Assembly: GCA_016124735.1 (NCBI GenBank)
Contig: WGMZ01000053.1
Coordinates: forward strand, 1 to 64,000
DNA length: 64,000 bases
Direction of reading: 5' to 3'
Origin: Bacteroidota bacterium
Lineage (GTDB): Bacteria > Bacteroidota > Bacteroidia > UBA8524
The notes beneath the pieces are model-generated. The model searched no databases. It was not told the origin of the DNA and worked only from the letters and a program-made list of their open reading frames with translations. This document shows, piece by piece, positions 1 to 64,000 of the stretch. Each line of letters begins with the position of its first letter. The stretch's first letter is position 1. A program made the translations under genes and the position numbers.

Positions 1-141
1 AGCATTGAATATGAAGAGTTGGATACGGAAAATCCGCTCTTTTGCCCTTTTTTGGCTTCAAAAAATACTCGAAAAAATTACCGAAGTACTCCAATCTCCG
101 GTTCAAATGAGCTTGAATTGCGGTTCATAAGGAACGACTAG
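1..141 (+). CDS. C-terminal end of an unidentified protein (partial)
   Basis: The first frame is open from the window edge to a TAG at 139-141, giving 46 residues of ordinary mixed composition. It ends in LELRFIRND. A hairpin that could act as a terminator lies 30 nt downstream. The fragment is too short to assign to a family. Support is the open frame plus the downstream hairpin only, so it could also be chance. Confidence 0.4.
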   Translation, partial: SIEYEELDTENPLFCPFLASKNTRKNYRSTPISGSNELELRFIRND

Positions 142-170
142 TTTATGGATTAGTGAAATTTTGGAATTAA

Positions 171-194
171 AAAAGCCGGCTCTCGCCGGCTTTT
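171..194. terminator. Bidirectional intrinsic terminator
   Basis: A stem with GCCGGC arms, extended by A/T pairs (AAAAGCCGGC, loop TCTC, GCCGGCTTTT), lies between the rightward gene fragment and the leftward desaturase. On the minus strand it falls just after the desaturase stop and is followed by a T-run. On the plus strand it is followed by TTTT. It can serve both genes. Confidence 0.75.
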
Positions 195-214
195 CCCTTA
201 TGGAACCACGAACC

Positions 215-1273
215 TCACTCCACTCCCATTGTTCTCAGCCATCTCAAATGCGAAAGCACCCCTCTCCAATACGTTGTCTGGTTCGGATTCCAACCGCTTT
301 CACGGAGAAGTTGATATAATACCCGACTGAGTCGAGGGTAATGAAGATGATGAATGTGCGGAAACAAATGGTGAGCGATGTGATTGTTGAAACCACCAAG
401 AATAAAGTTAGCCCAGAAACTGAATGGATGCATGTCGTTCGACGACTTGATCTGATTCATCATCCACGAACTTTGAATCTTTCCGGTCGTGTCGGTTTCC
501 GGATAATCCATGCCTTCCACATGATGAGTCATGAAGAAGGTGAACAGCAGAAAAGTGGATTGAGCGGCATGGACCAACAGAAATGCCAGGAAAATTAATT
601 CCGGACTTTGTCCGGAATAAATAAGTGGCAAAAACAAAGTAATACTGAGGTAAGCCAGTTTTTGAAGAACAAATGACGCAGTATAACTGATTGCCTTTAA
701 TCCGTCTAATTCTTTTAGCGTAGCAATTAAAATCACCGGGTCTTTGATGAAAATCCAATATAAAGAATAAGTCGTGTAGGCCAATGGTGCATACAGATGC
801 TGAAAACGATGGTATCCCTTTTTCTCACTTCCCGGTGTGACCCGAATCAACTTGGTTATTTGAAGATCACTATCGTATTCCTGAACATTGGGCGCCAGAT
901 GATGCGAGTGAATATGCCGATGCTTCCACGACTCAGCATGCGCCCCAACCCAGGTATAAATTACCGTATATAGGGCTTGATTAATCCCTTTCTTTTGAAA
1001 GATGGCATCATGGGAGAGATCATGAGAGAAATTGATAGCGAACAAAATCAAGCTCATCCCATATGCCACAAAAGTCAAAGTGAATACTGCCGGATTCTGA
1101 ATACAATATAGCTGGTGATAGAAATAGCAAGTAGCACCGAGATATAAAAACAATTTTAGCAGCAGTATCAGATGAAAGCGAAAATCTTTTTTAAATCCCA
1201 TCTTATTAATTTCTCGATGGATGCGACGCAACAACTCATTGTCTTCTGCAACCTGAATATGTTTACTTTTCAT
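215..1273 (-). CDS. Fatty acid desaturase, membrane di-iron type
   Basis: This 352-residue membrane protein carries the three histidine boxes of acyl-lipid desaturases: HDLSHD at about 84-89, HIHSHH at about 120-125 and HIAHH (followed by LFPH) at about 298-306. The histidines would bind the di-iron centre that uses O2 to introduce a double bond into an acyl chain. Hydrophobic segments at about 35-80 and 200-250 fit the usual four-helix membrane layout. It lies 10 bp downstream of a second desaturase on the same strand, so the two are probably co-transcribed. The long third box with LFPH resembles front-end/omega-type desaturases more than soluble ACP desaturases. Regioselectivity cannot be read from the sequence. 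No cytochrome b5 domain is fused, so a separate electron donor is needed. Confidence 0.88.
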   Translation of the reverse strand: MKSKHIQVAEDNELLRRIHREINKMGFKKDFRFHLILLLKLFLYLGATCYFYHQLYCIQNPAVFTLTFVAYGMSLILFAINFSHDLSHDAIFQKKGINQALYTVIYTWVGAHAESWKHRHIHSHHLAPNVQEYDSDLQITKLIRVTPGSEKKGYHRFQHLYAPLAYTTYSLYWIFIKDPVILIATLKELDGLKAISYTASFVLQKLAYLSITLFLPLIYSGQSPELIFLAFLLVHAAQSTFLLFTFFMTHHVEGMDYPETDTTGKIQSSWMMNQIKSSNDMHPFSFWANFILGGFNNHIAHHLFPHIHHLHYPRLSRVLYQLLRESGWNPNQTTYWRGVLSHLRWLRTMGVE

Positions 1274-1283
1274 ATAATTGGTT

Positions 1284-2408
1284 TTAGATAGAAGACCATT
1301 GGATTTTTCCCGTACCGCGAATTGGCCCTGATTCCGCCGGTTGAGAGTCGCCCATTTTTTTTAGGTATCTGAAATGAGACTTCAGACTTTGCCCATAAGA
1401 CACTTCTTTGTATTCAATTTCAAATCTCCGACAGGTTTCCCGAAATATGGGAAGGATATCCAAATAATGAACATGCGAAATATGTGGGAGTAGATGATGC
1501 AGGGCATGAAGATTAAACCCTCCCAAAAGGAAATTACATGCATGACTCTTCGTCTCATAATCCACAGAAGTCAGCATTTGCATCATGGGCCAACTCATCT
1601 CTACTTCATGCTGCTCATTGATTACTGGATGAATCACTTCATCCGAAACATGACTTACTCCCAAAGCTCCAACAAACACGAGAGATACAAATGCATGATT
1701 CAATAAAAATGCACCCAGAACCCATGCAGGTCCAAAGGGAAGTATAAATACCGGAATACCCACCATGTAGGTTAGATATAGCACCTTGAACAAGACGAGT
1801 TTAATTGCCTCAAATGGCGGAAGAGTGATATGGATGGTTCTGCTGCTAACGCGAAACAGAAGGAGCAAGTCTCGAAATAAAAACCAATTCAGTGAATAAA
1901 AGAGATATAAGACCGGAGCATAAATATATTGATAGCGATGGAACCAGCGTAGCTTTTGATTGGGCATCATCCTGAAAAGCGGATGATGCAACACATCGAT
2001 ATCACTCCCTTCAATATTGGTAAAACTGTGATGGGATTCATTGTGATTTCTTCCCCACACATAGGCATTATTTCCTTGTAGATTAAAACTCAAGGAGAAA
2101 AGTACTTTATTCCAGAAAGGGCTGCTCACCGCCACCCCATGAGCCGCATCATGACTCACATTAAAGGCAATTAGCAGCACTGCCAGACCCATTAGGAGAT
2201 AAATCAACAGAAATATATATGGGTTGGAAGAAAATAACATGGCAGTGTACAGCAAGCCAAAAGCACCGAAATAAATCAGCATTTTATGACGCATTTTTTT
2301 ACCGCCATGCTTCTCAACTCCCTTTTCCTTAAAATGAAGATTGATTCTTTGATTTAGTTCCCGATAGAACAAGGTTCCTTTATCGCGGACAAATTTCACT
2401 CTGTTCAT
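1284..2408 (-). CDS. Fatty acid desaturase, membrane di-iron type (second copy)
   Basis: A 374-residue paralogue of the following desaturase, with histidine boxes HDAAH at about 86-90, HNESHH at about 122-127 and HALHH (followed by LLPH) near 302-310. It is the promoter-proximal gene of the pair and is read divergently from the HTH gene at 2606. The two proteins are clearly related but differ over most of their length, so this is an old duplication or two separate acquisitions and not a recent copy. A polar tail of about 25 residues after the last conserved region (rich in S, G and P) is absent from the neighbour. The start is an ATG 7 nt from a small GTATC/GATAC inverted repeat. Substrate and double-bond position are unknown. 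Confidence 0.88.
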   Translation of the reverse strand: MNRVKFVRDKGTLFYRELNQRINLHFKEKGVEKHGGKKMRHKMLIYFGAFGLLYTAMLFSSNPYIFLLIYLLMGLAVLLIAFNVSHDAAHGVAVSSPFWNKVLFSLSFNLQGNNAYVWGRNHNESHHSFTNIEGSDIDVLHHPLFRMMPNQKLRWFHRYQYIYAPVLYLFYSLNWFLFRDLLLLFRVSSRTIHITLPPFEAIKLVLFKVLYLTYMVGIPVFILPFGPAWVLGAFLLNHAFVSLVFVGALGVSHVSDEVIHPVINEQHEVEMSWPMMQMLTSVDYETKSHACNFLLGGFNLHALHHLLPHISHVHYLDILPIFRETCRRFEIEYKEVSYGQSLKSHFRYLKKMGDSQPAESGPIRGTGKIQWSSI

Positions 2409-2459
2409 GATGTATCTTTTTAGTGATACAAAGCTGGCCGGAGATTACGAGGAGAAATA

Positions 2460-2527
2460 ACGGATATCCGCAAGTGACCCAACTATTTTTACGGATTTCC
2501 GCAACTGAATGGCTGGATTTCTGCGTT
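2460..2527. promoter_or_regulatory. Three direct repeats GGATwTCyGC between desaturase and HTH genes
   Basis: Three related sequences in the same orientation: CGGATATCCGCAAGT (2461-2475), CGGATTTCCGCAACT (2492-2506) and CTGGATTTCTGCGTT (2513-2527). The GGAT cores start at 2462, 2493 and 2515, that is 31 and 22 bp apart, near whole helical turns. The first copy is a perfect CGGATATCCG palindrome. The spacing and position suggest a binding array for a regulator, most simply the divergently encoded HTH protein. The binding itself is inferred. Confidence 0.6.
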
Positions 2528-2528
2528 C

Positions 2529-2547
2529 ATTTGCAATATTTGCAAAT
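2529..2547. promoter_or_regulatory. Perfect inverted repeat overlapping the HTH gene promoter region
   Basis: ATTTGCAA - TAT - TTGCAAAT is a perfect 8-bp inverted repeat. The TTTG at 2530-2533 can also be read as a -33 element, 20 nt ahead of TAGATTTC (2554-2561), a one-mismatch -7 element for the rightward HTH gene. An operator overlapping the -33 region would fit autoregulation. Confidence 0.45.
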
Positions 2548-2605
2548 AGCCCTTAGATTTCAGTACCAAATTTCCCTGACTTCATAACCGATAAAATAAC
2601 CTGAT

Positions 2606-3586
2606 TTGGACCGTTCTGAACAAATAGCCTTTTTCAATCGCCTTAAGGAGGCCATGCCCAACGACAGCCTGGCTCAGGAGCTAAGCGAGATTCTTAAACT
2701 CAGTTTGGACTCGATCTATCGTCGCTTCCGGGGAGAAAGTGCACTCACCTACGGGGAGCTTCTCCATATTCAAGAAGCCCTAAACCTGAAACAATCCATC
2801 CTTTTTCCGACAGAACATATAGAAGAAGTCAATTTCATCTATGCCCGACCTGCCTACGGGAATGACATGAAGATTTTCCTTCAGGAAATTGCCGATCAAA
2901 TGAGTCTTGCGCATCGGAAGGAAGAGTTGAATGTCAGTTTAGCTTCAGATGACCTTCCTTTTTTCATGCATTTCCTTACACCCGAGTTGTTGAATTTTAA
3001 ATTGCACGTATTTTCCAATACGCCCATTGTACCGGATAGCCATGAACAGGAAGGTTCATCAGAAATGCAGCAACTTTTTTCAACCATCCTGGTAAGATGG
3101 CTGGAGGCATCTTCAGACGAAGTATGGGGGTCTGCTCCACTCGATAGTACTCTGAAGCAGGTTGAATATTGCGTTGCCAATAAGCTCATCAGCAAGAATC
3201 ATGCGGCTGCCCTATTTCGGGAGATGGATACTTTGATTGAAATTATAAATGAATGGACCCGAACAGGAAAGAAAACAGCGGGTCCCATTGGTGGAGGTCC
3301 CATCCGCATCTATCATAGTGAATTGAACGTGGGTGAGATGAATTTGATGCTGCGCTTCGGGGAAGAATACTCGGTTTACAAAAGCAATTATGGCTACGGC
3401 TATCTGCGAACCGAGCACCCTCTATTTTGTCAGGAAACCAACAATTGGATACAGGAGATGGAAAACAAAAGCATCCTGATTACAGGAAGCGGAGAAAAAT
3501 ACAGGGTTCGTTATATTGACATGCTTAAAAATTCGGTGCGCCAATCCGCACAAAAAATCGGTTTGGATGTGGCTCTTACCCGCTAG
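2606..3586 (+). CDS. HTH-domain protein, probable transcriptional regulator of the desaturase pair
   Basis: A 326-residue protein. Its N-terminal ~70 residues look like an XRE/BetR-like helix-turn-helix: LAQELSEIL, then the recognition-helix-like stretch SLDSIYRRFRGESALTYGEL. The remaining ~250 residues match no family I recognise and show neither membrane segments nor a kinase or receiver domain. The best start is a TTG at 2606. The next ATG (2654) would cut into the first helix of the HTH. It is divergent from two desaturases across a 197-bp region containing phased repeats, so regulation of membrane unsaturation is a reasonable inference. The stop overlaps the converging diacylglycerol-kinase-like gene by 4 bp. 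Confidence 0.7.
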   Translation: MDRSEQIAFFNRLKEAMPNDSLAQELSEILKLSLDSIYRRFRGESALTYGELLHIQEALNLKQSILFPTEHIEEVNFIYARPAYGNDMKIFLQEIADQMSLAHRKEELNVSLASDDLPFFMHFLTPELLNFKLHVFSNTPIVPDSHEQEGSSEMQQLFSTILVRWLEASSDEVWGSAPLDSTLKQVEYCVANKLISKNHAAALFREMDTLIEIINEWTRTGKKTAGPIGGGPIRIYHSELNVGEMNLMLRFGEEYSVYKSNYGYGYLRTEHPLFCQETNNWIQEMENKSILITGSGEKYRVRYIDMLKNSVRQSAQKIGLDVALTR

Positions 3587-3933
3587 AAAAGCTTATCCCA
3601 AAAAATCCATATCCCGATAATCGCAGCAATCAAGGTGCTAATGAGAACGGCTGCAGCAGCCATGTCTTTGGCTTTCCCTATCATCGGATGTTGTTCCGGA
3701 TGAACCCGGTCAAGGGCTATTTCTAAAGCCGAATTGACCCCTTCTATTCCTAAAACCAACGCGATACATAGCAAAAGAATCATCCATTCAAGGGCTTCCA
3801 ATTTAAAATACCACGCGGCCATATTCACCGCAACCGCAGCCAACAGATGAAAGCGAAAATGAGGTTGCGTTTCAATTAGAAACCTTATACCCCGAGCAGC
3901 ATGACCAAAGCTTTTGAATTCTTTGCGAATCAT
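3583..3933 (-). CDS. Diacylglycerol kinase / undecaprenol kinase family membrane protein
   Basis: A 116-residue protein of the small DgkA type. EGVNSALE with a following Asp (about 64-75) and KAKDMAAAAV (about 87-96) are the conserved active-site motifs of prokaryotic DAG/undecaprenol kinases. Three hydrophobic helices (about 30-44, 48-62 and 95-112) complete the fold. It would phosphorylate a membrane lipid alcohol with ATP. The reading frame continues 27 codons upstream, but the ATG at 3933 begins the conserved region and lies 4 nt after a TATCTTCG element, so I chose it. Gram-positive homologues act on undecaprenol. Which lipid is used here is unknown. Confidence 0.82.
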   Translation of the reverse strand: MIRKEFKSFGHAARGIRFLIETQPHFRFHLLAAVAVNMAAWYFKLEALEWMILLLCIALVLGIEGVNSALEIALDRVHPEQHPMIGKAKDMAAAAVLISTLIAAIIGIWIFWDKLF

Positions 3934-3937
3934 GTTT

Positions 3938-3945
3938 CGAAGATA
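3938..3945 (-). promoter_or_regulatory. -7 element (TATCTTCG) for the DgkA-like gene
   Basis: On the minus strand TATCTTCG, one mismatch from TAnnTTTG, ends 4 nt before the ATG at 3933. If used, transcription would begin at or next to the start codon. No convincing -33 TTG is present at 19-21 nt. Confidence 0.4.
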
Positions 3946-4121
3946 GCTTAATTGAACTATGGACCATAGTCGACGGAACTCAGTCAACAGTGAAAGACGA
4001 AAAACAAAAGACACAAGACACTAGATTGACGATGGCATTTGGTGCCCTTACCGAATGACAAAACCCTCTCCTTTGAAAAAACAAAAAGTGCTAGTCAGTT
4101 CCTGGTCAAGAACCAAACAGT

Positions 4122-4601
4122 TTAGCGAACGGCAAGCATCTTGAGCGCCGTTACAGCGGCTTCATCGCCTTTGTTGCCGTGTTTGCCACCTGCGCGATCG
4201 ATTGCCTGCTGCTGGTTGTCTGTCGTAAGAACTCCGAATATACAGGGCTTATTACTGCGCAAGGCCACTTCTTGCATGGCATTGGCAGTAGAGTCGCAGA
4301 TGAAATCAAAATGGCGGGTTTCGCCCTGAATAACACAACCCAGTCCGATAACCGCGTCAGTCTTTTCCTGCTGTGCCATCCAGGAACAAGCCAATGGCAA
4401 TTCAAAAGTGCCGGGCACACGACGGATTTCAATATTATTTTCGTGCACGCCTGCCTGAATCAAGGTATCCACACATCCCCGAAGCAAGGCATTGGTAACC
4501 TCCGGATTCCATTCAGCAACAGCAATGCCTATAGAAAAAGAAGACCCGTCAGGAACTCCTGACGGATCGTAATCTGATAAATTTTTCAGGCTTGTGGCCA
4601 T
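4122..4601 (-). CDS. ribH: 6,7-dimethyl-8-ribityllumazine synthase
   Basis: Catalyses the penultimate step of riboflavin synthesis, condensing 5-amino-6-ribitylamino-uracil with dihydroxybutanone phosphate. The 159 residues match the family length. Diagnostic stretches are GLGCVIQGETRHFDFI (with the catalytic His of the HFD motif) and GVLTTDNQQQAIDRAGGKHG followed by NKGDEAA near the C terminus. It is the last gene of a three-gene unit with pdhA and a TPR protein, beginning 2 nt after the TPR gene stop. No other rib gene is in the window and no FMN riboswitch precedes it, so its expression probably follows the pdhA promoter. Confidence 0.95.
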   Translation of the reverse strand: MATSLKNLSDYDPSGVPDGSSFSIGIAVAEWNPEVTNALLRGCVDTLIQAGVHENNIEIRRVPGTFELPLACSWMAQQEKTDAVIGLGCVIQGETRHFDFICDSTANAMQEVALRSNKPCIFGVLTTDNQQQAIDRAGGKHGNKGDEAAVTALKMLAVR

Positions 4602-4603
4602 GA

Positions 4604-5299
4604 CTACTTATTTGCCTGGATGGCAGCCAACTCGATGTATTTATCGATATCCATACCCTCGGGAGCCGATCCAAAGTCTGTTTTGATTCTTTTAAACGCT
4701 TCCTCTGCTTTTGCATATTCCCCCATCACCGTATATGTAATTCCTGCTTTTTGGAGGAAGAAAGGAGTAATCAACTCGTTTTCAGAGGCATCTGCGGCTG
4801 TCATGTACAATTTCACACCGCCCTCGTTATCTCCTTGCTCAACGAGTGCATCGCCCTTCAATCCAATGGCAAACGGACCCAGGATATCATCATCTGAACT
4901 AAAATCATTCAAATAATCATATGCCTCTTCAAATTGTCCCAGTCGTAAATAAGAAACGCCAGCCATAAATGCCGCCAGGTTTCCGGCTTTGGTCATGCCA
5001 TATTCATCCACAATTTCGACGGCGCTTAAATCAGTACCATTTCCATTTACCACCTGGTTGAAGGAATCTTTTTCAAATTGTTGTTGTACGATGAAAAGTG
5101 CCTCTTGTGCTTCTTTTTCCTGAGGAGCCACGATGAATTGCTTGAATCCAACATAGCCGCCAATCACCACAATCAATCCGCCAATAACAATGCTAAGCGT
5201 CTTTTTGTTCTGATGTACGAAATGCTCGGCACGGCCTAATTCTTCACCTAATTTTTTGTCCAGATCCAGTTCGTCGTTCTGGTGTTTATGTTGCGTCAT
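4604..5299 (-). CDS. Single-pass membrane TPR protein, YfgM-like
   Basis: 231 residues: a charged cytoplasmic N terminus, one membrane helix at about 37-55 (a GG-rich stretch beginning LSIVIGGLIVVIGG), then a periplasmic domain with TPR-like helical pairs (AAFMAGVSYLRLGQFEEAYDYL and a second near 190-210). The arrangement is that of YfgM, a periplasm-facing partner of the SecYEG translocon and PpiD in E. coli. The assignment rests on architecture, not on residue identity. It sits between pdhA (6 nt gap) and ribH (2 nt gap). A TPR gene next to ribH and recF is, to my knowledge, common in Bacteroidota. Confidence 0.75.
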   Translation of the reverse strand: MTQHKHQNDELDLDKKLGEELGRAEHFVHQNKKTLSIVIGGLIVVIGGYVGFKQFIVAPQEKEAQEALFIVQQQFEKDSFNQVVNGNGTDLSAVEIVDEYGMTKAGNLAAFMAGVSYLRLGQFEEAYDYLNDFSSDDDILGPFAIGLKGDALVEQGDNEGGVKLYMTAADASENELITPFFLQKAGITYTVMGEYAKAEEAFKRIKTDFGSAPEGMDIDKYIELAAIQANK

Positions 5300-5305
5300 G
5301 GTTGT

Positions 5306-6301
5306 TTATTCAATAATAAAGGGATAGTCTTCCTGATGGTATACGTGAGCATACAGGTCTTGTGCTGCAGGATAAGGAGAATTCTCTGAAAACTCCACGC
5401 TCTCATTGACCCGATTCATGATCTCATCTTCTATCGCATCCAAATCTTTTTCTGTTGCCCATTTTTTGCTCAGGATTTCCTTGCGAACCTGCTCAATCGG
5501 GTCTTTGTGTTTGTATTCTTCCACCTCTTCTTTGCTGCGGTATTTAGCAGGATCCGACATAGAATGTCCGCGGTAGCGGTAGGTTCTGATTTCTAAGAAG
5601 GTAGGTCCTTCTCCTTTACGAGCGCGATCTGCAGCGGACTCAATGGCTTCATGAACTGCTTCGCAGCTCATTCCGTTTACTTGTGCAGAAGGCATATCGT
5701 AGGCAAGTCCTAATTTGTAAAGGTCCTGCAAGTTGGTGGTTCTCTGAACGGAGGTACCCATGGCGTATCCATTGTTCTCCACAATAAATACAACCGGAAG
5801 CTTCCATAACATGGCCATGTTAAATGTTTCGTTCAGGGAACCCTGACGAACAGCACCATCACCCATAAAACAAACGCTGATGTTTTTGGTTCCCAGGTAT
5901 TGCTCGGCGAAAGCGATGCCCGCTCCCAAAGGAATTTGTCCGCCAACGATACCATGTCCGCCATAGAAATTATGTTCCTTGCTGAACAAGTGCATGGAGC
6001 CTCCGTTGCCTTTCGAACAACCAGTAACTTTTCCGAACAATTCCGCCATAATCTCATTCGTAGAAATACCGCAACCAAGGGCGTGACCGTGATCTCTGTA
6101 TGCAGTAATTACTTTGTCATCCGGGGTTATTGCCGACATCATTCCGGCAACAACGGCTTCCTGACCAATATATAAATGACAGAAACCTTTAATCTTTTGC
6201 TGACCATAGAGCTGAGCACATTTTTCTTCAAAACGGCGCATCAGCATCATTTGCTCGAACCATCTCAGATAGGTTTCTTTGTTGAACTTTTGTTTTGCCA
6301 T
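5306..6301 (-). CDS. pdhA: Pyruvate dehydrogenase E1 component, alpha subunit
   Basis: The thiamine-diphosphate-binding half of the alpha2beta2 E1 enzyme, which decarboxylates pyruvate and passes the acetyl group to E2 lipoate. The 331 residues show the ThDP motif GDGAVRQGSLNETFNMA ending with the ENN of FIVENNGYAMG, and the phosphorylation-loop-like RYRGHSMSDPAKYRS near 235-250. The beta subunit is not adjacent, so it must be encoded elsewhere. A branched-chain 2-oxoacid E1 alpha is the main alternative. The short length and the GHGIVGGQIP loop favour pyruvate. First gene of the pdhA-TPR-ribH unit, with a strong -33/-7 promoter. Confidence 0.9.
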   Translation of the reverse strand: MAKQKFNKETYLRWFEQMMLMRRFEEKCAQLYGQQKIKGFCHLYIGQEAVVAGMMSAITPDDKVITAYRDHGHALGCGISTNEIMAELFGKVTGCSKGNGGSMHLFSKEHNFYGGHGIVGGQIPLGAGIAFAEQYLGTKNISVCFMGDGAVRQGSLNETFNMAMLWKLPVVFIVENNGYAMGTSVQRTTNLQDLYKLGLAYDMPSAQVNGMSCEAVHEAIESAADRARKGEGPTFLEIRTYRYRGHSMSDPAKYRSKEEVEEYKHKDPIEQVRKEILSKKWATEKDLDAIEDEIMNRVNESVEFSENSPYPAAQDLYAHVYHQEDYPFIIE

Positions 6302-6319
6302 GGCACTTTATGGGAAGCG

Positions 6320-6349
6320 CAAAAATAGTTTTTTTTGACTATTCCACAA
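6320..6349 (-). promoter_or_regulatory. Bacteroidota-type promoter of pdhA
   Basis: On the minus strand: TTG (6349-6347), a 19-nt spacer, then TATTTTTG (6327-6320), a perfect TAnnTTTG. The -7 element ends 18 nt before the pdhA ATG. This is one of the best matches to the Bacteroidota sigma consensus in the window. Confidence 0.75.
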
Positions 6350-6377
6350 TTGGCTACACTCCTAAATAAACCTTTGC

Positions 6378-7457
6378 ATGCGACTCCGGCAACTCCGATT
6401 GGTATCCTTTAAAAATCATCCGAAAGCACGGTATGAATTTCAGGGCGACCTCCTGGCCTTTTGTGGCAGGAATGGCGTGGGAAAAACCAACCTCTTAGAT
6501 GCCATTCATATCCTGTGCATGTGCAAGAGTTATTTTGTGCACCAGGAGAGTCAGATTATTCATCATGAAGATGACTTTTATTCCGTTTATGGTAAGGTAG
6601 AACTTGAAACCGAACATGAAGTTGGCTGCCTCTATAAGCGCGGACAAGGAAAAACGTTTCAGTTCGACAAGGTGCCTTATGAAAGGTTGGCCGACCATAT
6701 CGGCAAAATGCCTGTAGTCTTTATTGCGCCGGGTGATATCAACCTCATCTACGAAGGCAGCGAAGAACGTCGTCGGTTTATGGACATGATTCTTTCGCAG
6801 ACAGACAGCACCTACCTGCGCGAGCTCATGAGTTACCAGCGCGCACTGGAACAGAGGAACCGCCAGCTCAAGATTTTTAACGAAAAGGGATTCGTCGACA
6901 CCCCGCTGCTGGAAAGCCTCAACCAGCAGCTGATTCGTCCGAGTGCATACCTTTTCAGGCAACGAAAAACATTCATCAAAAGTTTTCTTCCAGCATTCAA
7001 AAATCACCATAGCATCCTGACTCAGGAAGAAGAGGAAGCAGGATTAAAATACACCTCTGATCTTGAAAATGCTTCGATGGAAGAGTTGCTACAGCAGAAT
7101 GCTTCTGCCGACCTCGATCTGGGAAGAACCAGTCATGGATTGCATAAAGATGATTTACAGTTCACCCTGCGTAATTTCCCATTGAAGAAATACGGATCAC
7201 AGGGACAAATAAAGACCTTCCTGATTGCCTTAAAGCTAGCCCAATTCGATTTTCTGGAACAGAAAACGGGAGTCAAACCCTTTTTGCTCCTGGATGATAT
7301 TTTTGAAAAGCTGGACGAATACCGTGCAGAGCGATTGATTCAAATGGTCGCTCAGGATCACTTCGGACAAATATTCATTACAGACACCCATAAGCAACGT
7401 GTGGAAACAATCTTCTCGCAAATAGGAAGAAAAGCAGAGATATTTGTATTGGAATGA
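6378..7457 (+). CDS. recF: DNA replication and repair protein RecF
   Basis: SMC-like ATPase that helps load RecA at gapped DNA together with RecO and RecR. 359 residues, the usual length. The Walker A motif is GRNGVGKTN at about 30-38, the ABC signature-like region is YGSQGQIKTF, and Walker B is FLLLDDIFEKLD near 310. The family motif LGRTSHGLHKDDL lies just before. The ATG at 6378 starts the conserved MRLRQLRLVSFKN strand. It is divergent from pdhA and overlaps the next gene by ATGA. recF followed by a DUF721 gene is a recurrent pair in bacteria. Confidence 0.96.
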   Translation: MRLRQLRLVSFKNHPKARYEFQGDLLAFCGRNGVGKTNLLDAIHILCMCKSYFVHQESQIIHHEDDFYSVYGKVELETEHEVGCLYKRGQGKTFQFDKVPYERLADHIGKMPVVFIAPGDINLIYEGSEERRRFMDMILSQTDSTYLRELMSYQRALEQRNRQLKIFNEKGFVDTPLLESLNQQLIRPSAYLFRQRKTFIKSFLPAFKNHHSILTQEEEEAGLKYTSDLENASMEELLQQNASADLDLGRTSHGLHKDDLQFTLRNFPLKKYGSQGQIKTFLIALKLAQFDFLEQKTGVKPFLLLDDIFEKLDEYRAERLIQMVAQDHFGQIFITDTHKQRVETIFSQIGRKAEIFVLE

Positions 7458-7738
7458 GCGACATCAAACCTTTAGGAAAAGTTCTGGAAGACCTGCTTCG
7501 CACCTACCGCTTGCAAAGCAAAGTAAACGAGGTGAATCTCATACGGGAATGGGAGAATATTGTCGGGCCACTCATCGCCAAGAAGACGGAAAAAATCATC
7601 CTGAAAAACAAGGTGCTTCATATCACCATCAACTCTGCCCCCCTGAAACAAGAGCTCAACTACTCCAAAGACCAAATTCTTGGTTTGGTCGAAGAGCGTT
7701 TCGGCAAAGGATATATCATCGGGATTGAGGTGCATTGA
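7454..7738 (+). CDS. DUF721 / DciA-like protein
   Basis: 94-residue protein of the DUF721 family, whose best-studied member DciA loads the replicative helicase DnaB in bacteria lacking DnaC or DnaI. Visible features: the conserved W of LIREWENIVGPLIAKKTEKI at about 30-48 and the following beta strand with LKNKVLHITINSAPLKQEL. The start overlaps the recF stop in an ATGA, so the two are translationally coupled. The helicase-loader function is inferred from the family. The short length (DUF721 domain only) is typical of Bacteroidota members. Confidence 0.82.
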   Translation: MSDIKPLGKVLEDLLRTYRLQSKVNEVNLIREWENIVGPLIAKKTEKIILKNKVLHITINSAPLKQELNYSKDQILGLVEERFGKGYIIGIEVH

Positions 7739-7798
7739 ATCTGAAAGAGTGCCTTCCGGCCGGCGAGACGCCTGACCGGATTCCCTCAATTGTAATTA

Positions 7799-7827
7799 AA
7801 GTCATTTGGTGTCCCGCCAAATGACTT
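7799..7827. terminator. Hairpin, possible terminator of recF-DUF721
   Basis: A perfect 11-bp inverted repeat: AAGTCATTTGG, loop TGTCCCG, CCAAATGACTT. It is not followed by a clear T-run on the plus strand. On the minus strand TTTAATT follows. It lies 60 nt after the DUF721 gene in a 233-bp non-coding gap. The function is uncertain. Confidence 0.4.
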
Positions 7828-7929
7828 ATTGAGCTCATCTCAATACCACCATATGCCGCAATCAAAATATTCCTATTGTCTCAGGCATAAGCCTCAAGCC
7901 TAAATACCACAGGTAATTACACCCAAAAC

Positions 7930-7957
7930 GATAAACCATAAACGATAAACCATAAAC
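7930..7957 (+). repeat. Four tandem 7-bp repeats [G/C]ATAAAC upstream of rpe
   Basis: GATAAAC, CATAAAC, GATAAAC, CATAAAC follow each other without gaps, which is also a perfect tandem duplication of the 14-mer CGATAAACCATAAA (7929-7942 and 7943-7956). The repeat ends 2 nt before the -7 element of rpe. Confidence 0.85.
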
Positions 7958-7959
7958 CC

Positions 7960-7967
7960 TATCTTTG
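7960..7967 (+). promoter_or_regulatory. -7 element (TATCTTTG) of rpe
   Basis: A perfect TAnnTTTG whose last base is 4 nt before the rpe ATG (7972). Transcription is therefore expected to begin at or beside the start codon. No -33 TTG is visible at the normal distance. That region is occupied by the 7-bp repeats. Confidence 0.6.
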
Positions 7968-7971
7968 CCGC

Positions 7972-8622
7972 ATGCATAAAATCGCTCCTTCTATACTGTC
8001 GGCAGACTTCGGAAATCTTCAGCGCGACATTGAAATGATCAATGCCAGTGATGCCGATTGGTTTCACGTAGACGTGATGGATGGTGTATTTGTACCCAAT
8101 ATTTCCTTTGGCTTTCCGGTAATGAAGGCCCTGCAAAAGCATGCACAAAAACCGCTGGATGTGCATTTGATGATTGTACAACCGGAACGTTACTTTCAGG
8201 AATTTAAAGATGCGGGTGCGGAAGTTTTGACCATTCACTATGAAGCGAGCACCCACCTTCATCGGAGCATTCATGCCATCAAAGATTTAGGAATGAAAGC
8301 CGGCGTAGCATTGAATCCGCATACTCCGGTATCCTTGCTGGAAGATACCTTAGCCGATATTGACCTCGTTATTCTGATGAGTGTGAATCCTGGTTTCGGC
8401 GGACAAAAATTCATCCAGAACACCTATAAAAAGGTTCAGCAACTCAAGGCGCTTCGCGAAAAAGTTGGCTCCGATACCTTGATCGAGATTGATGGGGGTG
8501 TAAGCACTTCAAATGCAGCCGAATTGGTAAAAACCGGAGCCGATGTGCTGGTAGCCGGTAATGCGGTTTTTGCATCCGGTGATCCAAAAGCGACCATCCA
8601 GCAACTAAAACAAAGCTCTTAA
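7972..8622 (+). CDS. rpe: Ribulose-phosphate 3-epimerase
   Basis: Interconverts ribulose 5-phosphate and xylulose 5-phosphate in the pentose phosphate pathway. 216 residues forming a TIM barrel. Signature stretches are SILSADFGNL at about 7-16, FHVDVMDGVFVPNISFG with the metal-binding His and Asp at about 35-51, DVHLMI at about 66-71, MSVNPGFGGQKFI near 140 and EIDGGVS near 174. Length and motif order are standard. The ATG at 7972 is only 4 nt from the -7 element, with no room for a ribosome-binding site. Confidence 0.96.
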   Translation: MHKIAPSILSADFGNLQRDIEMINASDADWFHVDVMDGVFVPNISFGFPVMKALQKHAQKPLDVHLMIVQPERYFQEFKDAGAEVLTIHYEASTHLHRSIHAIKDLGMKAGVALNPHTPVSLLEDTLADIDLVILMSVNPGFGGQKFIQNTYKKVQQLKALREKVGSDTLIEIDGGVSTSNAAELVKTGADVLVAGNAVFASGDPKATIQQLKQSS

Positions 8623-8652
8623 ACACTATTTTTACCGGCAACTCGTTTGCTA

Positions 8653-11124
8653 ATGGTACCCATGCAGCGTCGCAGCCTATTCCTGCTCTTCTTTATCCTT
8701 GGTGTTTTTGGCTTACAAGCACAAACGGCCACGCTATTCGGGACGGTTTTAGATTCGAATACCAATGAGCCATTGGGTTATGCCTATGTAACCGTCGATG
8801 GTTATAACAACCAAACGACCACCGACGCAAAGGGCAATTACCAAATTCTGGTGCCACCAAACAGGGAATTAAAAATCTACTATACTTACCTGGGAAAGAA
8901 TAAGCTTATCATCGTTCAGCCACTTGAACCCGGAGAAAAGAAGCGCATCGATGTCCGGATTCAAACGACTTTCAATACCAAAGAATTTCAAGTCAACGGA
9001 CGACAAGGAAGAGAAACACCCAATGTGGTTTATATCCGCCCCAAAGAGGCCAAACGGATACCCGGACCGAGTGGAAATATTGAGAACATCATCAAAACAT
9101 TACCTGGCGTTACCGGGAACAATGAGTTATCCTCCGGGTTCAATGTACGCGGCGGTAATTACGACGAGAACCTCATCTATGTCAATGATATTGAAATTTA
9201 CCGGCCGCAACTGATTCGCCAGGGACAACAAGAAGGACAAAGCTTTATCAATCCGGATTTGGTAGACAATATCGCCTTTTCTGCAGGCGGCTTTCAGGCA
9301 AAATATGGAGATAAAATGTCGTCGGTACTCGACGTAAAATACCGCGAACCCGACAGCTTCGCCGCAGGGGTAAAAGCCAGTTTATTGGGCACCCGCGTCT
9401 TTGTTGAAAATAAGATAGGTCCGCGTTTTCGTTACAGCATTGGTTCACGCTACCGAAGCAATGCTTACCTCTTTGGAACACTGGATGTTCAGGGAAATTA
9501 CAAGCCCCGGTTTATGGACATCCAAACGTATATGTCGTACGACATTACGAGCAAACTGCGCTTGAGCTTTCTGGGTGGCATCATGCAGAACCAATACCGT
9601 TTTGTTCCGCAAAGCCAGACCACTTCCTTCGGAACCGTCACAGAGGCACTGCAGCTCACCGTTTACTTCAATGGAGGTGAATTAATGCAGTACACCACCA
9701 GTACAAATGCGATGACGCTTCGCTATGCCCGGTCCAAATATTTTACGGTTCGTGTGATTGGCTCCATGATTACGAGCGACGAAAGAGAATTCTATACAGA
9801 TGAAGGTGCTTACCGCCTGGATGAACTGGATAAAGATTTAGGCTCTTCCACTTTTGGTCAGGCGAAATTCAATCGGGGAGCGGGTTACTTTATCAATCAC
9901 GCCCGAAACGAGTTGCAGGTAAGAGTATACACTGGAGCAGTAAAAGCCCGCTATACCAAAGATGTCTGGGACATTGATTACGGTGTTCAAATTCGTAATG
10001 AGAACATTCACGACCGACTCAACGAATGGGTCTATAACGATTCCGTAGGTTATTCTGTACCCGTCAACCAGGGAGATTCTTTGTTCCTCTATTCGACCAT
10101 CCGAAGTAAAAACGCCTTGAACTCCGTGCGCTATTCCGGCTATGTGCAGCAGAACTGGAGCTTGAATAAAGACCTGAACATGATACTGAATACCGGAATT
10201 CGAGCGCAATACTGGACGCTGAACCAACAAACCATTGTGAGTCCACGTTTCCAATTTTCTTTTGAGCCCAACAAGGCCTGGAATAACCAGGATAGCCTTC
10301 CCGACTCGCTTCGGAAAAAAGATGTGCTCTTCAAAGCTTCCTTTGGGGTATACAATCAACCTCCTTTCTACCGCGAGATGCGGGACTTGCAAGGCACGGT
10401 CCATACCAAGCTGCAAGCTCAGCAAGCGATTCATTATGTAGTGGGGACCGATTTCTACTTCAAGATGTGGGACCGCGCTTTTAAGTTTACTGGTGAACTC
10501 TACTATAAAAAGCTGAATTACCTCGATCCTTACCTCTTCGAGAATGTGCGGATTCGCTATTATGGCACCAATAGCTCTCAGGGTTACGCCACAGGTATTG
10601 ACACCAGAGTGAATGGCGAATTTGTTAAAGGACTGGAGTCCTGGTTCAGCTTATCGGTAATGCAAACCAAAGAGAAGATTACCTATACCAATGAGGACGG
10701 GGTTCAGGTGACAACACCCTATTTGCGGAGACCTACCGATCAGCGCGTGACACTAGGCGTATTTTTTCAGGATGAATTGGCCAAATGGCCCGATTACAAA
10801 GTATTCCTGAATTTAATCGTTGGATCAGGAATGCCTTATTTCCTAACCGGACAATACCGTTACACCGATCAATACAAGATTCCACCCTACCGCCGTCTGG
10901 ATATTGGCTTTTCAAAAAGTTTAATAGATGATGACCACCGTCCGAAGAAAAAACGTTGGCGGATGATTGACGAAGCATACATTACGCTGGACGTATTCAA
11001 TATTCTTGGCGTTAACAACGTGGCATCTTATCTCTGGGTTCGCGATGTGAGCGGACGTACCTATGCCGTTCCTAATTATCTGACTTCCCGTCGGATAAAT
11101 TTGAATCTCGTTGTGAAAATTTAA
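8653..11124 (+). CDS. TonB-dependent outer membrane receptor with carboxypeptidase-like regulatory domain
   Basis: About 823 residues. A signal peptide (RRSLFLLFFILGVFGLQAQ) is followed by a carboxypeptidase-D-like regulatory domain (about 25-110, with GTVLDSNTNEPLGYAYVTV). Next come a plug domain (about 120-240, NIENIIKTLPGV and GFNVRGGNYDENLIYVND) and a C-terminal beta barrel ending in an aromatic-poor strand LNLVVKI. It imports an unknown ligand using energy from TonB-ExbBD. No SusD-like lipoprotein follows, so it is not a classical polysaccharide-utilisation pair. ATGs at 8653 and 8662 both precede the signal peptide. The frame also opens from a TTG at 8647, which I reject. The last 53 bp overlap the convergent small gene. 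Confidence 0.9.
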   Translation: MVPMQRRSLFLLFFILGVFGLQAQTATLFGTVLDSNTNEPLGYAYVTVDGYNNQTTTDAKGNYQILVPPNRELKIYYTYLGKNKLIIVQPLEPGEKKRIDVRIQTTFNTKEFQVNGRQGRETPNVVYIRPKEAKRIPGPSGNIENIIKTLPGVTGNNELSSGFNVRGGNYDENLIYVNDIEIYRPQLIRQGQQEGQSFINPDLVDNIAFSAGGFQAKYGDKMSSVLDVKYREPDSFAAGVKASLLGTRVFVENKIGPRFRYSIGSRYRSNAYLFGTLDVQGNYKPRFMDIQTYMSYDITSKLRLSFLGGIMQNQYRFVPQSQTTSFGTVTEALQLTVYFNGGELMQYTTSTNAMTLRYARSKYFTVRVIGSMITSDEREFYTDEGAYRLDELDKDLGSSTFGQAKFNRGAGYFINHARNELQVRVYTGAVKARYTKDVWDIDYGVQIRNENIHDRLNEWVYNDSVGYSVPVNQGDSLFLYSTIRSKNALNSVRYSGYVQQNWSLNKDLNMILNTGIRAQYWTLNQQTIVSPRFQFSFEPNKAWNNQDSLPDSLRKKDVLFKASFGVYNQPPFYREMRDLQGTVHTKLQAQQAIHYVVGTDFYFKMWDRAFKFTGELYYKKLNYLDPYLFENVRIRYYGTNSSQGYATGIDTRVNGEFVKGLESWFSLSVMQTKEKITYTNEDGVQVTTPYLRRPTDQRVTLGVFFQDELAKWPDYKVFLNLIVGSGMPYFLTGQYRYTDQYKIPPYRRLDIGFSKSLIDDDHRPKKKRWRMIDEAYITLDVFNILGVNNVASYLWVRDVSGRTYAVPNYLTSRRINLNLVVKI

Positions 11125-11401
11125 CGCGCCATTCGGCTTTTTTCCGCATCCTTTCCAATACCTGATCGGCCAATTCCCGGTAGAGATTCTCTCCTTCCAT
11201 ACTCACAAGCGCCATTCCCAGCAAACTTTCGTTCAAATCAATCCGGTAGAAAATACTTTTAAGAAGAATGGGATTGTTCTCAAGAAGGTATCCAATTCTT
11301 TCTGCCAGCTGGTCCCTGACCGGGATTGATTGATTCATCTCCAAATCAAAATTCTGCACCACCAGCTCCGCTGTGGCTTTTTCGAGTTTTTCCTCCATCA
11401 T
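11072..11401 (-). CDS. Small conserved-looking protein of unknown function
   Basis: 109 residues, mostly helical and charged: an N-terminal helix (EEKLEKATAELVVQNFDLEM), then DQLAERIGYLLENNPILLKSIFYRIDLNES and a lysine/arginine-rich tail. No signal peptide, membrane segment or known motif. The NP.LL.SIFYRID pattern resembles small Bacteroidota proteins of unknown role, from memory only. Its last 17 codons are antisense to the 3' end of the TonB-dependent receptor gene. Two adjacent ATGs begin the frame. A short CAAATTTG, a weak -7 match, lies 3 nt upstream. Real gene likely, function unknown. Confidence 0.6.
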   Translation of the reverse strand: MMEEKLEKATAELVVQNFDLEMNQSIPVRDQLAERIGYLLENNPILLKSIFYRIDLNESLLGMALVSMEGENLYRELADQVLERMRKKAEWRVKFSQRDSNLSDGKSDN

Positions 11402-11564
11402 CTACAAATTTGAGTATTTCCAGGTGAATGGTTTTCAGGAAACAAATTGAATTTCACAGATGCCTGTTTCAGTGAGTTCTTCAATTGCATAGAAATCAGT
11501 TTATCAGATAGATTCTAAATAAGAATCCCTTCTCTACTTGCTCGGAATTGACTGGAGAAAAAGC

Positions 11565-11572
11565 TAAATTTG
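11565..11572 (+). promoter_or_regulatory. -7 element (TAAATTTG) of the aconitase gene
   Basis: A perfect TAnnTTTG ending 33 nt before the ATG at 11606. It overlaps the start of the longer open frame (11570), which rules out that upstream start for this promoter. No clear TTG lies at 19-21 nt upstream. Confidence 0.55.
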
Positions 11573-11605
11573 CGCTCCCTCGACAACACGAGAATAATAC
11601 TGATT

Positions 11606-13873
11606 ATGGTTTTTGATTTAGATATGATAAAAGCGGTGTACAGCCGCTTCCCCGAGCGGATCGAAGCCGCCAGAAAAGTGGTGGGTCGCCCGCTAACCTT
11701 AGCTGAAAAAATTCTTTACGCCCATTTATGGGATGGAAGTGCCTCTTCGGCCTACGAAAGAGGAAAATCTTATGTGGACTTTGCTCCGGATCGTGTGGCT
11801 ATGCAAGACGCAACCGCCCAAATGGCTTTGCTTCAATTCATGCAAGCGGGTCGTCCGAAAGTAGCCGTGCCATCCACCGTGCATTGCGATCACTTGATTA
11901 CTGCACAGGTTGGTGCCGATAAGGACTTGCAAGTGGCAACCACCGAAAGCAAGGAGGTATACGACTTCCTGGCTTCCGTTTCCAATAAATATGGCATCGG
12001 CTTCTGGAAACCCGGCGCAGGTATCATTCACCAGGTAGTATTAGAAAACTATGCTTTCCCGGGTGGTATGATGATAGGAACCGACTCCCACACGGTGAAT
12101 GCCGGCGGATTGGGAATGGTTGCGATTGGCGTGGGTGGTGCAGATGCCTGCGACGTAATGGCCGGATTACCATGGGAACTGAAATTCCCTAAACTGATTG
12201 GCGTGAAGCTAACAGGAAAACTGAATGGTTGGGCTTCGGCTAAAGATATCATCTTAAAAGTAGCCGGAATTCTTACCGTGAAAGGAGGAACGGGTGCAAT
12301 TGTGGAATACTTCGGCGAAGGCGCAACCAGCCTGAGCTGCACCGGAAAAGGCACCATCTGCAATATGGGTGCTGAGATTGGAGCGACAACATCTACCTTC
12401 GGCTACGACGAAAGCATGGAGCGATATCTCCGTGCAACAGGACGGGCTGATGTAGCCGATTTGGCAAACGGAATTAAAGCTCATCTGACCGGAGATGCGG
12501 AAGTGCACTCCAATCCTGAGCAATATTTCGATCAGGTGATCGAGATTGATTTAAACACCCTGGAACCTCATTTGAACGGACCTTTTACTCCGGATTTGGC
12601 TACACCTATTTCTCAGATGAAAGAGGTAGCTGCTAAAAATGGCTGGCCCTTGAAAGTAGAAGTAGGTTTGATTGGCTCCTGCACCAATTCCTCTTACGAG
12701 GACATCAGCCGGGCGGTGAGTCTGGCACAACAGGTGGCAGATAAAAATCTGAAAACAAAATCCGAGTTCACCATCACTCCTGGCTCGGAGCAGGTGCGCT
12801 TTACCATCGAACGCGACGGATTCCTGGATGTATTTGATAAAATTGGCGCGAAAGTTTTTGCCAATGCCTGCGGACCATGTATAGGTATGTGGAACCGGGT
12901 GGGTGCTGAAAAGCAAGAGAAGAACACCATCGTTCATTCTTTCAATCGAAACTTTGCAAAACGTGCGGATGGAAACCCGAATACCTTTGCCTTTGTAGGT
13001 TCCCCTGAACTGGTAACAGCAATTGCCATTTCCGGAGATTTGGGCTTTAACCCAATGACAGACACCCTGATTAACGAAAATGGCGAACAGGTAAAACTGG
13101 ATCCGCCAACCGGACATGAATTGCCAGCCAAAGGGTTTGCAGTGGATGATCCGGGATATCAGGCTCCAGCAGCCGATGGTTCCGGTGTTCAGGTAATCGT
13201 GAATCCTGACTCTAAGCGCCTGCAACTGCTCGAGCCTTTTGCTGCCTGGGAAGGGAAAGATCTTACCGGATTGAAACTCCTGATCAAAGCAAAAGGAAAA
13301 TGTACCACCGATCATATTTCAATGGCAGGTCCATGGTTGAAGTTCCGTGGTCATCTCGATAATATTTCCAATAACCTCCTGATTGGTGCGGTGAATTATT
13401 TTAACGACGAAACCAATAAGGTGAAAAGCCAAATTCATGGAGTATATGGTGCAGTGCCGGATGTTCAGCGCGCCTACAAAGCCGCAGGTATCGGAACCAT
13501 TGTTGTTGGCGACGAGAACTATGGAGAGGGTTCATCCCGTGAACATGCGGCGATGGAACCCCGTCATTTGGGAGTTCGTGCAGTGTTGGTGAAATCTTTT
13601 GCTCGCATCCACGAAACTAACCTGAAGAAACAAGGAATGTTGGCGCTCACTTTTGCTAATCCTTCGGATTACGACAAAATTCGTGAAGATGATGATATCG
13701 ATATCATCGGACTGACTTCCTTCGCACCGGGCGAGCAGTTGAAAGTAGTACTTAATCATACAGATGGTACCATGGAAACCATCCTGGTAAACCATAGCTA
13801 CAATGAACAGCAAATTGAATGGTTCAAGGCAGGTGCTGCATTGAACATCATTCGTAAGAATACCGGTGCTTAA
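11606..13873 (+). CDS. Aconitate hydratase, mitochondrial type
   Basis: Isomerises citrate to isocitrate in the TCA cycle through a [4Fe-4S] cluster. From the ATG at 11606 it is 755 residues. Cluster cysteines are in [14 protein letters not shown] and in [12 protein letters not shown]. The swivelling C-terminal domain carries [19 protein letters not shown] with the substrate-binding SSRE. Sequence style and length match the mitochondrial-type aconitase found in Bacteroidota, not the ~900-residue AcnA. The frame opens at a TTG 12 codons earlier, inside the promoter, so the ATG is preferred. It pairs metabolically with the eukaryote-type isocitrate dehydrogenase at 51 kb. Confidence 0.95.
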
Positions 13874-13895
13874 TTTCTAAGCATCAAATTATACG

Positions 13896-13923
13896 AAAGG
13901 CCGCTCTTTGAGTGGCCTTTTTT
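13896..13923 (+). terminator. Intrinsic terminator of the aconitase gene
   Basis: Stem AAAGGCCGCTC / GAGTGGCCTTT with loop TTT, followed by a run of T to 13923, 23 nt after the stop codon. Confidence 0.85.
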
Positions 13924-13996
13924 ATTACCGGTCCTCGAGCCAGTCAAAGGGACTCCCTTCAATGTCACCTCGACTAAGCTCAGTGAATTTGAACCC

Positions 13997-14062
13997 AACT
14001 GCTCTGTCCCTCTGGAGAGGGACTCCGTAGCTTTTATCCCAAAATATCCATAGGCAGGGTGT
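13997..14062. repeat. 66-bp direct repeat, copy 1
   Basis: Begins AACTGCTCTGTCCCTC and ends CAGGGTGT. It contains an imperfect palindrome around TCTGGAGA. It differs from copy 2 at a few positions, mainly in the last 20 bp. Confidence 0.85.
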
Positions 14063-14121
14063 GTTTATTCCCTCAGCCATTAAAATTAGGCAACCCCTCC
14101 GGTGTCTGATTCAACGAACCT

Positions 14122-14187
14122 AACTGCTCTGTCCCTCTCGAGAGGGACTCCATAGCTTTTATCCCAAAATAACTTTAGGTAGGGTGT
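14122..14187. repeat. 66-bp direct repeat, copy 2
   Basis: The same 66-bp unit, 125 bp after copy 1. Its centre is a perfect 18-bp palindrome, GTCCCTCTCGAGAGGGAC. Copy 1 has one changed base in it. The two copies look like members of a dispersed palindromic family and not a gene duplication. Confidence 0.85.
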
Positions 14188-14206
14188 CGTTGTTTCTTCA
14201 CCCAAC

Positions 14207-14235
14207 AAAAAAGGCGACCATTGGCCACCTTTAAA
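14207..14235 (-). terminator. Intrinsic terminator of the Bax-inhibitor-1 gene
   Basis: On the minus strand AAAGGTGGCC, loop AATG, GTCGCCTTT followed by six T. It lies about 55 nt after the stop of the leftward gene. Confidence 0.75.
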
Positions 14236-14289
14236 TGGAAATCCGCAGGGCTTGTGCAGATTTCCACTCTCCCTTAGTGTCGTGTGGGA

Positions 14290-14991
14290 CTATCTTCTAT
14301 CGCCCAAAATTCTGAGCAACATAATGAAGAGGTTTATAAAGTCTAAGTATAAAGTTAGAGCGCCCATAATGGCGCCTTTGCGCTCGGCTTCGCCTTCGAG
14401 GCCAATTCCACTGAGCTGTTTGATTTTTTGCGTGTCATATGCGGTCAATCCTGTGAACACCAGGACGCCAACGTAGGAGATGATCCAGTACAGCGCTTCA
14501 TTTTGGGCGAACCAATTGACAACAGAGGCGATGATAATTCCGATTAGTGCCATGTACATGATATTGCCCAAAGAGGTCAGATCCTTCTTCGTGAAATATC
14601 CGTAGGCGCTCATGGCACCGAAAGTCAAAGAGGTAATAAAAAAGGTGCTGGAGATAGATGCCGATGTATACACCACAAAAAGAATGGACAACGTAAGACC
14701 GTTCAACAAAGAGTAGGCTACAAACATGGCGGTTACCGCGGCAGCAGAGAGTTTATTGATTCTTGCAGAGATGATAAACACCAACGCCAGTTCGCCAATC
14801 ATCAAGCCGAAGAACATTCCCCGGTTCATTACGATGGCTTCCAGCAACTGCTGACTTTGGGCCACATACCAAGCTGTGATGCCGGTAATCAAAAGGGCAA
14901 TACCCATCCAAGCATATACCTTGGACATAAAACTGGCCTGTTCGGCCTTCACTTCCTCCTGCGTTAAGGAGAATTGATTCAGACTATTCAT
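14290..14991 (-). CDS. Bax inhibitor-1 / YccA family membrane protein
   Basis: 233 residues with seven hydrophobic helices spread from about 27 to 230, the hallmark of the BI-1/TMBIM family. Family-typical spots are SFMSKVYAWMGIALLITGITA near the N terminus and TAYDTQKIKQL near 185. Members are pH-sensitive calcium-leak channels or protease-associated inner-membrane proteins in bacteria (YccA binds FtsH). The exact role here is unknown. It is a single-gene unit with its own terminator. The polar N terminus (NSLNQFSLTQEEVKAEQ) would face the cytoplasm. Confidence 0.88.
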   Translation of the reverse strand: MNSLNQFSLTQEEVKAEQASFMSKVYAWMGIALLITGITAWYVAQSQQLLEAIVMNRGMFFGLMIGELALVFIISARINKLSAAAVTAMFVAYSLLNGLTLSILFVVYTSASISSTFFITSLTFGAMSAYGYFTKKDLTSLGNIMYMALIGIIIASVVNWFAQNEALYWIISYVGVLVFTGLTAYDTQKIKQLSGIGLEGEAERKGAIMGALTLYLDFINLFIMLLRILGDRR

Positions 14992-15082
14992 ATTGGAATT
15001 AAATCTAGCTTATTACTGGGAAATAATCATCTAAAAGTTTGCCGAAATACAATGACTGCCAAAATATGGCGTTATTGAAGGT

Positions 15083-16210
15083 GTGAAACTAAAACTTACT
15101 TTAATATTCTTGATCTATGGCCTTTCCCTTCAGGCCCAATTAGACAAAAAGGCAGTACGCCAACTCGAAAAAGCAGCACGATTTGTGCCCGCCGGCACTG
15201 TGCGCATATCTATGAATGAGTCATCCAGCAGTTCTTCTGGAGATTCCCTTTTTGGCAGTCTGGGCCCGGCAGATACCAATGGTTGGGCCGCCTATTATGT
15301 GAATCTGGAAGGGGCATGGCAGGCGCCACCCATTAATTCTCCATTAGGAATTAGGGTTCAACCTAATCCATCTGTTCAAATAAAGATTGAAAATATTCGG
15401 ATGAGTGCCTCTGAAGTGAGCAACAAAGAGTACCGTCAATTTGTCGAATGGACCCGAATCCATCATCCGGAAAATATTCAGGACGCTCTGGTAGACAGTC
15501 AGGCATGGCTTCAGGTAGGAACATATAATGGACCAATCATGCGCTATTACCACAGCCATAATGCATATGATAACTATCCTGCTGTCAATATTAGTCATGA
15601 ACAGGCCCGGCACTACCTCGCCTGGCTAACGGAGCAATACAACCAAAGTCCAAAACGGAAATATAAAAAAGTGATCTTCCGCCTGCCCACTGAAGCCGAG
15701 TGGATGTATGCCTGGTTAGGAGGTTATAATTCGATTCAGGCATCACATCATGAATCCTACCGAAACAAAAACGGACAAATTGTGGCCAATTTCCGAAGGG
15801 TAATGGATGGGGAAATGATCAAAATGCAGCATGGTGCTTTCGTAGAATTTTCCGAACCATCATTGAATTATACGAACACCTCAATACGCCAACAAACTTC
15901 GCCCGACAGCCTGACAGATACCTTTCGGTATAAACCAAATATTGTACTTAGAATTGGCACCGGCAGTTATTATGGAAATGAGGGAATATACACGACCCCC
16001 TCAATTAGCTATTGGCCCAACCCCTATGGCCTTTACAATATGTCGGGCAATGTAGCAGAGTTCGTCCAGACCGAAGGCATCGCTAAAGGCGGCCATTGGA
16101 ATACCACTGGGTTCTACCTGATGGGGAATTCGAGGGAAACCTATCTCGGCGAAAAATCTGCTTCCCCCACCCGCGGATTCCGTTGGGTCATGGAGGTGAT
16201 TGAAGAATAA
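15083..16210 (+). CDS. Secreted FGE/SUMF1-fold protein without catalytic cysteines
   Basis: 375 residues. A signal peptide (LTLIFLIYGLSLQAQ) and a serine-rich linker (about 48-55) precede a formylglycine-generating-enzyme-type fold: EVSNKEYRQFVEW, YDNYPAVNISHEQARHYLAWL, FRLPTEAEWMYA, LYNMSGNVAEFV and TRGFRWV. There is no cysteine anywhere in the protein, so oxygenase activity of the FGE kind is impossible. It resembles the non-catalytic gliding/T9SS proteins GldJ and GldK in fold but has no lipobox. It starts with GTG at 15083, the only start in front of the signal peptide. A structural or ligand-binding envelope role is inferred. Confidence 0.82.
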   Translation: MKLKLTLIFLIYGLSLQAQLDKKAVRQLEKAARFVPAGTVRISMNESSSSSSGDSLFGSLGPADTNGWAAYYVNLEGAWQAPPINSPLGIRVQPNPSVQIKIENIRMSASEVSNKEYRQFVEWTRIHHPENIQDALVDSQAWLQVGTYNGPIMRYYHSHNAYDNYPAVNISHEQARHYLAWLTEQYNQSPKRKYKKVIFRLPTEAEWMYAWLGGYNSIQASHHESYRNKNGQIVANFRRVMDGEMIKMQHGAFVEFSEPSLNYTNTSIRQQTSPDSLTDTFRYKPNIVLRIGTGSYYGNEGIYTTPSISYWPNPYGLYNMSGNVAEFVQTEGIAKGGHWNTTGFYLMGNSRETYLGEKSASPTRGFRWVMEVIEE

Positions 16211-16241
16211 ACGGGGGATTTTTTTTACCCCCGGCAAAAAC

Positions 16242-16249
16242 TAAATTTG
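16242..16249 (+). promoter_or_regulatory. -7 element (TAAATTTG) of purL
   Basis: A perfect TAnnTTTG, 17 nt before the purL ATG and directly after a GGGGG/CCCCC hairpin (16212-16233, loop ATTTTTTTTA) that closes the previous gene. Confidence 0.6.
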
Positions 16250-16266
16250 CAGCGAATTCAAATCAC

Positions 16267-18477
16267 ATGCAGGTTACCGTAGAAACCGCCAAAGAACTTG
16301 GCATCCTCCCCGAAGAATTTGATAAAATCAAAGAAGTATTAGGACGCACCCCCAACTTCACCGAATTGAGCATCTATTCTGTGATGTGGAGCGAGCATTG
16401 TTCCTATAAAAACTCCATTGTTTGGCTCAAAACACTCCCCAAAGACAGCGACCGTATGCTGGCAAAAGCGGGAGAAGAGAATGCCGGACTCGTAGACATT
16501 GGCGACGGACTAGCCTGTTGTTTTAAGATTGAATCGCATAACCACCCTTCTGCAATTGAACCCTACCAGGGAGCTGCAACCGGAGTGGGTGGTATCAACC
16601 GCGATATCTTCTCGATGGGTGCCCGCCCAATTGCCCAATTGAACTCCCTGCGTTTCGGAAAACTCGAATCAGACCGGACCAAATGGTTGATGCGCGGCGT
16701 GGTGAAAGGCATCGGCGACTACGGCAATGCCTTCGGTATCCCAACAGTTGGTGGCGAAGTCTATTTTGAAGATTGCTACCATACCAATAACCTGGTGAAT
16801 GCCATGTCGGTAGGTATTGTCGAAGTTGGCAAAACGGTTTCTGCCTCTGCAGATGGCCCCGGCAACCCGGTCTATATTTTCGGCGCTGCCACCGGAAAAG
16901 ATGGAATTCATGGGGCGGCATTCGCTTCCAAAGACATCAGCGAAGATTCGCACGAAGACCTTCCTTCCGTTCAGGTAGGAGACCCTTTCTGGGAAAAACT
17001 CATCCTGGAAGCCAGCATGGAAATCATAGCAACCGGAGCAGTTATCGGCATGCAAGACATGGGCGCTGCGGGTATCACATGTTCCACGGCAGAAATGTCG
17101 GCTAAAAGCCAAACCGGCATGGAAATCCATTTGGACCGCGTTCCAATGCGCCAACCGGACTTGAAAGACTGGGAAATCCTTCTTTCTGAATCTCAGGAAC
17201 GCATGCTCGTTATCCTTGAAAAAGGAAGAGAAAAAGAGATTGAAAATATCCTTGAAAAATGGGATTTGACCTTTGCTCAAATTGGAACTGTGACCGATAG
17301 CGGTCGTGTTCAATATTATATGCATGGTGAACTTTGCGCCGATATCCCAGCCGAATCATTGGTGCTGGGCGGAGGTGCTCCGGTTTATCACCGCGAATAC
17401 CGCGAACCAGCCTATTTCAAAGAGATTGAAAAATTCGACGCGAATGCCATCGAAGTTCCTTCCGATTTAAAAGCGGTAGCTAAGAAGATGGTGAAACTCC
17501 CAAACATCGCCTCCAAAAGATGGATTTACCGCCAGTACGACAGCATGGTTGGAACCATCAATCAGGGTACCAACCGCCCTTCTGATGCTTCACTGGTAAA
17601 AATCAGAGACACCGAACGCTCCATTGCCATGTCGGTGGATTGCAATTCCCGTTTTGTGTATGCCAACCCGGAGGTAGGCTGCGCCATTGCAGTGAGCGAA
17701 GCCGCCAGAAACATTGTATGCACCGGTGCCGAACCTGTAGCCGTAACCAACTGTCTTAACTTTGGTAACCCATACAATCCGGAAGTATACTACCAGTTTG
17801 TGGGATCCATCAAAGGGATGAAAACAGCCTGCGTGGCATTGAACACTCCGGTAACAGGCGGAAACGTGAGCTTCTACAATCAATCTACCATTGATGGAAC
17901 AGCCGTTTTTCCAACCCCTACCATTGGAATGGTGGGTATTTTGGAAAAACCAAATCATCAGATGACCCTCAACTTTAAAAATGAAGGCGATGTCATATTG
18001 CTGGTCGGACCCGTAACCGACGATATCGCTTCTTCCCAATATCTGGTAAACTGGCATGGTGTTCAAAAATCCCCTGCCCCTTACTTCGATATGGATATCG
18101 AAAGAAGGGTTCAACAAGCCATCTTAAAAGCCATTCGAAGTGGGTTGGTTGAATCAGCTCACGACATCTCTGAAGGCGGCTTGCTTGTAAACCTCCTTGA
18201 ATCCGGATTTACTTTCGGGAAAGGTTTCGAAATCAGTACCCCATCTGGAATTCGCAAAGACGCATTTCTATTTGGAGAAGGACAAAGCCGCGTGGTACTA
18301 ACCTGCAAAGCTACCTATGCCGAGGCATTAAAAATTCAATTTGAAGAGAAAGGTCTCGACGTGATGGAAATCGGAGCTGTCCAAGGAACAACTGCTATAG
18401 TAGACGGTGAGATCTTTGGTGAGATCAACGATTATCGGGAAGATTACGACACATTGATTGAAAAAGCCATGGCTTAA
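16267..18477 (+). CDS. purL: Phosphoribosylformylglycinamidine synthase subunit II
   Basis: ATP-dependent amidation of FGAR to FGAM in purine synthesis. 736 residues, the small PurL form that works with separate PurS and PurQ. Neither is in the window. Visible motifs: VMWSEHCSYKNS near 35-50 with the catalytic His, KIESHNHPSAIEPYQGAATG near 85-105 and GINRDIFSMGARP, plus the second half-domain with TGGNVSFYNQS and AHDISEGGLL. The stop overlaps the convergent response-regulator gene by 4 bp, with no terminator between them. Confidence 0.95.
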   Translation: MQVTVETAKELGILPEEFDKIKEVLGRTPNFTELSIYSVMWSEHCSYKNSIVWLKTLPKDSDRMLAKAGEENAGLVDIGDGLACCFKIESHNHPSAIEPYQGAATGVGGINRDIFSMGARPIAQLNSLRFGKLESDRTKWLMRGVVKGIGDYGNAFGIPTVGGEVYFEDCYHTNNLVNAMSVGIVEVGKTVSASADGPGNPVYIFGAATGKDGIHGAAFASKDISEDSHEDLPSVQVGDPFWEKLILEASMEIIATGAVIGMQDMGAAGITCSTAEMSAKSQTGMEIHLDRVPMRQPDLKDWEILLSESQERMLVILEKGREKEIENILEKWDLTFAQIGTVTDSGRVQYYMHGELCADIPAESLVLGGGAPVYHREYREPAYFKEIEKFDANAIEVPSDLKAVAKKMVKLPNIASKRWIYRQYDSMVGTINQGTNRPSDASLVKIRDTERSIAMSVDCNSRFVYANPEVGCAIAVSEAARNIVCTGAEPVAVTNCLNFGNPYNPEVYYQFVGSIKGMKTACVALNTPVTGGNVSFYNQSTIDGTAVFPTPTIGMVGILEKPNHQMTLNFKNEGDVILLVGPVTDDIASSQYLVNWHGVQKSPAPYFDMDIERRVQQAILKAIRSGLVESAHDISEGGLLVNLLESGFTFGKGFEISTPSGIRKDAFLFGEGQSRVVLTCKATYAEALKIQFEEKGLDVMEIGAVQGTTAIVDGEIFGEINDYREDYDTLIEKAMA

Positions 18478-19121
18478 TTTTCCGACTGGATAAAGACCCA
18501 ACCTTTTCGAATGGCCAGATTCACCAGCTGACTGGCGCTTTTGCAATCGCATTTTTGAAGAAGATTTTGGCGATGCTTAAAGACCGTATGCTGGCTGATA
18601 AAGAGTTTATCAGCCATTTCGGCGGTGCTAAGTCCTTCGTACAATAGCTGTAAAATTTCTCTTTCACGTTTTGTAATCTGTATTTCATCCGCCTGTTCTC
18701 TCTGTTTGCGTTTGTCTACCAGTTCCCGGATAACCTCTGAAAAATAACTGTCGCCCTGATTAACCAACCGAATGGCAGAATGAAGCTCGCTGTGGTTGCT
18801 GTTTTTTAAAAGAAATCCATGCACTCCCATATCAATCAGTGGCAATACATATTCAGGGGTCTGATGCATGCTAAGCATAATAATCCGAATATCTGGAAAG
18901 CGTCTTAAGACCTCAGCAGCCACAGATTGTCCGTCGCGACCAGGCATACTGATATCCAACAATAAAACATCGGGCTTTATCTTCGGAATCAACTCCAGTA
19001 ATTCTTCCCCGGAGGAGGCTTGCAGCACCACATCAATGAGAGGGTCTGCCTGAAAAACAGTGGCCATTCCTTCTAACAGCAGGCTGTGGTCGTCTGTAAT
19101 GGCTATACGAATTTTGCTCAT
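18474..19121 (-). CDS. NarL/FixJ-type response regulator
   Basis: 215 residues from the ATG at 19121, which starts MSKIRIAITDDHSLLLEGM. The receiver domain shows acidic residues DD at about 9-10, the phospho-acceptor Asp in DVLLLDISMPGRDG near 54, and Lys in GFLLKNSNH near 105. A LuxR-type HTH follows (TKREREILQLLYEGLSTAEM and FISQHTVFKHRQNLLQK). The frame extends upstream to 19178, but that part overlaps the kinase gene in another frame and is not needed. The start overlaps the kinase stop in an ATGA, so kinase and regulator are translationally coupled and form one two-component system. The targets are unknown. Confidence 0.92.
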   Translation of the reverse strand: MSKIRIAITDDHSLLLEGMATVFQADPLIDVVLQASSGEELLELIPKIKPDVLLLDISMPGRDGQSVAAEVLRRFPDIRIIMLSMHQTPEYVLPLIDMGVHGFLLKNSNHSELHSAIRLVNQGDSYFSEVIRELVDKRKQREQADEIQITKREREILQLLYEGLSTAEMADKLFISQHTVFKHRQNLLQKCDCKSASQLVNLAIRKGWVFIQSEN

Positions 19122-20914
19122 AAGGGTATTTCCATCATAAAGGTAAAACCATGACCGGGAGTCGAATCGACATTCCACGTTCCATTCATCAGGGACACCC
19201 GGCTTTCAATATTTCTCATTCCGATTCCTTTGGATGATTGAAGGGTACTCTCATCCATCCCTTTCCCATCATCTTCGTAAGAAAGATAGAAGATTCCATT
19301 GCTGCAGTGAATCTGCAAATTGATCTCCCTGGCTCTCGCATGCTTCAATGTATTACTCAGAAGCTCTTGAATGATCCGGTATACCTGCTCATTCAGATGA
19401 TTGTATAAGGAAGGGTCTGTTTTGTTATCAATAAAATGGATTTTCACGGTGCTTACCTCAGTTATGGCATCAATCAATTCATTGATAGCGCCTTTCAATC
19501 CGAACTTTTCCAAAGTTCCCGAACTCAAATCATGGGATATTCTTCTGACTTCATCGTAGGCCTTATCGAGCATTCCCAACATTCCTGTATAGGAGTCACG
19601 AAACTGTTCTTCAATATTTTGCAAGCGTCCTTCAAAATGACTGAATTGCAATTTAATGGTGGAAAGGAGGCTACCCAGTCGGTCGTGAAGCTCCCTCGAT
19701 ATACGTTGACGCTCCTCATTTTGTCCTGCCATTTGAGCACTTAAACTGGAAATTTCTTGTTTTCGGAAGAGCTCGTCTATCCGGCTGGATTGTTCCCTGA
19801 TTTTCGCTTGATCAAGCTTTCGTTTTTGTATGGATAATCTTCTGAATAAAATGAAGGCCAAAATCAAAGTAAGGAGCAGGCTAATAAGGCATATAATCAG
19901 AATATAACGTTGTTGGAGCTCCTCCTTTTGCACGGCAATTTCACGTGTCTTCGACTCGTTGGCATATTTCTGCTCCGCCTCAATCAAAGCCTGAACTCCT
20001 GCTTCATTTAAAAGGGAATCGTCAAATCGCTTTGCAAGAGACAGATAATGAAATGCATGCAACGTGTCTCCATTATCCAAATAATATTGCTGCATGTCGT
20101 GCGCCAACTCAGAAATTAAAAAAGGATTTTCCAATATCATGGCCGAATCGAGCGCCAATTCAAAATGAATCCGTGCCGAAGTTTTTTCCTTCAATCCGGA
20201 ATAACAGAGTGCTAAATTGTGGAGACATTGCACCGCTCCTTCCGTATCCTTATTTTGATAAAAAAGACTTTTCGCTTTTGTGAACGCTTCAATTGCCTGG
20301 ATAAATTCCCGCTGATTGAGGTAAATCAAACCAGAAAGATTGTCGGTGTAGCCCACGGGATCCCTGTCATATTTTAACTGCAAGGCCTCCACTTTGTCCA
20401 GATAGTAACGCGCCGCCTGAAAACTGTCGTTTTCATAATACAACTGAGCGACGTTGGTGAATGCAGGAATTGCCAAATCAGCATAAAAAGGATCCTTACC
20501 ACTGAGTTCTTCAGCCAAATTTCCGGTTTCCAAAAAGGAAGACAGTGCTTTTTCCTTTTGACCCAGATAATAATAGACTCCACTTAAATTGTTGTAGGTG
20601 CTAACAAGGCCCGCCTTATTACCGGAGACTTCCTGAATTCTTAGGCTTTGAATGAAAACATCCTGTGCCGAATCCAAATAGCCAAGATCCATATAAAGCA
20701 CACCGATGCGACGCAAAGTATTGGCTTTTGTCTCCGGGTCATTCAATAACTCCGACTGTATGGAAATAGCCCAGAGTCTTTTTAGTTGTTCCGATGGCGG
20801 CTGATCCTTCTTCCAGGTATCATAGTCCTTCAGGAGATGTTCCAGGCTCTGGACCTGCCCCTGAATCGCTCCCGCGAACAAGATTAAAACCAAAAAGATC
20901 CAGCCTCGAATCAT
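19118..20914 (-). CDS. TPR-containing sensor histidine kinase (HisKA_3 type)
   Basis: 598 residues. Signal peptide (WIFLVLILFAGAIQGQ), then about six TPR-like repeats in the periplasm (about 60-300, for example NTLRRIGVLYMDLGYLDSAQ). A membrane helix at about 330-352 (IICLISLLLTLILAFILF) is followed by a coiled coil. The phospho-acceptor box is ERQRISRELHDRLGSLLSTI, and the ATPase domain has ELLSNTLKHA and DDGKGMDE near the end. It would phosphorylate the regulator encoded next. The sensory input is probably protein or peptide binding to the TPRs, which is inference. It overlaps by ATGA with both the upstream unknown gene and the downstream regulator. Confidence 0.92.
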   Translation of the reverse strand: MIRGWIFLVLILFAGAIQGQVQSLEHLLKDYDTWKKDQPPSEQLKRLWAISIQSELLNDPETKANTLRRIGVLYMDLGYLDSAQDVFIQSLRIQEVSGNKAGLVSTYNNLSGVYYYLGQKEKALSSFLETGNLAEELSGKDPFYADLAIPAFTNVAQLYYENDSFQAARYYLDKVEALQLKYDRDPVGYTDNLSGLIYLNQREFIQAIEAFTKAKSLFYQNKDTEGAVQCLHNLALCYSGLKEKTSARIHFELALDSAMILENPFLISELAHDMQQYYLDNGDTLHAFHYLSLAKRFDDSLLNEAGVQALIEAEQKYANESKTREIAVQKEELQQRYILIICLISLLLTLILAFILFRRLSIQKRKLDQAKIREQSSRIDELFRKQEISSLSAQMAGQNEERQRISRELHDRLGSLLSTIKLQFSHFEGRLQNIEEQFRDSYTGMLGMLDKAYDEVRRISHDLSSGTLEKFGLKGAINELIDAITEVSTVKIHFIDNKTDPSLYNHLNEQVYRIIQELLSNTLKHARAREINLQIHCSNGIFYLSYEDDGKGMDESTLQSSKGIGMRNIESRVSLMNGTWNVDSTPGHGFTFMMEIPL

Positions 20915-21543
20915 GCAATGAGAAATACTCCTTTTTTCGAATAATCAGAACCTGTTTGCAGAGCACTGGTGCTGATCGCAAATGGCACTGTTGCCATTGG
21001 CAAAGAAAGGTTCGAAAGGTTTATGGTCATAGTAGAGCTGCTCGAGGCTGGATTCACCCGAATCTCAAATACAGATTCACCATTTACGGATACCATAGTA
21101 GCAGAATTAAAAGCGAAGGAATTGCTCCCTTGTGGATTGAATTTCAACATCAGGCTCCATAGTCCCGGTGTTGTCTCCTTCAAATCAAATTCAATCAAGT
21201 CAAACGCATCGTCTTCTGTCTGGTTTAGAATAGGCCCCTTGTCCGGTTTAGGCGGATAGGTGGTAGGTCTAAGTACAATACCTCCTTTTCGAACGGCTCC
21301 ACTTCCGGAGTCCACATTGATATCAACCATACTTTGTTCACCGAAATACTCAAAATCGACCGTAAATGTTCCTTCGTTTGTGTATGAATTATCCAACCCG
21401 GTCTGGTTCCAAAGAACTGATTTATTTAAATCATCGTAATACAATGGAACGGTTTGACCTGGTGAGCCCGAACCAGAATACAGGCTAATATTAAAGATGA
21501 AGTCGCTTTGCTTGATTGCTTTAATTCGATTGATTGTTGCCAT
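20911..21543 (-). CDS. Unknown protein, first gene of the two-component operon
   Basis: 210 residues that I do not recognise. It has no signal peptide and no membrane helix. The sequence alternates short hydrophobic and polar stretches rich in S, N, T and G, as in beta-sandwich proteins. There are few cysteines, and the middle is proline-rich (PTTYPPKPDKGP near 93-104). The last codons overlap the histidine-kinase ATG in an ATGA, so it is translated together with the kinase. A perfect -7 element lies 16 nt upstream, so the three-gene unit seems to start here. A role as ligand, cargo or modulator of the kinase is possible but unsupported beyond linkage. Confidence 0.75.
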   Translation of the reverse strand: MATINRIKAIKQSDFIFNISLYSGSGSPGQTVPLYYDDLNKSVLWNQTGLDNSYTNEGTFTVDFEYFGEQSMVDINVDSGSGAVRKGGIVLRPTTYPPKPDKGPILNQTEDDAFDLIEFDLKETTPGLWSLMLKFNPQGSNSFAFNSATMVSVNGESVFEIRVNPASSSSTMTINLSNLSLPMATVPFAISTSALQTGSDYSKKGVFLIA

Positions 21544-21559
21544 AATTTCTATTGATAGC

Positions 21560-21567
21560 CAAAAATA
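21560..21567 (-). promoter_or_regulatory. -7 element (TATTTTTG) of the two-component operon
   Basis: A perfect TAnnTTTG on the minus strand, 16 nt before the ATG at 21543. The nearest upstream TTG is only 14 nt away, so the -33 match is poor. Confidence 0.55.
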
Positions 21568-21637
21568 GAGGGCATAAATTACAAAAAGCCTACTTAGAAT
21601 TCAGTATTTGTTGTCCTTATTCGGATTGCAGAATTAT

Positions 21638-21645
21638 TAACTTTG
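21638..21645 (+). promoter_or_regulatory. -7 element (TAACTTTG) of the flavin reductase gene
   Basis: A perfect TAnnTTTG ending 4 nt before the ATG at 21650. This predicts a leaderless or nearly leaderless transcript. Confidence 0.55.
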
Positions 21646-21649
21646 CCCC

Positions 21650-22543
21650 ATGCTGACAATCGTTCCCGGTGAAGTATCTACTGGAAAATTACACGCTTAT
21701 ATGTTGGCGGCTGTTGCCCCGCGTCCTATTTGTTTTGCTAGTACCGTTGATAAAAACGGACAGGTCAATCTGAGCCCTTTCAGTTTTTTCAATGCCTTCG
21801 GCAGTAACCCTACCACTTTAATTTTCTCGCCAGCCCGCCGTGTACGCGACAACACGATCAAGCATACATTGGAGAATGTGTATGAAACAATGGAAGTATG
21901 TATAAATGTGGTGAATTACGACATGGTCTGGCAAATGTCATTGGCTTCCACCGAATACGATAAAGGAATAAACGAATTCGAAAAGGGAGGTTTTACTGAA
22001 CTGCCATCCGATCTGATTCGTCCGCCGCGTGTGAAAGAATCGCCCGTGCAGATTGAATGCAAAGTTCGGGAAGTTATTGAAACCGGACGGGAAGGTGGAG
22101 CTGCCAACCTGGTTATTTGTGAAATCCTCAAAATGCATATCAGTGAATCCGTGCTCGATGCGGAACAACATATCGATCCCAATAAAATCAAACTGGTAGC
22201 ACGAATGGGCGGCGATTGGTATGCTAAAGCCTTTGGAGAGGCACTTTTTGAGATTGAAAAACCTCTCAGAACAAAAGGAATTGGTGTAGATTCTATTCCC
22301 GAATCCATCCGATTGAGTACGGTATTAACTGGAAATAACCTGGGACAATTAGGCAATGTGGATGCTTTACCCAGCGAGGAGGAAATACAGCTGTTCATGG
22401 AAGAATCGGAGCAATACCATAACCTTAAAACCCGATTTGGTCATCACGACGAATCCCTTGAATACGAACGTCATCTGCTGGCCCAACAGTACTTGAATGA
22501 CGGGGATACCAGCAGCGCCTGGAAAATTTTATTGGCGCGTTAG
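21650..22543 (+). CDS. Flavin reductase family protein (FMN-binding split barrel)
   Basis: 297 residues. The first ~200 form a flavin-reductase-like split barrel: AAVAPRPICFASTVDKNGQVNLSPFSFF with the SPFSFF flavin-binding region, and RDNTIKHTLENV. The last ~90 residues (from GNNLGQLGNVDALPSEEEI) are an extra helical tail. Members bind FMN and reduce it or use it with NAD(P)H. The substrate here is unknown. It is a single rightward gene between two leftward units, sharing its upstream gap with the two-component operon. Confidence 0.85.
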   Translation: MLTIVPGEVSTGKLHAYMLAAVAPRPICFASTVDKNGQVNLSPFSFFNAFGSNPTTLIFSPARRVRDNTIKHTLENVYETMEVCINVVNYDMVWQMSLASTEYDKGINEFEKGGFTELPSDLIRPPRVKESPVQIECKVREVIETGREGGAANLVICEILKMHISESVLDAEQHIDPNKIKLVARMGGDWYAKAFGEALFEIEKPLRTKGIGVDSIPESIRLSTVLTGNNLGQLGNVDALPSEEEIQLFMEESEQYHNLKTRFGHHDESLEYERHLLAQQYLNDGDTSSAWKILLAR

Positions 22544-22552
22544 ATAAAATGA

Positions 22553-22584
22553 AAAAGCGCGCTCCTTTCGGAAGCACGCCTTTT
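22553..22584. terminator. Imperfect hairpin between convergent genes
   Basis: AAAAGCGCGCTCC - TTTC - GGAAGCACGCCTTTT forms a bulged stem flanked by A-runs and T-runs on both strands. It lies between the flavin reductase and the outer membrane barrel gene and could end both. Confidence 0.5.
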
Positions 22585-22613
22585 GCTCGCAAGTATGAAG
22601 GATGAAAAGAATT

Positions 22614-23447
22614 TTATCCGATAGATACTCCCAATGAAAATGGATGCATATCGGGCATGCCACTTCCTGATTTAAACATCGGTGTTACAGTGTAGTTGGC
22701 AAACACACCAATGGATCCATACCCCACTTTTACCCGGGCATTTAGGCGGAAAGGATTCATGTAGTAATCGTCGTATGTCACTTTTTTAATCCGGGTATTG
22801 TCTTCTGTATATTTCTCTTTCATTTTGGCGCCATAAACAATGGAACCAACGGCTCCGAAGGAGAGGTTCCAGCCTTTGCCTTCTTCTTTTCCAAAATCAA
22901 AACCCAGCATAACAGGTATATTCAATTGTGAGGTAATCAAACGGTTGGTGATATAATCCCGTGTTACATAGTTCCCGTTTGTATCAGGCTTGGACATAGG
23001 GTTGTAGTTTGCTGTGAAGCGGTATCGGTTTACCTCCACACCTAAACCGGTAACAAAAACAATTTTATTCTTGTAAATCGGTACTCCCAATTCCCAAATA
23101 TTAAATCCAAAATGCCCGCTTTTACCCATATCGGTGGTAAAACGTTCAGCTCCTGCGGGGGGATTAGTCGTTCCATTTGCAAAAATGAAAGAACTGAAAC
23201 CCATGTCCAGACCCTGCCAAAAATCCCTTGGCTCCGGTTTCGATGGCTTAATATCCGTTGTTTTATTGCTGTCTATCTTACTATGAAAGATGATTTCAAT
23301 GCTCCCTGTATTGGTTGGGAAAGTGATGGCCTCCGATTTGTCTTTTACTTTACTGGTATCGCCCCCTTCTTGATCTTGTGCCTGGGCACTCAGTGCAGCA
23401 AAGCCGGCTAGCGCCATCAGGAATGTAAATCTTTTAATTGCTGTCAT
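22614..23447 (-). CDS. PorT-like outer membrane beta-barrel protein
   Basis: 277 residues. A signal peptide (FTFLMALAGFAALSAQAQ) and a polar linker with a TTDIKPSKPEPRDFW stretch precede an eight-strand-type barrel with alternating aromatic strands (MGFSSFIFANGT, LNIPVMLGFDFG, YGSIGVFANYTVTPMF) and a C-terminal strand PFSLGVSIG. The function is unknown. It lies 68 bp downstream of the anti-sigma gene and has its own ECF-like promoter matching that of the sigma factor gene. It is therefore a likely target of that sigma factor, fitting an envelope-stress or envelope-homeostasis circuit. Confidence 0.82.
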   Translation of the reverse strand: MTAIKRFTFLMALAGFAALSAQAQDQEGGDTSKVKDKSEAITFPTNTGSIEIIFHSKIDSNKTTDIKPSKPEPRDFWQGLDMGFSSFIFANGTTNPPAGAERFTTDMGKSGHFGFNIWELGVPIYKNKIVFVTGLGVEVNRYRFTANYNPMSKPDTNGNYVTRDYITNRLITSQLNIPVMLGFDFGKEEGKGWNLSFGAVGSIVYGAKMKEKYTEDNTRIKKVTYDDYYMNPFRLNARVKVGYGSIGVFANYTVTPMFKSGSGMPDMHPFSLGVSIG

Positions 23448-23470
23448 AATCTTAATTGTTGTAGTTGTGG

Positions 23471-23488
23471 GTAAGACGACCGTCTTAC
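23471..23488. promoter_or_regulatory. 18-bp inverted repeat over the barrel gene -10 region
   Basis: GTAAGACGACCGTCTTAC is a near-perfect palindrome (8-bp arms, 2-bp centre). On the minus strand its right arm contains the -10-like CGTCTTA. It may be a simple consequence of the promoter sequence or a separate operator. Confidence 0.45.
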
Positions 23489-23500
23489 AGAAGAGTTACA
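23472..23500 (-). promoter_or_regulatory. ECF-type promoter of the outer membrane barrel gene
   Basis: On the minus strand: TGTAAC (23500-23495), 16-nt spacer, CGTCTTA (23478-23472). The same elements precede the sigma-factor gene with a 17-nt spacer. The pattern matches the general ECF promoter layout (AAC-ending -35 and CGTC -10). The -10 lies 24 nt before the ATG at 23447. Confidence 0.6.
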
Positions 23501-23515
23501 GCAAACGAAAAAAAA

Positions 23516-24508
23516 TTAACGGGTGCTGCGGCGGTTAATTTCCACCTGACCTATTTTAATGGTATTGGTAGTTGGGTTGTATTGAAATACCGGAGCTACC
23601 TTGGCTAGAGCAATATTTGCCACATCGCGTGGAATTTCATTCTCTGGAACAATCAATTCACCGGCTCCAACCTTTTGTCTCAATTTTTTGTACACCCATT
23701 GAACCAGCGTTTGCTCTTCAATTTGCTCGGATGGCACAGGCTCTTCAATACTGGCCACCAGGCGGGGTTTCAATTCCTGCAATTCAGGCTCTTCGGCAGG
23801 AGTAAGTTTCAGGTCTAACGCGACAGGAATTCGATTGGTTTGAAACGAATGAACCCGGGTATACCGATAATACTCTCCTGCTTCCTGCCTGTCACTCAAC
23901 TGACTCTTTATGATTTTATCCGGAGATTTGCTTGATTCCCCCACGATTAAGTGTTCTTGTGTGACGGTGGTTTCTGCTACTTCAGCCTGAATTGGTTTTC
24001 CTGGAAGCTCTGCCATTTTGGTGCCCGGCAAAGTCTCTGAATGGAACCATTGGAAAATAGCCATGCCCGCTACCAGGATGGCAGCAGCTGCAACGGACCA
24101 ACGGCGGTAAAGTATAAATACGCTGCGCTTCTTTAGTGAAGATTTATCGGGAAAGGAAATGCTATCGGATGGATCGAGCTGCGTCAATGCATACAGGCGA
24201 CGGTCTCGCTGAAGCTCAGGATTTTGAGAAACCCGTTTATTGAAAGCTTCCTGTTGCTCAGGGTCCAAATCTCCTTCCAGTTCAGCAATCAGTAATTCAT
24301 CGGTGCTGGCATTGTCAATGCTCGGAGCCCTATAAAGATTGTTTTTAAACTCATCATCTAAATGAAATTCCTGAGGAGAAAGAGTCTCTTCATCCATAAT
24401 ACCGGGATGCTGATCGAGAAATGCCACAAACTCCATCTCCAGTTCCTCATCGAGGAAACCGTTGACGAAGTCGTCGATATACATATGGTAATTTTTCTCG
24501 TTTATCAT
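23516..24508 (-). CDS. Probable anti-sigma factor (membrane, no zinc motif)
   Basis: 330 residues. The acidic N-terminal half (about 1-125) lacks the HxxxCxxC zinc motif of classical anti-sigma domains and resembles a pair of short helical repeats (YIDDFVNGFLDEELEMEF and LLIAELEGDLDPEQQEAF). One membrane helix follows at about 133-150 (WSVAAAAILVAGMAIFQW), then a proline/glutamate-rich periplasmic region. The ATG overlaps the sigma-factor stop in an ATGA. Position, topology and coupling make it the partner that holds the sigma factor at the membrane. The sequence family itself I do not recognise. Confidence 0.65.
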   Translation of the reverse strand: MINEKNYHMYIDDFVNGFLDEELEMEFVAFLDQHPGIMDEETLSPQEFHLDDEFKNNLYRAPSIDNASTDELLIAELEGDLDPEQQEAFNKRVSQNPELQRDRRLYALTQLDPSDSISFPDKSSLKKRSVFILYRRWSVAAAAILVAGMAIFQWFHSETLPGTKMAELPGKPIQAEVAETTVTQEHLIVGESSKSPDKIIKSQLSDRQEAGEYYRYTRVHSFQTNRIPVALDLKLTPAEEPELQELKPRLVASIEEPVPSEQIEEQTLVQWVYKKLRQKVGAGELIVPENEIPRDVANIALAKVAPVFQYNPTTNTIKIGQVEINRRSTR

Positions 24509-24993
24509 CCCAGCACTTCCTTGATCGAACCCAGGTAATTCTTCATGGCCATTCGGGCCCTGTAAATATACACCTTCACCTGTGATTCGTTTAGTTCACA
24601 TATTCGTCCAATTTCAGCATAATCATATCCCTCATAATCCCGCAACATCAATACCGTTCTCTGAATTTCAGGCAAACGATCCAATGCTCTGTTTATAATT
24701 GGCTTGAGTCCGCTGTACTGATGTTGTTCATAACTCAACGTCTCCTCCAATCCTTCTGCCTCGCCTCTGAATTTTTCTCTTCTCCAGAAATCCACCATGA
24801 TGTTATAGGCACTGGTGAACAAATACGATTTCGCCTTTGCAAATTCAACTCCTTCCTTCTTCAACCAAAGTTTTTCAAAACAATCCTGCACGACATCTCG
24901 AGCGTGGTCCTCATCCCGCAAGCTTTTCAAAGCAAAACGGAAGACTCTGTCGCTCAATTCATCTACACATAAATTGTATTCGTTTGCGGTCAA
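24505..24993 (-). CDS. ECF-type RNA polymerase sigma factor
   Basis: 162 residues, the typical ECF size. Region 2: FRFALKSLRDEDHARDVVQD with FEKLW following, and AKSYLFTSAYNIMVDFWRR. Region 4: LPEIQRTVLMLRDYEGYDYAEI, then GRICELNESQVKVYIYRARMAM, the HTH that reads the -35 element. The start is a TTG at 24993, after AAGGAACC. No ATG occurs in the first 50 codons without losing region 2. It is followed by the overlapping anti-sigma gene. A TGTAAC-N17-CGTCTAA promoter just upstream suggests autoregulation. Confidence 0.92.
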   Translation of the reverse strand: MTANEYNLCVDELSDRVFRFALKSLRDEDHARDVVQDCFEKLWLKKEGVEFAKAKSYLFTSAYNIMVDFWRREKFRGEAEGLEETLSYEQHQYSGLKPIINRALDRLPEIQRTVLMLRDYEGYDYAEIGRICELNESQVKVYIYRARMAMKNYLGSIKEVLG

Positions 24994-25014
24994 GTCAGGT
25001 TCCTTTTATATCCG

Positions 25015-25044
25015 TTAGACGCCCTTAGTCTATGATAAGTTACA
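25015..25044 (-). promoter_or_regulatory. ECF-type promoter of the sigma factor gene
   Basis: On the minus strand: TGTAAC (25044-25039), 17-nt spacer, CGTCTAA (25021-25015), with the -10 ending 21 nt before the TTG start. Twin of the element upstream of the barrel gene. The two also share the flanking bases CTGTAACT. Confidence 0.6.
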
Positions 25045-25090
25045 GGTAAATTGAAATATTTTTAAAATAAGCCCTTATTTCGTGTCAGGA

Positions 25091-25672
25091 ATGAAGCATA
25101 CCATACTTTCCGGATCATCCAGAAAAAACAGCACCACCTTACTTGTTGCAAAAGCCATTCGCCGTGTTCTTCATGAATCAGGAGAAACAGAGATTGAATT
25201 GGTTGATTTTGAAGATTACGATATTCCCTTTTTCAATCAGGATATTGACGTGAATCATCTGTCTGCCTTTCAGCAACGTTTGATGCATTCCATGTCGGCA
25301 GCCGACTCCATCATACTGGTTACTCCGGAATACAACTGGTTTCCCTCAGCGGAAATCGTTCATTTGGTTCATAGAATGGCCGATACTGAATATAGTTCTA
25401 TGTGGGACAATAAGGTATTTTCATTTGTTGGTGTTTCCACCGGACGAGGTGGAAGAATGCCAACCGTGCAAATGGGTTATGTGGTCGACAAAATTATCAA
25501 TGTGATGAATTTTGATTCGGTGACGAACCCCAAAAGTTTTGAAGTGCAATTTGCAAAAAAGGTATTGGATGCTGAGGGAAATAGCCTGGGCAACCACGAG
25601 TTTGATCAAGGACTGCGTTCGTTTGTTGATTACCATAACAAACTCTCCAAACGCTGGCTCAAGAATTCATAA
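25091..25672 (+). CDS. NAD(P)H-dependent FMN reductase family protein
   Basis: 193 residues from the ATG at 25091 (a GTG three codons earlier is also possible). It has a flavodoxin-like fold with the phosphate-binding loop SGSSRKNSTT at about 5-14 and TPEYNWFPSAEIVHLVHRM near 78-96, where family members have PEYN with the FMN-binding loop. A third FMN-contacting stretch is FVGVSTGRGGR. Members reduce FMN, quinones or azo compounds with NAD(P)H. The physiological substrate is unknown. It is divergent from the sigma factor gene. Confidence 0.85.
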   Translation: MKHTILSGSSRKNSTTLLVAKAIRRVLHESGETEIELVDFEDYDIPFFNQDIDVNHLSAFQQRLMHSMSAADSIILVTPEYNWFPSAEIVHLVHRMADTEYSSMWDNKVFSFVGVSTGRGGRMPTVQMGYVVDKIINVMNFDSVTNPKSFEVQFAKKVLDAEGNSLGNHEFDQGLRSFVDYHNKLSKRWLKNS

Positions 25673-25682
25673 AGAACCCTGC

Positions 25683-26603
25683 TTAGGAGCCTTTCTTCTG
25701 TTTTTCTTTTTCCTTCTCCTTCTCCTCTTTTTCTTTTTCTTTTGCTTTTCTCTCTTTTTCCTTCTTCTCTAATTCACGCTGTTTTTCCTTCTCTTTTCGT
25801 TCTTCTTCCTTTTGCTTTTTGGCTTCTTCCCGCTTTCTTCGTGCATCTTCAATTTCTTTCTCTCTTTGCTTACGCGCTTCTTCGCGAATTCGCTTTTGTT
25901 CAGCACGTTCCTGCTCCCTCAATTCCTTTTCCTTCTCCCGCTTGGCACTTACTGCAGCTTTTGCACTGTCTCTTTCCTGCTTCTCTTTCTGTTTAAGAGC
26001 TTCCTCTTCTAATTTCTTTTTTTCCTTTTCTGCATCCAGCCTGGCCTTTTCCTGAGCCAATTCTCTGGCTTCCTGCCGCCTTTCCAGTTCCCGGTCTATT
26101 TGCTCGTAATTCGGCGTAACTTCTTTTTCGACTTTCAATTTCTCCAAACGAAGTCCTTCCCCATAAAACCAATCGTCGTTCAGTTCTATCAAAACAAAAT
26201 GCAGGATGCACGGTTGTTCCTTGGTGACGCATCTTGCCTGAACGTATGCGTATTTATGGCCGTCCTGATTGCTGAGCACCTCATAGACATACTCGATTTT
26301 TTCCAGATGAGTCAGAGAAATATGTTCATTTTTCGCAAAGCGCTTCAGGTTCTTCATGGATTTTCTCGTATCGTATTCCAGCTCCTTCTGGCGCAACCCG
26401 ATTTGATAATTCATTATCTCTACATCAGTGGTATCGTAAGCAGATTTCAAATCATGGTAACCGGGACACAACTCCAGTAGCTTTGAATTGCTTTCCTGAA
26501 CAACAGCATTCAAAACCGAGTCGCAGAGATAATCCAAATCCTGAGCCTTCCCCACAAAGCTGCTCAAAAGCATAAAAAAGAGTAGAAATTTGTTTCGTCG
26601 CAT
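25683..26603 (-). CDS. Exported protein with a long lysine/glutamate-rich helix
   Basis: 306 residues from the ATG at 26603, where a signal peptide begins ([21 protein letters not shown]). The N-terminal ~150 residues form an unrecognised compact domain (two cysteines near 28 and 45, and [17 protein letters not shown] near 145). The last ~135 residues are almost only K, E, R, Q and A in heptad-free runs, as in single-alpha-helix (ER/K) segments. The open frame continues 74 codons further upstream across the divergent gene, but that part has no signal peptide and is rejected. It is 23 bp from the divergent YyaL-type gene. Function unknown. Confidence 0.75.
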
Positions 26604-26626
26604 TATTCCCTGTAAAATTAACAAGA

Positions 26627-28645
26627 ATGACACAGGCTCCCAAGTATACCAATGCGTTAATCGACGCGCAAAGTCCATATCTGCTTCAACATGCCCACAA
26701 CCCGGTCGATTGGGTGGAATGGTCGGATCATGCCTGGGAAAGAGCCAGGATTGAGGACAAAATCGTTCTGGTGAGTATAGGTTATGCATCCTGCCATTGG
26801 TGCCACGTAATGGAGCACGAATCATTTGAAAACCCGGATACGGCTGCCATTATGAACGAATATTTTGTATGCATCAAAGTGGATAGGGAAGAGCGACCCG
26901 ATGTGGACCAGGTCTACATGGATGCGGTTCAACTAATGACCGGCAGGGGTGGCTGGCCATTGAATATGTTTTGCCTGCCAGACGGAAGGCCCATTCATGG
27001 CGGAACCTATTTCCCCAACCAACACTGGAATCAGATGCTTTTTCAACTGCACGACTTATATCAGAATCGGCGCGAAGAGGCTCTGGAATACGCAGAAAAA
27101 CTGCTTCAAGGTATCCGGGGAATGGGCGCAATTCCATTCGAAAATCCAAGTCTGCCGCAAATAGAAGCGCTGAAATCCATCGTGGATACATGGTCTGGTC
27201 AGTTTGATTGGAAAAATGGAGGCAATGCGCGCACTCCAAAATTTCCGCTTCCGGTCAACTACTCCTTTCTTTTCCATGCCGGATTGTTATTTCCTGAATC
27301 AGAAGGCCTCAAAATGGTCGAGCTCACTCTGGACAAAATGGCCTCCGGTGGCATCTACGATCAATTGGCGGGTGGATTCGCCCGATATTCCGTTGACGCA
27401 TATTGGAAAGTTCCTCATTTCGAAAAGATGCTGTATGATAATGGACAACTTATCGGACTTTATGCAGAGGCCGCAGCTCTATTCAAAAAAGACCGGTACC
27501 GGCAAATTGTGCAGGAAACAATCGCCTTTGCTGAGACCGAATGGAAGAGTAGTGAAGGATTGTATTTTTCATCCTACGATGCCGACAGTGAAGGAAAAGA
27601 AGGAACCTATTACACCTGGAAGATGGATGAGCTCCGTCGTATACTCAATGAACAGGAATTCGAATGGTTTACATCCTACTATACCTGTGAGGAAAAAGGC
27701 AATTGGGAAGAAGATCTCAATATTATTCATGCCACTCTTTTGCCCGAAGAATTTGCCACTTTGAAAGGTCTGAACCTGAAGCATTTCAATGAGGTTATTG
27801 AAGTGGCCAAAAGTAAATTATTAAAGGTTCGCGAAACGCGAATGAAACCTGGGCTGGACGATAAATGCATTCTCAGTTGGAATGCCCTCTATCTGAAAGG
27901 TCTGGCCAAAGCAGCCCGTAATCTCAAAGAACAGAATTATTTATCAAGTGCAGTGGGACTGGCCGATGCCATTTTGCATTCTTTTCAATCTTCCGGCCAA
28001 TGGCACCGTATTGTAAAGGATAAAAAAGCATCCATCCCTGCCTTTTTAGATGATTTATGTTTGCTCGCCGATGCCTTGATTGAATTATACCAGGCCTCCT
28101 TCCAGGAAAAATACCTGCATGAAGCCCATCAGCTGATTGAACGGATTCATGAAAATTTTTACGATCAGGAAGACGGCTTGTATTATTATACCTCTCACCA
28201 TGCAGAGGAATTAATTGTTCGAAAAAAAGACCTGCAAGATGATGTGATACCTTCATCGAATGCAATCATGGCTCTGAATTACCAAAGGCTCTATTATTAT
28301 TTCGGTATTACAGAATACCGCGAAAGGTATGAGCATATGCTTCTCCAAATCAGTGGCTCCTTTGAGAAATTTGCCGCCTGGTATACCCAATGGGGCGAAA
28401 TCTATCTCAATGAAGCCTTTGGACTCTATCAACTCTGCGGAACCGGACCGGGTTCAACAGATCAATTGGCTACTGCCACTTTGGAAAACATTCCGAATAT
28501 CATTGTTGCCGCCTCTGAAACAGAAAGCGACTTACCGATACTCAGATCACGAGTAAAAGAAGAACTTAATTGGTATCTATGTTACAAGGAATCCTGCTTC
28601 CCTCCATCCCGGGATTTGAATGAGGTGCTTTCCAATCGGGCATAA
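26627..28645 (+). CDS. YyaL/SSP411 family protein (DUF255 thioredoxin-like plus glycosidase-like domain)
   Basis: 672 residues. The N-terminal thioredoxin-like DUF255 domain has the hallmark [14 protein letters not shown], then [16 protein letters not shown] with a CxxC motif near 55-58, and [14 protein letters not shown]. The rest resembles an (alpha/alpha)6 six-hairpin glycosidase-type fold ([17 protein letters not shown] and [11 protein letters not shown]). Family members are widespread and of uncertain biochemistry. Human SPATA20 is a homologue. Length and domain order are complete. The start ATG follows a very short divergent gap, so its promoter must lie partly inside the neighbouring gene. 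Confidence 0.92.
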
Positions 28646-28647
28646 AA

Positions 28648-28675
28648 AAATCCCGGTTCGAAGGAACCAGGATTT
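28648..28675. terminator. Bidirectional terminator between YyaL-type gene and exbD
   Basis: AAATCCCGGTTC - GAAG - GAACCAGGATTT, one mismatch in the stem, preceded by seven A on the plus strand (a T-run for the leftward operon). It ends both convergent units. Confidence 0.75.
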
Positions 28676-28695
28676 ATGAAATTTATTTACCCTAA

Positions 28696-29184
28696 TTAGA
28701 AATCACCTTTGTCGTTGGCGTCTTTTTTCTTGGTAGAATAATTGAGTTTCAAGGCATTAGCCTTTCTCAATTCCTGTTTTACATCGGTAATGATACCCAT
28801 TTTCACATCACGGTCTGCTTTGATGGAAATAATCATTTTTCCTTTTTGAGACTCAGGCATGTCTTCCCTTACCGTATTTACAAACAGAATAACATCGTCT
28901 TTTGTCTTAAACGCGTCATTCAGTTGAATTCGTGGGGCGGTACCATACTCGCTTTCCAATTGCTTGATAGGAGAACCGATATAGATATACTGTACCAATG
29001 ATTTTTTGGTCAGTTTCTCCACCTCACTGGCTGCCGGAGTATTATTCTTCACTTTCAGTGTAACTTCACGCATGGTGGTTGCCACCATGAAAAAGAACAA
29101 CAACATGAAGACAATATCCGGTAGCGAAGCTGTGTTGATACCGGTACTTCCCGAGTTGGTCCGTTTTTTCTTAAACTTTGCCAT
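28696..29184 (-). CDS. ExbD/TolR biopolymer transporter (second copy)
   Basis: 162 residues. One membrane helix at about 22-42 carries the proton-path Asp in SLPDIVFMLLFFFMVATTM, followed by a periplasmic domain of the ExbD type. It works with ExbB to couple proton flow to movement of an outer-membrane-spanning partner. Last gene of a four-gene unit, 2 nt from the preceding exbD. The two ExbD proteins are distant paralogues, as is common in Bacteroidota. Which periplasmic partner they drive (TonB-like or other) cannot be read, since no tonB is present here. Confidence 0.88.
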   Translation of the reverse strand: MAKFKKKRTNSGSTGINTASLPDIVFMLLFFFMVATTMREVTLKVKNNTPAASEVEKLTKKSLVQYIYIGSPIKQLESEYGTAPRIQLNDAFKTKDDVILFVNTVREDMPESQKGKMIISIKADRDVKMGIITDVKQELRKANALKLNYSTKKKDANDKGDF

Positions 29185-29186
29185 AA

Positions 29187-29729
29187 TTAGTTCCCTTCTA
29201 TATTTTCAGGTTCTGCCTCGGAAATTTTCTGTGGGAAATGGTCTTTCACCTCTTCCAGCTGTTGGTCATTCAATTGGTCGTAAGTCCGCCCATACTTTCT
29301 TTGCGCATATTCATCGCGCACTTCACGATAGGCCGCCTTTAACTCATTCTGAACAGAGATATACGTTATATAATTTGTACCTCGGTCGTTCTTAAGGGAA
29401 ACAACAGCTTTTTCTGGATTATCACTCATATTCGGATCACGGCCATCATTCGTGATAAACCTTTTGGTTATATCCCGCAATTGATTGACCCGGGTCACCT
29501 CTCCTTCTACCAACAACTGGTTGTTGGAGTTTACCAACACTTCCAAGACATTCCGTTGCTTGATGTTTGGTGGAGGAGTATCCTCGGTTTCCATGGGTGG
29601 CAATTTAATTGCAATACCCGTGTCCGAATCCATAGTGGTAGTCACAAGGAAGAAGATGAGCAGCAGGAAGGCGATATCCGCCATCGAACCCGCATTGATT
29701 TCCGGTAATGCTCTGCTCTTTCTTGCCAT
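29187..29729 (-). CDS. ExbD/TolR biopolymer transporter (first copy)
   Basis: 180 residues. The membrane helix at about 17-37 contains the conserved Asp in GSMADIAFLLLIFFLVTTTM. The periplasmic part is longer than in the following copy and ends in a glutamate-rich tail (SEAEPENIEGN). It starts 3 nt after the preceding small membrane-protein gene. It would form, with the second ExbD, the heterodimer inside an ExbB pentamer. The heterodimer is inference. Confidence 0.88.
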   Translation of the reverse strand: MARKSRALPEINAGSMADIAFLLLIFFLVTTTMDSDTGIAIKLPPMETEDTPPPNIKQRNVLEVLVNSNNQLLVEGEVTRVNQLRDITKRFITNDGRDPNMSDNPEKAVVSLKNDRGTNYITYISVQNELKAAYREVRDEYAQRKYGRTYDQLNDQQLEEVKDHFPQKISEAEPENIEGN

Positions 29730-29732
29730 GAC

Positions 29733-30149
29733 TTATTTCATTAAATTTTTAACTTCTGCATAGATGGTTACACCGAGCACCGCTACGATGGCCATATACA
29801 TCATATTTAAAGCTCCTCCCACCATTTTGGATGCCGAAGGAGAAGTAAATCCTACTCTTTCATAAGAAATCAGGATCTCGTTTCCTGCCACAAGGTATCC
29901 AATCAGGAATACCACTACAATCAATCCCACACCAATCAAAGCCCGAATAGCACTTTTAGGATGAGAAATCATTGAAATGATGGGGAAAACGATGGCTGCG
30001 CCGGCAGCAATTACACTCAGGATAAAAGTGACTGTAATTCCAAAACCTGCGCCAGTCACCACGCTGCTATCACTCACGTATATCGCGTAAACGATATAGA
30101 GGCAAATGAGTGCAACCAGTGCGTATAAGGCTGGTTTAATGAATTTCAT
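29733..30149 (-). CDS. Small membrane protein of the exbB-exbD operon
   Basis: 138 residues from the ATG at 30149 (a TTG two codons earlier is also open). Four hydrophobic helices are visible: about 6-24, 36-58, 68-92 and 110-132. No soluble domain or catalytic motif. It sits between exbB and the two exbD genes with gaps of 10 and 3 nt, so it is part of the unit. I recall such a small membrane gene in the same place in other Bacteroidota. Its role in the proton-channel complex is not known to me. Confidence 0.75.
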   Translation of the reverse strand: MKFIKPALYALVALICLYIVYAIYVSDSSVVTGAGFGITVTFILSVIAAGAAIVFPIISMISHPKSAIRALIGVGLIVVVFLIGYLVAGNEILISYERVGFTSPSASKMVGGALNMMYMAIVAVLGVTIYAEVKNLMK

Positions 30150-30159
30150 AATCAAATAA

Positions 30160-31008
30160 TTACTTAGTCGATGAAACTTTGTTTTTCACCAGAATGTCAA
30201 CAAGGTCGATAGAAGCTTCTTCCATGTTGTTTACCAGTGTATCCACTTTGTTCACAATGTAGTTGTAGAACAATTGAAGGAAGATCGCAACGATCAAACC
30301 AGCAACAGTGGTCAAGAGGGCTACTTTAATACCACCCGCAACAACAGCTGGAGAAATGTCTCCCTGAATTTGGATTTGGTCGAACGCCTGAATCATACCG
30401 ATTACCGTACCCATAAATCCGAGCATCGGAGCAAGTGCGATAAACAGAGACAACCAAACCATTCCTTTTTCCATTTGTCCCATTTGAACGGAACCATAAG
30501 AAACGATTGTTTTCTCAACTACTTCGATTCCTTCATCGGAACGATCCAATCCCTGATAGAAGATAGATGCGATAGGTCCGCGTGTATTGCGGCATACTTC
30601 TTTGGCTGCTTCCACACCACCTGTTTTCACCGCTTCTTCAATCTCAAGAACGAATTTGTCTTTATTCACAGAAAATAAGCTCAATGTAATGATACGCTCA
30701 ATAGCCACGGCCAAACCGAGGATCAAACAAATCAATACCGGAGTCATCCACACAGGATCACCCTCAATGAATTTATTTTTAATCACCTGATTCATGCTTT
30801 CGTTTCCGGCATCTTCAGTGACTACTGTCGTTTGTTCAACGACTTCATCCGCAGGTTTTTCTGCTGGAGCAGCTTGTTTCGTTGTGTCATCGGTTGCTGC
30901 AGCTTGAGTCGTGTCTTGTGTTGCTGGCTCACCATCTTGAGCGAACGTGTTCACACCTGTGCTCAGAATCAATCCGAGAGCAAGGAACATAGCAAAGAGC
31001 TTTTTCAT
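30160..31008 (-). CDS. MotA/TolQ/ExbB proton channel family protein
   Basis: 282 residues. It begins with a signal-like helix (LFAMFLALGLILSTGVNTFAQ) and an acidic, threonine-rich periplasmic stretch (about 25-75). Three membrane helices follow: VWMTPVLICLILGLAVAIER near 90, then two in the family core with ALAPMLGFMGTVIGMIQAF and VALLTTVAGLIVAIFLQLFYN near 185-250. The long exported N terminus is a known Bacteroidota variant. It pairs with the downstream ExbD proteins. Strong TTG-18-TATTTTTG promoter upstream. Confidence 0.92.
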   Translation of the reverse strand: MKKLFAMFLALGLILSTGVNTFAQDGEPATQDTTQAAATDDTTKQAAPAEKPADEVVEQTTVVTEDAGNESMNQVIKNKFIEGDPVWMTPVLICLILGLAVAIERIITLSLFSVNKDKFVLEIEEAVKTGGVEAAKEVCRNTRGPIASIFYQGLDRSDEGIEVVEKTIVSYGSVQMGQMEKGMVWLSLFIALAPMLGFMGTVIGMIQAFDQIQIQGDISPAVVAGGIKVALLTTVAGLIVAIFLQLFYNYIVNKVDTLVNNMEEASIDLVDILVKNKVSSTK

Positions 31009-31047
31009 AATAAATGCAATAATGTTAAGGTCTTATTAGGGTTGTGG

Positions 31048-31076
31048 CAAAAATAGAAAAAATATGTTTATTGCAA
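31048..31076 (-). promoter_or_regulatory. Promoter of the exbB operon
   Basis: On the minus strand: TTG (31076-31074), 18-nt spacer, TATTTTTG (31055-31048). The -7 element ends 39 nt before the exbB ATG. Confidence 0.7.
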
Positions 31077-31131
31077 CCGTACGGTCAGCATTTCACCAAG
31101 AAATAACGTAAGATCGGAGAACTGGGTTCGA

Positions 31132-32478
31132 ATGGCGAAAAAAAACTTTGCATACGTCTGTCAATCATGCGGTTATCAATCCGCTAAATGGGCCGGGAAA
31201 TGTCCGTCCTGCGGAGAATGGAACACCATTGTTGAAGAAGAGCTTAGACAAAAGCCTGTTTCGAAGCGTAAATCGGAGCTTATACCGGCCAAAACTATTC
31301 AAAGTTTAGAACAACCGGATTTGATTCGGGTCCTGACTCCCGACCAGGAACTAAATCGGGTGCTTGGCGGAGGAATCGTGCCGGGAAGTGTCATATTGAT
31401 CGGCGGGGAGCCCGGAATTGGAAAGTCTACCCTGCTCCTTCAACTTTCGGTGCAAATGCAGAGAAAGTTTCTATATGTTTCCGGAGAAGAAAGCGAAAGC
31501 CAAATCAAGTTGAGGGCAGACCGCATTGGAATTAAAAATCCGGATTGTTTCGTTGTATCGGCCACCAGCCTGGATGTGGTTCTTGATCATATTGAAGAAA
31601 ACCAACCGGATGTTCTGATAATCGATTCCGTGCAAACCCTGCAAAGCGAAAACATCGAATCAGCGCCGGGAACAGTTTCTCAAATTCGTGAATGCACTAA
31701 CGAATTAATTCGAATTGCTAAAAGCAAAAACCTCCCAGTATTTCTTATTGGGCATATAACCAAGGAGGGATTTATAGCCGGCCCCAAGGTTCTTGAGCAT
31801 ATGGTCGACACTGTTTTGCAATTTGAAGGCGACCGCCATCACAATTACCGTTTGCTCCGTGCCAAAAAAAACCGCTTTGGCTCTACCTCAGAAATTGGTA
31901 TTTATGAGATGATTCAAAGTGGATTGCGCGAAGTAGCCAATCCATCTGAAATTCTCATCTCACAGAAAAATGAAGAACTCAGCGGCATTTGCATTGGCGT
32001 GGCTTTGGAGGGCAACCGGGCCTTACTTGTGGAAACACAGGCTCTTGTGAGCACTGCCGTATACGGAACACCCCAAAGAAATGTCAACGGTTTTGATCTG
32101 AGAAGATTGAATATGCTTTTGGCCGTATTGGAAAAACGCTGCGGATTCCGACTGGCCCATCAGGATGTTTTTATAAATATAACAGGTGGATTGAAGCTGG
32201 AAGATCCGGCGATGGATTTATCGGTTGTCACTGCAATACTTTCTTCTTACGAAGATATCTATGTCCCTTATGCATATGCCTTTGCGGGTGAAATCGGGTT
32301 ATCCGGCGAGGTGCGGGCAATCAGCAAATTGGAACAGCGCATCCAGGAAGCCGAGAAACTGGGATTTGAGAAAATTTTTGTAGCCTCTGGAAGCAAATTA
32401 CCCAAAGCAAAGAAATCTGGAATCCAAGTGATTGGCGTTAACAAAGTTGAAGAATTATTCACGCATCTCTTTGGCTGA
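31132..32478 (+). CDS. radA: DNA repair protein RadA (Sms)
   Basis: 448 residues. RecA-like ATPase and branch-migration factor. N-terminal zinc finger with CQSCGYQSAKWAGKCPSCGEW (key residues C10, C13, C27 and C30), Walker A GGEPGIGKSTLL near 88, the RadA-specific KNRFG motif in AKKNRFGSTSEIGI near 245, and a C-terminal Lon-protease-like domain (LKLEDPAMDLSVVTAILSSY) without protease activity. All parts are intact. Its ATG lies 123 bp from the divergent exbB. No clear -7 element was found for it. Confidence 0.96.
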   Translation: MAKKNFAYVCQSCGYQSAKWAGKCPSCGEWNTIVEEELRQKPVSKRKSELIPAKTIQSLEQPDLIRVLTPDQELNRVLGGGIVPGSVILIGGEPGIGKSTLLLQLSVQMQRKFLYVSGEESESQIKLRADRIGIKNPDCFVVSATSLDVVLDHIEENQPDVLIIDSVQTLQSENIESAPGTVSQIRECTNELIRIAKSKNLPVFLIGHITKEGFIAGPKVLEHMVDTVLQFEGDRHHNYRLLRAKKNRFGSTSEIGIYEMIQSGLREVANPSEILISQKNEELSGICIGVALEGNRALLVETQALVSTAVYGTPQRNVNGFDLRRLNMLLAVLEKRCGFRLAHQDVFINITGGLKLEDPAMDLSVVTAILSSYEDIYVPYAYAFAGEIGLSGEVRAISKLEQRIQEAEKLGFEKIFVASGSKLPKAKKSGIQVIGVNKVEELFTHLFG

Positions 32479-32498
32479 AAATAAGGGGCTTTTTCCCA

Positions 32499-32529
32499 TT
32501 GCATAATGCACCCTGAATTCCTATTTTCG
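32499..32529 (+). promoter_or_regulatory. Promoter of metK
   Basis: TTG (32499-32501), 20-nt spacer, TATTTTCG (32522-32529), the TTCG variant of the -7 element, 21 nt before the ATG. The gap is too short for a SAM riboswitch. Confidence 0.6.
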
Positions 32530-32550
32530 CACTCCTATTAAAATATTATC

Positions 32551-33804
32551 ATGTCTTACTTATTTACTTCTGAATCCGTTTCTGAAGGGCATCCAGACAA
32601 AGTTGCCGATCAGATTAGCGATGCACTTATAGATCATTTTCTCGCTTATGACTCCAGCTCCAAAGTGGCTTGCGAAACTTTGGTGACTACCGGACAGGTA
32701 GTTCTTGCCGGAGAAGTTAAATCGAATGCTTATCTCGACGTGCAGGATATTGCCCGCGGCGTGATCAAAAAAATTGGTTATACCAAAAGCGAGTACATGT
32801 TTGAAGCGAATTCCTGTGGAGTTCTTTCTGCTATTCACGAACAATCTCCTGATATCAACCAGGGTGTAGAACGCACCAGTCCTGAAGAGCAGGGTGCGGG
32901 CGATCAGGGGATGATGTTTGGTTATGCTACTCGAGAAACCGAAAACTACATGCCGTTGGCCCTGGATCTGGCGCACAAACTACTCGAAGAATTGGCAGCT
33001 ATCCGGAAAGAAGGAAAGCAAATGACCTATCTCCGTCCGGATGCGAAAAGCCAGGTGACCATCGAATACGATGACGACAACCAGCCCATTCGCATTGACA
33101 CGATCGTAGTATCAACTCAACACGACGACTTCGACTCAGAAGAAATGATGCTGGATGTGATCAATAATGACATCAAAAAAATCCTGATTCCCCGGGTAAA
33201 GTCACAATTAAAAGCAGAGTTGCAAAAACTTTTCAATGACCAGATTACCTACCATATCAATCCAACCGGAAAATTTGTGATTGGCGGACCTCACGGAGAT
33301 ACTGGCCTGACTGGTCGTAAAATTATTGTGGACACCTATGGAGGCAAAGGCGCCCACGGTGGTGGCGCATTCTCAGGAAAAGATCCATCTAAAGTAGACC
33401 GTTCTGCCGCATATGCTACGCGACACATCGCCAAAAACCTTGTGGCTGCCGGTATTTGCGATGAAGTACTTGTTCAGGTTTCCTATGCAATCGGAGTAGC
33501 AAAACCTTGTGGCATTTATGTCAATACCTATGGAACATCCAAAGTTGACATGCATGATGGAGAGATTGCAAAAAAGGTTGAACAAATCTTTGACATGCGT
33601 CCTTATGCCATAGAACAACGTCTGAAATTGCGTAATCCGATGTATTCTGAAACGGCTGCATATGGTCACATGGGACGTGAACCAAAGCATGTAACGAAAG
33701 TATTCAATAAAGGTCGTGAGAACGAGAAGACTGTTGAAGTTGAATTGTTCACCTGGGAAAAACTCGATTATGTAGATGATGTAAAATCAGCTTTCGGTAT
33801 TTAA
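32551..33804 (+). CDS. metK: S-adenosylmethionine synthetase
   Basis: Makes S-adenosylmethionine from methionine and ATP. 417 residues. Key stretches: [18 protein letters not shown] near 9-26 with the ATP-binding His, [16 protein letters not shown] near 115-130, and the loop [20 protein letters not shown] followed by [16 protein letters not shown]. It is slightly longer than the ~385-residue E. coli enzyme, with a C-terminal extension ([18 protein letters not shown]) that I recall as usual in Bacteroidota. Own promoter and own terminator, so it is a single-gene unit. Confidence 0.96.
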
Positions 33805-33827
33805 TATCTAACAACTCAAATGATATG

Positions 33828-33852
33828 AAGCGGAGGAAACTCCGCTTTTTTT
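33828..33852 (+). terminator. Intrinsic terminator of metK
   Basis: AAGCGGAG - GAAA - CTCCGCTT followed by a T-run, 24 nt after the stop. Confidence 0.88.
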
Positions 33853-33941
33853 ATGCCCCGGGTTTCCCCTCAATCTCGTTCACTCTGAATAGAGAATCGA
33901 GAACCCTATCCCAGTGGACCTTAAAATCACGGACAATAAAA

Positions 33942-33965
33942 AAGCCGGCGCATTTGCGCCGGCTT
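33942..33965 (-). terminator. Intrinsic terminator of the large secreted protein gene
   Basis: An 11-bp perfect stem (AAGCCGGCGCA / TGCGCCGGCTT, loop TT) followed on the minus strand by a T-run. It lies 27 nt after the stop of the leftward gene and carries the same GCCGGC core as the terminator at 171-194. Confidence 0.88.
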
Positions 33966-33991
33966 CTTCAATTATTTAATTGGAGATTTAT

Positions 33992-36900
33992 TTATCGTAA
34001 CAGTGTAACCGTCCCATAGTATTCGTAGGTCTTTCCTGCAAGGGAAGTCACGCGCACCAGGTAAACATACACATCTTGCTGAACGTCTACTCCCTTGTAT
34101 TTTCCATCCCAACCTTCCTTAATGTCGGTGGAATAATACATGGTTTCACCCCAGCGATTGAAAATTGTAATTTCAAAGTGATCAAATCCATCTGCAATTA
34201 CATAGAATCTGTCATTCAGGGCTTCACCAAAACCATTCGGTGTAAAGGCATTTGGAATAAACACGGTGATATCGGGATCAATTTGAATATCTGCGTAAGC
34301 ATATGCCTTACAATTATGCTCGGTATTCACCATTAATGTCACCGGGAACAGGCCAGTATCTGAAGGCAAGGTAACCGGGTATTCGAAGTACGGATTCTGT
34401 TCTTTGGAATCTGAATTGTTTCGGTCGCCAAAAGTCCAGTACCAGGAAGTAATCTGACCGCCACCACCTATGGTTGACTTGTCATAGAACTGAACTCCAG
34501 GTAATGCCACCGTCGTTTTAAATCGATTCGCACCAATTAAAGCCGTTGGCCTTGGCCACACATTTATATCTACAGGAACTGCGTCATTTTTACAATATCC
34601 GAAAGCAGAATCAGAATGGATGGTTACATTGATTGTATAGTTTCCAGGACCTCTGAACGCGTGTTGCAGTTTCGGAATATTCTGTCCTGCGGTATCCTGT
34701 CCATCACCAAAGGTCCAATCCAACCAATAACCAGGGGCTGCATCTGTCGTAATTTCCAAATCCGCCACGTTGGTATCACAATCATCAATCGGATCCGTAA
34801 TTTCCACAGTCGGAATCGGATAGATTTTAATAGACTGTGTCAATCTCGCTGGTTGACAATATCTCGGATTGGTGGTTTCGCCCAGGATGATAAATCCTTC
34901 ATTATTGATATCTGTGCTGCCCGGGAAGTATTCAGTATTCAACAAATTGGATACTTTTTTACCGCTATTCGCAGATTCAAAATCCCCATCACCCAGGCTC
35001 GACCAGGCAAATCCCGGAGCATTCTGAATGCTTACACTCAATTTAAATGAGAGTCCTGCACAGGCTGCCGATGGACTTGTAAAGTCAAGAGTTGGTTTAG
35101 CCTGTACTTCTGTCATAAAGCTATCCGCATTCTTACATTGCGAAACGGGGTCTGTGTAATTATAGACCAATCGATGTGAGCCAACACCCGCATCCGCAGC
35201 ATTGAACTTATTGTTCGAAACTCCATCACCGGACCAAACTGAAGAACCGAAAGCATACGGTAATCCCCTGTCTTTCAAATCTATCACAAGAGTATCCTCA
35301 CACACACCATTTAAAGGAATCTTGGTAATATTTGGAATACCCTTAATGGTAGTAGTTACATCATCTGATTTTGGACATCCTTCCCAAACTACCGTATAGG
35401 TAAAGGTGACTTGCTTATCAACAAACTTGTAAGCAGTACCCACATCCTGCGGCAAGAATTTCCAAGAGCTGTTATCAATGTAGGATACATCGTTGGACGT
35501 CCAGGTTCCGAAGGCCGGAGAAGGTTTCGCATCCTTATTCAGGTCCACAGAGTCCGCATTCCAGCAATACTTAGGCAAAATACCCGCATTCGTTTGAGGC
35601 ACGGCCTTCACGCGCACCGGTAACTCAATTGAGTTGGTGCACTTGGTGGTATTGTTGGTATAGGAATATGTCAGGAAATAGGTAGTACCCTGCGGTAAAT
35701 TGCTCACCAAAAGCTTTTGACCAGTAGGTGGTGTTTTAACAATATTCATGTCAACCACCGGGTTATTATCCGAGCTAGACCAAACTGGGGTACCCAGGGA
35801 CATTGCCGGAGAGTGAGTCTTCCATATAGTACTGTTTTGTCCCAAGTCAATATCCGTCTGATCCCCGCAGACTCTCACAGTGTCAATTGCAAATTCCAAT
35901 ACAGGCAATGGCAAAATTTTAACCTGCACTGCTTTTTCATTTGTACAACCGTTATTGTCAGTCACACGATATATTACCTGATGCTGGTTACTTCCTGGAG
36001 CAGAAGGTCCACTGCTGTCCGGATAGAAAATTCCATCTTTCACTACATTCGGTTGCACATCACTTCTCCAGGTACCTGTAAATAAAGTTGGAAATTCCAG
36101 GTAGGTCAGGAGAGAAATCGGACCAGCATCAATACAATGAGGTCCTTTCGGACTGAATGTAATCACCGGAAGTTCATTCATCGTAATATTTATCGAATCC
36201 AGATTCGTACAGGTGACGCCTTTATATGTTTGCGTTCCTGCCACCAAAAAGCTTCGACTTTGGGTAACTATATAGTCGTAATAATCATTCGTCGCTATTG
36301 GGGTATTTGAACCCACCGGGTTATACTGGTCTGCATAGTACCATTTATAGGTATCTGCTCCAGTCGCCGTAAGATGGGTGGTATCATAATGACATACGGA
36401 TCGATCCGGACCGAGATTCGGCTTTGGATTATTGACTCGCAACCGCATCGTATCATAGGAATAACATCCAATGGAGTCACTCACCTTGACTATATAGTCT
36501 AAACTGTCCGTTACCATGACGACTCGATTTGTATCCCCTGTATTCCAATTAAAGTGCAAGGTCATTGAGTCATTACCAGCATCAATTGTTACCAAGGTTC
36601 CACTACAAACTCTTTGGTCTGGCCCTAAATCAGCCGGAGGCAGGGGTGCCCATGCCACATTCACTGTATCCCAGTTATAGCAACCATTGGCATCTTTTAC
36701 CTGAATTACATAGCTCTGATTGGTATCTGGATTAATTACAATATCCTGATTTGTCGTCAGTGTAGAATCCGTTGTATCACCAATTTGTTTCCATTCATAA
36801 TTATACGGTGAGTTTCCTCCCGATGTCTTCGACAGAACGGTCATTGGATATCCAGAACAAATAAAAGTATCCGACGGAATGGTAACCTGCACAAACGGAG

Positions 36901-38332
36901 GTACCACAATAGTATCTACTGCAATATTGAAACACGGTGTACTTGTTTGCATGTTGAGATATGCCAAGTATTTACCGGGTTGCAGGAACGCTGTGTCCTG
37001 TTGATCAGTTCCCGACCAGACGGCATGGCTCAGCGAGTCTCTGATGACATAAGTAAAACTATATCCTGCATACGACTTTTTAACCGTATGATCTAAGGCC
37101 ACCTTCCCGCAGGTCAGCACCTTCGTACTCAAGGTACCCTCCGGCGTTTCCCTGACGAATATCGAGAAGGCCCTGACCGATTGCCCTGCCAGCGGACAGG
37201 CATCGTCCCTCGCAGTTATCGTAAACGTATATGGGATATTGCTGATATCACTTTCTTTTGGCGTCCAACATACTTCGCCTGATGCATGTTTAACGGAGCC
37301 ATTATTGTTTGTAAAAGTCGCTCCTCGAATACCTCGGTTCCAACTTATTCTCACCGTATCACCTGTGTCATCGTCATCTGTCGATATCGTGAAACAGAGT
37401 TGCTGACCAGCACAGGCCTGCTTACTATACGGTGGAAGAATTTTCGGGACTTTATTATTCGGACATGAGACGACAATGATCTGCATGTCCCGCCTCGTTC
37501 GCCCGACGACGGTCATGACACCATTTACCTTTCGCCATTCCTTTACTTCAATCACGACTACCGCCACCTGGTTTACCTGAGTAGGACGAAATAACAAGTC
37601 ACCGGTTAATGGATCCAGGTGAAATCCTGCCGGCCACGACAGGTTCTGGTTTGGAAAACCAAAGAAAGTCATTGGCCTTACCGGCGAGAAGTTTCCTGAA
37701 TAGGTAATAGATGCGTTAGCTCCGGTCAGACCATTTACAAGCTCGTAACTCAATGAGTCGCCAGTGTCAATCGTATCCAGGGCACCGTTGTTAAATACAA
37801 AATCCTGGTTATAACAAATAATCGCAACCGGAGGGTTGGTAAAGTCTGGAGAACTGTTACACGGCGTTACACATTTGTTCAATGTTGCTGTGGTATAAAA
37901 GTTTTGACCTGCCGCGCCTGTTGTAATGGCACTGTTTCTGGCAGATTGGGACCAACTGAATGTCCATTCACAGCATGAATAATTGCTCAAGTCAACTGTC
38001 ATCTTCCAGATATGCTCTTCTACACCATATTGGAATGAAGAACCCGCACAACGGCTCTGTGTCGGACAGTTGGCGTTGATGCCGGTAATATCCCGAACAG
38101 AAACTTTCGTCTGATTAGAGATACTGACTGTGTTAGAACTACAGGTTCCGTATACCGTAGATTGAGAAATAGGAATACCGTTACAATCCCGGTAAACCCG
38201 AACAATGATCTCATACTTTCCACTCCCCTTGCAGCGGTAAACAATGTCCGATCCCATAAGGTGGGTAGCGGACGCCTGTTCGGACATAAAGAGCCCCAAC
38301 AGGAACATAATGAACAGTATAATTTTTTTCAT
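33992..38332 (-). CDS. Large secreted T9SS (type B) multidomain surface protein
   Basis: 1446 residues. Signal peptide (KKIILFIMFLLGLFMSEQASA), then a Bacteroidota-type N-terminal domain with paired cysteines (HLMGSDIVYRCKGSGKYEI) and a cadherin/Ig-like region with DDDDTGDTVRISW near 315. A long run of about ten 60-100-residue beta modules built around GxC/VNNP/DT motifs follows. Two PKD domains come next (WTFGDGQDT near 1200 and WYWTFGDRNNS near 1285). The C-terminal sorting domain carries FIPNAFTPNGFGEALND, then FDHFEITIFNRWGETMYYS, and matches the gliding-motility-associated CHU_C (type B) domain. It would be secreted by the type IX system and kept at the surface or released. An adhesin-like role is inferred. 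Confidence 0.88.
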   Translation of the reverse strand: MKKIILFIMFLLGLFMSEQASATHLMGSDIVYRCKGSGKYEIIVRVYRDCNGIPISQSTVYGTCSSNTVSISNQTKVSVRDITGINANCPTQSRCAGSSFQYGVEEHIWKMTVDLSNYSCCEWTFSWSQSARNSAITTGAAGQNFYTTATLNKCVTPCNSSPDFTNPPVAIICYNQDFVFNNGALDTIDTGDSLSYELVNGLTGANASITYSGNFSPVRPMTFFGFPNQNLSWPAGFHLDPLTGDLLFRPTQVNQVAVVVIEVKEWRKVNGVMTVVGRTRRDMQIIVVSCPNNKVPKILPPYSKQACAGQQLCFTISTDDDDTGDTVRISWNRGIRGATFTNNNGSVKHASGEVCWTPKESDISNIPYTFTITARDDACPLAGQSVRAFSIFVRETPEGTLSTKVLTCGKVALDHTVKKSYAGYSFTYVIRDSLSHAVWSGTDQQDTAFLQPGKYLAYLNMQTSTPCFNIAVDTIVVPPFVQVTIPSDTFICSGYPMTVLSKTSGGNSPYNYEWKQIGDTTDSTLTTNQDIVINPDTNQSYVIQVKDANGCYNWDTVNVAWAPLPPADLGPDQRVCSGTLVTIDAGNDSMTLHFNWNTGDTNRVVMVTDSLDYIVKVSDSIGCYSYDTMRLRVNNPKPNLGPDRSVCHYDTTHLTATGADTYKWYYADQYNPVGSNTPIATNDYYDYIVTQSRSFLVAGTQTYKGVTCTNLDSINITMNELPVITFSPKGPHCIDAGPISLLTYLEFPTLFTGTWRSDVQPNVVKDGIFYPDSSGPSAPGSNQHQVIYRVTDNNGCTNEKAVQVKILPLPVLEFAIDTVRVCGDQTDIDLGQNSTIWKTHSPAMSLGTPVWSSSDNNPVVDMNIVKTPPTGQKLLVSNLPQGTTYFLTYSYTNNTTKCTNSIELPVRVKAVPQTNAGILPKYCWNADSVDLNKDAKPSPAFGTWTSNDVSYIDNSSWKFLPQDVGTAYKFVDKQVTFTYTVVWEGCPKSDDVTTTIKGIPNITKIPLNGVCEDTLVIDLKDRGLPYAFGSSVWSGDGVSNNKFNAADAGVGSHRLVYNYTDPVSQCKNADSFMTEVQAKPTLDFTSPSAACAGLSFKLSVSIQNAPGFAWSSLGDGDFESANSGKKVSNLLNTEYFPGSTDINNEGFIILGETTNPRYCQPARLTQSIKIYPIPTVEITDPIDDCDTNVADLEITTDAAPGYWLDWTFGDGQDTAGQNIPKLQHAFRGPGNYTINVTIHSDSAFGYCKNDAVPVDINVWPRPTALIGANRFKTTVALPGVQFYDKSTIGGGGQITSWYWTFGDRNNSDSKEQNPYFEYPVTLPSDTGLFPVTLMVNTEHNCKAYAYADIQIDPDITVFIPNAFTPNGFGEALNDRFYVIADGFDHFEITIFNRWGETMYYSTDIKEGWDGKYKGVDVQQDVYVYLVRVTSLAGKTYEYYGTVTLLR

Positions 38333-38372
38333 ACGCGGCTAAAACAATTGATTCATTTAAAAAACAATTTCT

Positions 38373-38403
38373 CGAAGTTAAGAAATTAATAACCCTGTGT
38401 CAA
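38373..38403 (-). promoter_or_regulatory. Promoter of the large secreted protein gene
   Basis: On the minus strand: TTG (38403-38401), 20-nt spacer, TAACTTCG (38380-38373), the TTCG form also seen for metK and the DgkA-like gene. The -7 ends 40 nt before the ATG at 38332. Confidence 0.55.
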
Positions 38404-38533
38404 AAAATAAATCGATTAACACTAGTGAAATCAATACTTTTTCCATAAAAGGACAAATATTTTACACCAATATCAGGTTGAAACTCCCTCTTCTTAGTAA
38501 AGACCCGCTTGAGAATTAAAATGTTGCCTCTAC

Positions 38534-39556
38534 TCAGGCCTCCCATATCCGGGTGCCTTCGCTGCAGTTTTTACAAATGTCTATTTCAGAACGTCCCAGA
38601 AGGATGGCATCTCTGAATTGACGGTAGGGAACTGAATTCCAGATAGATTTCAGGGTTTCTCGTTTTAAGTCGCCCAATTGATGCGTGGCATCTTTGTCAA
38701 AGCAGCATGGCACCACTTTTCCATCCCAGGTAATGACGCAAGATTGCCACATTCGCCAGCAATGGTTCAGGAGTTTATTTTTTATAACGAAACCGGCGCT
38801 CATTTCTGTATACCGCCGGTATTTTTCTTTTTCAGGAAGAAGCGCATGCCCCTCTTCAAAATCATAAATCTGGGCCGTTTTAATGGCTAACTCATCCACG
38901 CCATACTCTCTGGCCAATGCCCGGATTGAATCAAGTTGATTTTCGTTGTGAGAGAACACGATAAATTGCCAAATGATATGAATATGTCCTGCTTTTGCCG
39001 ATTTCTTGGCTTCTACCAAATTTTTGGTTCCCTCCAGAACTTTTGTAAGGTTCCCCCCAATTCGGTATTTTCCATAAGCATCCTGATCAACACCGTCGAT
39101 GGAAATAATGATTCGATTCAATCCGGATTGCACAGTTTTTCGTGCATTTTCCGGCGTCAAATAATGCGCGTTGGTGCTGGTCGCAGTGTATATGCCCCGA
39201 TTGCTGGCATAGTTTACCATATCCAGGAATTCAGGATTCAAATACGGCTCCCCCTGAAAATAGAGGGTCAGATACCAAAGGGTGTCTTGTTGTTCGTCAA
39301 TCAACTTGGCAAACAAATCTCCCTGCAACATTCCGGTGGGACGTTCGAAAGCTCTCAAACCACTGGGACACTGCGGACAGCGGAGATTGCATGATGTTGT
39401 CGGTTCAATGCTCAGCGTGATGGGATTGCCCCAGTGTACCGACTTCTTTCTCCATTTTGAGAGAAAATAGGAAGCTAATACTTGGGTGGCATTCCAGCCT
39501 TTTCGTATACTGAATTTCCCAAAGAGATTCCAATTGTCACGGAGATGCGTATTCAT
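38534..39556 (-). CDS. Radical SAM protein with SPASM-type C-terminal domain
   Basis: 340 residues. The radical SAM motif CNLRCPQCP lies near 54-62 (CxxxCxxC), with the usual GEPYLNPEF beta-strand contact near 102. The C-terminal third holds an auxiliary-cluster set in CWRMWQSCVITWDGKVVPCC followed by CKNC near the end, as in SPASM/twitch proteins. Such enzymes modify peptides, sugars or lipids by radical chemistry. No small precursor peptide gene is adjacent. It overlaps by 1 nt with a flavin oxidoreductase gene that could supply electrons, and both follow glyA. The substrate is unknown. Confidence 0.88.
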   Translation of the reverse strand: MNTHLRDNWNLFGKFSIRKGWNATQVLASYFLSKWRKKSVHWGNPITLSIEPTTSCNLRCPQCPSGLRAFERPTGMLQGDLFAKLIDEQQDTLWYLTLYFQGEPYLNPEFLDMVNYASNRGIYTATSTNAHYLTPENARKTVQSGLNRIIISIDGVDQDAYGKYRIGGNLTKVLEGTKNLVEAKKSAKAGHIHIIWQFIVFSHNENQLDSIRALAREYGVDELAIKTAQIYDFEEGHALLPEKEKYRRYTEMSAGFVIKNKLLNHCWRMWQSCVITWDGKVVPCCFDKDATHQLGDLKRETLKSIWNSVPYRQFRDAILLGRSEIDICKNCSEGTRIWEA

Positions 39557-40260
39557 TAATCGTAGAGTTCAAACTTAAGTTGTTTACGCGAATAACCCAG
39601 TTCCTTAAGTTTATTCTTGGCCTCCCGTACCATGGAAGTCCAACCGCATAAATAGTAGTGATACTCCTTATTCTCCAGAGCAACAGGCATGTAAAAAGCA
39701 TGTACATATCCACGAGCTCCTTCCCAATCGGTATCTCTGGATAAAACGGGTATAAAGTGAAAATTCGAATCTGTTTCCATCAACGCTTTCCATTCCGCTG
39801 CGTACAGTATGTCCTGCTTAAAGCGATTACCGAATATCAGGTAAACCGGATGTGGAAGACTGCCGTGTTTGGTTACCAAATCACGTATCATGGATCGAAA
39901 TGGGGCCACCCCGGTTCCGGTGCAAATCATTACCAGGCCTTTCTCTTCATCTGCAATGACGAACTTTCCCTGTGGTTCACTTACCTTCAATTTGTCGCCT
40001 GTTTTTATCGAATCAAAGATGTAGCGGGTACCTGCTCCATCCTCCTTCAAAACGATACACAATTCGATGATGCCCTCTGAATTAGGTTCAGATGCGATCG
40101 AGTAACTCCGGGTTGAGAAATCTGCCTCGATCGGTAAGTCCAGCATTACAAATTGTCCCGCCTGAAATGTGGAACTCATTGGGTAGCAGAGACGGAAATG
40201 CCGAACCGTTGGCGACAACTGTTGAATAGAAAGAACTTCGCAATCGAAAAATTCACTCAT
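39556..40260 (-). CDS. Ferredoxin/flavodoxin-NADP reductase-like flavoprotein
   Basis: 234 residues. FAD-binding domain with RSYSIASEP near 50-58, which contacts the flavin phosphate. NAD(P)-binding domain with [16 protein letters not shown] near 112-127 and [14 protein letters not shown] near 205-218. There is no iron-sulfur domain. It resembles ferredoxin-NADP+ reductases of the bacterial Fpr type. The start overlaps the glyA stop by 4 bp and the stop overlaps the radical SAM start by 1 nt (TAATG), so the three are co-translated. Delivery of electrons to the radical SAM enzyme is inferred from linkage. Confidence 0.85.
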
Positions 40261-41537
40261 GATTCTGCATACAGGGGATATTGGGTCATTAATTCATTGA
40301 CTTTCTTTCCAATCTGACTCAGTTTAAATTCGTCGGCATGGTGCATCAATGCTTGATCAACCAAATCCACAATTTCCAAAACATCGTTCTCTTTCATCCC
40401 CCGACTTGTGATGGCCGGTGTACCAATCCTCATTCCGGAAGTAACAAAAGGCGATTTGTCATCAAACGGCACCATGTTTTTATTGATGGTAATATGTGCT
40501 TTCACCAGGGTGTTTTCAGCCAATTTTCCGTTCAAGTCTTTTGAACGCAGGTCAATCAACATCAGATGATTGTCCGTTCCACCGCTCACCAAATCGTAGC
40601 CTTTCTCCACAAAAGCATGGGCCATTGTTTGTGCATTTTTGATAACCTGACCACAGTAGTTTTTGTATTCTTCAGTCAATGCCTCTCCAAAGGCTACCGC
40701 TTTTGCCGCTATCACATGTTCCAATGGTCCGCCCTGTGTGCCAGGGAACACCGCAGCATCCAAAACAGCCGACATCATTTTTGTTTCGCCCTTGGGTGTT
40801 TTCAATCCCCAGGGATTTTCAAAGTCTTCGCCCATCATGACCACACCGCCTCTCGGACCACGCAGCGTCTTATGGGTTGTGGAAGTAATGATATGGCAAT
40901 AAGGAACCGGGTTGTTTAAATATCCGGTGGCAATGAGTCCGGATGGATGAGAAATGTCGGCCATAAGCAGGGCATTTACCGAATCTGCAATCTCCCGAAG
41001 TAATTTGTAATCCCAATCGCGGCTGTAGGAGGAAGCGCCGCAAATAATCAATTTGGGTTGTTCTTTTTTGGCGATGTCTTCAATCTTATTAAAATCAATA
41101 CGCCCGGTTTCCCTATCCACCCCGTAAAATGAAGGTTTGTACAATTTTCCTGAAAAATTCACAGGAGAACCATGCGTTAAATGGCCACCGTGCGACAAAT
41201 CAAAACCCAGAATTTTATCTCCCGGGTTTAGCACGCCCAGCATCACCGCAGCATTGGCTTGCGAACCACTATGTGGCTGAACATTGGCCCATTTTGCACC
41301 AAACAATTCACACAGGCGTTCAATGGCCAAATCTTCTACCTGATCCACCACTTCGCAACCACCATAGTACCGTCGGGCAGGCAGTCCTTCCGCATATTTG
41401 TTGGTCAAAACAGAACCCATGGCCTCCATGACCTGTGGGCTCACAAAGTTTTCTGAAGCTATCAGCTCAATACCTTCTTCCTGGCGTTTTCTCTCCAATT
41501 CAATCAGATCGAATACCCGCTTATCTCTCCTTATCAT
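40257..41537 (-). CDS. glyA: Serine hydroxymethyltransferase
   Basis: PLP enzyme interconverting serine and glycine with tetrahydrofolate. 426 residues. Motifs: [19 protein letters not shown] near 25-43, [20 protein letters not shown], and the PLP lysine in [16 protein letters not shown] near 228-243. The C-terminal ALMHHADE region is present. It starts at an ATG 25 nt after the O-antigen ligase-like gene and leads into the overlapping oxidoreductase and radical SAM genes. A separate promoter is possible: a TAACTTGC one base short of the -7 consensus lies just upstream. gcvT at 48.7 kb uses the same one-carbon pathway. Confidence 0.96.
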
Positions 41538-41562
41538 ATGGCCTGCAAGTTAGTTAGGAATT

Positions 41563-43011
41563 TTACATCGCACTGTTTTGGCGAAGGGCTTTTTTACTTT
41601 TCAAATCCATGCATACGATCATGGAAAGGAATGCCCAAAACGGGACCGCAATTTTATCGTAATCGAAATAACTGTTTAAAAAACCATGGACAAAGTAGGT
41701 CAGTAAGGCCAGGGTCAATGCCAGGGTCAAATATTTTATTCGCTTATCGATAGCATGATAGATCAACCATATGGCACGTACAAAAACTGTTATAAAGACT
41801 GCAAACCAGCTCAACATACCGATAAATCCAGATTCAGCCAGCGGTCCCAGCCATTCGCTGTGTGCATGCCCAAGGGTTGCAAAATTGGTACTGATAACAG
41901 TCTTCTGATAGCTTAGTTGGTACGGTGCATACTGGAACATAAAGGTTCCCGGACCAAAACCAAATACCGGCTTGTCTTTGAACATTCTCCATGCGCAGCT
42001 CCAGCGATTTATTCTTTCGAGATTCGATGGATCATTGCGAATATTGGTCGCACTTTGCAGATGCTTTTCCATATTCTTTGAATTGGAGCCTGTTTTGTTC
42101 CTGGACAATTCCATGAGAATATCTCCCTGGAAATAGACCAGACCCAACACTGCAATGAATATGACAGAATAAATGATTCCAGGCTTAATGCGCAGCCGAA
42201 ATATAACACCTGCCGTCGCCGCAGCCAATACACTGAGCCATGCCGCCCGCGTATAGCTAAAAACAACTGCCACAATAAAAACAGCCGTAAAAAACATCAG
42301 AAACGACCTCTTCAGGGGGCTATACCTAAACTCCTTTCCTTTCCATGCCAGAGTAAAAAGCACGGGAATCAGCATCGCCACCATGGCCGCATAGACTCCA
42401 TGTATCCAGAAAAAGGGCTGGATAATAACAAATACCGCATCTCGACTGAAACCCTGCAAACTGTGCAGAATTACTATATAGCTTACCACTCCAATGGCAG
42501 AAATAAGAAAAAGCCAAATGAAATTCAGGCTCCGCTTCAAGTCTTCAAACATATGCGAGGCAAAAAAGTAGAAGACCACTACGTACCAAAGCCTGGAGAT
42601 GAAGTATTTAATAGATACCACTGGCATAGTGCTCGTGGTGGAGGTCAATAATATCCAGGAAAGATTTATCAGTACAGCTATTGTTACCGGATGACGAATA
42701 AAATCGACATCCCAGAATCCCTCGTATGCTAATTTTAATATTGCCACCAGCATAATGAGGATAATAATAGGCTCCGTGGGCATGATCAGTCCGGCGCCAA
42801 AGCCAAGATCCTGAATTGTTACTGAAAACGGAACCAGAAAAGCCGATAGCATGATGAGCCAATCTGCCCGCAACAAAGCCAGCAATGCAACTGCCAGTCC
42901 CGCAGGAATGAGGTATAGCAGATACAAATCGTACATCGTACCTACTATGGTAGCCGCAATAAATGCGATACCCAGGCTGTAAAACCACGCTATGGGCAGG
43001 CGAAAAGGCAA
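41563..43011 (-). CDS. O-antigen ligase / polymerase-like membrane protein (Wzy_C)
   Basis: 482 residues with about 11-12 membrane helices and a large periplasmic loop near 300-385. The loop holds NRWSCAWRMFKDKPVFGFGPGTF, the Wzy_C signature region of O-antigen ligases and polymerases, and GHAHSEWLGPLAESGF with the conserved H. It would join surface polysaccharide to a lipid carrier, or polymerise repeat units. The start is a TTG at 43011, 1 nt after the Wzz-like gene stop, with GAGGAA as a plausible ribosome site. An ATG 26 codons in would remove the first helix. Confidence 0.85.
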   Translation of the reverse strand: MPFRLPIAWFYSLGIAFIAATIVGTMYDLYLLYLIPAGLAVALLALLRADWLIMLSAFLVPFSVTIQDLGFGAGLIMPTEPIIILIMLVAILKLAYEGFWDVDFIRHPVTIAVLINLSWILLTSTTSTMPVVSIKYFISRLWYVVVFYFFASHMFEDLKRSLNFIWLFLISAIGVVSYIVILHSLQGFSRDAVFVIIQPFFWIHGVYAAMVAMLIPVLFTLAWKGKEFRYSPLKRSFLMFFTAVFIVAVVFSYTRAAWLSVLAAATAGVIFRLRIKPGIIYSVIFIAVLGLVYFQGDILMELSRNKTGSNSKNMEKHLQSATNIRNDPSNLERINRWSCAWRMFKDKPVFGFGPGTFMFQYAPYQLSYQKTVISTNFATLGHAHSEWLGPLAESGFIGMLSWFAVFITVFVRAIWLIYHAIDKRIKYLTLALTLALLTYFVHGFLNSYFDYDKIAVPFWAFLSMIVCMDLKSKKALRQNSAM

Positions 43012-43012
43012 G

Positions 43013-44020
43013 TTATTCCTCTTTTAGCTTTTTGTAGGAAGCAGCAACTCTCTCTATGACAATGATTAAAATTATAGACAGGAAGAATGTGCTAAACATT
43101 GAAATTGCCACAATCATCCAGCGAACAGGATATACTTTCTTCTCTGCAGCTGTAGCCGGTGTAACAACAAAGTGATGTGGAATGTATTCCTGAAGGTCCA
43201 CTTTGGCGCGTTCATATTTCCGTTGCAATTCGTTCAGCTGTTCCACCTGAAGACTCAGAGATTCAGTAAGAGATAACATCGTTCCTAAATTGGAACCGGC
43301 ATTGATCATCTTGCCCGAATTTATCAAAGCATCTTCTCTTGCTGCCCTTTTATTTTTCCGGGCAAAAGGATTGCTCATTGCGTCATCTCCGGCATTCATA
43401 TCGTTGATTGCGTTTTTGAGCTCCTCCACTTCCTTGAGTTTGGTATGGTACTCCTGCTCTACAATGTCAAAAGCCTTCTGCGCAACCTGTCTTTGAATCT
43501 GGGTTTTCACCGTATCCAGTGATGCAGAGATGTAGTTGGCAATTTCCGCTGCCATCTGGGGGTCTTTATCCAATACCTGAATTTCAATGGAAAGCAATTC
43601 GGTTCTACGGAAAGAAATATTGGATTGAACTTCCCGGTCCAGCCGCGTATAAGGATAAGAACCATTCGGGTCAATGCCGTAGTGCTCCATCAAATTAAAA
43701 TGACGAACCACCTTATTCATCAGCGGAGCCGAGTTCAGGATTTGCAGTGCATATTCTGCTTCTTCTTCCTGACCAAATTCCAAAGCATCCTTGTCTTTGA
43801 ACTCGTTATCGCTCAATACAACGCCTGAGATGGAGTTGATCGTTGATGGGTAGAATACCACCTTCGACGCAAATTTTGGCGTGATAAAGCTGGGGCCACT
43901 AAATATGACAGCAGCTACGCCTGCTAAAATGGTTAAAATGATAATATGCCACTTCCACTTCAGGGCAAATCGTAAAACTTCGACCAAACTAAAGTCGTAA
44001 GCATTGTCGCGTTCCTTCAT
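43013..44020 (-). CDS. Wzz-type polysaccharide chain-length determinant
   Basis: 335 residues. N-terminal helix at about 18-42 (WKWHIIILTILAGVAAVIFSG), then the Wzz/lipopolysaccharide chain-length domain, a coiled coil at about 190-285 (LKEVEELKNAINDMN and QVEQLNELQRKYERAKV), and a C-terminal helix at about 302-325 preceded by PVRW. No tyrosine-kinase domain is attached. It would set polysaccharide length in the inner membrane. It lies 1 nt upstream of the ligase-like gene and downstream of the flippase, with a -7 element in the 42-bp gap. Confidence 0.88.
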   Translation of the reverse strand: MKERDNAYDFSLVEVLRFALKWKWHIIILTILAGVAAVIFSGPSFITPKFASKVVFYPSTINSISGVVLSDNEFKDKDALEFGQEEEAEYALQILNSAPLMNKVVRHFNLMEHYGIDPNGSYPYTRLDREVQSNISFRRTELLSIEIQVLDKDPQMAAEIANYISASLDTVKTQIQRQVAQKAFDIVEQEYHTKLKEVEELKNAINDMNAGDDAMSNPFARKNKRAAREDALINSGKMINAGSNLGTMLSLTESLSLQVEQLNELQRKYERAKVDLQEYIPHHFVVTPATAAEKKVYPVRWMIVAISMFSTFFLSIILIIVIERVAASYKKLKEE

Positions 44021-44039
44021 GCTTTTGTTAATTGCGGGG

Positions 44040-44047
44040 CAAATTTA
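44040..44047 (-). promoter_or_regulatory. -7 element (TAAATTTG) of the Wzz-ligase-glyA unit
   Basis: A perfect TAnnTTTG on the minus strand, 19 nt before the Wzz-like gene ATG and inside the gap after the flippase gene. Confidence 0.55.
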
Positions 44048-44062
44048 CGTTTTTCAATGGGT

Positions 44063-45514
44063 TCAGGAAGTCGGACGTGCGGTCTTTACCATCTGTTTCA
44101 AATCTTGTACTCGAATCAATCGAAAAATCGGGACGGTAACCAAGCCAACAGCAATTGCCAAAAGGAGGCCTAAAGCCGGGTTTGCCATATACCGATGAAA
44201 AAGATAAAAGGCCAAAAGGTTTAGTAATCCATACCCAATAACTCTGAGATGGAGAAATTCGTATACCGGCAATCGAAAATAATGCAGTGAAAAAGCAAAG
44301 GTGCACAGGGTTACCAGACTCTGAGTAGCGATTGTCGCAATGACCGCTCCTTTTGCCTGCCAGTGCGGAATAAGCAGCGCGTTCAAACTAACATTTAAAA
44401 TCAAACCTGCGAGACTGATAATATTTAAAAGCTTTAATTCAGATTTTGCGGTGAGGAGGGTGCCAAAAATATAACCGAGCGCCATGGGCATGAAATTAAT
44501 CATGAGTAAGCCAAAGATGATCGAGCCATATACATGGTTCTCTCTGTACATTAGCGGGTAGAGGAAATCCGAATAATAATAAACAATCAGGGGAAGCAAT
44601 ACCGCAGGAATCCACACAATGTAAAAACTTTCTCTAACCAGTTTAAGCACCGGTTCATTCTTACTGATCATCCTCGAAAACATAGGCAGCAGCAAGCCTG
44701 AAAGAAGAACTGCAAAGATGATAGCGGCATCGAGCAGACGAAATGCCGAAGCGTAAATTCCCACCTGGTATTCTCCATCTTCGAGCATCCTTCCAAGCAT
44801 TACAGAATCGATGCGGGTATATAAACCCATGAGGAAAAAGAGCAGGGCAAACGGAACTGCTTTTCTGAGAATTTGACCCATTAATTTTCTGTCGAGCACG
44901 AAGTTCATCCGGACACCCTGCCGGTATATCAGCGCCCAACCAATCAGCATGCTTATCCCATATCCCAAAGTCATCACCACTAAATAAGCATTCAGATTAA
45001 ATTGAAAATACTTTAAGGGAAACCAAAGTAAAAATGCGCAGACCACTCCCATCACCAGGCGATCCAACACCGATAATAGCGCATCAATCCGGAAGAGATG
45101 CAGGCCACCAATAATGCTTCGGAAATAGAGCAACATAGACAGCAGAATCTGATTGAAGCCTATAAACATAACTACCTGAACATGCCTTTCGTCGTAGTTC
45201 AAAACCTGAGCAGCCAAAAAGATTACACCCAAAAAAAGAACGGATAAAAGTAGTTTGATGCTGAAAATTGCGGGAAATATGGAGTGTAGGGTTTCGGGAT
45301 TTCCAGCCACTGTTCGGTTGGTGTAATTGCTTAATCCTATGTCCAGGAGAATGTAAAATATGTAGGTGAAGTTGAACGACTCAAAATATACCCCGTATTC
45401 TTCCGCCCCCAAAGTGTTCTGTACGGCAATTTCGATAACAAATACCCAAAACAACTTTATCAGAAAGTTGAGGGTTACCGTGAGTGAAAAATTAGACAAA
45501 AAGTAGCCGGACAT
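44063..45514 (-). CDS. Polysaccharide flippase (Wzx/RfbX-like, MATE-like fold)
   Basis: 483 residues from the ATG at 45514, with about 12-14 membrane helices and no soluble domain. The early helix with GAEEYGVYFESFNFTYIF and the later region GIYASAFRLLDAAIIFAVLLSGLLLPMFSR are typical of oligosaccharide flippases that move lipid-linked sugar units across the inner membrane. The frame continues 9 codons upstream, but the first helix starts at MSGYFLSNF. Divergent from the small secreted protein at 45615. Part of the same polysaccharide group as the next two genes. Confidence 0.88.
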   Translation of the reverse strand: MSGYFLSNFSLTVTLNFLIKLFWVFVIEIAVQNTLGAEEYGVYFESFNFTYIFYILLDIGLSNYTNRTVAGNPETLHSIFPAIFSIKLLLSVLFLGVIFLAAQVLNYDERHVQVVMFIGFNQILLSMLLYFRSIIGGLHLFRIDALLSVLDRLVMGVVCAFLLWFPLKYFQFNLNAYLVVMTLGYGISMLIGWALIYRQGVRMNFVLDRKLMGQILRKAVPFALLFFLMGLYTRIDSVMLGRMLEDGEYQVGIYASAFRLLDAAIIFAVLLSGLLLPMFSRMISKNEPVLKLVRESFYIVWIPAVLLPLIVYYYSDFLYPLMYRENHVYGSIIFGLLMINFMPMALGYIFGTLLTAKSELKLLNIISLAGLILNVSLNALLIPHWQAKGAVIATIATQSLVTLCTFAFSLHYFRLPVYEFLHLRVIGYGLLNLLAFYLFHRYMANPALGLLLAIAVGLVTVPIFRLIRVQDLKQMVKTARPTS

Positions 45515-45614
45515 GCCTCCGCAAAATACGAGAATTGACAAGAATACTACTCAAGCACACGGAAGGAACAATTTTATTCTCTCTCTTTTCGTTTTTTACG
45601 CACATTTGCAATAC

Positions 45615-46046
45615 ATGAAAAAATTCTACTGGATTCTGATTCTGGGCTGTTTCGGATTTGGTTTTATCGGAGATTCAACTTCCTATTTTCCTCCTTCTCA
45701 CCGCGATGTATACATAGGGATGACGTTTGACTCGTTGATGAAGTTAAAATCACACCAACTTGAACAAAGCCGGTCCTTTAATGGACAACCCCAACTCAAA
45801 GAATATCCGGCAAAGGATACCCTCATCAATTATACCTTGTACCTGTTTACTCCGGACAGCGTTTTGTATGAAATAATTATCGATTACAAAGAGCATTTTG
45901 ACCTATTAAAGTTCATGGAAGATTTTTACGGCAAGCCAAATGTCGATAACAAAGAGTGGCTGATTCCACTCGATAACGGACATGAGCTTTATATTTGGGA
46001 ATACCTGAATCGTTGGTGTATTGCCGACGGGGAAACATACAAATAA
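45615..46046 (+). CDS. Small exported protein of unknown function
   Basis: 143 residues from the ATG at 45615. A signal peptide-like start (KKFYWILILGCFGFGFIGDS) is followed by a domain with HRDVYIGMTFDSLMKLKSHQ and a C-terminal beta stretch ending WCIADGETYK. I recognise no family. The stop TAA shares its last base with the ATG of the glycosyltransferase gene (TAATG), so the two are translated together. A CACATTTG close to the -7 consensus lies 6 nt upstream. Confidence 0.7.
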   Translation: MKKFYWILILGCFGFGFIGDSTSYFPPSHRDVYIGMTFDSLMKLKSHQLEQSRSFNGQPQLKEYPAKDTLINYTLYLFTPDSVLYEIIIDYKEHFDLLKFMEDFYGKPNVDNKEWLIPLDNGHELYIWEYLNRWCIADGETYK

Positions 46047-47179
46047 TGCGCATTGCTGTAAACGCCCGATTTTTATTGAAAAACCGTCTTGAAGGCCTGG
46101 GTCGCTTCAGCGACGAGGTGCTGAAAAGAATGGTCCGGGAACATCCGGAACATGAGTTTGTATTTTTTTTCGATCGAAAATGGGACCCTTCATTTATCTA
46201 TGAAGAAAATGTTCGGCCTGTGCATGTATTTCCACAAGCACGGCATCCATACTTATACACCATCTGGTTTCAATTGGCTTTGCCACTTGAATTCAAACGA
46301 TGGAAACCGGATGTGTTTTTTTCACCCGATGGTTTTCTTTCCTTACCAGCATCCCTGGCTCAGGTACCTGTAATCCATGATCTTGCCTTTGAGCATTTTC
46401 CCGAATTTGTATCGAAAACAGGCGCCCGTTTTTACCGAAAAAACTTTCCGAAATTTGCCAATAAGGCCACGCGGATTGCAACCGTGTCAGAATTCAGTAA
46501 ATCTGATATTCATCGCATGTATGGCATTGCAGAGTCAAAGATTGATGTCGTTTTCAATGGTGTATCTGCCGCCTTTAAACGAACAGAAAAAACCAGTCTC
46601 GATCGATTTCGTGTCGAAAAGATGCAGGGGAAACCCTGGTTTGTCTACATCGGCGCGCTGCATCCCAGAAAGAATATTGGCCGAATGCTGGAAGCCTTTG
46701 ACTCATTTAAAAAGACAGACACCCTGAATTATCAACTGGTGGTTATTGGTCGCAAAGCCTGGCAAACTTCTGAGCTGGAAGAAGCATTTCATTCCATGAT
46801 TCATCAGGATTCTGTTCATTTTACCGGAAGAATAACGGATGAGGAGATGATTCCTTTCTTGAGTGGAGCGCGTTCCCTATTATATGTTCCTGTTTTTGAA
46901 GGGTTCGGCTTGCCCTTATTGGAAGCTTTTCAATGTGGAGTGCCTGCCATCACCTCCAATGTTTCGTCTTTGCCTGAAGTGGCGGGTGAGGCGGCTATCT
47001 GTGTGGATCCATTTTCCACCGATTCAATTTCCCATGCGCTGCAGAAAATGGCCAATAACGACTCATTACACGATAACCTGAGTATCAAAGCCGAAAACAG
47101 GGCCAGGCATTTTAGCTGGGACAAGACGGCCCAACTCACCTGGCAATGTATAGAAAAAGCTATTTTTGATCGTGCTTAA
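46046..47179 (+). CDS. Glycosyltransferase, family 4 type
   Basis: 377 residues, GT-B fold. The N-terminal domain starts MRIAVNARFLLKNRLEGLGRF with the glycine-containing acceptor loop. The C-terminal nucleotide-sugar domain contains YIGALHPRKNIGRMLEAF near 200 and the signature EGFGLPLLEAFQCGVPAITS, with the E-x7-E catalytic pair, near 285-304. It would add a sugar (mannose, glucose or similar) during surface-polysaccharide assembly. Donor unknown. The frame opens 17 codons upstream inside the previous gene. The ATG at 46046 is the right start. Confidence 0.9.
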   Translation: MRIAVNARFLLKNRLEGLGRFSDEVLKRMVREHPEHEFVFFFDRKWDPSFIYEENVRPVHVFPQARHPYLYTIWFQLALPLEFKRWKPDVFFSPDGFLSLPASLAQVPVIHDLAFEHFPEFVSKTGARFYRKNFPKFANKATRIATVSEFSKSDIHRMYGIAESKIDVVFNGVSAAFKRTEKTSLDRFRVEKMQGKPWFVYIGALHPRKNIGRMLEAFDSFKKTDTLNYQLVVIGRKAWQTSELEEAFHSMIHQDSVHFTGRITDEEMIPFLSGARSLLYVPVFEGFGLPLLEAFQCGVPAITSNVSSLPEVAGEAAICVDPFSTDSISHALQKMANNDSLHDNLSIKAENRARHFSWDKTAQLTWQCIEKAIFDRA

Positions 47180-47774
47180 AGCCTATGTACAAAAAGGCCG
47201 CCTGGAAGCGGGCTGCGACGAGGCCGGCCGTGGATGCCTCGCAGGGCCTGTATTTGCGGCAGCGGTAATTTTACCAAATAACTACCGCAATAAATGGCTT
47301 AACGACAGCAAACAAATCAAAGTAGCTCTGCGAAATGAATTGCGGGAAGAAATTCAGGAAAAAGCCCTGGCCTGGGCCGTTGCATCGTGCTCGCCTGAGG
47401 AGATCGACAAAATTAATATCCTCAACGCGTCCATTCAGGCCATGCATCGTTCACTTGACCAATTGGACCCCAAGGCAGCATTTATTTTGGTAGATGGAAA
47501 TCGTTTTAAACCCTATCACGATATTCCTTTTGAAACATTCGTTAAAGGTGATGGAAGGTTTCTGAGTATAGCGGCCGCATCCATCCTCGCCAAAACATAC
47601 CGTGACGATTACATGGAAACTATTCACGAAGAGCATCCTGAGTTTGACTGGAAAGTAAACAAAGGTTATCCTACCGTGCATCATCGAAAAACGCTGATTG
47701 CAAATGGCCCTACTCCTTATCACCGAAAATCTTTCCGTCTCAAAGAGCTTCAACAGATTCAACTGCCTCTTTAG
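47172..47774 (+). CDS. rnhB: Ribonuclease HII
   Basis: Removes ribonucleotides from DNA. 200 residues. The active-site motif GCDEAGRGCLAGPVFAAAVI sits at about 15-34 (first Asp-Glu pair), followed by LNDSKQI, a third Asp in ILVDGNRF near 101 and the fourth in AKTYRDDYM near 140. No ATG is available: the likely starts are GTG at 47172 or TTG at 47166, both overlapping the end of the glycosyltransferase gene. GTG gives MLKAYVQKGR, in line with other family members. Confidence 0.93.
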   Translation: MLKAYVQKGRLEAGCDEAGRGCLAGPVFAAAVILPNNYRNKWLNDSKQIKVALRNELREEIQEKALAWAVASCSPEEIDKINILNASIQAMHRSLDQLDPKAAFILVDGNRFKPYHDIPFETFVKGDGRFLSIAAASILAKTYRDDYMETIHEEHPEFDWKVNKGYPTVHHRKTLIANGPTPYHRKSFRLKELQQIQLPL

Positions 47775-48632
47775 ATGGAAATACTTTTACTCTTCAACCC
47801 CAAAGCAAATGGTGGGCGCAGCAAAAACACACTTCAGCGAACCAAGTCATTTCTGGACTGGCATCAAATCAATTACCAGATATTAGAAACACCGGAAAAC
47901 AGGGATGCTGCTGCGCCTGATTGGCATACCTTCGACAGAGCTGCCATCATCGGTGGAGATGGCACATTGCATCGGGTTCTGAATTACTGGGGAGTTCCGC
48001 AGCTGCCGCTTTGCCTGATTAGTGCAGGAAGCGGCAACGATTTTTCCCGTTTATCACATGGCAGTGCATCCCTTGAAAAGCAACTTCATCATCTGCTGAA
48101 AGGCCAGATATTTACCTGCGATTTAGGTACTTGCAACGATGTATGGTTTGCAACAGGTGTAGGGATTGGCTTTGACGGTGAGATTGCAAGAATCCTCCAG
48201 GCCAACAGCCGCTTTAAAGGTCATCTTGCCTATTATCTGGTTGTGGTGATGCAAATTTTTCGATACCGGGAAAAATATATTGACGTGGAGGTGGATGGAG
48301 AGCAAAGAAGTGGTGCAAGTCTTTTGTTAACCATTGGAAACGGCGCCGAATTTGGCGGAGGCTTTCGGGTTACGCCACGAGCCAGCTTTGAAGATGGGAT
48401 CTTTCAATGCTGCTGGATTCATGAAATTGGATTGCTTCAACGCCTGTTTCATCTATCCAAAGTAGAAAAGGGAACCCATGAAAACCTGCCCTTTGTCAGC
48501 ATGTTTGATGGCCGTTCTGTGATGGTCCGATCGAATGAAGAACTGACCTGCCATATGGATGGAGAGGTGTATCAATGGAAAGAATTTCGAGTTACCATGC
48601 ATGCCGGCGCGATTCAATTAATTGGCAGGTAA
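47775..48632 (+). CDS. Diacylglycerol kinase-like lipid kinase (YegS/BmrU family)
   Basis: 285 residues with the DAGK catalytic-domain motif: NPKANGGRSKN at the N terminus, AAIIGGDGTLHRVLNYWG near 57-74 (nucleotide-binding GGDGT), and ISAGSGNDFSR near 82. A second domain of beta strands carries GVGIGFDGEIAR and NGAEFGGGFRV. It would phosphorylate a lipid (diacylglycerol, sphingolipid-like or similar). Bacteroidota make sphingolipids, so a long-chain-base substrate is possible but unproven. It begins directly after the rnhB stop, so the two are likely co-transcribed. Confidence 0.88.
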   Translation: MEILLLFNPKANGGRSKNTLQRTKSFLDWHQINYQILETPENRDAAAPDWHTFDRAAIIGGDGTLHRVLNYWGVPQLPLCLISAGSGNDFSRLSHGSASLEKQLHHLLKGQIFTCDLGTCNDVWFATGVGIGFDGEIARILQANSRFKGHLAYYLVVVMQIFRYREKYIDVEVDGEQRSGASLLLTIGNGAEFGGGFRVTPRASFEDGIFQCCWIHEIGLLQRLFHLSKVEKGTHENLPFVSMFDGRSVMVRSNEELTCHMDGEVYQWKEFRVTMHAGAIQLIGR

Positions 48633-48698
48633 AACCCACTTTGTCTCCGGTCCGGAACTCCAGTACAGTTAAATCTTCAATTATTCTTCTCATTCGTC

Positions 48699-48727
48699 TT
48701 GTATAAAGAGACGAAGCTGTATTTTTG
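48699..48727 (+). promoter_or_regulatory. Promoter of gcvT
   Basis: TTG (48699-48701), 18-nt spacer, TATTTTTG (48720-48727), 18 nt before the ATG. The short leader leaves no room for a glycine riboswitch. Confidence 0.7.
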
Positions 48728-48745
48728 GGGCCATAAAATTTTATC

Positions 48746-49837
48746 ATGAATACAGAAGGACTTAAAACCATCGCACTAAATGATTTACATATTTCCCTCG
48801 GCGCGAAAATGGTACCCTTTGCCGGTTACCTGATGCCCGTTCAATACAGCAACCTCATTCAGGAACACCTGCAGGTACGTAAATCGCTTGGTGTATTTGA
48901 TGTGTCGCATATGGGAGAGTTTTGGCTTGAAGGCGATAGAGCGTTGGATTTAATTCAATATTTAACCTCCAACGATGCCTCCAAACTGGTAGATGGAAAA
49001 GTTCAGTACTCTTGTCTTCCGAACGATAAAGGAGGGATTGTAGATGATTTACTTGTTTACCGATTCAGTGAAACACGTTATCTCCTGGTAGTGAATGCCA
49101 GCAATATCGATAAGGATTGGAAATGGATCAGCAAGCATAATTCTTATGGAGTGAAAATGACCAATGCCTCCGACGAGTATTCCCTTTTGGCCGTGCAAGG
49201 ACCGGATGCTTCGAAGGCTTTACAAAAATTGACCTCCGTTGATTTGGATTCAATGGAATACTACAGTTTCAAATTAGGCGAAATGGCAGGAATACAGGAT
49301 GTTATTATTTCTGCAACAGGTTACACCGGAGCCGGCGGCTTTGAGTTGTATGTAAAAAATGCCGATGCCGCTTCTTTATGGAAAGCTGTGTTTGAAGCTG
49401 GAGAAGAATTTGGAATTCTTCCTGCCGGTTTAGGTGCACGCGACACGCTTCGTCTTGAAAAAGGGTTCTGCCTGTATGGAAATGATATCAACGATGAAAC
49501 TTCTCCGATTGAAGCCGGCTTGGGATGGATTACCAAATTCACCAAAGACTTTATCATGTCTGAGTACCACAAGTCACTCAAAGAAAATGGAGTAAGCCGC
49601 AGATTGGTTGGATTCGAGATGATTGACAGAGGAATTCCCAGACAGCATTATTCCATCTGCAATGCCGAAGGAAACAGAATTGGCGAGGTAACTTCCGGAA
49701 CACAGAGTCCGAGTCTTGGAAAAGCCATTGGTATGGGATACGTAGAAAAGGCTTACAGTAAAGCTGGCACGGAAATTTTTATCGAAATTCGGGATAAACA
49801 GCTAAAAGCTGAGGTTAAAAAGATTCCTTTTCTTTAA
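48746..49837 (+). CDS. gcvT: Glycine cleavage system T protein (aminomethyltransferase)
   Basis: Transfers the aminomethyl unit from the H protein to tetrahydrofolate, releasing ammonia. 363 residues. Recognisable: [19 protein letters not shown] near 17-35, [27 protein letters not shown] near 191-204, and the folate-binding [21 protein letters not shown]. The C-terminal barrel ends with KKIPFL. gcvH and gcvP are not in the window. It has its own promoter and is followed 9 nt later by a lipoprotein gene. Confidence 0.95.
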
Positions 49838-49846
49838 TTTAGCTTT

Positions 49847-50296
49847 ATGAAAATTTTCAACAAAGTTCTCATTTTGACGCTTGCAGTAGTGCTCGCGGGG
49901 TCTTGTACAAAATTGCAAGAGAGCCCAGATCCAGGGAAATCTACTGGTGATACAACTGGAAGTGGCAATACTGGGAATGCTGATGTGTATATTGGCCTCT
50001 GGAAACTGACCAAGAAAACACAGGATGGAACAGATGTTCCTTTAACAGATTACGGGTTTACAGTGAAACTGGATGTTGCTGCTACAGCAACCTGGACTTA
50101 CTACCTGTTTGGTGTGGAACAAGCTCCTATTAGCGATGGATATACCTTGCATACCTCCACCACTCCAAAAACCATTGACTTTACCGATGCCGGTGTTCGA
50201 ACCATTCTGAATAAAACGGGTTCAGAGATTAAATGGACTTATCAGGATGCGAACAATAATAATGCAGTGGTAGTGGAAACGTTAACCAAGCAATAA
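49847..50296 (+). CDS. Lipoprotein of unknown function, lipocalin-like
   Basis: 149 residues. The lipobox LAGSC with Cys at about 20 follows a hydrophobic signal. A G/S/T-rich linker (about 27-45) precedes a beta-rich domain (VYIGLWKLTKKTQDG and WTYYLFGVEQAPISDGYTL) of lipocalin-like character. The GLWK(L)-type start of the first strand is common in small Bacteroidota lipoproteins. It begins 9 nt after gcvT and ends at its own terminator. Function unknown. Confidence 0.75.
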   Translation: MKIFNKVLILTLAVVLAGSCTKLQESPDPGKSTGDTTGSGNTGNADVYIGLWKLTKKTQDGTDVPLTDYGFTVKLDVAATATWTYYLFGVEQAPISDGYTLHTSTTPKTIDFTDAGVRTILNKTGSEIKWTYQDANNNNAVVVETLTKQ

Positions 50297-50312
50297 AGCA
50301 TTGAAGGACCAA

Positions 50313-50975
50313 TTATAAAAGCCTCGCCATTTGGTGAGGCTTTTTTAGTTGCGAAGCATAATCAATCCAATAAGGCATCCGCAGTGTTAAAGACGTGAGT
50401 TCATCAGAAGTCAAGGGCACTTGCCCCGTTCTCTGAACCACGCGGGATAATGATTCTGCCAGTCCCCTGTCATCTATGTAATAGCGGATGAATTCCGACT
50501 CAATGAAGCCCCGATGGCTGCGTTCAAAATTGGCCATGTCAATTTTTCCTGATGTTAAGAGAAAGTCTTTCAGGTCCCGGAAAGGCACTTTGATTAAATC
50601 GGAGTAAAATGAGTCCAGGGCTCCGGGATATTTTTCGATTATCAATCTGTCCAGGAGCATCTCTGCCAGTAAGTGCGCTAAAAACCATTTACGCTGCCCG
50701 AGAAACAAGCCACCTTGTTGAGCAAGCCCCAAATCGCTTTCAACCTGTTCACAACAGGCAAGAAAATAATGGCAATCGTGAAACCATTCATCGGCTTCAT
50801 AATGCTTCTGACATCCCGACCAAAGTCGAAAATGAAATTCCGGTGACCCCTCGCTTTTTTTCCATTCCAGTTTTCTTCGTCCTTTTGCATTGCGCGACCA
50901 ATCCGGAAGAATCAATCCGGTATTGTGCCAGGCATCATCCAAAGCATAGAAAAAATGATGTGAAAGAAAATTCAT
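50313..50975 (-). CDS. Unknown protein resembling ACP phosphodiesterase (DUF479) in its start
   Basis: 220 residues from the ATG at 50975 (MNFLSHHFFYALDD). The first residues and scattered His/Asp (DEWFHDCHYFLACC near 62-75, LAHLLAEMLLDRL near 110) recall AcpH-like proteins of the HD-type fold, but identity is low. I would call it a distant relative at best. A longer start (MRGFF) would use an ATG in the loop of the icd terminator, which is unlikely. The gene runs from directly after that terminator T-run to inside the next terminator at 50317-50344, which encodes its last residues. Confidence 0.65.
   Translation of the reverse strand: MNFLSHHFFYALDDAWHNTGLILPDWSRNAKGRRKLEWKKSEGSPEFHFRLWSGCQKHYEADEWFHDCHYFLACCEQVESDLGLAQQGGLFLGQRKWFLAHLLAEMLLDRLIIEKYPGALDSFYSDLIKVPFRDLKDFLLTSGKIDMANFERSHRGFIESEFIRYYIDDRGLAESLSRVVQRTGQVPLTSDELTSLTLRMPYWIDYASQLKKPHQMARLL
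50317..50346. terminator. Terminator shared by the lipoprotein gene and the gene at 50313
   Basis: AAAAGCCTCGCC - ATTT - GGTGAGGCTTTTTT. It ends the rightward lipoprotein transcript and overlaps the final codons of the leftward gene. Confidence 0.85.
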
Positions 50976-50999
50976 AAAAAAACCCCGCATGGCGGGGTT
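50976..50999 (-). terminator. Intrinsic terminator of icd
   Basis: On the minus strand AACCCCGC, loop CAT, GCGGGGTT then a T-run. The following ATG of the next gene directly adjoins the T-run. Confidence 0.88.
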
Positions 51000-51005
51000 A
51001 GAATA

Positions 51006-52229
51006 TTAAAGTCCCATTTTTTGCTGCAATCCTGAATCAAGCTTGTCCAGAAAATCCTGTGTATTGAGGAACTGGTTTGCACTTACATTATTTCCGTGGA
51101 TACAAACAGCCAAATCCTTGGTCATATATCCCGATTCAACCGTTTCGATACATACCTGTTCCAGGTTATCACAGAAACGAATGAGTTCCTGATTATTGTC
51201 CAGTTTACCGCGGAATGCAAGTCCACGTGTCCAGGCAAAAATGGATGCAATCGGGTTGGTCGATGTGCTTTGTCCTTTTTGGTGTTGACGGTAGTGGCGT
51301 GTCACTGTTCCGTGGGCAGCTTCTGCTTCCATTGTTTTTCCGTCCGGAGTAACCAACGTGGAAGTCATCAATCCCAGCGAACCAAATCCTTGTGCTACCG
51401 TATCGGACTGTACATCCCCATCGTAGTTTTTACATGCCCATACAAAGTTTCCATTCCACTTCAAGGCAGCAGCCACCATATCATCAATCAGGCGGTGTTC
51501 ATAGGTAATTCCCAGTTCGTCCATCTTTGGTTTGTATTCAAGATATACTTCAGCAAAGATGTCTTTAAAACGACCATCGTATTTTTTCAGGATGGTGTTT
51601 TTCGTGGAGAGGTACAGTGGCCATTTTTTATTGATGGCCTGATTGAAACAGGCATGAGCGAATCCGCGAATAGACTCATCTGTGTTATACATGGCCAAGG
51701 CCACTCCATCTCCTTTGAAATTGTAAACTTCGTGTTCAATGACCGAGCCATCTTCCCCTTCAAATTTAATGGTCAGTTTTCCTTTTCCCTTTGTAACAAA
51801 GTCGCATGCACGATACTGATCACCAAATGCATGACGACCAATACAAATTGGCGCCGTCCAGTTAGGAACCAGACGGGGTACATTTTTCATCACGATAGGC
51901 TCGCGAAACACAGTACCGTCCAAAATATTTCGAATTGTACCATTGGGTGATTTCCACATTTGTTTCAGGCCGAATTCCTCCACGCGTGCCTCATCCGGAG
52001 TGATGGTAGCGCATTTGATTCCGACATTGTATTTCTTTATTGCCTCTGCAGCGTCAATGGTTATTTGATCATCTGTTTCATCCCGCTTTTCCATACTCAA
52101 ATCATAATATTTGATGTCCAGATCCAAATAAGGAAGGATGAGTTTGTCTTTGATGAATTTCCAGATGACGCGTGTCATCTCATCGCCGTCCAGTTCAACT
52201 ACCGGATTTTCTACTTTAATTTTTGCCAT
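51006..52229 (-). CDS. icd: Isocitrate dehydrogenase, NADP-dependent (eukaryote-like type)
   Basis: Oxidises isocitrate to 2-oxoglutarate with NADP+. 407 residues from the ATG at 52229. Typical stretches: [19 protein letters not shown] near 9-27, [20 protein letters not shown] near 92-111 with the substrate Ser, Asn and Arg, and [33 protein letters not shown], near 305, is an NADP-binding motif of homodimeric eukaryote-like IDHs. It differs from the E. coli-type enzyme. A start 13 codons further upstream lies inside the promoter and is rejected. It follows the outer membrane barrel gene and has its own promoter. Confidence 0.95.
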
Positions 52230-52249
52230 GAATGTAAAAAAGAAAGCCC

Positions 52250-52282
52250 CAAAGATAGGACGGTTCACCCTATCCTCCCAAA
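52250..52282 (-). promoter_or_regulatory. Promoter of icd
   Basis: On the minus strand: TTTG (52282-52279), 21-nt spacer, TATCTTTG (52257-52250), 20 nt before the ATG at 52229. The -33 abuts the stop of the barrel gene. A GATAGG/CCTATC inverted repeat lies in the spacer. Confidence 0.7.
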
Positions 52283-53485
52283 CTATTGACCATACTTCCC
52301 GTAATCACGCAGTTTGCGGTCGAAACGTGCCACCACTTCTTTCCGGCTTACCAAACCGTAGAATGTAGAAATAAAATAGGGGAAAGGCGCTTTCATCTGA
52401 TTAAAATTCCCATCGTATACCACCAATCCAAATCCACTTTCGGAGCCAAATGCATCGCTATACGGACTGGCAAACTCGGCAATCAGAATATCGATGGAAT
52501 CGCCAAATGACTGCTGAACAAATTCTCCGTCTTCGTTCAACAGATTCTGATTGTATTTCAGTTCCAGGATAGCCGCGCTGCTGGTATCATAGAAAAAGTA
52601 AACCGAACAAAAAGTAAATGCCTGGATAAAAGCCTGACGCGTTGTTTCATTTTCAGTATTCACCTTTTCCTGCAGATCATCTGCAACTTCGTTCAAGCCG
52701 GAGTTCCGGTAATAATTGATCTTTTTGGACTCCGTTTTCAGCCGTACAAAAAGCACAGTGCTTTTTCTTCCAAATGGGATTACCGGCTCCTTAATGCTCA
52801 GCTCTTTTTCAGACTCTTTTGGATTCGGTGAGTTGATTTGATACCCCAGACCAATGGAAAACTGTGAAAAACGTCCGGCATTATATGCTTCATTTTGTTT
52901 GCTTGTGAGCGAATAAGTGAAATTACCCGAAATAAACCACCGCGGCGACAACTTCAGGGAAGCACCCATATTGACCCCCAAATCAAACCTTCCCACCTGC
53001 GAAGGATCACTTGGTAGGTTGTTGAATTTCGGATTGTGTTCCTTTTGATTCACATATTTATTCAACAGCAGGCTTGGTGTTAAGCCGGCATAAATGCCCC
53101 ATGTGCGTTCTGTCCGGCTGGGATAATAATATAGATTGATGGGCAGATCAATGTAGTACTCGCGAATCCGTTGGGTGAAAATTTCTGCATTGTCGGTTGC
53201 ATTTCTGGAATAGGCCACCACGTTTGCCTTCAATCCAATTTTTATATCGAATTTTGGTTCAATCCGGTACGCCGCGTAAAACCCCAAAGCACCATTTGTG
53301 TTTGGGAAGTAGACATCACGAAAGTGAGGAATTTGGGGCAAGTTGGCCTGAAGCAGGCCAGTGATTGCCCATCGCGGTATTTCATTGCTCTGTGCCTTCG
53401 ATAATTTTCCATTGCCAAACCCAGTGGCGAAAAGAAACAGGACAAATAATGCAGGTATTTTCTTCAACTTATGGCAAATATCCAT
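52283..53485 (-). CDS. Outer membrane beta-barrel protein with an extra C-terminal domain
   Basis: 400 residues. A signal peptide-like start ([15 protein letters not shown]) is followed by a PorT-like barrel of about 190 residues with alternating aromatic strands ([47 protein letters not shown]). After a short charged linker ([10 protein letters not shown] near 230), a second domain of about 160 residues appears ([19 protein letters not shown] through [17 protein letters not shown]-like C terminus). I recognise no family for the second part. It could sit in the periplasm. It ends right at the icd promoter. Confidence 0.75.
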
Positions 53486-53528
53486 ATTATTTCAAGTGTG
53501 GTGCTTAATTTAGCTGAAAATTTCAAGC

Positions 53529-54353
53529 ATGGCCTTTATCAACAAAATCCTCGTACCCACAGATTTTTCTGAACCCGCTAATAATGCCCTTCGCTATGCA
53601 CGCACCCTTGCCAGCATGACGAGCGCCGAAGTAAAAGTGTTGCACGTATTTAATGTTCCCGTAGTGGATCCGTATATGCCAGGAGATACTTTGGAAATGT
53701 TGATGCAGGAAGTAAAAGCTGCCAGCGACACAAAGATGGAAGCGCTATTGGCTGAATTTGCCGGTATAAGCGGAGAATGTATACATGGATTCGTTATAGA
53801 TGATGTAATACGGTATTCAGAAGACTGGAATGCAGACCTAATTGTTATGGGAACCACCGGAGCAACCGGCGCCAAGGAAGTCTTTTTTGGCAGCAATGCT
53901 TCCGGAGTACTGGCTCAGTCGAATATCAAGGTATTAAGCATTCCGGAAGCCTTTACCGATCATAAGAAACCATCGAAAATTTGTTACGCCTCCGATTTCA
54001 CCGGAAGTGAAGAATTGCAATTTCAAATATTTATAGACCTCGCTAAAGCATGGGATTGTAGCCTTCATATTTTACATGTAGTAAGCGACGAGTTGGTTTT
54101 TACTGCGGAAAAAGCCGAAGCCATCTACAACCGCATTGCAGCGTCCAGCAATTTTAGCAATATACATTTCGAAGAGATTAGCAGCAATGAGGTAGTGGGC
54201 GCCATCGAAACCTATGTTCAGGCTACAGGAGCAGATATTTTAGGTATGGCAATCCATCGCAGGAATTTGCTGGAAAGACTCTTTACCAAAAGCAAAACAA
54301 AAACCATTGCGAACCATGCCAAAATTCCATTGTTGGCCATTAAAAAATCATAA
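53529..54353 (+). CDS. Universal stress protein, tandem USP domains
   Basis: 274 residues made of two USP domains. The first has ILVPTDFSEPANNALRYART at the start and DLIVMGTTGATGAKEVFFGS with the ATP-binding G-2x-G-9x-G(S) pattern near 105-125. The second, shorter copy begins KICYASDFTGSEELQFQI and ends GMAIHRRNLLERLFTKSKTK. The second domain lacks the full G-2x-G pattern, so ATP binding is expected in the first only. Function is in stress tolerance by family, not defined further. Divergent from the outer membrane barrel gene. Confidence 0.9.
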   Translation: MAFINKILVPTDFSEPANNALRYARTLASMTSAEVKVLHVFNVPVVDPYMPGDTLEMLMQEVKAASDTKMEALLAEFAGISGECIHGFVIDDVIRYSEDWNADLIVMGTTGATGAKEVFFGSNASGVLAQSNIKVLSIPEAFTDHKKPSKICYASDFTGSEELQFQIFIDLAKAWDCSLHILHVVSDELVFTAEKAEAIYNRIAASSNFSNIHFEEISSNEVVGAIETYVQATGADILGMAIHRRNLLERLFTKSKTKTIANHAKIPLLAIKKS

Positions 54354-54358
54354 ACAAA

Positions 54359-54373
54359 CCGGAATATTTCCGG
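54359..54373 (+). terminator. Small hairpin after the universal stress gene
   Basis: CCGGAA - TAT - TTCCGG, then CTTCATAATTC. The stem is short and the T-run weak. It may help end the preceding transcript. Confidence 0.35.
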
Positions 54374-54390
54374 CTTCATAATTCTCGGGT

Positions 54391-54398
54391 TAACTTTG
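54391..54398 (+). promoter_or_regulatory. -7 element (TAACTTTG) of the Mrp gene
   Basis: A perfect TAnnTTTG ending 6 nt before the ATG at 54405. An open frame from a TTG at 54396 lies inside the element and is rejected. Confidence 0.55.
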
Positions 54399-54404
54399 TC
54401 GCGC

Positions 54405-55478
54405 ATGCTTACCAAAGACAAAGTTCTCGAAGCACTTAGTCAGGTTATTGAACCCGATTTAAGGAAAGATTTGGTTTCCCTTGGAATGATTGAAAATCTC
54501 GTTATCGAAGGGAAACAAGTTAAATTCACTATTGTACTTACCACCCCGGCATGTCCGTTAAAAGACCTTATGGCCAATGCCTGTGTCAACGCAGTTACCA
54601 AATTGGTAGATCCAGGTGCTGAGGTTCAAATCAATTTCACTTCCCGGGTAAATACTGTGCGCCAAAACAGCGATGTACTGAAGGGAGTCAAAAATATCAT
54701 AGCAGTAGCCAGCGGAAAAGGCGGGGTTGGGAAATCTACCGTAGCCGCCAATCTGGCTTTGTCACTTGCAGAAGAAGGCGCGAAGGTCGGCCTGCTGGAT
54801 GCCGACATTTACGGTCCATCCGTACCGACTCTTTTTGGAATTTCATCGGCGCCTGAGATGAAGGAAATCGATGGGCATAATTTGATGATTCCGCTGGAAA
54901 AAAATGGTATTCGGTTGCTTTCCATTGGTTTTATGATGAAAGCAGATCAAGCCATTGTTTGGAGAGGTCCGATGATTTCCTCGGCGATTCGTCAATTTAT
55001 GAATGACGTGGCTTGGGGGAGCCTGGATTACCTTATTATTGATCTTCCTCCCGGAACAGGTGATATTCATCTAACCCTGGCGCAGCAGTTTCCGATTACC
55101 GGTGCCCTGATTGTGACAACACCTCAGGAGCTGGCACTGGCAGATGCGAGAAAAGCTGTCACTATGTTCCGGATGCAGGGCGTAGCGGTTCCATTGATAG
55201 GGGTGGTGGAAAACATGAGTTATTTTAGTCCGGAAGATCAGGAAGGAAAGCGATATTACCTTTTTGGAAAAGGTGGAGGGGAGAAACTTTCGATGGAAAC
55301 CGGGATGCCTCTTCTTGGAGAAATCCCTTTTATTGAAGCAGTGCGAGCCGCAGGAGACGAAGGCATTAACGCATTGGGACAAAATAAGGTATATACGGAG
55401 GCGTTTGCTAAATTTGCAGGAAATGTTGCCCGTCAAATCGCAGTAAAGAATGCCGGTGTATCAAGTCGATTAAAATAA
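54405..55478 (+). CDS. Mrp/NBP35-type iron-sulfur cluster carrier ATPase
   Basis: 357 residues. N-terminal MIP18/DUF59 domain (about 1-85, DLRKDLVSLGMIENLVIEG), then a P-loop ATPase with the deviant Walker A GKGGVGKSTVAANLALSLAE near 103-122 and DYLIIDLPPGTGDIHLTLAQ near 200. Eukaryotic Nbp35/Cfd1 and bacterial ApbC/Mrp carry and transfer [4Fe-4S] clusters. A CxxC in the C-terminal half is not visible, which is common in bacterial Mrp forms. The next gene, a NifU-C protein, starts at its last base, a strong Fe-S context. Confidence 0.92.
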   Translation: MLTKDKVLEALSQVIEPDLRKDLVSLGMIENLVIEGKQVKFTIVLTTPACPLKDLMANACVNAVTKLVDPGAEVQINFTSRVNTVRQNSDVLKGVKNIIAVASGKGGVGKSTVAANLALSLAEEGAKVGLLDADIYGPSVPTLFGISSAPEMKEIDGHNLMIPLEKNGIRLLSIGFMMKADQAIVWRGPMISSAIRQFMNDVAWGSLDYLIIDLPPGTGDIHLTLAQQFPITGALIVTTPQELALADARKAVTMFRMQGVAVPLIGVVENMSYFSPEDQEGKRYYLFGKGGGEKLSMETGMPLLGEIPFIEAVRAAGDEGINALGQNKVYTEAFAKFAGNVARQIAVKNAGVSSRLK

Positions 55479-55714
55479 TGGAGACTGTAGTGATTAAAGA
55501 TAAAGTTGAAGAAGTATTGGATTCCCTGAGACCCTTTTTAAAGGCCGATGGCGGTGATGTGGAGTTGGTAGAAATCGTTGATGACACAGTTCGTTTGCGA
55601 CTTTTGGGCGCGTGCAGTAATTGCTCCATGAGCAATATGACAATGAAAGCGGGCATTGAAGAAGGCATTAAAAAAGCCATTCCCGAAATCCGTCAGGTCA
55701 TTGCAATCGACTAG
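55478..55714 (+). CDS. NifU C-terminal domain (Nfu-type) Fe-S scaffold protein
   Basis: 78 residues, just the Nfu domain: LRPFLKADGGDVELVEIVDDT near 14-34 and the cluster-binding CSNCSMS near 47-53. It assembles or carries a [4Fe-4S] cluster. It begins in an overlapping start right at the end of the Mrp gene, so the two are made together and act in the same pathway. Confidence 0.92.
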   Translation: METVVIKDKVEEVLDSLRPFLKADGGDVELVEIVDDTVRLRLLGACSNCSMSNMTMKAGIEEGIKKAIPEIRQVIAID

Positions 55715-55776
55715 AGGTGTTGCTCATATCACTTTGCTTTTTATTTTTGCTTTCCATTTTAAAATACACAGCTATA

Positions 55777-57723
55777 ATGCGTTCTGTAATAATCACGCTT
55801 TTTACTTTAGGATTTTTGAGCCTTAACCTGAATGCTCAGCAGGCCAAACCCCTTTTTACATACGGTTCAGACACCGTTTATACCGACGAATTCGTGCGGG
55901 TATTTTTGAAAAACAACAAACTGGAGGAACAAAACGACTCCAGTATTCGTGCTTACCTTAATTTATACATCAATTTTAAGTTGAAGGTAGCCGAAGCAGA
56001 AAGTCTGAAATTGGATGAAAATCCAGCTTTCCAGCAAGAACTTGCCGGCTACCGCGAGCAATTGAGTCGCTCCTACATGACCGACACCAGTCTTACTTCT
56101 AAGCTGGTAGACGAGGCATACGACCGGATGAAATCGGAGGTTCGCGCCTCACATATTCTGATCCTGGTTGGCCCGAACGCTTTGCCTAAAGATACCATGC
56201 GAGCCTGGGAAAGAATTTCTGATTTGCGTAAAAAGGCCGTCGGCGGATACAATTTTGACACCCTGGCTTATTACAATTCAGAGGATCCATCTGCCAAAAC
56301 AAATTATGGCGACCTCGGCTATTTCACTGCTTTTGAGATGATTTATCCATTTGAAACCATGGCCTTCCAAACCAAGCCTGGCGATATCTCTCCCATTTTC
56401 CGCACCGATTTTGGCTACCATATTCTCAAAGTAGCTGATAAACGTCCCAATCGCGGTGAAGTGCGCGTAGCACATTTGATGATTCGTTTGAATCCCAATG
56501 CGAAAGAAGAAGAAATTTTAACAGCGAAGAGAAAGGCAGATAGTCTCTATTCTCTTTTAAATCAGGGAGCCGATTGGAACAAAACTGTTCGCACCTATTC
56601 TGATGATGCAAGCAGTAGTGGCAATGGTGGCGAACTCAACTGGATTCGATCCAATTCTCCTGTTGCTGAACCGTTTAGAGAAGCGGCATTTGGACTTGAC
56701 AGTGTGGGAGAAATTTCCAAACCTGTGTTAACAGAATACGGATGGCATATCATCAAATTGCTGGAAAAGAAACCCCTGCCTCCCAAATCGGAACTTGCAG
56801 ATCGCCTGAAAATGCAGGTAAATCGAGAGCCTGAAAGAGTGCGTATGAGCCAGGAAGCTCTGGTAAAGAAGTTCAAAGCCTCTAATGGATTTGAAGAAAA
56901 TACGAAAAATGTAAAATCGCTGTATCTGCCTATCGACTCCAGCATTATCCGAGGAACATTCAAGGCCAATATGGTGAAAGAACCAGAAACAATCTTGTTC
57001 ACCATCGGTACACGCAGCGTAACGAATACCGCATTCTATCAATACGCAGAACAATACCAGACTCCTCAAAACACCAGCATCCAAAGTGCGGTAGCAAATC
57101 TTTATAAAGGATTTGTTGCCAAAGAGGTATTGCAATATGAAAAAGATAACCTTGAAGCTTTCTTTCCCGACTTCAAGAATTTGATGGAAGAATACCATGA
57201 TGGAATTCTGTTGTTCAATTTAACTCAACAAAAAGTCTGGGATAAAGCAGTTGAAGATACAGTGGGTCTCAAAAACTTCTATGAGGCCCATAAAAATGAG
57301 TACCAGTGGAAAGATCGCCTGCAGGCCACCATCTACGAGTGCAACAATAAAAAGACGTACAAATTGACGCGCAAATTGCTTCATAAGCATTTGGAAAATG
57401 TAGACATCTCCCAACAGGTAAATGAGAAAAATCCATTGAGCCTTGTCATCAAGCATTCCAAATTCGAAAAAGGAGAAAACGCCCAGGTCGATCAAATTGA
57501 ATGGAAGAAGGGAACGCACACTGTCAAAACAGAGGATGGTAAATATTATATCATCGTAGTTTCAGAGGTAATTCCGGCTGGGCCTAAAGCTTTCAATGAA
57601 GTGAAAGGACTGATGACCGGGAAGTATCAGGACGAATTGGAGCGCCAATGGATTGAAGAACTCAAGGCCAAATATCCGGTAGTAGTAAACACTGAGGTGC
57701 TCAAACAAATTTCCCCTAAATAA
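55777..57723 (+). CDS. Periplasmic peptidyl-prolyl isomerase with two parvulin domains
   Basis: 648 residues from the ATG at 55777. The signal peptide MRSVIITLFTLGFLSLNLNA ends at an AQ site. A SurA-type N-terminal helical domain (about 25-115) is followed by two parvulin (PpiC) domains: ASHILILVG then YGDLGYFTAFEMIYPFETMA, and VAHLMIRLN then GNGGELNWIRSNSPVAEPF. A long C-terminal region with HIIKLLEKKPLP and further charged helices completes it. The frame opens 20 codons earlier, but that part lacks a signal. It leads into two related genes (overlap 1 nt and 16 nt), so a periplasmic folding cluster is likely. Confidence 0.85.
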   Translation: MRSVIITLFTLGFLSLNLNAQQAKPLFTYGSDTVYTDEFVRVFLKNNKLEEQNDSSIRAYLNLYINFKLKVAEAESLKLDENPAFQQELAGYREQLSRSYMTDTSLTSKLVDEAYDRMKSEVRASHILILVGPNALPKDTMRAWERISDLRKKAVGGYNFDTLAYYNSEDPSAKTNYGDLGYFTAFEMIYPFETMAFQTKPGDISPIFRTDFGYHILKVADKRPNRGEVRVAHLMIRLNPNAKEEEILTAKRKADSLYSLLNQGADWNKTVRTYSDDASSSGNGGELNWIRSNSPVAEPFREAAFGLDSVGEISKPVLTEYGWHIIKLLEKKPLPPKSELADRLKMQVNREPERVRMSQEALVKKFKASNGFEENTKNVKSLYLPIDSSIIRGTFKANMVKEPETILFTIGTRSVTNTAFYQYAEQYQTPQNTSIQSAVANLYKGFVAKEVLQYEKDNLEAFFPDFKNLMEEYHDGILLFNLTQQKVWDKAVEDTVGLKNFYEAHKNEYQWKDRLQATIYECNNKKTYKLTRKLLHKHLENVDISQQVNEKNPLSLVIKHSKFEKGENAQVDQIEWKKGTHTVKTEDGKYYIIVVSEVIPAGPKAFNEVKGLMTGKYQDELERQWIEELKAKYPVVVNTEVLKQISPK

Positions 57724-58580
57724 TGCAACAACTGGCAGCAAGGCTTCTCCTGGCTGTAGCATTGCTGCCAGCCTGCAAACAAGCGGTTGAGACTTCGCAG
57801 AACGACGGCGTATTGGCCCGTGTATACGATGTGAGTTTGTCGATTGACGACCTACCATCAGATGTACGGGAAAAAGCAAAAGGGAACGACAGTTTGTCTC
57901 TGCTCAAAGTCTATGTGAACAATTGGGTAAAACAGCAGGTATCACTTCATAAGGCCAAGCAAAATATTGGGGATGAATTTCCCGACATTGAAGCAAAGGT
58001 CAGAGACTACAGAAACAGCCTGATCATCTACGAATACCATCGCGCATTATTCGAGCAAATGCTGGATACGAGCGTGTCAGAAGATGAAATGTTGGCCTAC
58101 TATGAAAAAAATCAAAAAAATTTTGAACTAAAACGCAACATTGTTCGTCTCAGGTATGTGAAGCTTCCATTGGAAGCAGAAAATATGGCAAAAGCCAGAA
58201 AATGGTTTTTGTCGGAAGACGCTTCCGACCGATTCAAGCTTCTGGATTATTGCGCCCAGCATGCTGTGAATACCTTTCTGGATGAAGAATCCTGGTTGTC
58301 TTTCGATGACCTGCTCAAAGAGATTCCATTGGCGCACTATGACCAGGAGCGGTTTCTGAGAAGCAACAAGTTTGTAGAATTAAAAGACAATGACTTTGTG
58401 TACTGGCTTTATATTCATGACTTTCGGATAAAGAGTGGGGTCTCCCCGTTTGAGTTTGAACAAGAGAGGATACGAAACATTCTCATCAACAAACGCAAAC
58501 TGAAACTACTGGAAGAAGTGGAAGGGTCTTTGATGAAGGAAGCAGAGTCGGAAAACGCGATACAATGGTTGGTAGACTGA
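57723..58580 (+). CDS. Lipoprotein related to parvulin N-terminal domains
   Basis: 285 residues. Lipobox LLPAC with Cys near 18 after a short hydrophobic stretch. The rest is helical (VNNWVKQQVSLHKAKQNIGD, YEYHRALFEQMLDTSVSEDE) like the chaperone part of SurA or PpiD-type proteins. No complete parvulin domain with the usual HIL and GGDLG motifs can be seen, so isomerase activity is unlikely. The start shares a base with the stop of the first parvulin gene and the end overlaps the next gene by 16 bp. A chaperone anchored to a membrane is the inferred role. Confidence 0.7.
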   Translation: MQQLAARLLLAVALLPACKQAVETSQNDGVLARVYDVSLSIDDLPSDVREKAKGNDSLSLLKVYVNNWVKQQVSLHKAKQNIGDEFPDIEAKVRDYRNSLIIYEYHRALFEQMLDTSVSEDEMLAYYEKNQKNFELKRNIVRLRYVKLPLEAENMAKARKWFLSEDASDRFKLLDYCAQHAVNTFLDEESWLSFDDLLKEIPLAHYDQERFLRSNKFVELKDNDFVYWLYIHDFRIKSGVSPFEFEQERIRNILINKRKLKLLEEVEGSLMKEAESENAIQWLVD

Positions 58581-59932
58581 GTATAATTATTATTCTTTTC
58601 GGTATAGGAGGCAGCTGCTTACAAGCCCAGCCTGTTGAATCCCCCCAGATTGTCGATGAAATAGTAGCCATAGTGGGCGACAATTACATTCTGCGGAGTG
58701 ATATAGAGAAAGAGATTGAAACGCTGCGCGAACAAATGGGTAAAGAGTTCGTACATGATTCTCTCCGAATGGAAATCCTTGACCAACTGATTGCTAAAAA
58801 GCTTCTCTTATACAAAGCACAAATTGATTCGGTCGAAATTTCCGATGATATGGTAGACTCCAAAATTGAAGAGCGGCTCAATTATATCCTCAGTCATTTC
58901 GGTGGAGACGAACGGGCATTGGAGAAATATCTTAAGATGACCATTCCAGAATTCAAGGCGAAAACACGTCCGAAAATCAAGGAACAACTGCTGATTCAGC
59001 AGATGCAAAGTCAGATTATAAAAGAAGTCAAAGTGAGCCCTGCTGAAGTCAGGAATTATTTTCGCGATATTAGTAAAGACTCGTTGCCTCCAGTACCCGA
59101 AGAAGTGGAAGTGGCGCAAATTATCATTGCACCCCAGGTTTCTGATTTTGCCTGGGATTACGCCAAAGAGGTAGCAACGAATCTTCGAGAGCGCCTGGTT
59201 CAGGGAGCAAATTTTTGTGTCTTAGCACATACTTATTCAGATGATCCTGGCAGCTCCGGCAAGTGCGGAGAGCTCGGTTTTTTCAAAAGAGGCAAGATGG
59301 TTCCTGAATTTGAAGCCGCCGCATTTTCCCTGGAAAAGGATAGTCTCTCTAAAATCATCCGAAGCCAATATGGCTATCATATCATCCAATTATTGGACCG
59401 ACGTGGTGAAAGCGTAAGTGTGAGGCATATTCTTATTGCTCCTGAAATGCTGGAAACAGATTTAGCCGATGCCCGAAATCGTCTGGACAGTATCCGTTCG
59501 GAAATACTTGCAGGCACCATTTCATTCAAGGAAGCAGCAGTTAAATATTCCAGCGATGAGTATTCTTCCGGTAAAGGAGGTTTATTGATGGATTATTCAA
59601 GTGGTGAAACGAAAATTCCCGTGGGAAATCTTGAGAAAGAAGTGTTTTTGCGCATCAAAGACTTGAAACCCGGAGAGGTATCACAGGTTTATGTTACCAG
59701 AGGGCAAGACGGAAAGGAGATGTACATCATCTATAATTTAATTTCAGAATCACCACCTCACCGTCCCAGTCTTGAAACAGATTATTTAAAAATTCAGAAC
59801 GCAGCACTTGAACAAAAAAAGGCAACCGCGCTGGAAGACTGGATGGATAAAAACAAGACTCAATATTATATTCATATTAGCGAGCGTTATTCGAATGCTC
59901 CGGAGTTGGCACATTGGAAAAAAGATAAATAA
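58565..59932 (+). CDS. SurA-like periplasmic chaperone / peptidyl-prolyl isomerase
   Basis: 455 residues. Signal peptide (LSIIIILFGIGGSCLQAQ), SurA N-terminal domain (QIVDEIVAIVGDNYILRSDI, the start typical of SurA) and two parvulin domains: VAQIIIAPQ with SGKCGELGFFKRGKMVPEFE, then VRHILIAPEM with SGKGGLLMDYSSG. The C-terminal chaperone helix follows. It helps fold outer membrane proteins. Order SurA N, parvulin, parvulin matches the E. coli protein. It overlaps the lipoprotein gene by 16 bp. Confidence 0.92.
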   Translation: MVGRLSIIIILFGIGGSCLQAQPVESPQIVDEIVAIVGDNYILRSDIEKEIETLREQMGKEFVHDSLRMEILDQLIAKKLLLYKAQIDSVEISDDMVDSKIEERLNYILSHFGGDERALEKYLKMTIPEFKAKTRPKIKEQLLIQQMQSQIIKEVKVSPAEVRNYFRDISKDSLPPVPEEVEVAQIIIAPQVSDFAWDYAKEVATNLRERLVQGANFCVLAHTYSDDPGSSGKCGELGFFKRGKMVPEFEAAAFSLEKDSLSKIIRSQYGYHIIQLLDRRGESVSVRHILIAPEMLETDLADARNRLDSIRSEILAGTISFKEAAVKYSSDEYSSGKGGLLMDYSSGETKIPVGNLEKEVFLRIKDLKPGEVSQVYVTRGQDGKEMYIIYNLISESPPHRPSLETDYLKIQNAALEQKKATALEDWMDKNKTQYYIHISERYSNAPELAHWKKDK

Positions 59933-59935
59933 ACT

Positions 59936-60898
59936 ATGCAAGTATCTAATGAAGTGCAGGCTGCCCAGGAATTGGCAGATATTCATAAAAAGTTAAAAGC
60001 CGAAATAAGCAAGGTCATCGTTGGTCAGGAGGAGGTTATTGACCAGGTGCTTCTTAGCCTCTTTTGCAATGGTCATAGCTTGCTGGTTGGGGTTCCGGGA
60101 CTTGCCAAAACATTATTAATCAAAACCATATCGGAAGCTCTCGATCTTCAATTCAACCGCATTCAGTTTACTCCTGATCTGATGCCAAGCGATATTATCG
60201 GGTCAGAGATACTTGATGAACAACGGCAGTTTCGATTTATCCGCGGACCCTTGTTCGCAAATATCATCCTGGCAGATGAGATCAACCGAACTCCACCAAA
60301 AACACAAGCGGCTTTGCTTGAGGCCATGCAGGAAAAAAATGTCACTGCTGCAGGCCATGAGCATGCTCTTCCCCGACCATTTTTCGTCCTTGCCACCCAA
60401 AACCCGATAGAGCAAGAAGGAACATATCCACTTCCGGAAGCCCAGCTTGACCGCTTTATGTTTCACATCGTGTTAGACTATCCTCGGTTTGAAGAAGAAG
60501 TAATGGTGGTTAAAAGCACTACGGGAGGGCCAAGCGAAAAAGTAAATAAAGTTCTGGATGAGAGTTCACTGCTGCGCTTTCAGGATTTGATTCGTCAGGT
60601 TCCTGTTAGTGACAATGTGGTGGAATATGCTGTAAAACTGGTCAGTAAAACACGTCCCAATACCACACATGCCACCGATAAAGTGAACGAATTTCTGGCT
60701 TATGGAGCAGGGCCACGTGCATCTCAAAACCTTATTCTGGTGGCCAAAGGCCATGCCTTGATGCAGGGTAAATTTTCTCCGGACATTGAAGATGTTCAAG
60801 CTGTGGCGGAGCCCATTCTTCGCCACAGAATCGTGCGTAATTATAAAGCAGAAGCCGAAGGGATCAGTGTAGAAGCGATTATTCAATCGCTGTTCTAA
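59936..60898 (+). CDS. MoxR-family AAA+ ATPase
   Basis: 320 residues. Walker A GVPGLAKTLLIKT near 51-63, Walker B with ILADEINRTPPKTQAALLEAM near 110-130, sensor 1 in LATQNPIEQEGTYPLPEAQL near 151-170, then the C-terminal lid with ARGPRASQNLILVAKGHALM-like content. MoxR proteins help assemble metalloenzymes or membrane complexes, often with vWA-domain partners, none of which is in this window. It starts 3 nt after the SurA stop and overlaps the convergent kinase gene by 4 bp. Confidence 0.93.
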   Translation: MQVSNEVQAAQELADIHKKLKAEISKVIVGQEEVIDQVLLSLFCNGHSLLVGVPGLAKTLLIKTISEALDLQFNRIQFTPDLMPSDIIGSEILDEQRQFRFIRGPLFANIILADEINRTPPKTQAALLEAMQEKNVTAAGHEHALPRPFFVLATQNPIEQEGTYPLPEAQLDRFMFHIVLDYPRFEEEVMVVKSTTGGPSEKVNKVLDESSLLRFQDLIRQVPVSDNVVEYAVKLVSKTRPNTTHATDKVNEFLAYGAGPRASQNLILVAKGHALMQGKFSPDIEDVQAVAEPILRHRIVRNYKAEAEGISVEAIIQSLF

Positions 60899-61818
60899 AT
60901 CATTTCCAACTCTACCTGAGAGAGTTTCATAAACTCTTTGGCACGTGCCTGTATTTCTTCATTTGTAAGCGATTCCAGCCGCTCTGTGCCAAATTTTTCC
61001 ACACAGAATGAGGCCATGACAGATCCATAGATGATGGCGCGTTTCATATTCTCGAAAGATACGTCTTCTGTGCTGGCGAGGTAGCCGATGAATCCGCCTG
61101 CAAAGGTATCTCCGGCCCCGGTTGGGTCGAATACTTCTTCCAGAGGCAAAGCCGGAGCAAAGAAGACCTCGTTTTGATGGAACAACAAAGCACCGTGTTC
61201 TCCTTTTTTGATAATGAGGAAGGAAGGCCCCATGGCCATAATCTTGCGGGCTGCTCTCACCAAAGAATATTCTTCGGAAAGTTGTCTCGCTTCTTCGTCA
61301 TTGATTGTCAAGACATCCACTACTTTCAGTGTTTCGCGAAGATCATCCATGGCAATTTCCATCCAGAAATTCATCGTATCCATTACGACCAATCGCGGTC
61401 TTTCTTTCAGGCGGTCAATGACCGTTTTTTGAGTTGCCGGGGTTAGGTTTCCAAGCATTAAAAATTCGCATTCCTGATACGATTCAGGAAGGATCGGATC
61501 AAAATTTTCCAGTACGTTGAGTTCAGTAATCAGCGTATCGCGGCTGTTCATGTCGTTGTGATAGCGGCCAGACCAAAAAAATGATTTTTCCCCTTTTTTT
61601 ATTTGCAATCCATCCGTGTTGATTCCCCTGGATTTTAATAAATCAATCTTATTTTGAGGAAAATCTTCACCAACTACGGCGACAAGGTTCGTATTTTTTG
61701 TAAAATAGGAAGATGACAATGAAATATATGTTGCGGCACCACCTATAATTTTTTCCGTTTTTCCGAAAGGCGTTTCAATTGCATCGAATGCTACGGAACC
61801 AATTACCAATAAACTCAT
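60895..61818 (-). CDS. PfkB-family carbohydrate kinase
   Basis: 307 residues of ribokinase fold. PfkB signature 2 is visible as DPTGAGDTFAGGFIGYLAS near 233-251 with the catalytic Asp. The N-terminal sugar-binding region GGAATYISLSSSYFTKN near 26-42 resembles signature 1. Family members phosphorylate sugars, nucleosides or adenosine. The substrate here cannot be stated. Converges with the MoxR gene with a 4-bp overlap and has a TTTG-20-CATATTTG promoter. Confidence 0.9.
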   Translation of the reverse strand: MSLLVIGSVAFDAIETPFGKTEKIIGGAATYISLSSSYFTKNTNLVAVVGEDFPQNKIDLLKSRGINTDGLQIKKGEKSFFWSGRYHNDMNSRDTLITELNVLENFDPILPESYQECEFLMLGNLTPATQKTVIDRLKERPRLVVMDTMNFWMEIAMDDLRETLKVVDVLTINDEEARQLSEEYSLVRAARKIMAMGPSFLIIKKGEHGALLFHQNEVFFAPALPLEEVFDPTGAGDTFAGGFIGYLASTEDVSFENMKRAIIYGSVMASFCVEKFGTERLESLTNEEIQARAKEFMKLSQVELEMI

Positions 61819-61829
61819 AGTTTTTTCTG

Positions 61830-61861
61830 CAAATATGAAAAACTAGCCATTAGTTCCCAAA
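61830..61861 (-). promoter_or_regulatory. Promoter of the PfkB-family kinase gene
   Basis: On the minus strand: TTTG (61861-61858), 20-nt spacer, CATATTTG (61837-61830), one mismatch from TAnnTTTG, 11 nt before the ATG. Confidence 0.5.
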
Positions 61862-61938
61862 CTTATTGATAACGAATATTTTTTATAAAAGCAAGGCTTT
61901 TCATAGTATTTTAACGTCATTTTCCTAACATCGTGCTT

Positions 61939-61946
61939 TAATTTTG
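61939..61946 (+). promoter_or_regulatory. -7 element (TAATTTTG) of the repeat protein gene
   Basis: A perfect TAnnTTTG, 13 nt before the ATG at 61960 of the large repeat protein gene that continues beyond the window. Confidence 0.55.
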
Positions 61947-61959
61947 GGATACTAATCCT

Positions 61960-64000
61960 ATGAATGCGCTTTCCTCAATGAACCAAAAGAAACGCAGAGC
62001 CAGAAGATTGCTGTTTCCGGTACTCTTGGCTCTGCTTGCAACGCTTGTGGGCGTAAATAATACCAATGGCCAGTGCGGTGCGGGGGTGACGACTTTTTAT
62101 GTCGATCTCACGGGCAACCCCGATTCAGTATACTATAGTCCGAACGCAACCCGAGCCGATAGTTGTTGTGGGTCTGCAAGTAACGAAACATGTGTCAAGT
62201 TTGTTGTTACGCTGGATTCTAATGCCATCGGAATCAACTTCGACCATTATTCAGGTGCCTGGCCATCGGGCGCCCAATATTATCAAATTGGCTGTGGTAC
62301 TTCCTATCAGGTAGGTGCGGATATTTGTCTGAGCGGCGTAGGACGCCATACCATCACTCTCTGTAAACCCGGGCATAACCCAAACGTTTACACCATTACT
62401 TCCATAGCAGCTCCTGCGGTATCTAATCCCATTGTTGTGTCGCAGGCTTGTGTAGATACCATTTTTGCAACCGGTCTAGTCGAAGACAGCATTCATTGGC
62501 ATGCCGTTCCATCCAATGCGACTTACGATAGTTACCTGAGTGATACGGTAGATCAGGATACAGTTATTGTAACTCCCTCGGGTTCATTCCCTTCTTTTGT
62601 GGACTATGAAGTATGCGGAACCGTAATCGGATCATGTGGCACTGTATATTTCTGTGATACCGTTCGTGTAACTTTTGTATCCAATTTTTCCGTTCAAATA
62701 CAGCCGGATAACCCAGCTGTATGCTTTGGAGGAGCTCCGACTCAAATATTTGCCCAGGGATCAGGTGGGGCCACCCCCTATAGTTATGTCTGGAATACGG
62801 GAGAAACGACGGATACCATCAATGCCAATTTGGGTACTTATACGGTCTCTGCCACCGATTCACTGGGTTGTACCACCGTTTATGACACCATTTATGTCGA
62901 TAGTTTTTCGGTGGCTATAACGGCCAGTGCCGGGAATGATACATTCATGTGTGGCAATTTATCGTCGATTGATCTTACAGGAATCGTTACCGGTGCGAGT
63001 GGAGGAACCTGGTACAATGGAACCGGAAGTTATAGCCCCTCATCAGATTCTCTTTCGATTACATATACCCCCAGTGGACCGGAAAAAACTGCCGGAAAAT
63101 TTTCGCTTTACTTAATGACGACAGGTAATAAAACCTGTCCAGGAGACACCGACAATGTATTAGTAACCGTATATAGCAATCCTGTACCGATAATTTCCGG
63201 AGTGGATACTCCCTGTCAATATGAACCTTCTTACTATACCGCGCAAAGCCTTGGTTCGAACAACCTCATTTGGGATGCGCCTGGAGGAACATTCGTAGGA
63301 GGTGCCGGGGATAATCCAGTTGGAATCTATTGGAATGATACCGGTTTACAAACTGTAAAACTGACTTTGATTGATCCGGTTTCAGGGTGCGACTCATTTG
63401 TAATAGACACGGTTTATGTGTCTGAATCTCCCATTCAGACAATCAGCGGAAGTGACACAGCCTGCCAGGTAGAAACGTATATGTACAGTGTACCCTTACA
63501 AACAGGCTTTGCATATAGCTGGTCTGTCAGTGGAGGTACAATATTGGGAGCCTCGAACAGCAATACCGTCACAATCCGATGGGATGATACCGGTTCTGTT
63601 TCAGCCTCTGTCAGGGTAACAAACTTATCGGGTTGTGATACATTAAACACCCTGACCGTTTATTCTTCACTTAAACCTAAACCCGCAATCACTGGAACCG
63701 ACAGCACATGTCTGAATAAGATTTATACGTATTCGATTTCTTCTGTAAACGGACATAGTTATCAATGGTCCGTTTCCGGAGGAACTATATATGGAGATTC
63801 AACAAGCACATCTATTGATGTGTTATGGCAATCATTGGGGACGGGCACCGTTAGTCTTACCCAGACCAATAGTCTTGGATGCGACACGACCATAAACATG
63901 AATGTTGCGGTCTTGTACACTCCAACGCCAGCAATCAATGCTCCCAATGACTCGGCTTGCGAGAATAAAATTTATACTTATTCTATCACTCCTGCTGCCG
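61960..64000 (+). CDS. Large PKD-like repeat surface protein (incomplete, runs off the window)
   Basis: Open from the ATG at 61960 to the window end with no stop: 680 residues of an unfinished protein. A signal-type start (RRARRLLFPVLLALLATLVG, then NNTNGQ) is followed by a Cys-rich first domain (about 28-150). Ig/PKD-like modules built on GGGATPYSYVWNTGETTDTI-type strands come next, and then a periodic region. From 63193 four units begin with I-x-G-x-D-(S/T)-x-C, spaced 83, 82 and 82 residues apart, each with a YSW/YQWSVSGGTI strand. They match the PKD-like modules of gliding and adhesion proteins. It is probably exported by T9SS, but the C-terminal sorting signal is outside the window. Confidence 0.85.
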   Translation, partial: MNALSSMNQKKRRARRLLFPVLLALLATLVGVNNTNGQCGAGVTTFYVDLTGNPDSVYYSPNATRADSCCGSASNETCVKFVVTLDSNAIGINFDHYSGAWPSGAQYYQIGCGTSYQVGADICLSGVGRHTITLCKPGHNPNVYTITSIAAPAVSNPIVVSQACVDTIFATGLVEDSIHWHAVPSNATYDSYLSDTVDQDTVIVTPSGSFPSFVDYEVCGTVIGSCGTVYFCDTVRVTFVSNFSVQIQPDNPAVCFGGAPTQIFAQGSGGATPYSYVWNTGETTDTINANLGTYTVSATDSLGCTTVYDTIYVDSFSVAITASAGNDTFMCGNLSSIDLTGIVTGASGGTWYNGTGSYSPSSDSLSITYTPSGPEKTAGKFSLYLMTTGNKTCPGDTDNVLVTVYSNPVPIISGVDTPCQYEPSYYTAQSLGSNNLIWDAPGGTFVGGAGDNPVGIYWNDTGLQTVKLTLIDPVSGCDSFVIDTVYVSESPIQTISGSDTACQVETYMYSVPLQTGFAYSWSVSGGTILGASNSNTVTIRWDDTGSVSASVRVTNLSGCDTLNTLTVYSSLKPKPAITGTDSTCLNKIYTYSISSVNGHSYQWSVSGGTIYGDSTSTSIDVLWQSLGTGTVSLTQTNSLGCDTTINMNVAVLYTPTPAINAPNDSACENKIYTYSITPAA
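63193..64000 (+). repeat. Tandem ~82-residue (246-bp) coding repeats
   Basis: Repeat starts at 63193, 63442, 63688 and 63934 (distances 249, 246 and 246 bp). The third and fourth units are also close at DNA level around AATAAxATTTATAC. They lie inside the incomplete surface protein gene. Confidence 0.8.

Follow-up and report, generated by a model that had tools for sequence, protein, structure and literature searches.

On the minus strand of a 64,000-nucleotide stretch of Bacteroidota DNA (the window, part of a 3.1-Mb genome), two sites of the form TGTAAC-N16/17-CGTC lie ahead of a sigma factor operon and of an adjacent outer-membrane barrel gene, and comparison with related loci makes it highly probable that both are promoters recognized by the locus's own ECF sigma factor. 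As far as sequence comparison can establish such properties, it establishes the identity of the two sites as promoters, their conservation at both places and their shared specificity. Promoter 1 would drive the sigma/anti-sigma operon, amounting to positive autoregulation, and promoter 2 would drive the barrel gene. In the resting state, the membrane-anchored anti-sigma factor would hold the sigma factor; a signal at the periplasm or outer membrane would then release it, and the freed sigma factor would bind core polymerase and transcribe both units, leading to more sigma factor, more inhibitor and more barrel. We infer the sequestration, the release step, the signal and any role of the barrel in sensing.

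Genes and promoter sites of the locus

The features of the locus are collected in Table 1. Consistent with the preliminary description of this DNA, the first gene of the operon encodes an ECF sigma factor: PF04542 and PF08281 were found at residues 10–74 and 100–150, corresponding to regions 2 and 4 with no region 3, which is the composition that defines group 4 (ECF) factors. Among NCBIfam families, the protein came closest to NF058625 (PG0214/GFO_1088), scoring 118.5 bits against a curated cut-off of 130, and it is therefore not a member of that family. TTG and GTG starts are frequent in this sigma family (24993 in the window; also in loci L069, L070, L012, L015, L026, L028, L029 and L034), which suggests a conserved weak translation of the sigma factor.

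The product of the overlapping second gene, which had been described as a membrane anti-sigma factor, has a single predicted transmembrane helix (at about residues 132–156) and is encoded directly after an ECF gene, the combination that marks class I, and the description is supported to that extent. In the structure model (mean pLDDT 70), a helical cytoplasmic domain (residues 1–110) precedes the helix, a disordered tether (about residues 157–265, modeled at low confidence) follows it, and the protein ends in a helix with three short strands (residues 294–325). Most of the tether is somewhat less conserved among 43 homologs than this C-terminal domain. A Pfam search with the protein returned no match, including none to a FecR domain, and a PDB fold search returned nothing meaningful; weak zf-HC2 matches were found in 4 of 44 members of the family. 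Residues 1–110 appear to consist of two consecutive modules that are alike in pattern, and in genomes G012 and G056 the N-terminal module matches two places, as if repeated.

The barrel protein consists of a signal peptide, a disordered segment (about residues 21–70) and the barrel itself (mean pLDDT of the model, 82). The label PorT-like (after PorT of the T9SS), given to it earlier, is justified by a PF13568 barrel domain (36.8 bits; cut-off, 27) but not beyond this broadly shared domain, as no NCBIfam family matched, and a PDB fold search with the protein gave weak barrel matches only, none at E ≤ 0.001. Downstream of the barrel gene lies a terminator-like hairpin. The interval between the anti-sigma and barrel genes yielded none, and some transcripts of the sigma operon may continue into the barrel gene alongside those from its own predicted promoter. 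Near the operon, also on the minus strand, lies what looks like an ExbB/ExbD-type gene cluster (28696–31008).

As originally described, the sigma gene is preceded by TGTAACTTATCATAGACTAAGGGCGTC-TAA (25044–25015, N17 spacer) and the barrel gene by TGTAACTCTTCTGTAAGACGGTCGTC-TTA (23500–23472, N16 spacer), both on the minus strand, with CTGTAACT common to the two sites. The distance from the end of the site to the start codon is 21 nt for the sigma gene (TTG) and 24 nt for the barrel gene (ATG). The putative promoter of the sigma factor's own operon has the AAC-containing −35 and CGTC-type −10 of the ECF pattern, as had been proposed. The earlier remark that no such pair was seen in the other intergenic regions examined also holds, these two being the only matches to TGTAAC-N15..18-CGTC in the whole window; shuffled windows contained a mean of 0.13 sites, and two sites in 0 of 100 shuffles, a rarity that is weak evidence alone because the motif was chosen after looking.

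Table 1. Features of the sigma factor locus, in window coordinates
Feature	Coordinates	Strand	Basis
ECF sigma factor, 162 aa, TTG start	24505..24993	-	PF04542, PF08281; nearest NCBIfam NF058625, under cut-off
Anti-sigma factor, 330 aa	23516..24508	-	Relatives and structure model; 4-nt overlap with sigma gene
Outer-membrane beta-barrel protein, 277 aa	22614..23447	-	PF13568; structure model
Terminator-like hairpin with T tail, after barrel gene	22552..22584	-	Sequence scan
Predicted −35 TGTAAC, sigma-operon promoter	25039..25044	-	Pattern search; kept in 64/80 homologous loci
Predicted −10 CGTCTAA, sigma-operon promoter	25015..25021	-	Pattern search and conserved bases
Predicted transcription start (A), 16 nt before TTG	25009	-	Inferred from conserved pyrimidine-purine step 9 nt after CGTC
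Predicted −35 TGTAAC, barrel promoter	23495..23500	-	Junction site in 29/75 loci with junction covered
Predicted −10 CGTCTTA, barrel promoter	23472..23478	-	Pattern search and conserved bases
Predicted transcription start (A), 19 nt before ATG	23466	-	Inferred from conserved pyrimidine-purine step
8-bp inverted repeat GTAAGACG/CGTCTTAC overlapping barrel −10	23471..23488	.	Not conserved, probably chance

Conservation of both sites and their shared specificity

The sigma/anti-sigma pair is present across the class. In about two dozen relatives inspected first, TGTAAC precedes nearly all of the sigma genes, with CGTC at the right spacing in most, and several of the barrel genes also carry the motif. 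The larger set comprised 80 named Bacteroidota loci with a homologous sigma factor (51–83% sigma identity). Here the full motif fell within the 120 nt preceding the sigma gene in 64 loci, compared with 0.015 matches expected from shuffled upstream regions, and at the junction of the anti-sigma gene and the third gene in 29 of the 75 loci in which this junction was covered; both sites occur, for example, in Marinifilum and Labilibaculum (L110, L115, L129 and L132). Both motif positions are thus conserved in the homologous gaps of relatives, a comparison that the preliminary description had called for. None of the 93 occurrences (64 upstream and 29 at the junction) has a spacer other than 16 or 17 nt. 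The strict upstream motif is absent from 16 of the 80 loci, most of which have relaxed versions of it, and only 14 other sites, many of them also preceding genes, were found in 717 kb.

Conservation extends to bases outside the search pattern, namely a C before TGTAAC and TTT(T) after it, and, within CGTCNTA, to the TA, the A of which is kept in 97–100% of relatives; the window's sigma site, CGTCTAA, has an A where 96% of relatives have T or C. A pyrimidine-purine step 8–9 nt after CGTC is likewise conserved, which suggests that transcription starts 9 nt after CGTC and from which the starts in Table 1 were predicted. In genus and family alignments, the −35 block stands out in otherwise diverged DNA, and in the alignment with the congener the −10 does so too. 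Locus L136 has three tandem copies of TGTAACAAAT-N-CGTCAC on the minus strand, ∼70 bp apart and about 226–369 nt before the sigma gene; they face a divergent gene and possibly form a triple ECF promoter.

Covariation between the two promoters of a locus is expected if one sigma factor reads both. In the 43 loci compared, the fourth base of the −10 was C in both promoters in 35, A in both in 5 and T/C in 3, whereas no C/A or A/C combination was seen, so that the CGTA loci have drifted in both promoters in five of five cases (Fisher p = 1e-6, a value that ignores relatedness, which inflates significance). Locus L028 has CATCTTA in both promoters. Among 79 CGTC-type sigma factors, 78 have K or N at residue 53 (window numbering), a position that presumably just precedes region 2.4, and 6 of the 7 CGTA-type factors have T or R there; the residue is a possible specificity determinant, which we offer as a lead only. 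The same motif lies upstream of many true members of the sister family NF058625, indicating that the specificity is shared beyond this subfamily. Overall, the sequence evidence lends good support to the proposed autoregulation and to the barrel gene as a predicted direct second target.

Extent of the regulon and alternative explanations

The whole-genome search that had been suggested at the outset recovered both operon sites but also seven more exact matches to TGTAAC-N15..18-CGTC, most of them inside genes. Nine exact matches in 3.1 Mb compare with 36 for a reversed-pattern control; the genome is thus not enriched in the bare pattern, and position is what counts. The L004, L005 and L008 sites lie inside genes. 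With a profile derived exclusively from loci of other genera, the window sites ranked first and third in the genome, with modest E-values of 0.008 and 0.022; an equally strong site, C23:80950, is not a credible promoter, being antisense between genes and having no −10 A. The next-best plausible sites are weak matches tens of bases before two lipoprotein genes, one of which carries PF13648 (G000:C24:17191-17229; the other is at G000:C30:13030-13058); one of the two candidates is lipocalin-like. These two genes are possible, if weak, extra targets.

Several explanations other than two promoters read by the locally encoded sigma factor were weighed. A chance coincidence of the two sites is rejected by the window shuffles, the 80-locus conservation and the leave-out profile. 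It is very improbable that another ECF sigma factor of the same specificity serves both sites: the genome holds 21 other ECF-like genes and the sister family NF058625 has the same upstream motif, but no member of that family was found above the cut-off in this genome, none of the 21 genes carries the motif even in relaxed form, and across the phylum the motif follows this sigma gene and covaries with the second promoter. Hardly credible, finally, is the idea that the CGTC ahead of the barrel gene is half of a palindromic repressor operator (GTAAGACG-GT-CGTCTTAC) and that its match to the sigma promoter is due to chance. A perfect 8-bp inverted repeat does overlap the −10; however, the repeat is absent from the congener, whose site keeps TGTAAC-N16-CGTCTTA, which largely refutes the operator, and the junction motif recurs in 29 loci.

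Two further readings concern what the circuit is for. That the sigma factor answers outer-membrane damage and controls many envelope genes via the motif, as in a classical envelope-stress regulon, we consider rather doubtful. In several more distant relatives, further sites precede genes for GIN-domain proteins, barrels, lipoproteins and a TolC-like protein, and both weak sites in this genome precede lipoprotein genes; however, no homologs of these two lipoproteins were found in the congener (G001), and at good scores this genome and the congener have essentially only the two operon sites (in the congener, the only ones at E ≤ 0.01). A broad regulon thus has no strong support in this genome, and, with so few other good sites, the circuit looks nearly self-contained, with the sigma factor, the anti-sigma factor and their neighbor as its core. 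The envelope-stress circuit proposed in the preliminary description is plausible from the compartment of its proteins, but its predicted regulon is nearly confined to this operon, both here and in the one congener shown to have the operon. The other reading extends rather than excludes the two-promoter explanation and takes the barrel to be the outer-membrane half of a signaling unit, which we hold to be possible, though short of probable. It may be, with similar reserve, that a periplasmic N-terminal segment of the barrel protein is in contact with the anti-sigma factor through the latter's conserved C-terminal domain, and we would no more than tentatively regard the pair as a Dma anti-sigma factor split over two genes, the second of which is on its own feedback promoter. 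The scarcity of other promoter sites is what such a local circuit predicts, and the conservation of the anti-sigma C-terminal domain beyond the variable tether also fits a shared sensor. In locus L227, a single protein joins a PF13568 barrel related to that of the window (E 3.3e-6) to the same anti-sigma domain, which matches the window family at hhalign E 8.5e-10, and in L222–L225 and L228 the anti-sigma domain is fused to PorP/SprF barrels. The fusions are encoded beside ECF sigma genes; all of these fused proteins extend past the stretch examined, and their C-termini are incomplete. Dma proteins have exactly this fused layout (PMC13088901). Across 40 loci the third gene usually encodes an outer-membrane barrel (29), a GIN-domain protein (18), or both. 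Against the reading, the third gene has no PF13568 barrel by Pfam in 11 of the 40; moreover, a fusion indicates functional linkage and not the direction of signal flow. Because the two are fused in related loci, the anti-sigma and barrel proteins of the window probably work together, and the separate barrel may be not only a target but also the sensor's outer-membrane half.

Significance and comparison with known systems

The two-promoter explanation provides a testable promoter, CTGTAACTTT-N13/14-CGTCNTA with a start about 9 nt on, for a widespread and little-studied Bacteroidota sigma family; on this view, sigma factors in many genera would each transcribe two units of their own locus. A connection is also made to the Dma systems, through which Bacteroides controls the formation of outer-membrane vesicles, and outer-membrane monitoring by Bacteroidota becomes directly testable. 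We would go further only as speculation, and consider it on the unlikely side, that a "split Dma" exists throughout the Bacteroidota, in which a tethered anti-sigma factor and a separate barrel jointly monitor the condition of the outer membrane, and the barrel, being under the sigma promoter, closes a feedback loop that measures the arrival of new barrels in the membrane. In a literature search, with most subscription papers outside its scope, we found no paper stating this promoter for Bacteroidota or the split arrangement.

Autoregulation of an ECF sigma factor with an adjacent target is classical, and in the FecI-FecR-FecA system a sigma factor, a membrane regulator and an outer-membrane barrel are encoded together. 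The window locus likewise encodes its three components together but differs in that its third protein, a small barrel of the PF13568 type, is no TonB-dependent receptor, and its anti-sigma factor gave no match to FecR. NF058625 is the closest named sigma family, and TGTAAC-N16/17-CGTC precedes many of its true members; however, the gene after most of the true members examined is a short open reading frame of 150–180 aa, and their −10 often has no final A. In Flavobacterium psychrophilum, a CGT −10 box was mapped for SM6 upstream of the ECF/anti-sigma operon THC0290_1774-1773 (PMC9723704), a CGT-type −10 before an ECF/anti-sigma operon in Bacteroidota as in the window; the SM6 regulon includes T9SS genes, a difference from the predicted regulon of the window, and the likeness is one of −10 boxes. 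Given this promoter and the NF058625 motif, the promoter type is not unique to the window family. The Dma proteins of Bacteroides span both membranes and control vesicle formation, and the main targets of Dma2 regulation are its own operon and some polysaccharide loci (PMC13088901). In Dma1-Das1 and Dma2-Das2 (ECF21), as in the window, the ECF sigma factor has as its neighbor an anti-sigma factor that is coupled to an outer-membrane barrel, and the window anti-sigma factor shares with Dma the cytoplasmic domain, the transmembrane helix and the disordered tether. It ends, however, in a small helix/three-strand domain and falls outside the definition of Dma: whereas the barrel of Dma is the C-terminus of the anti-sigma factor, that of the window is a separate protein with its own predicted sigma-type promoter.
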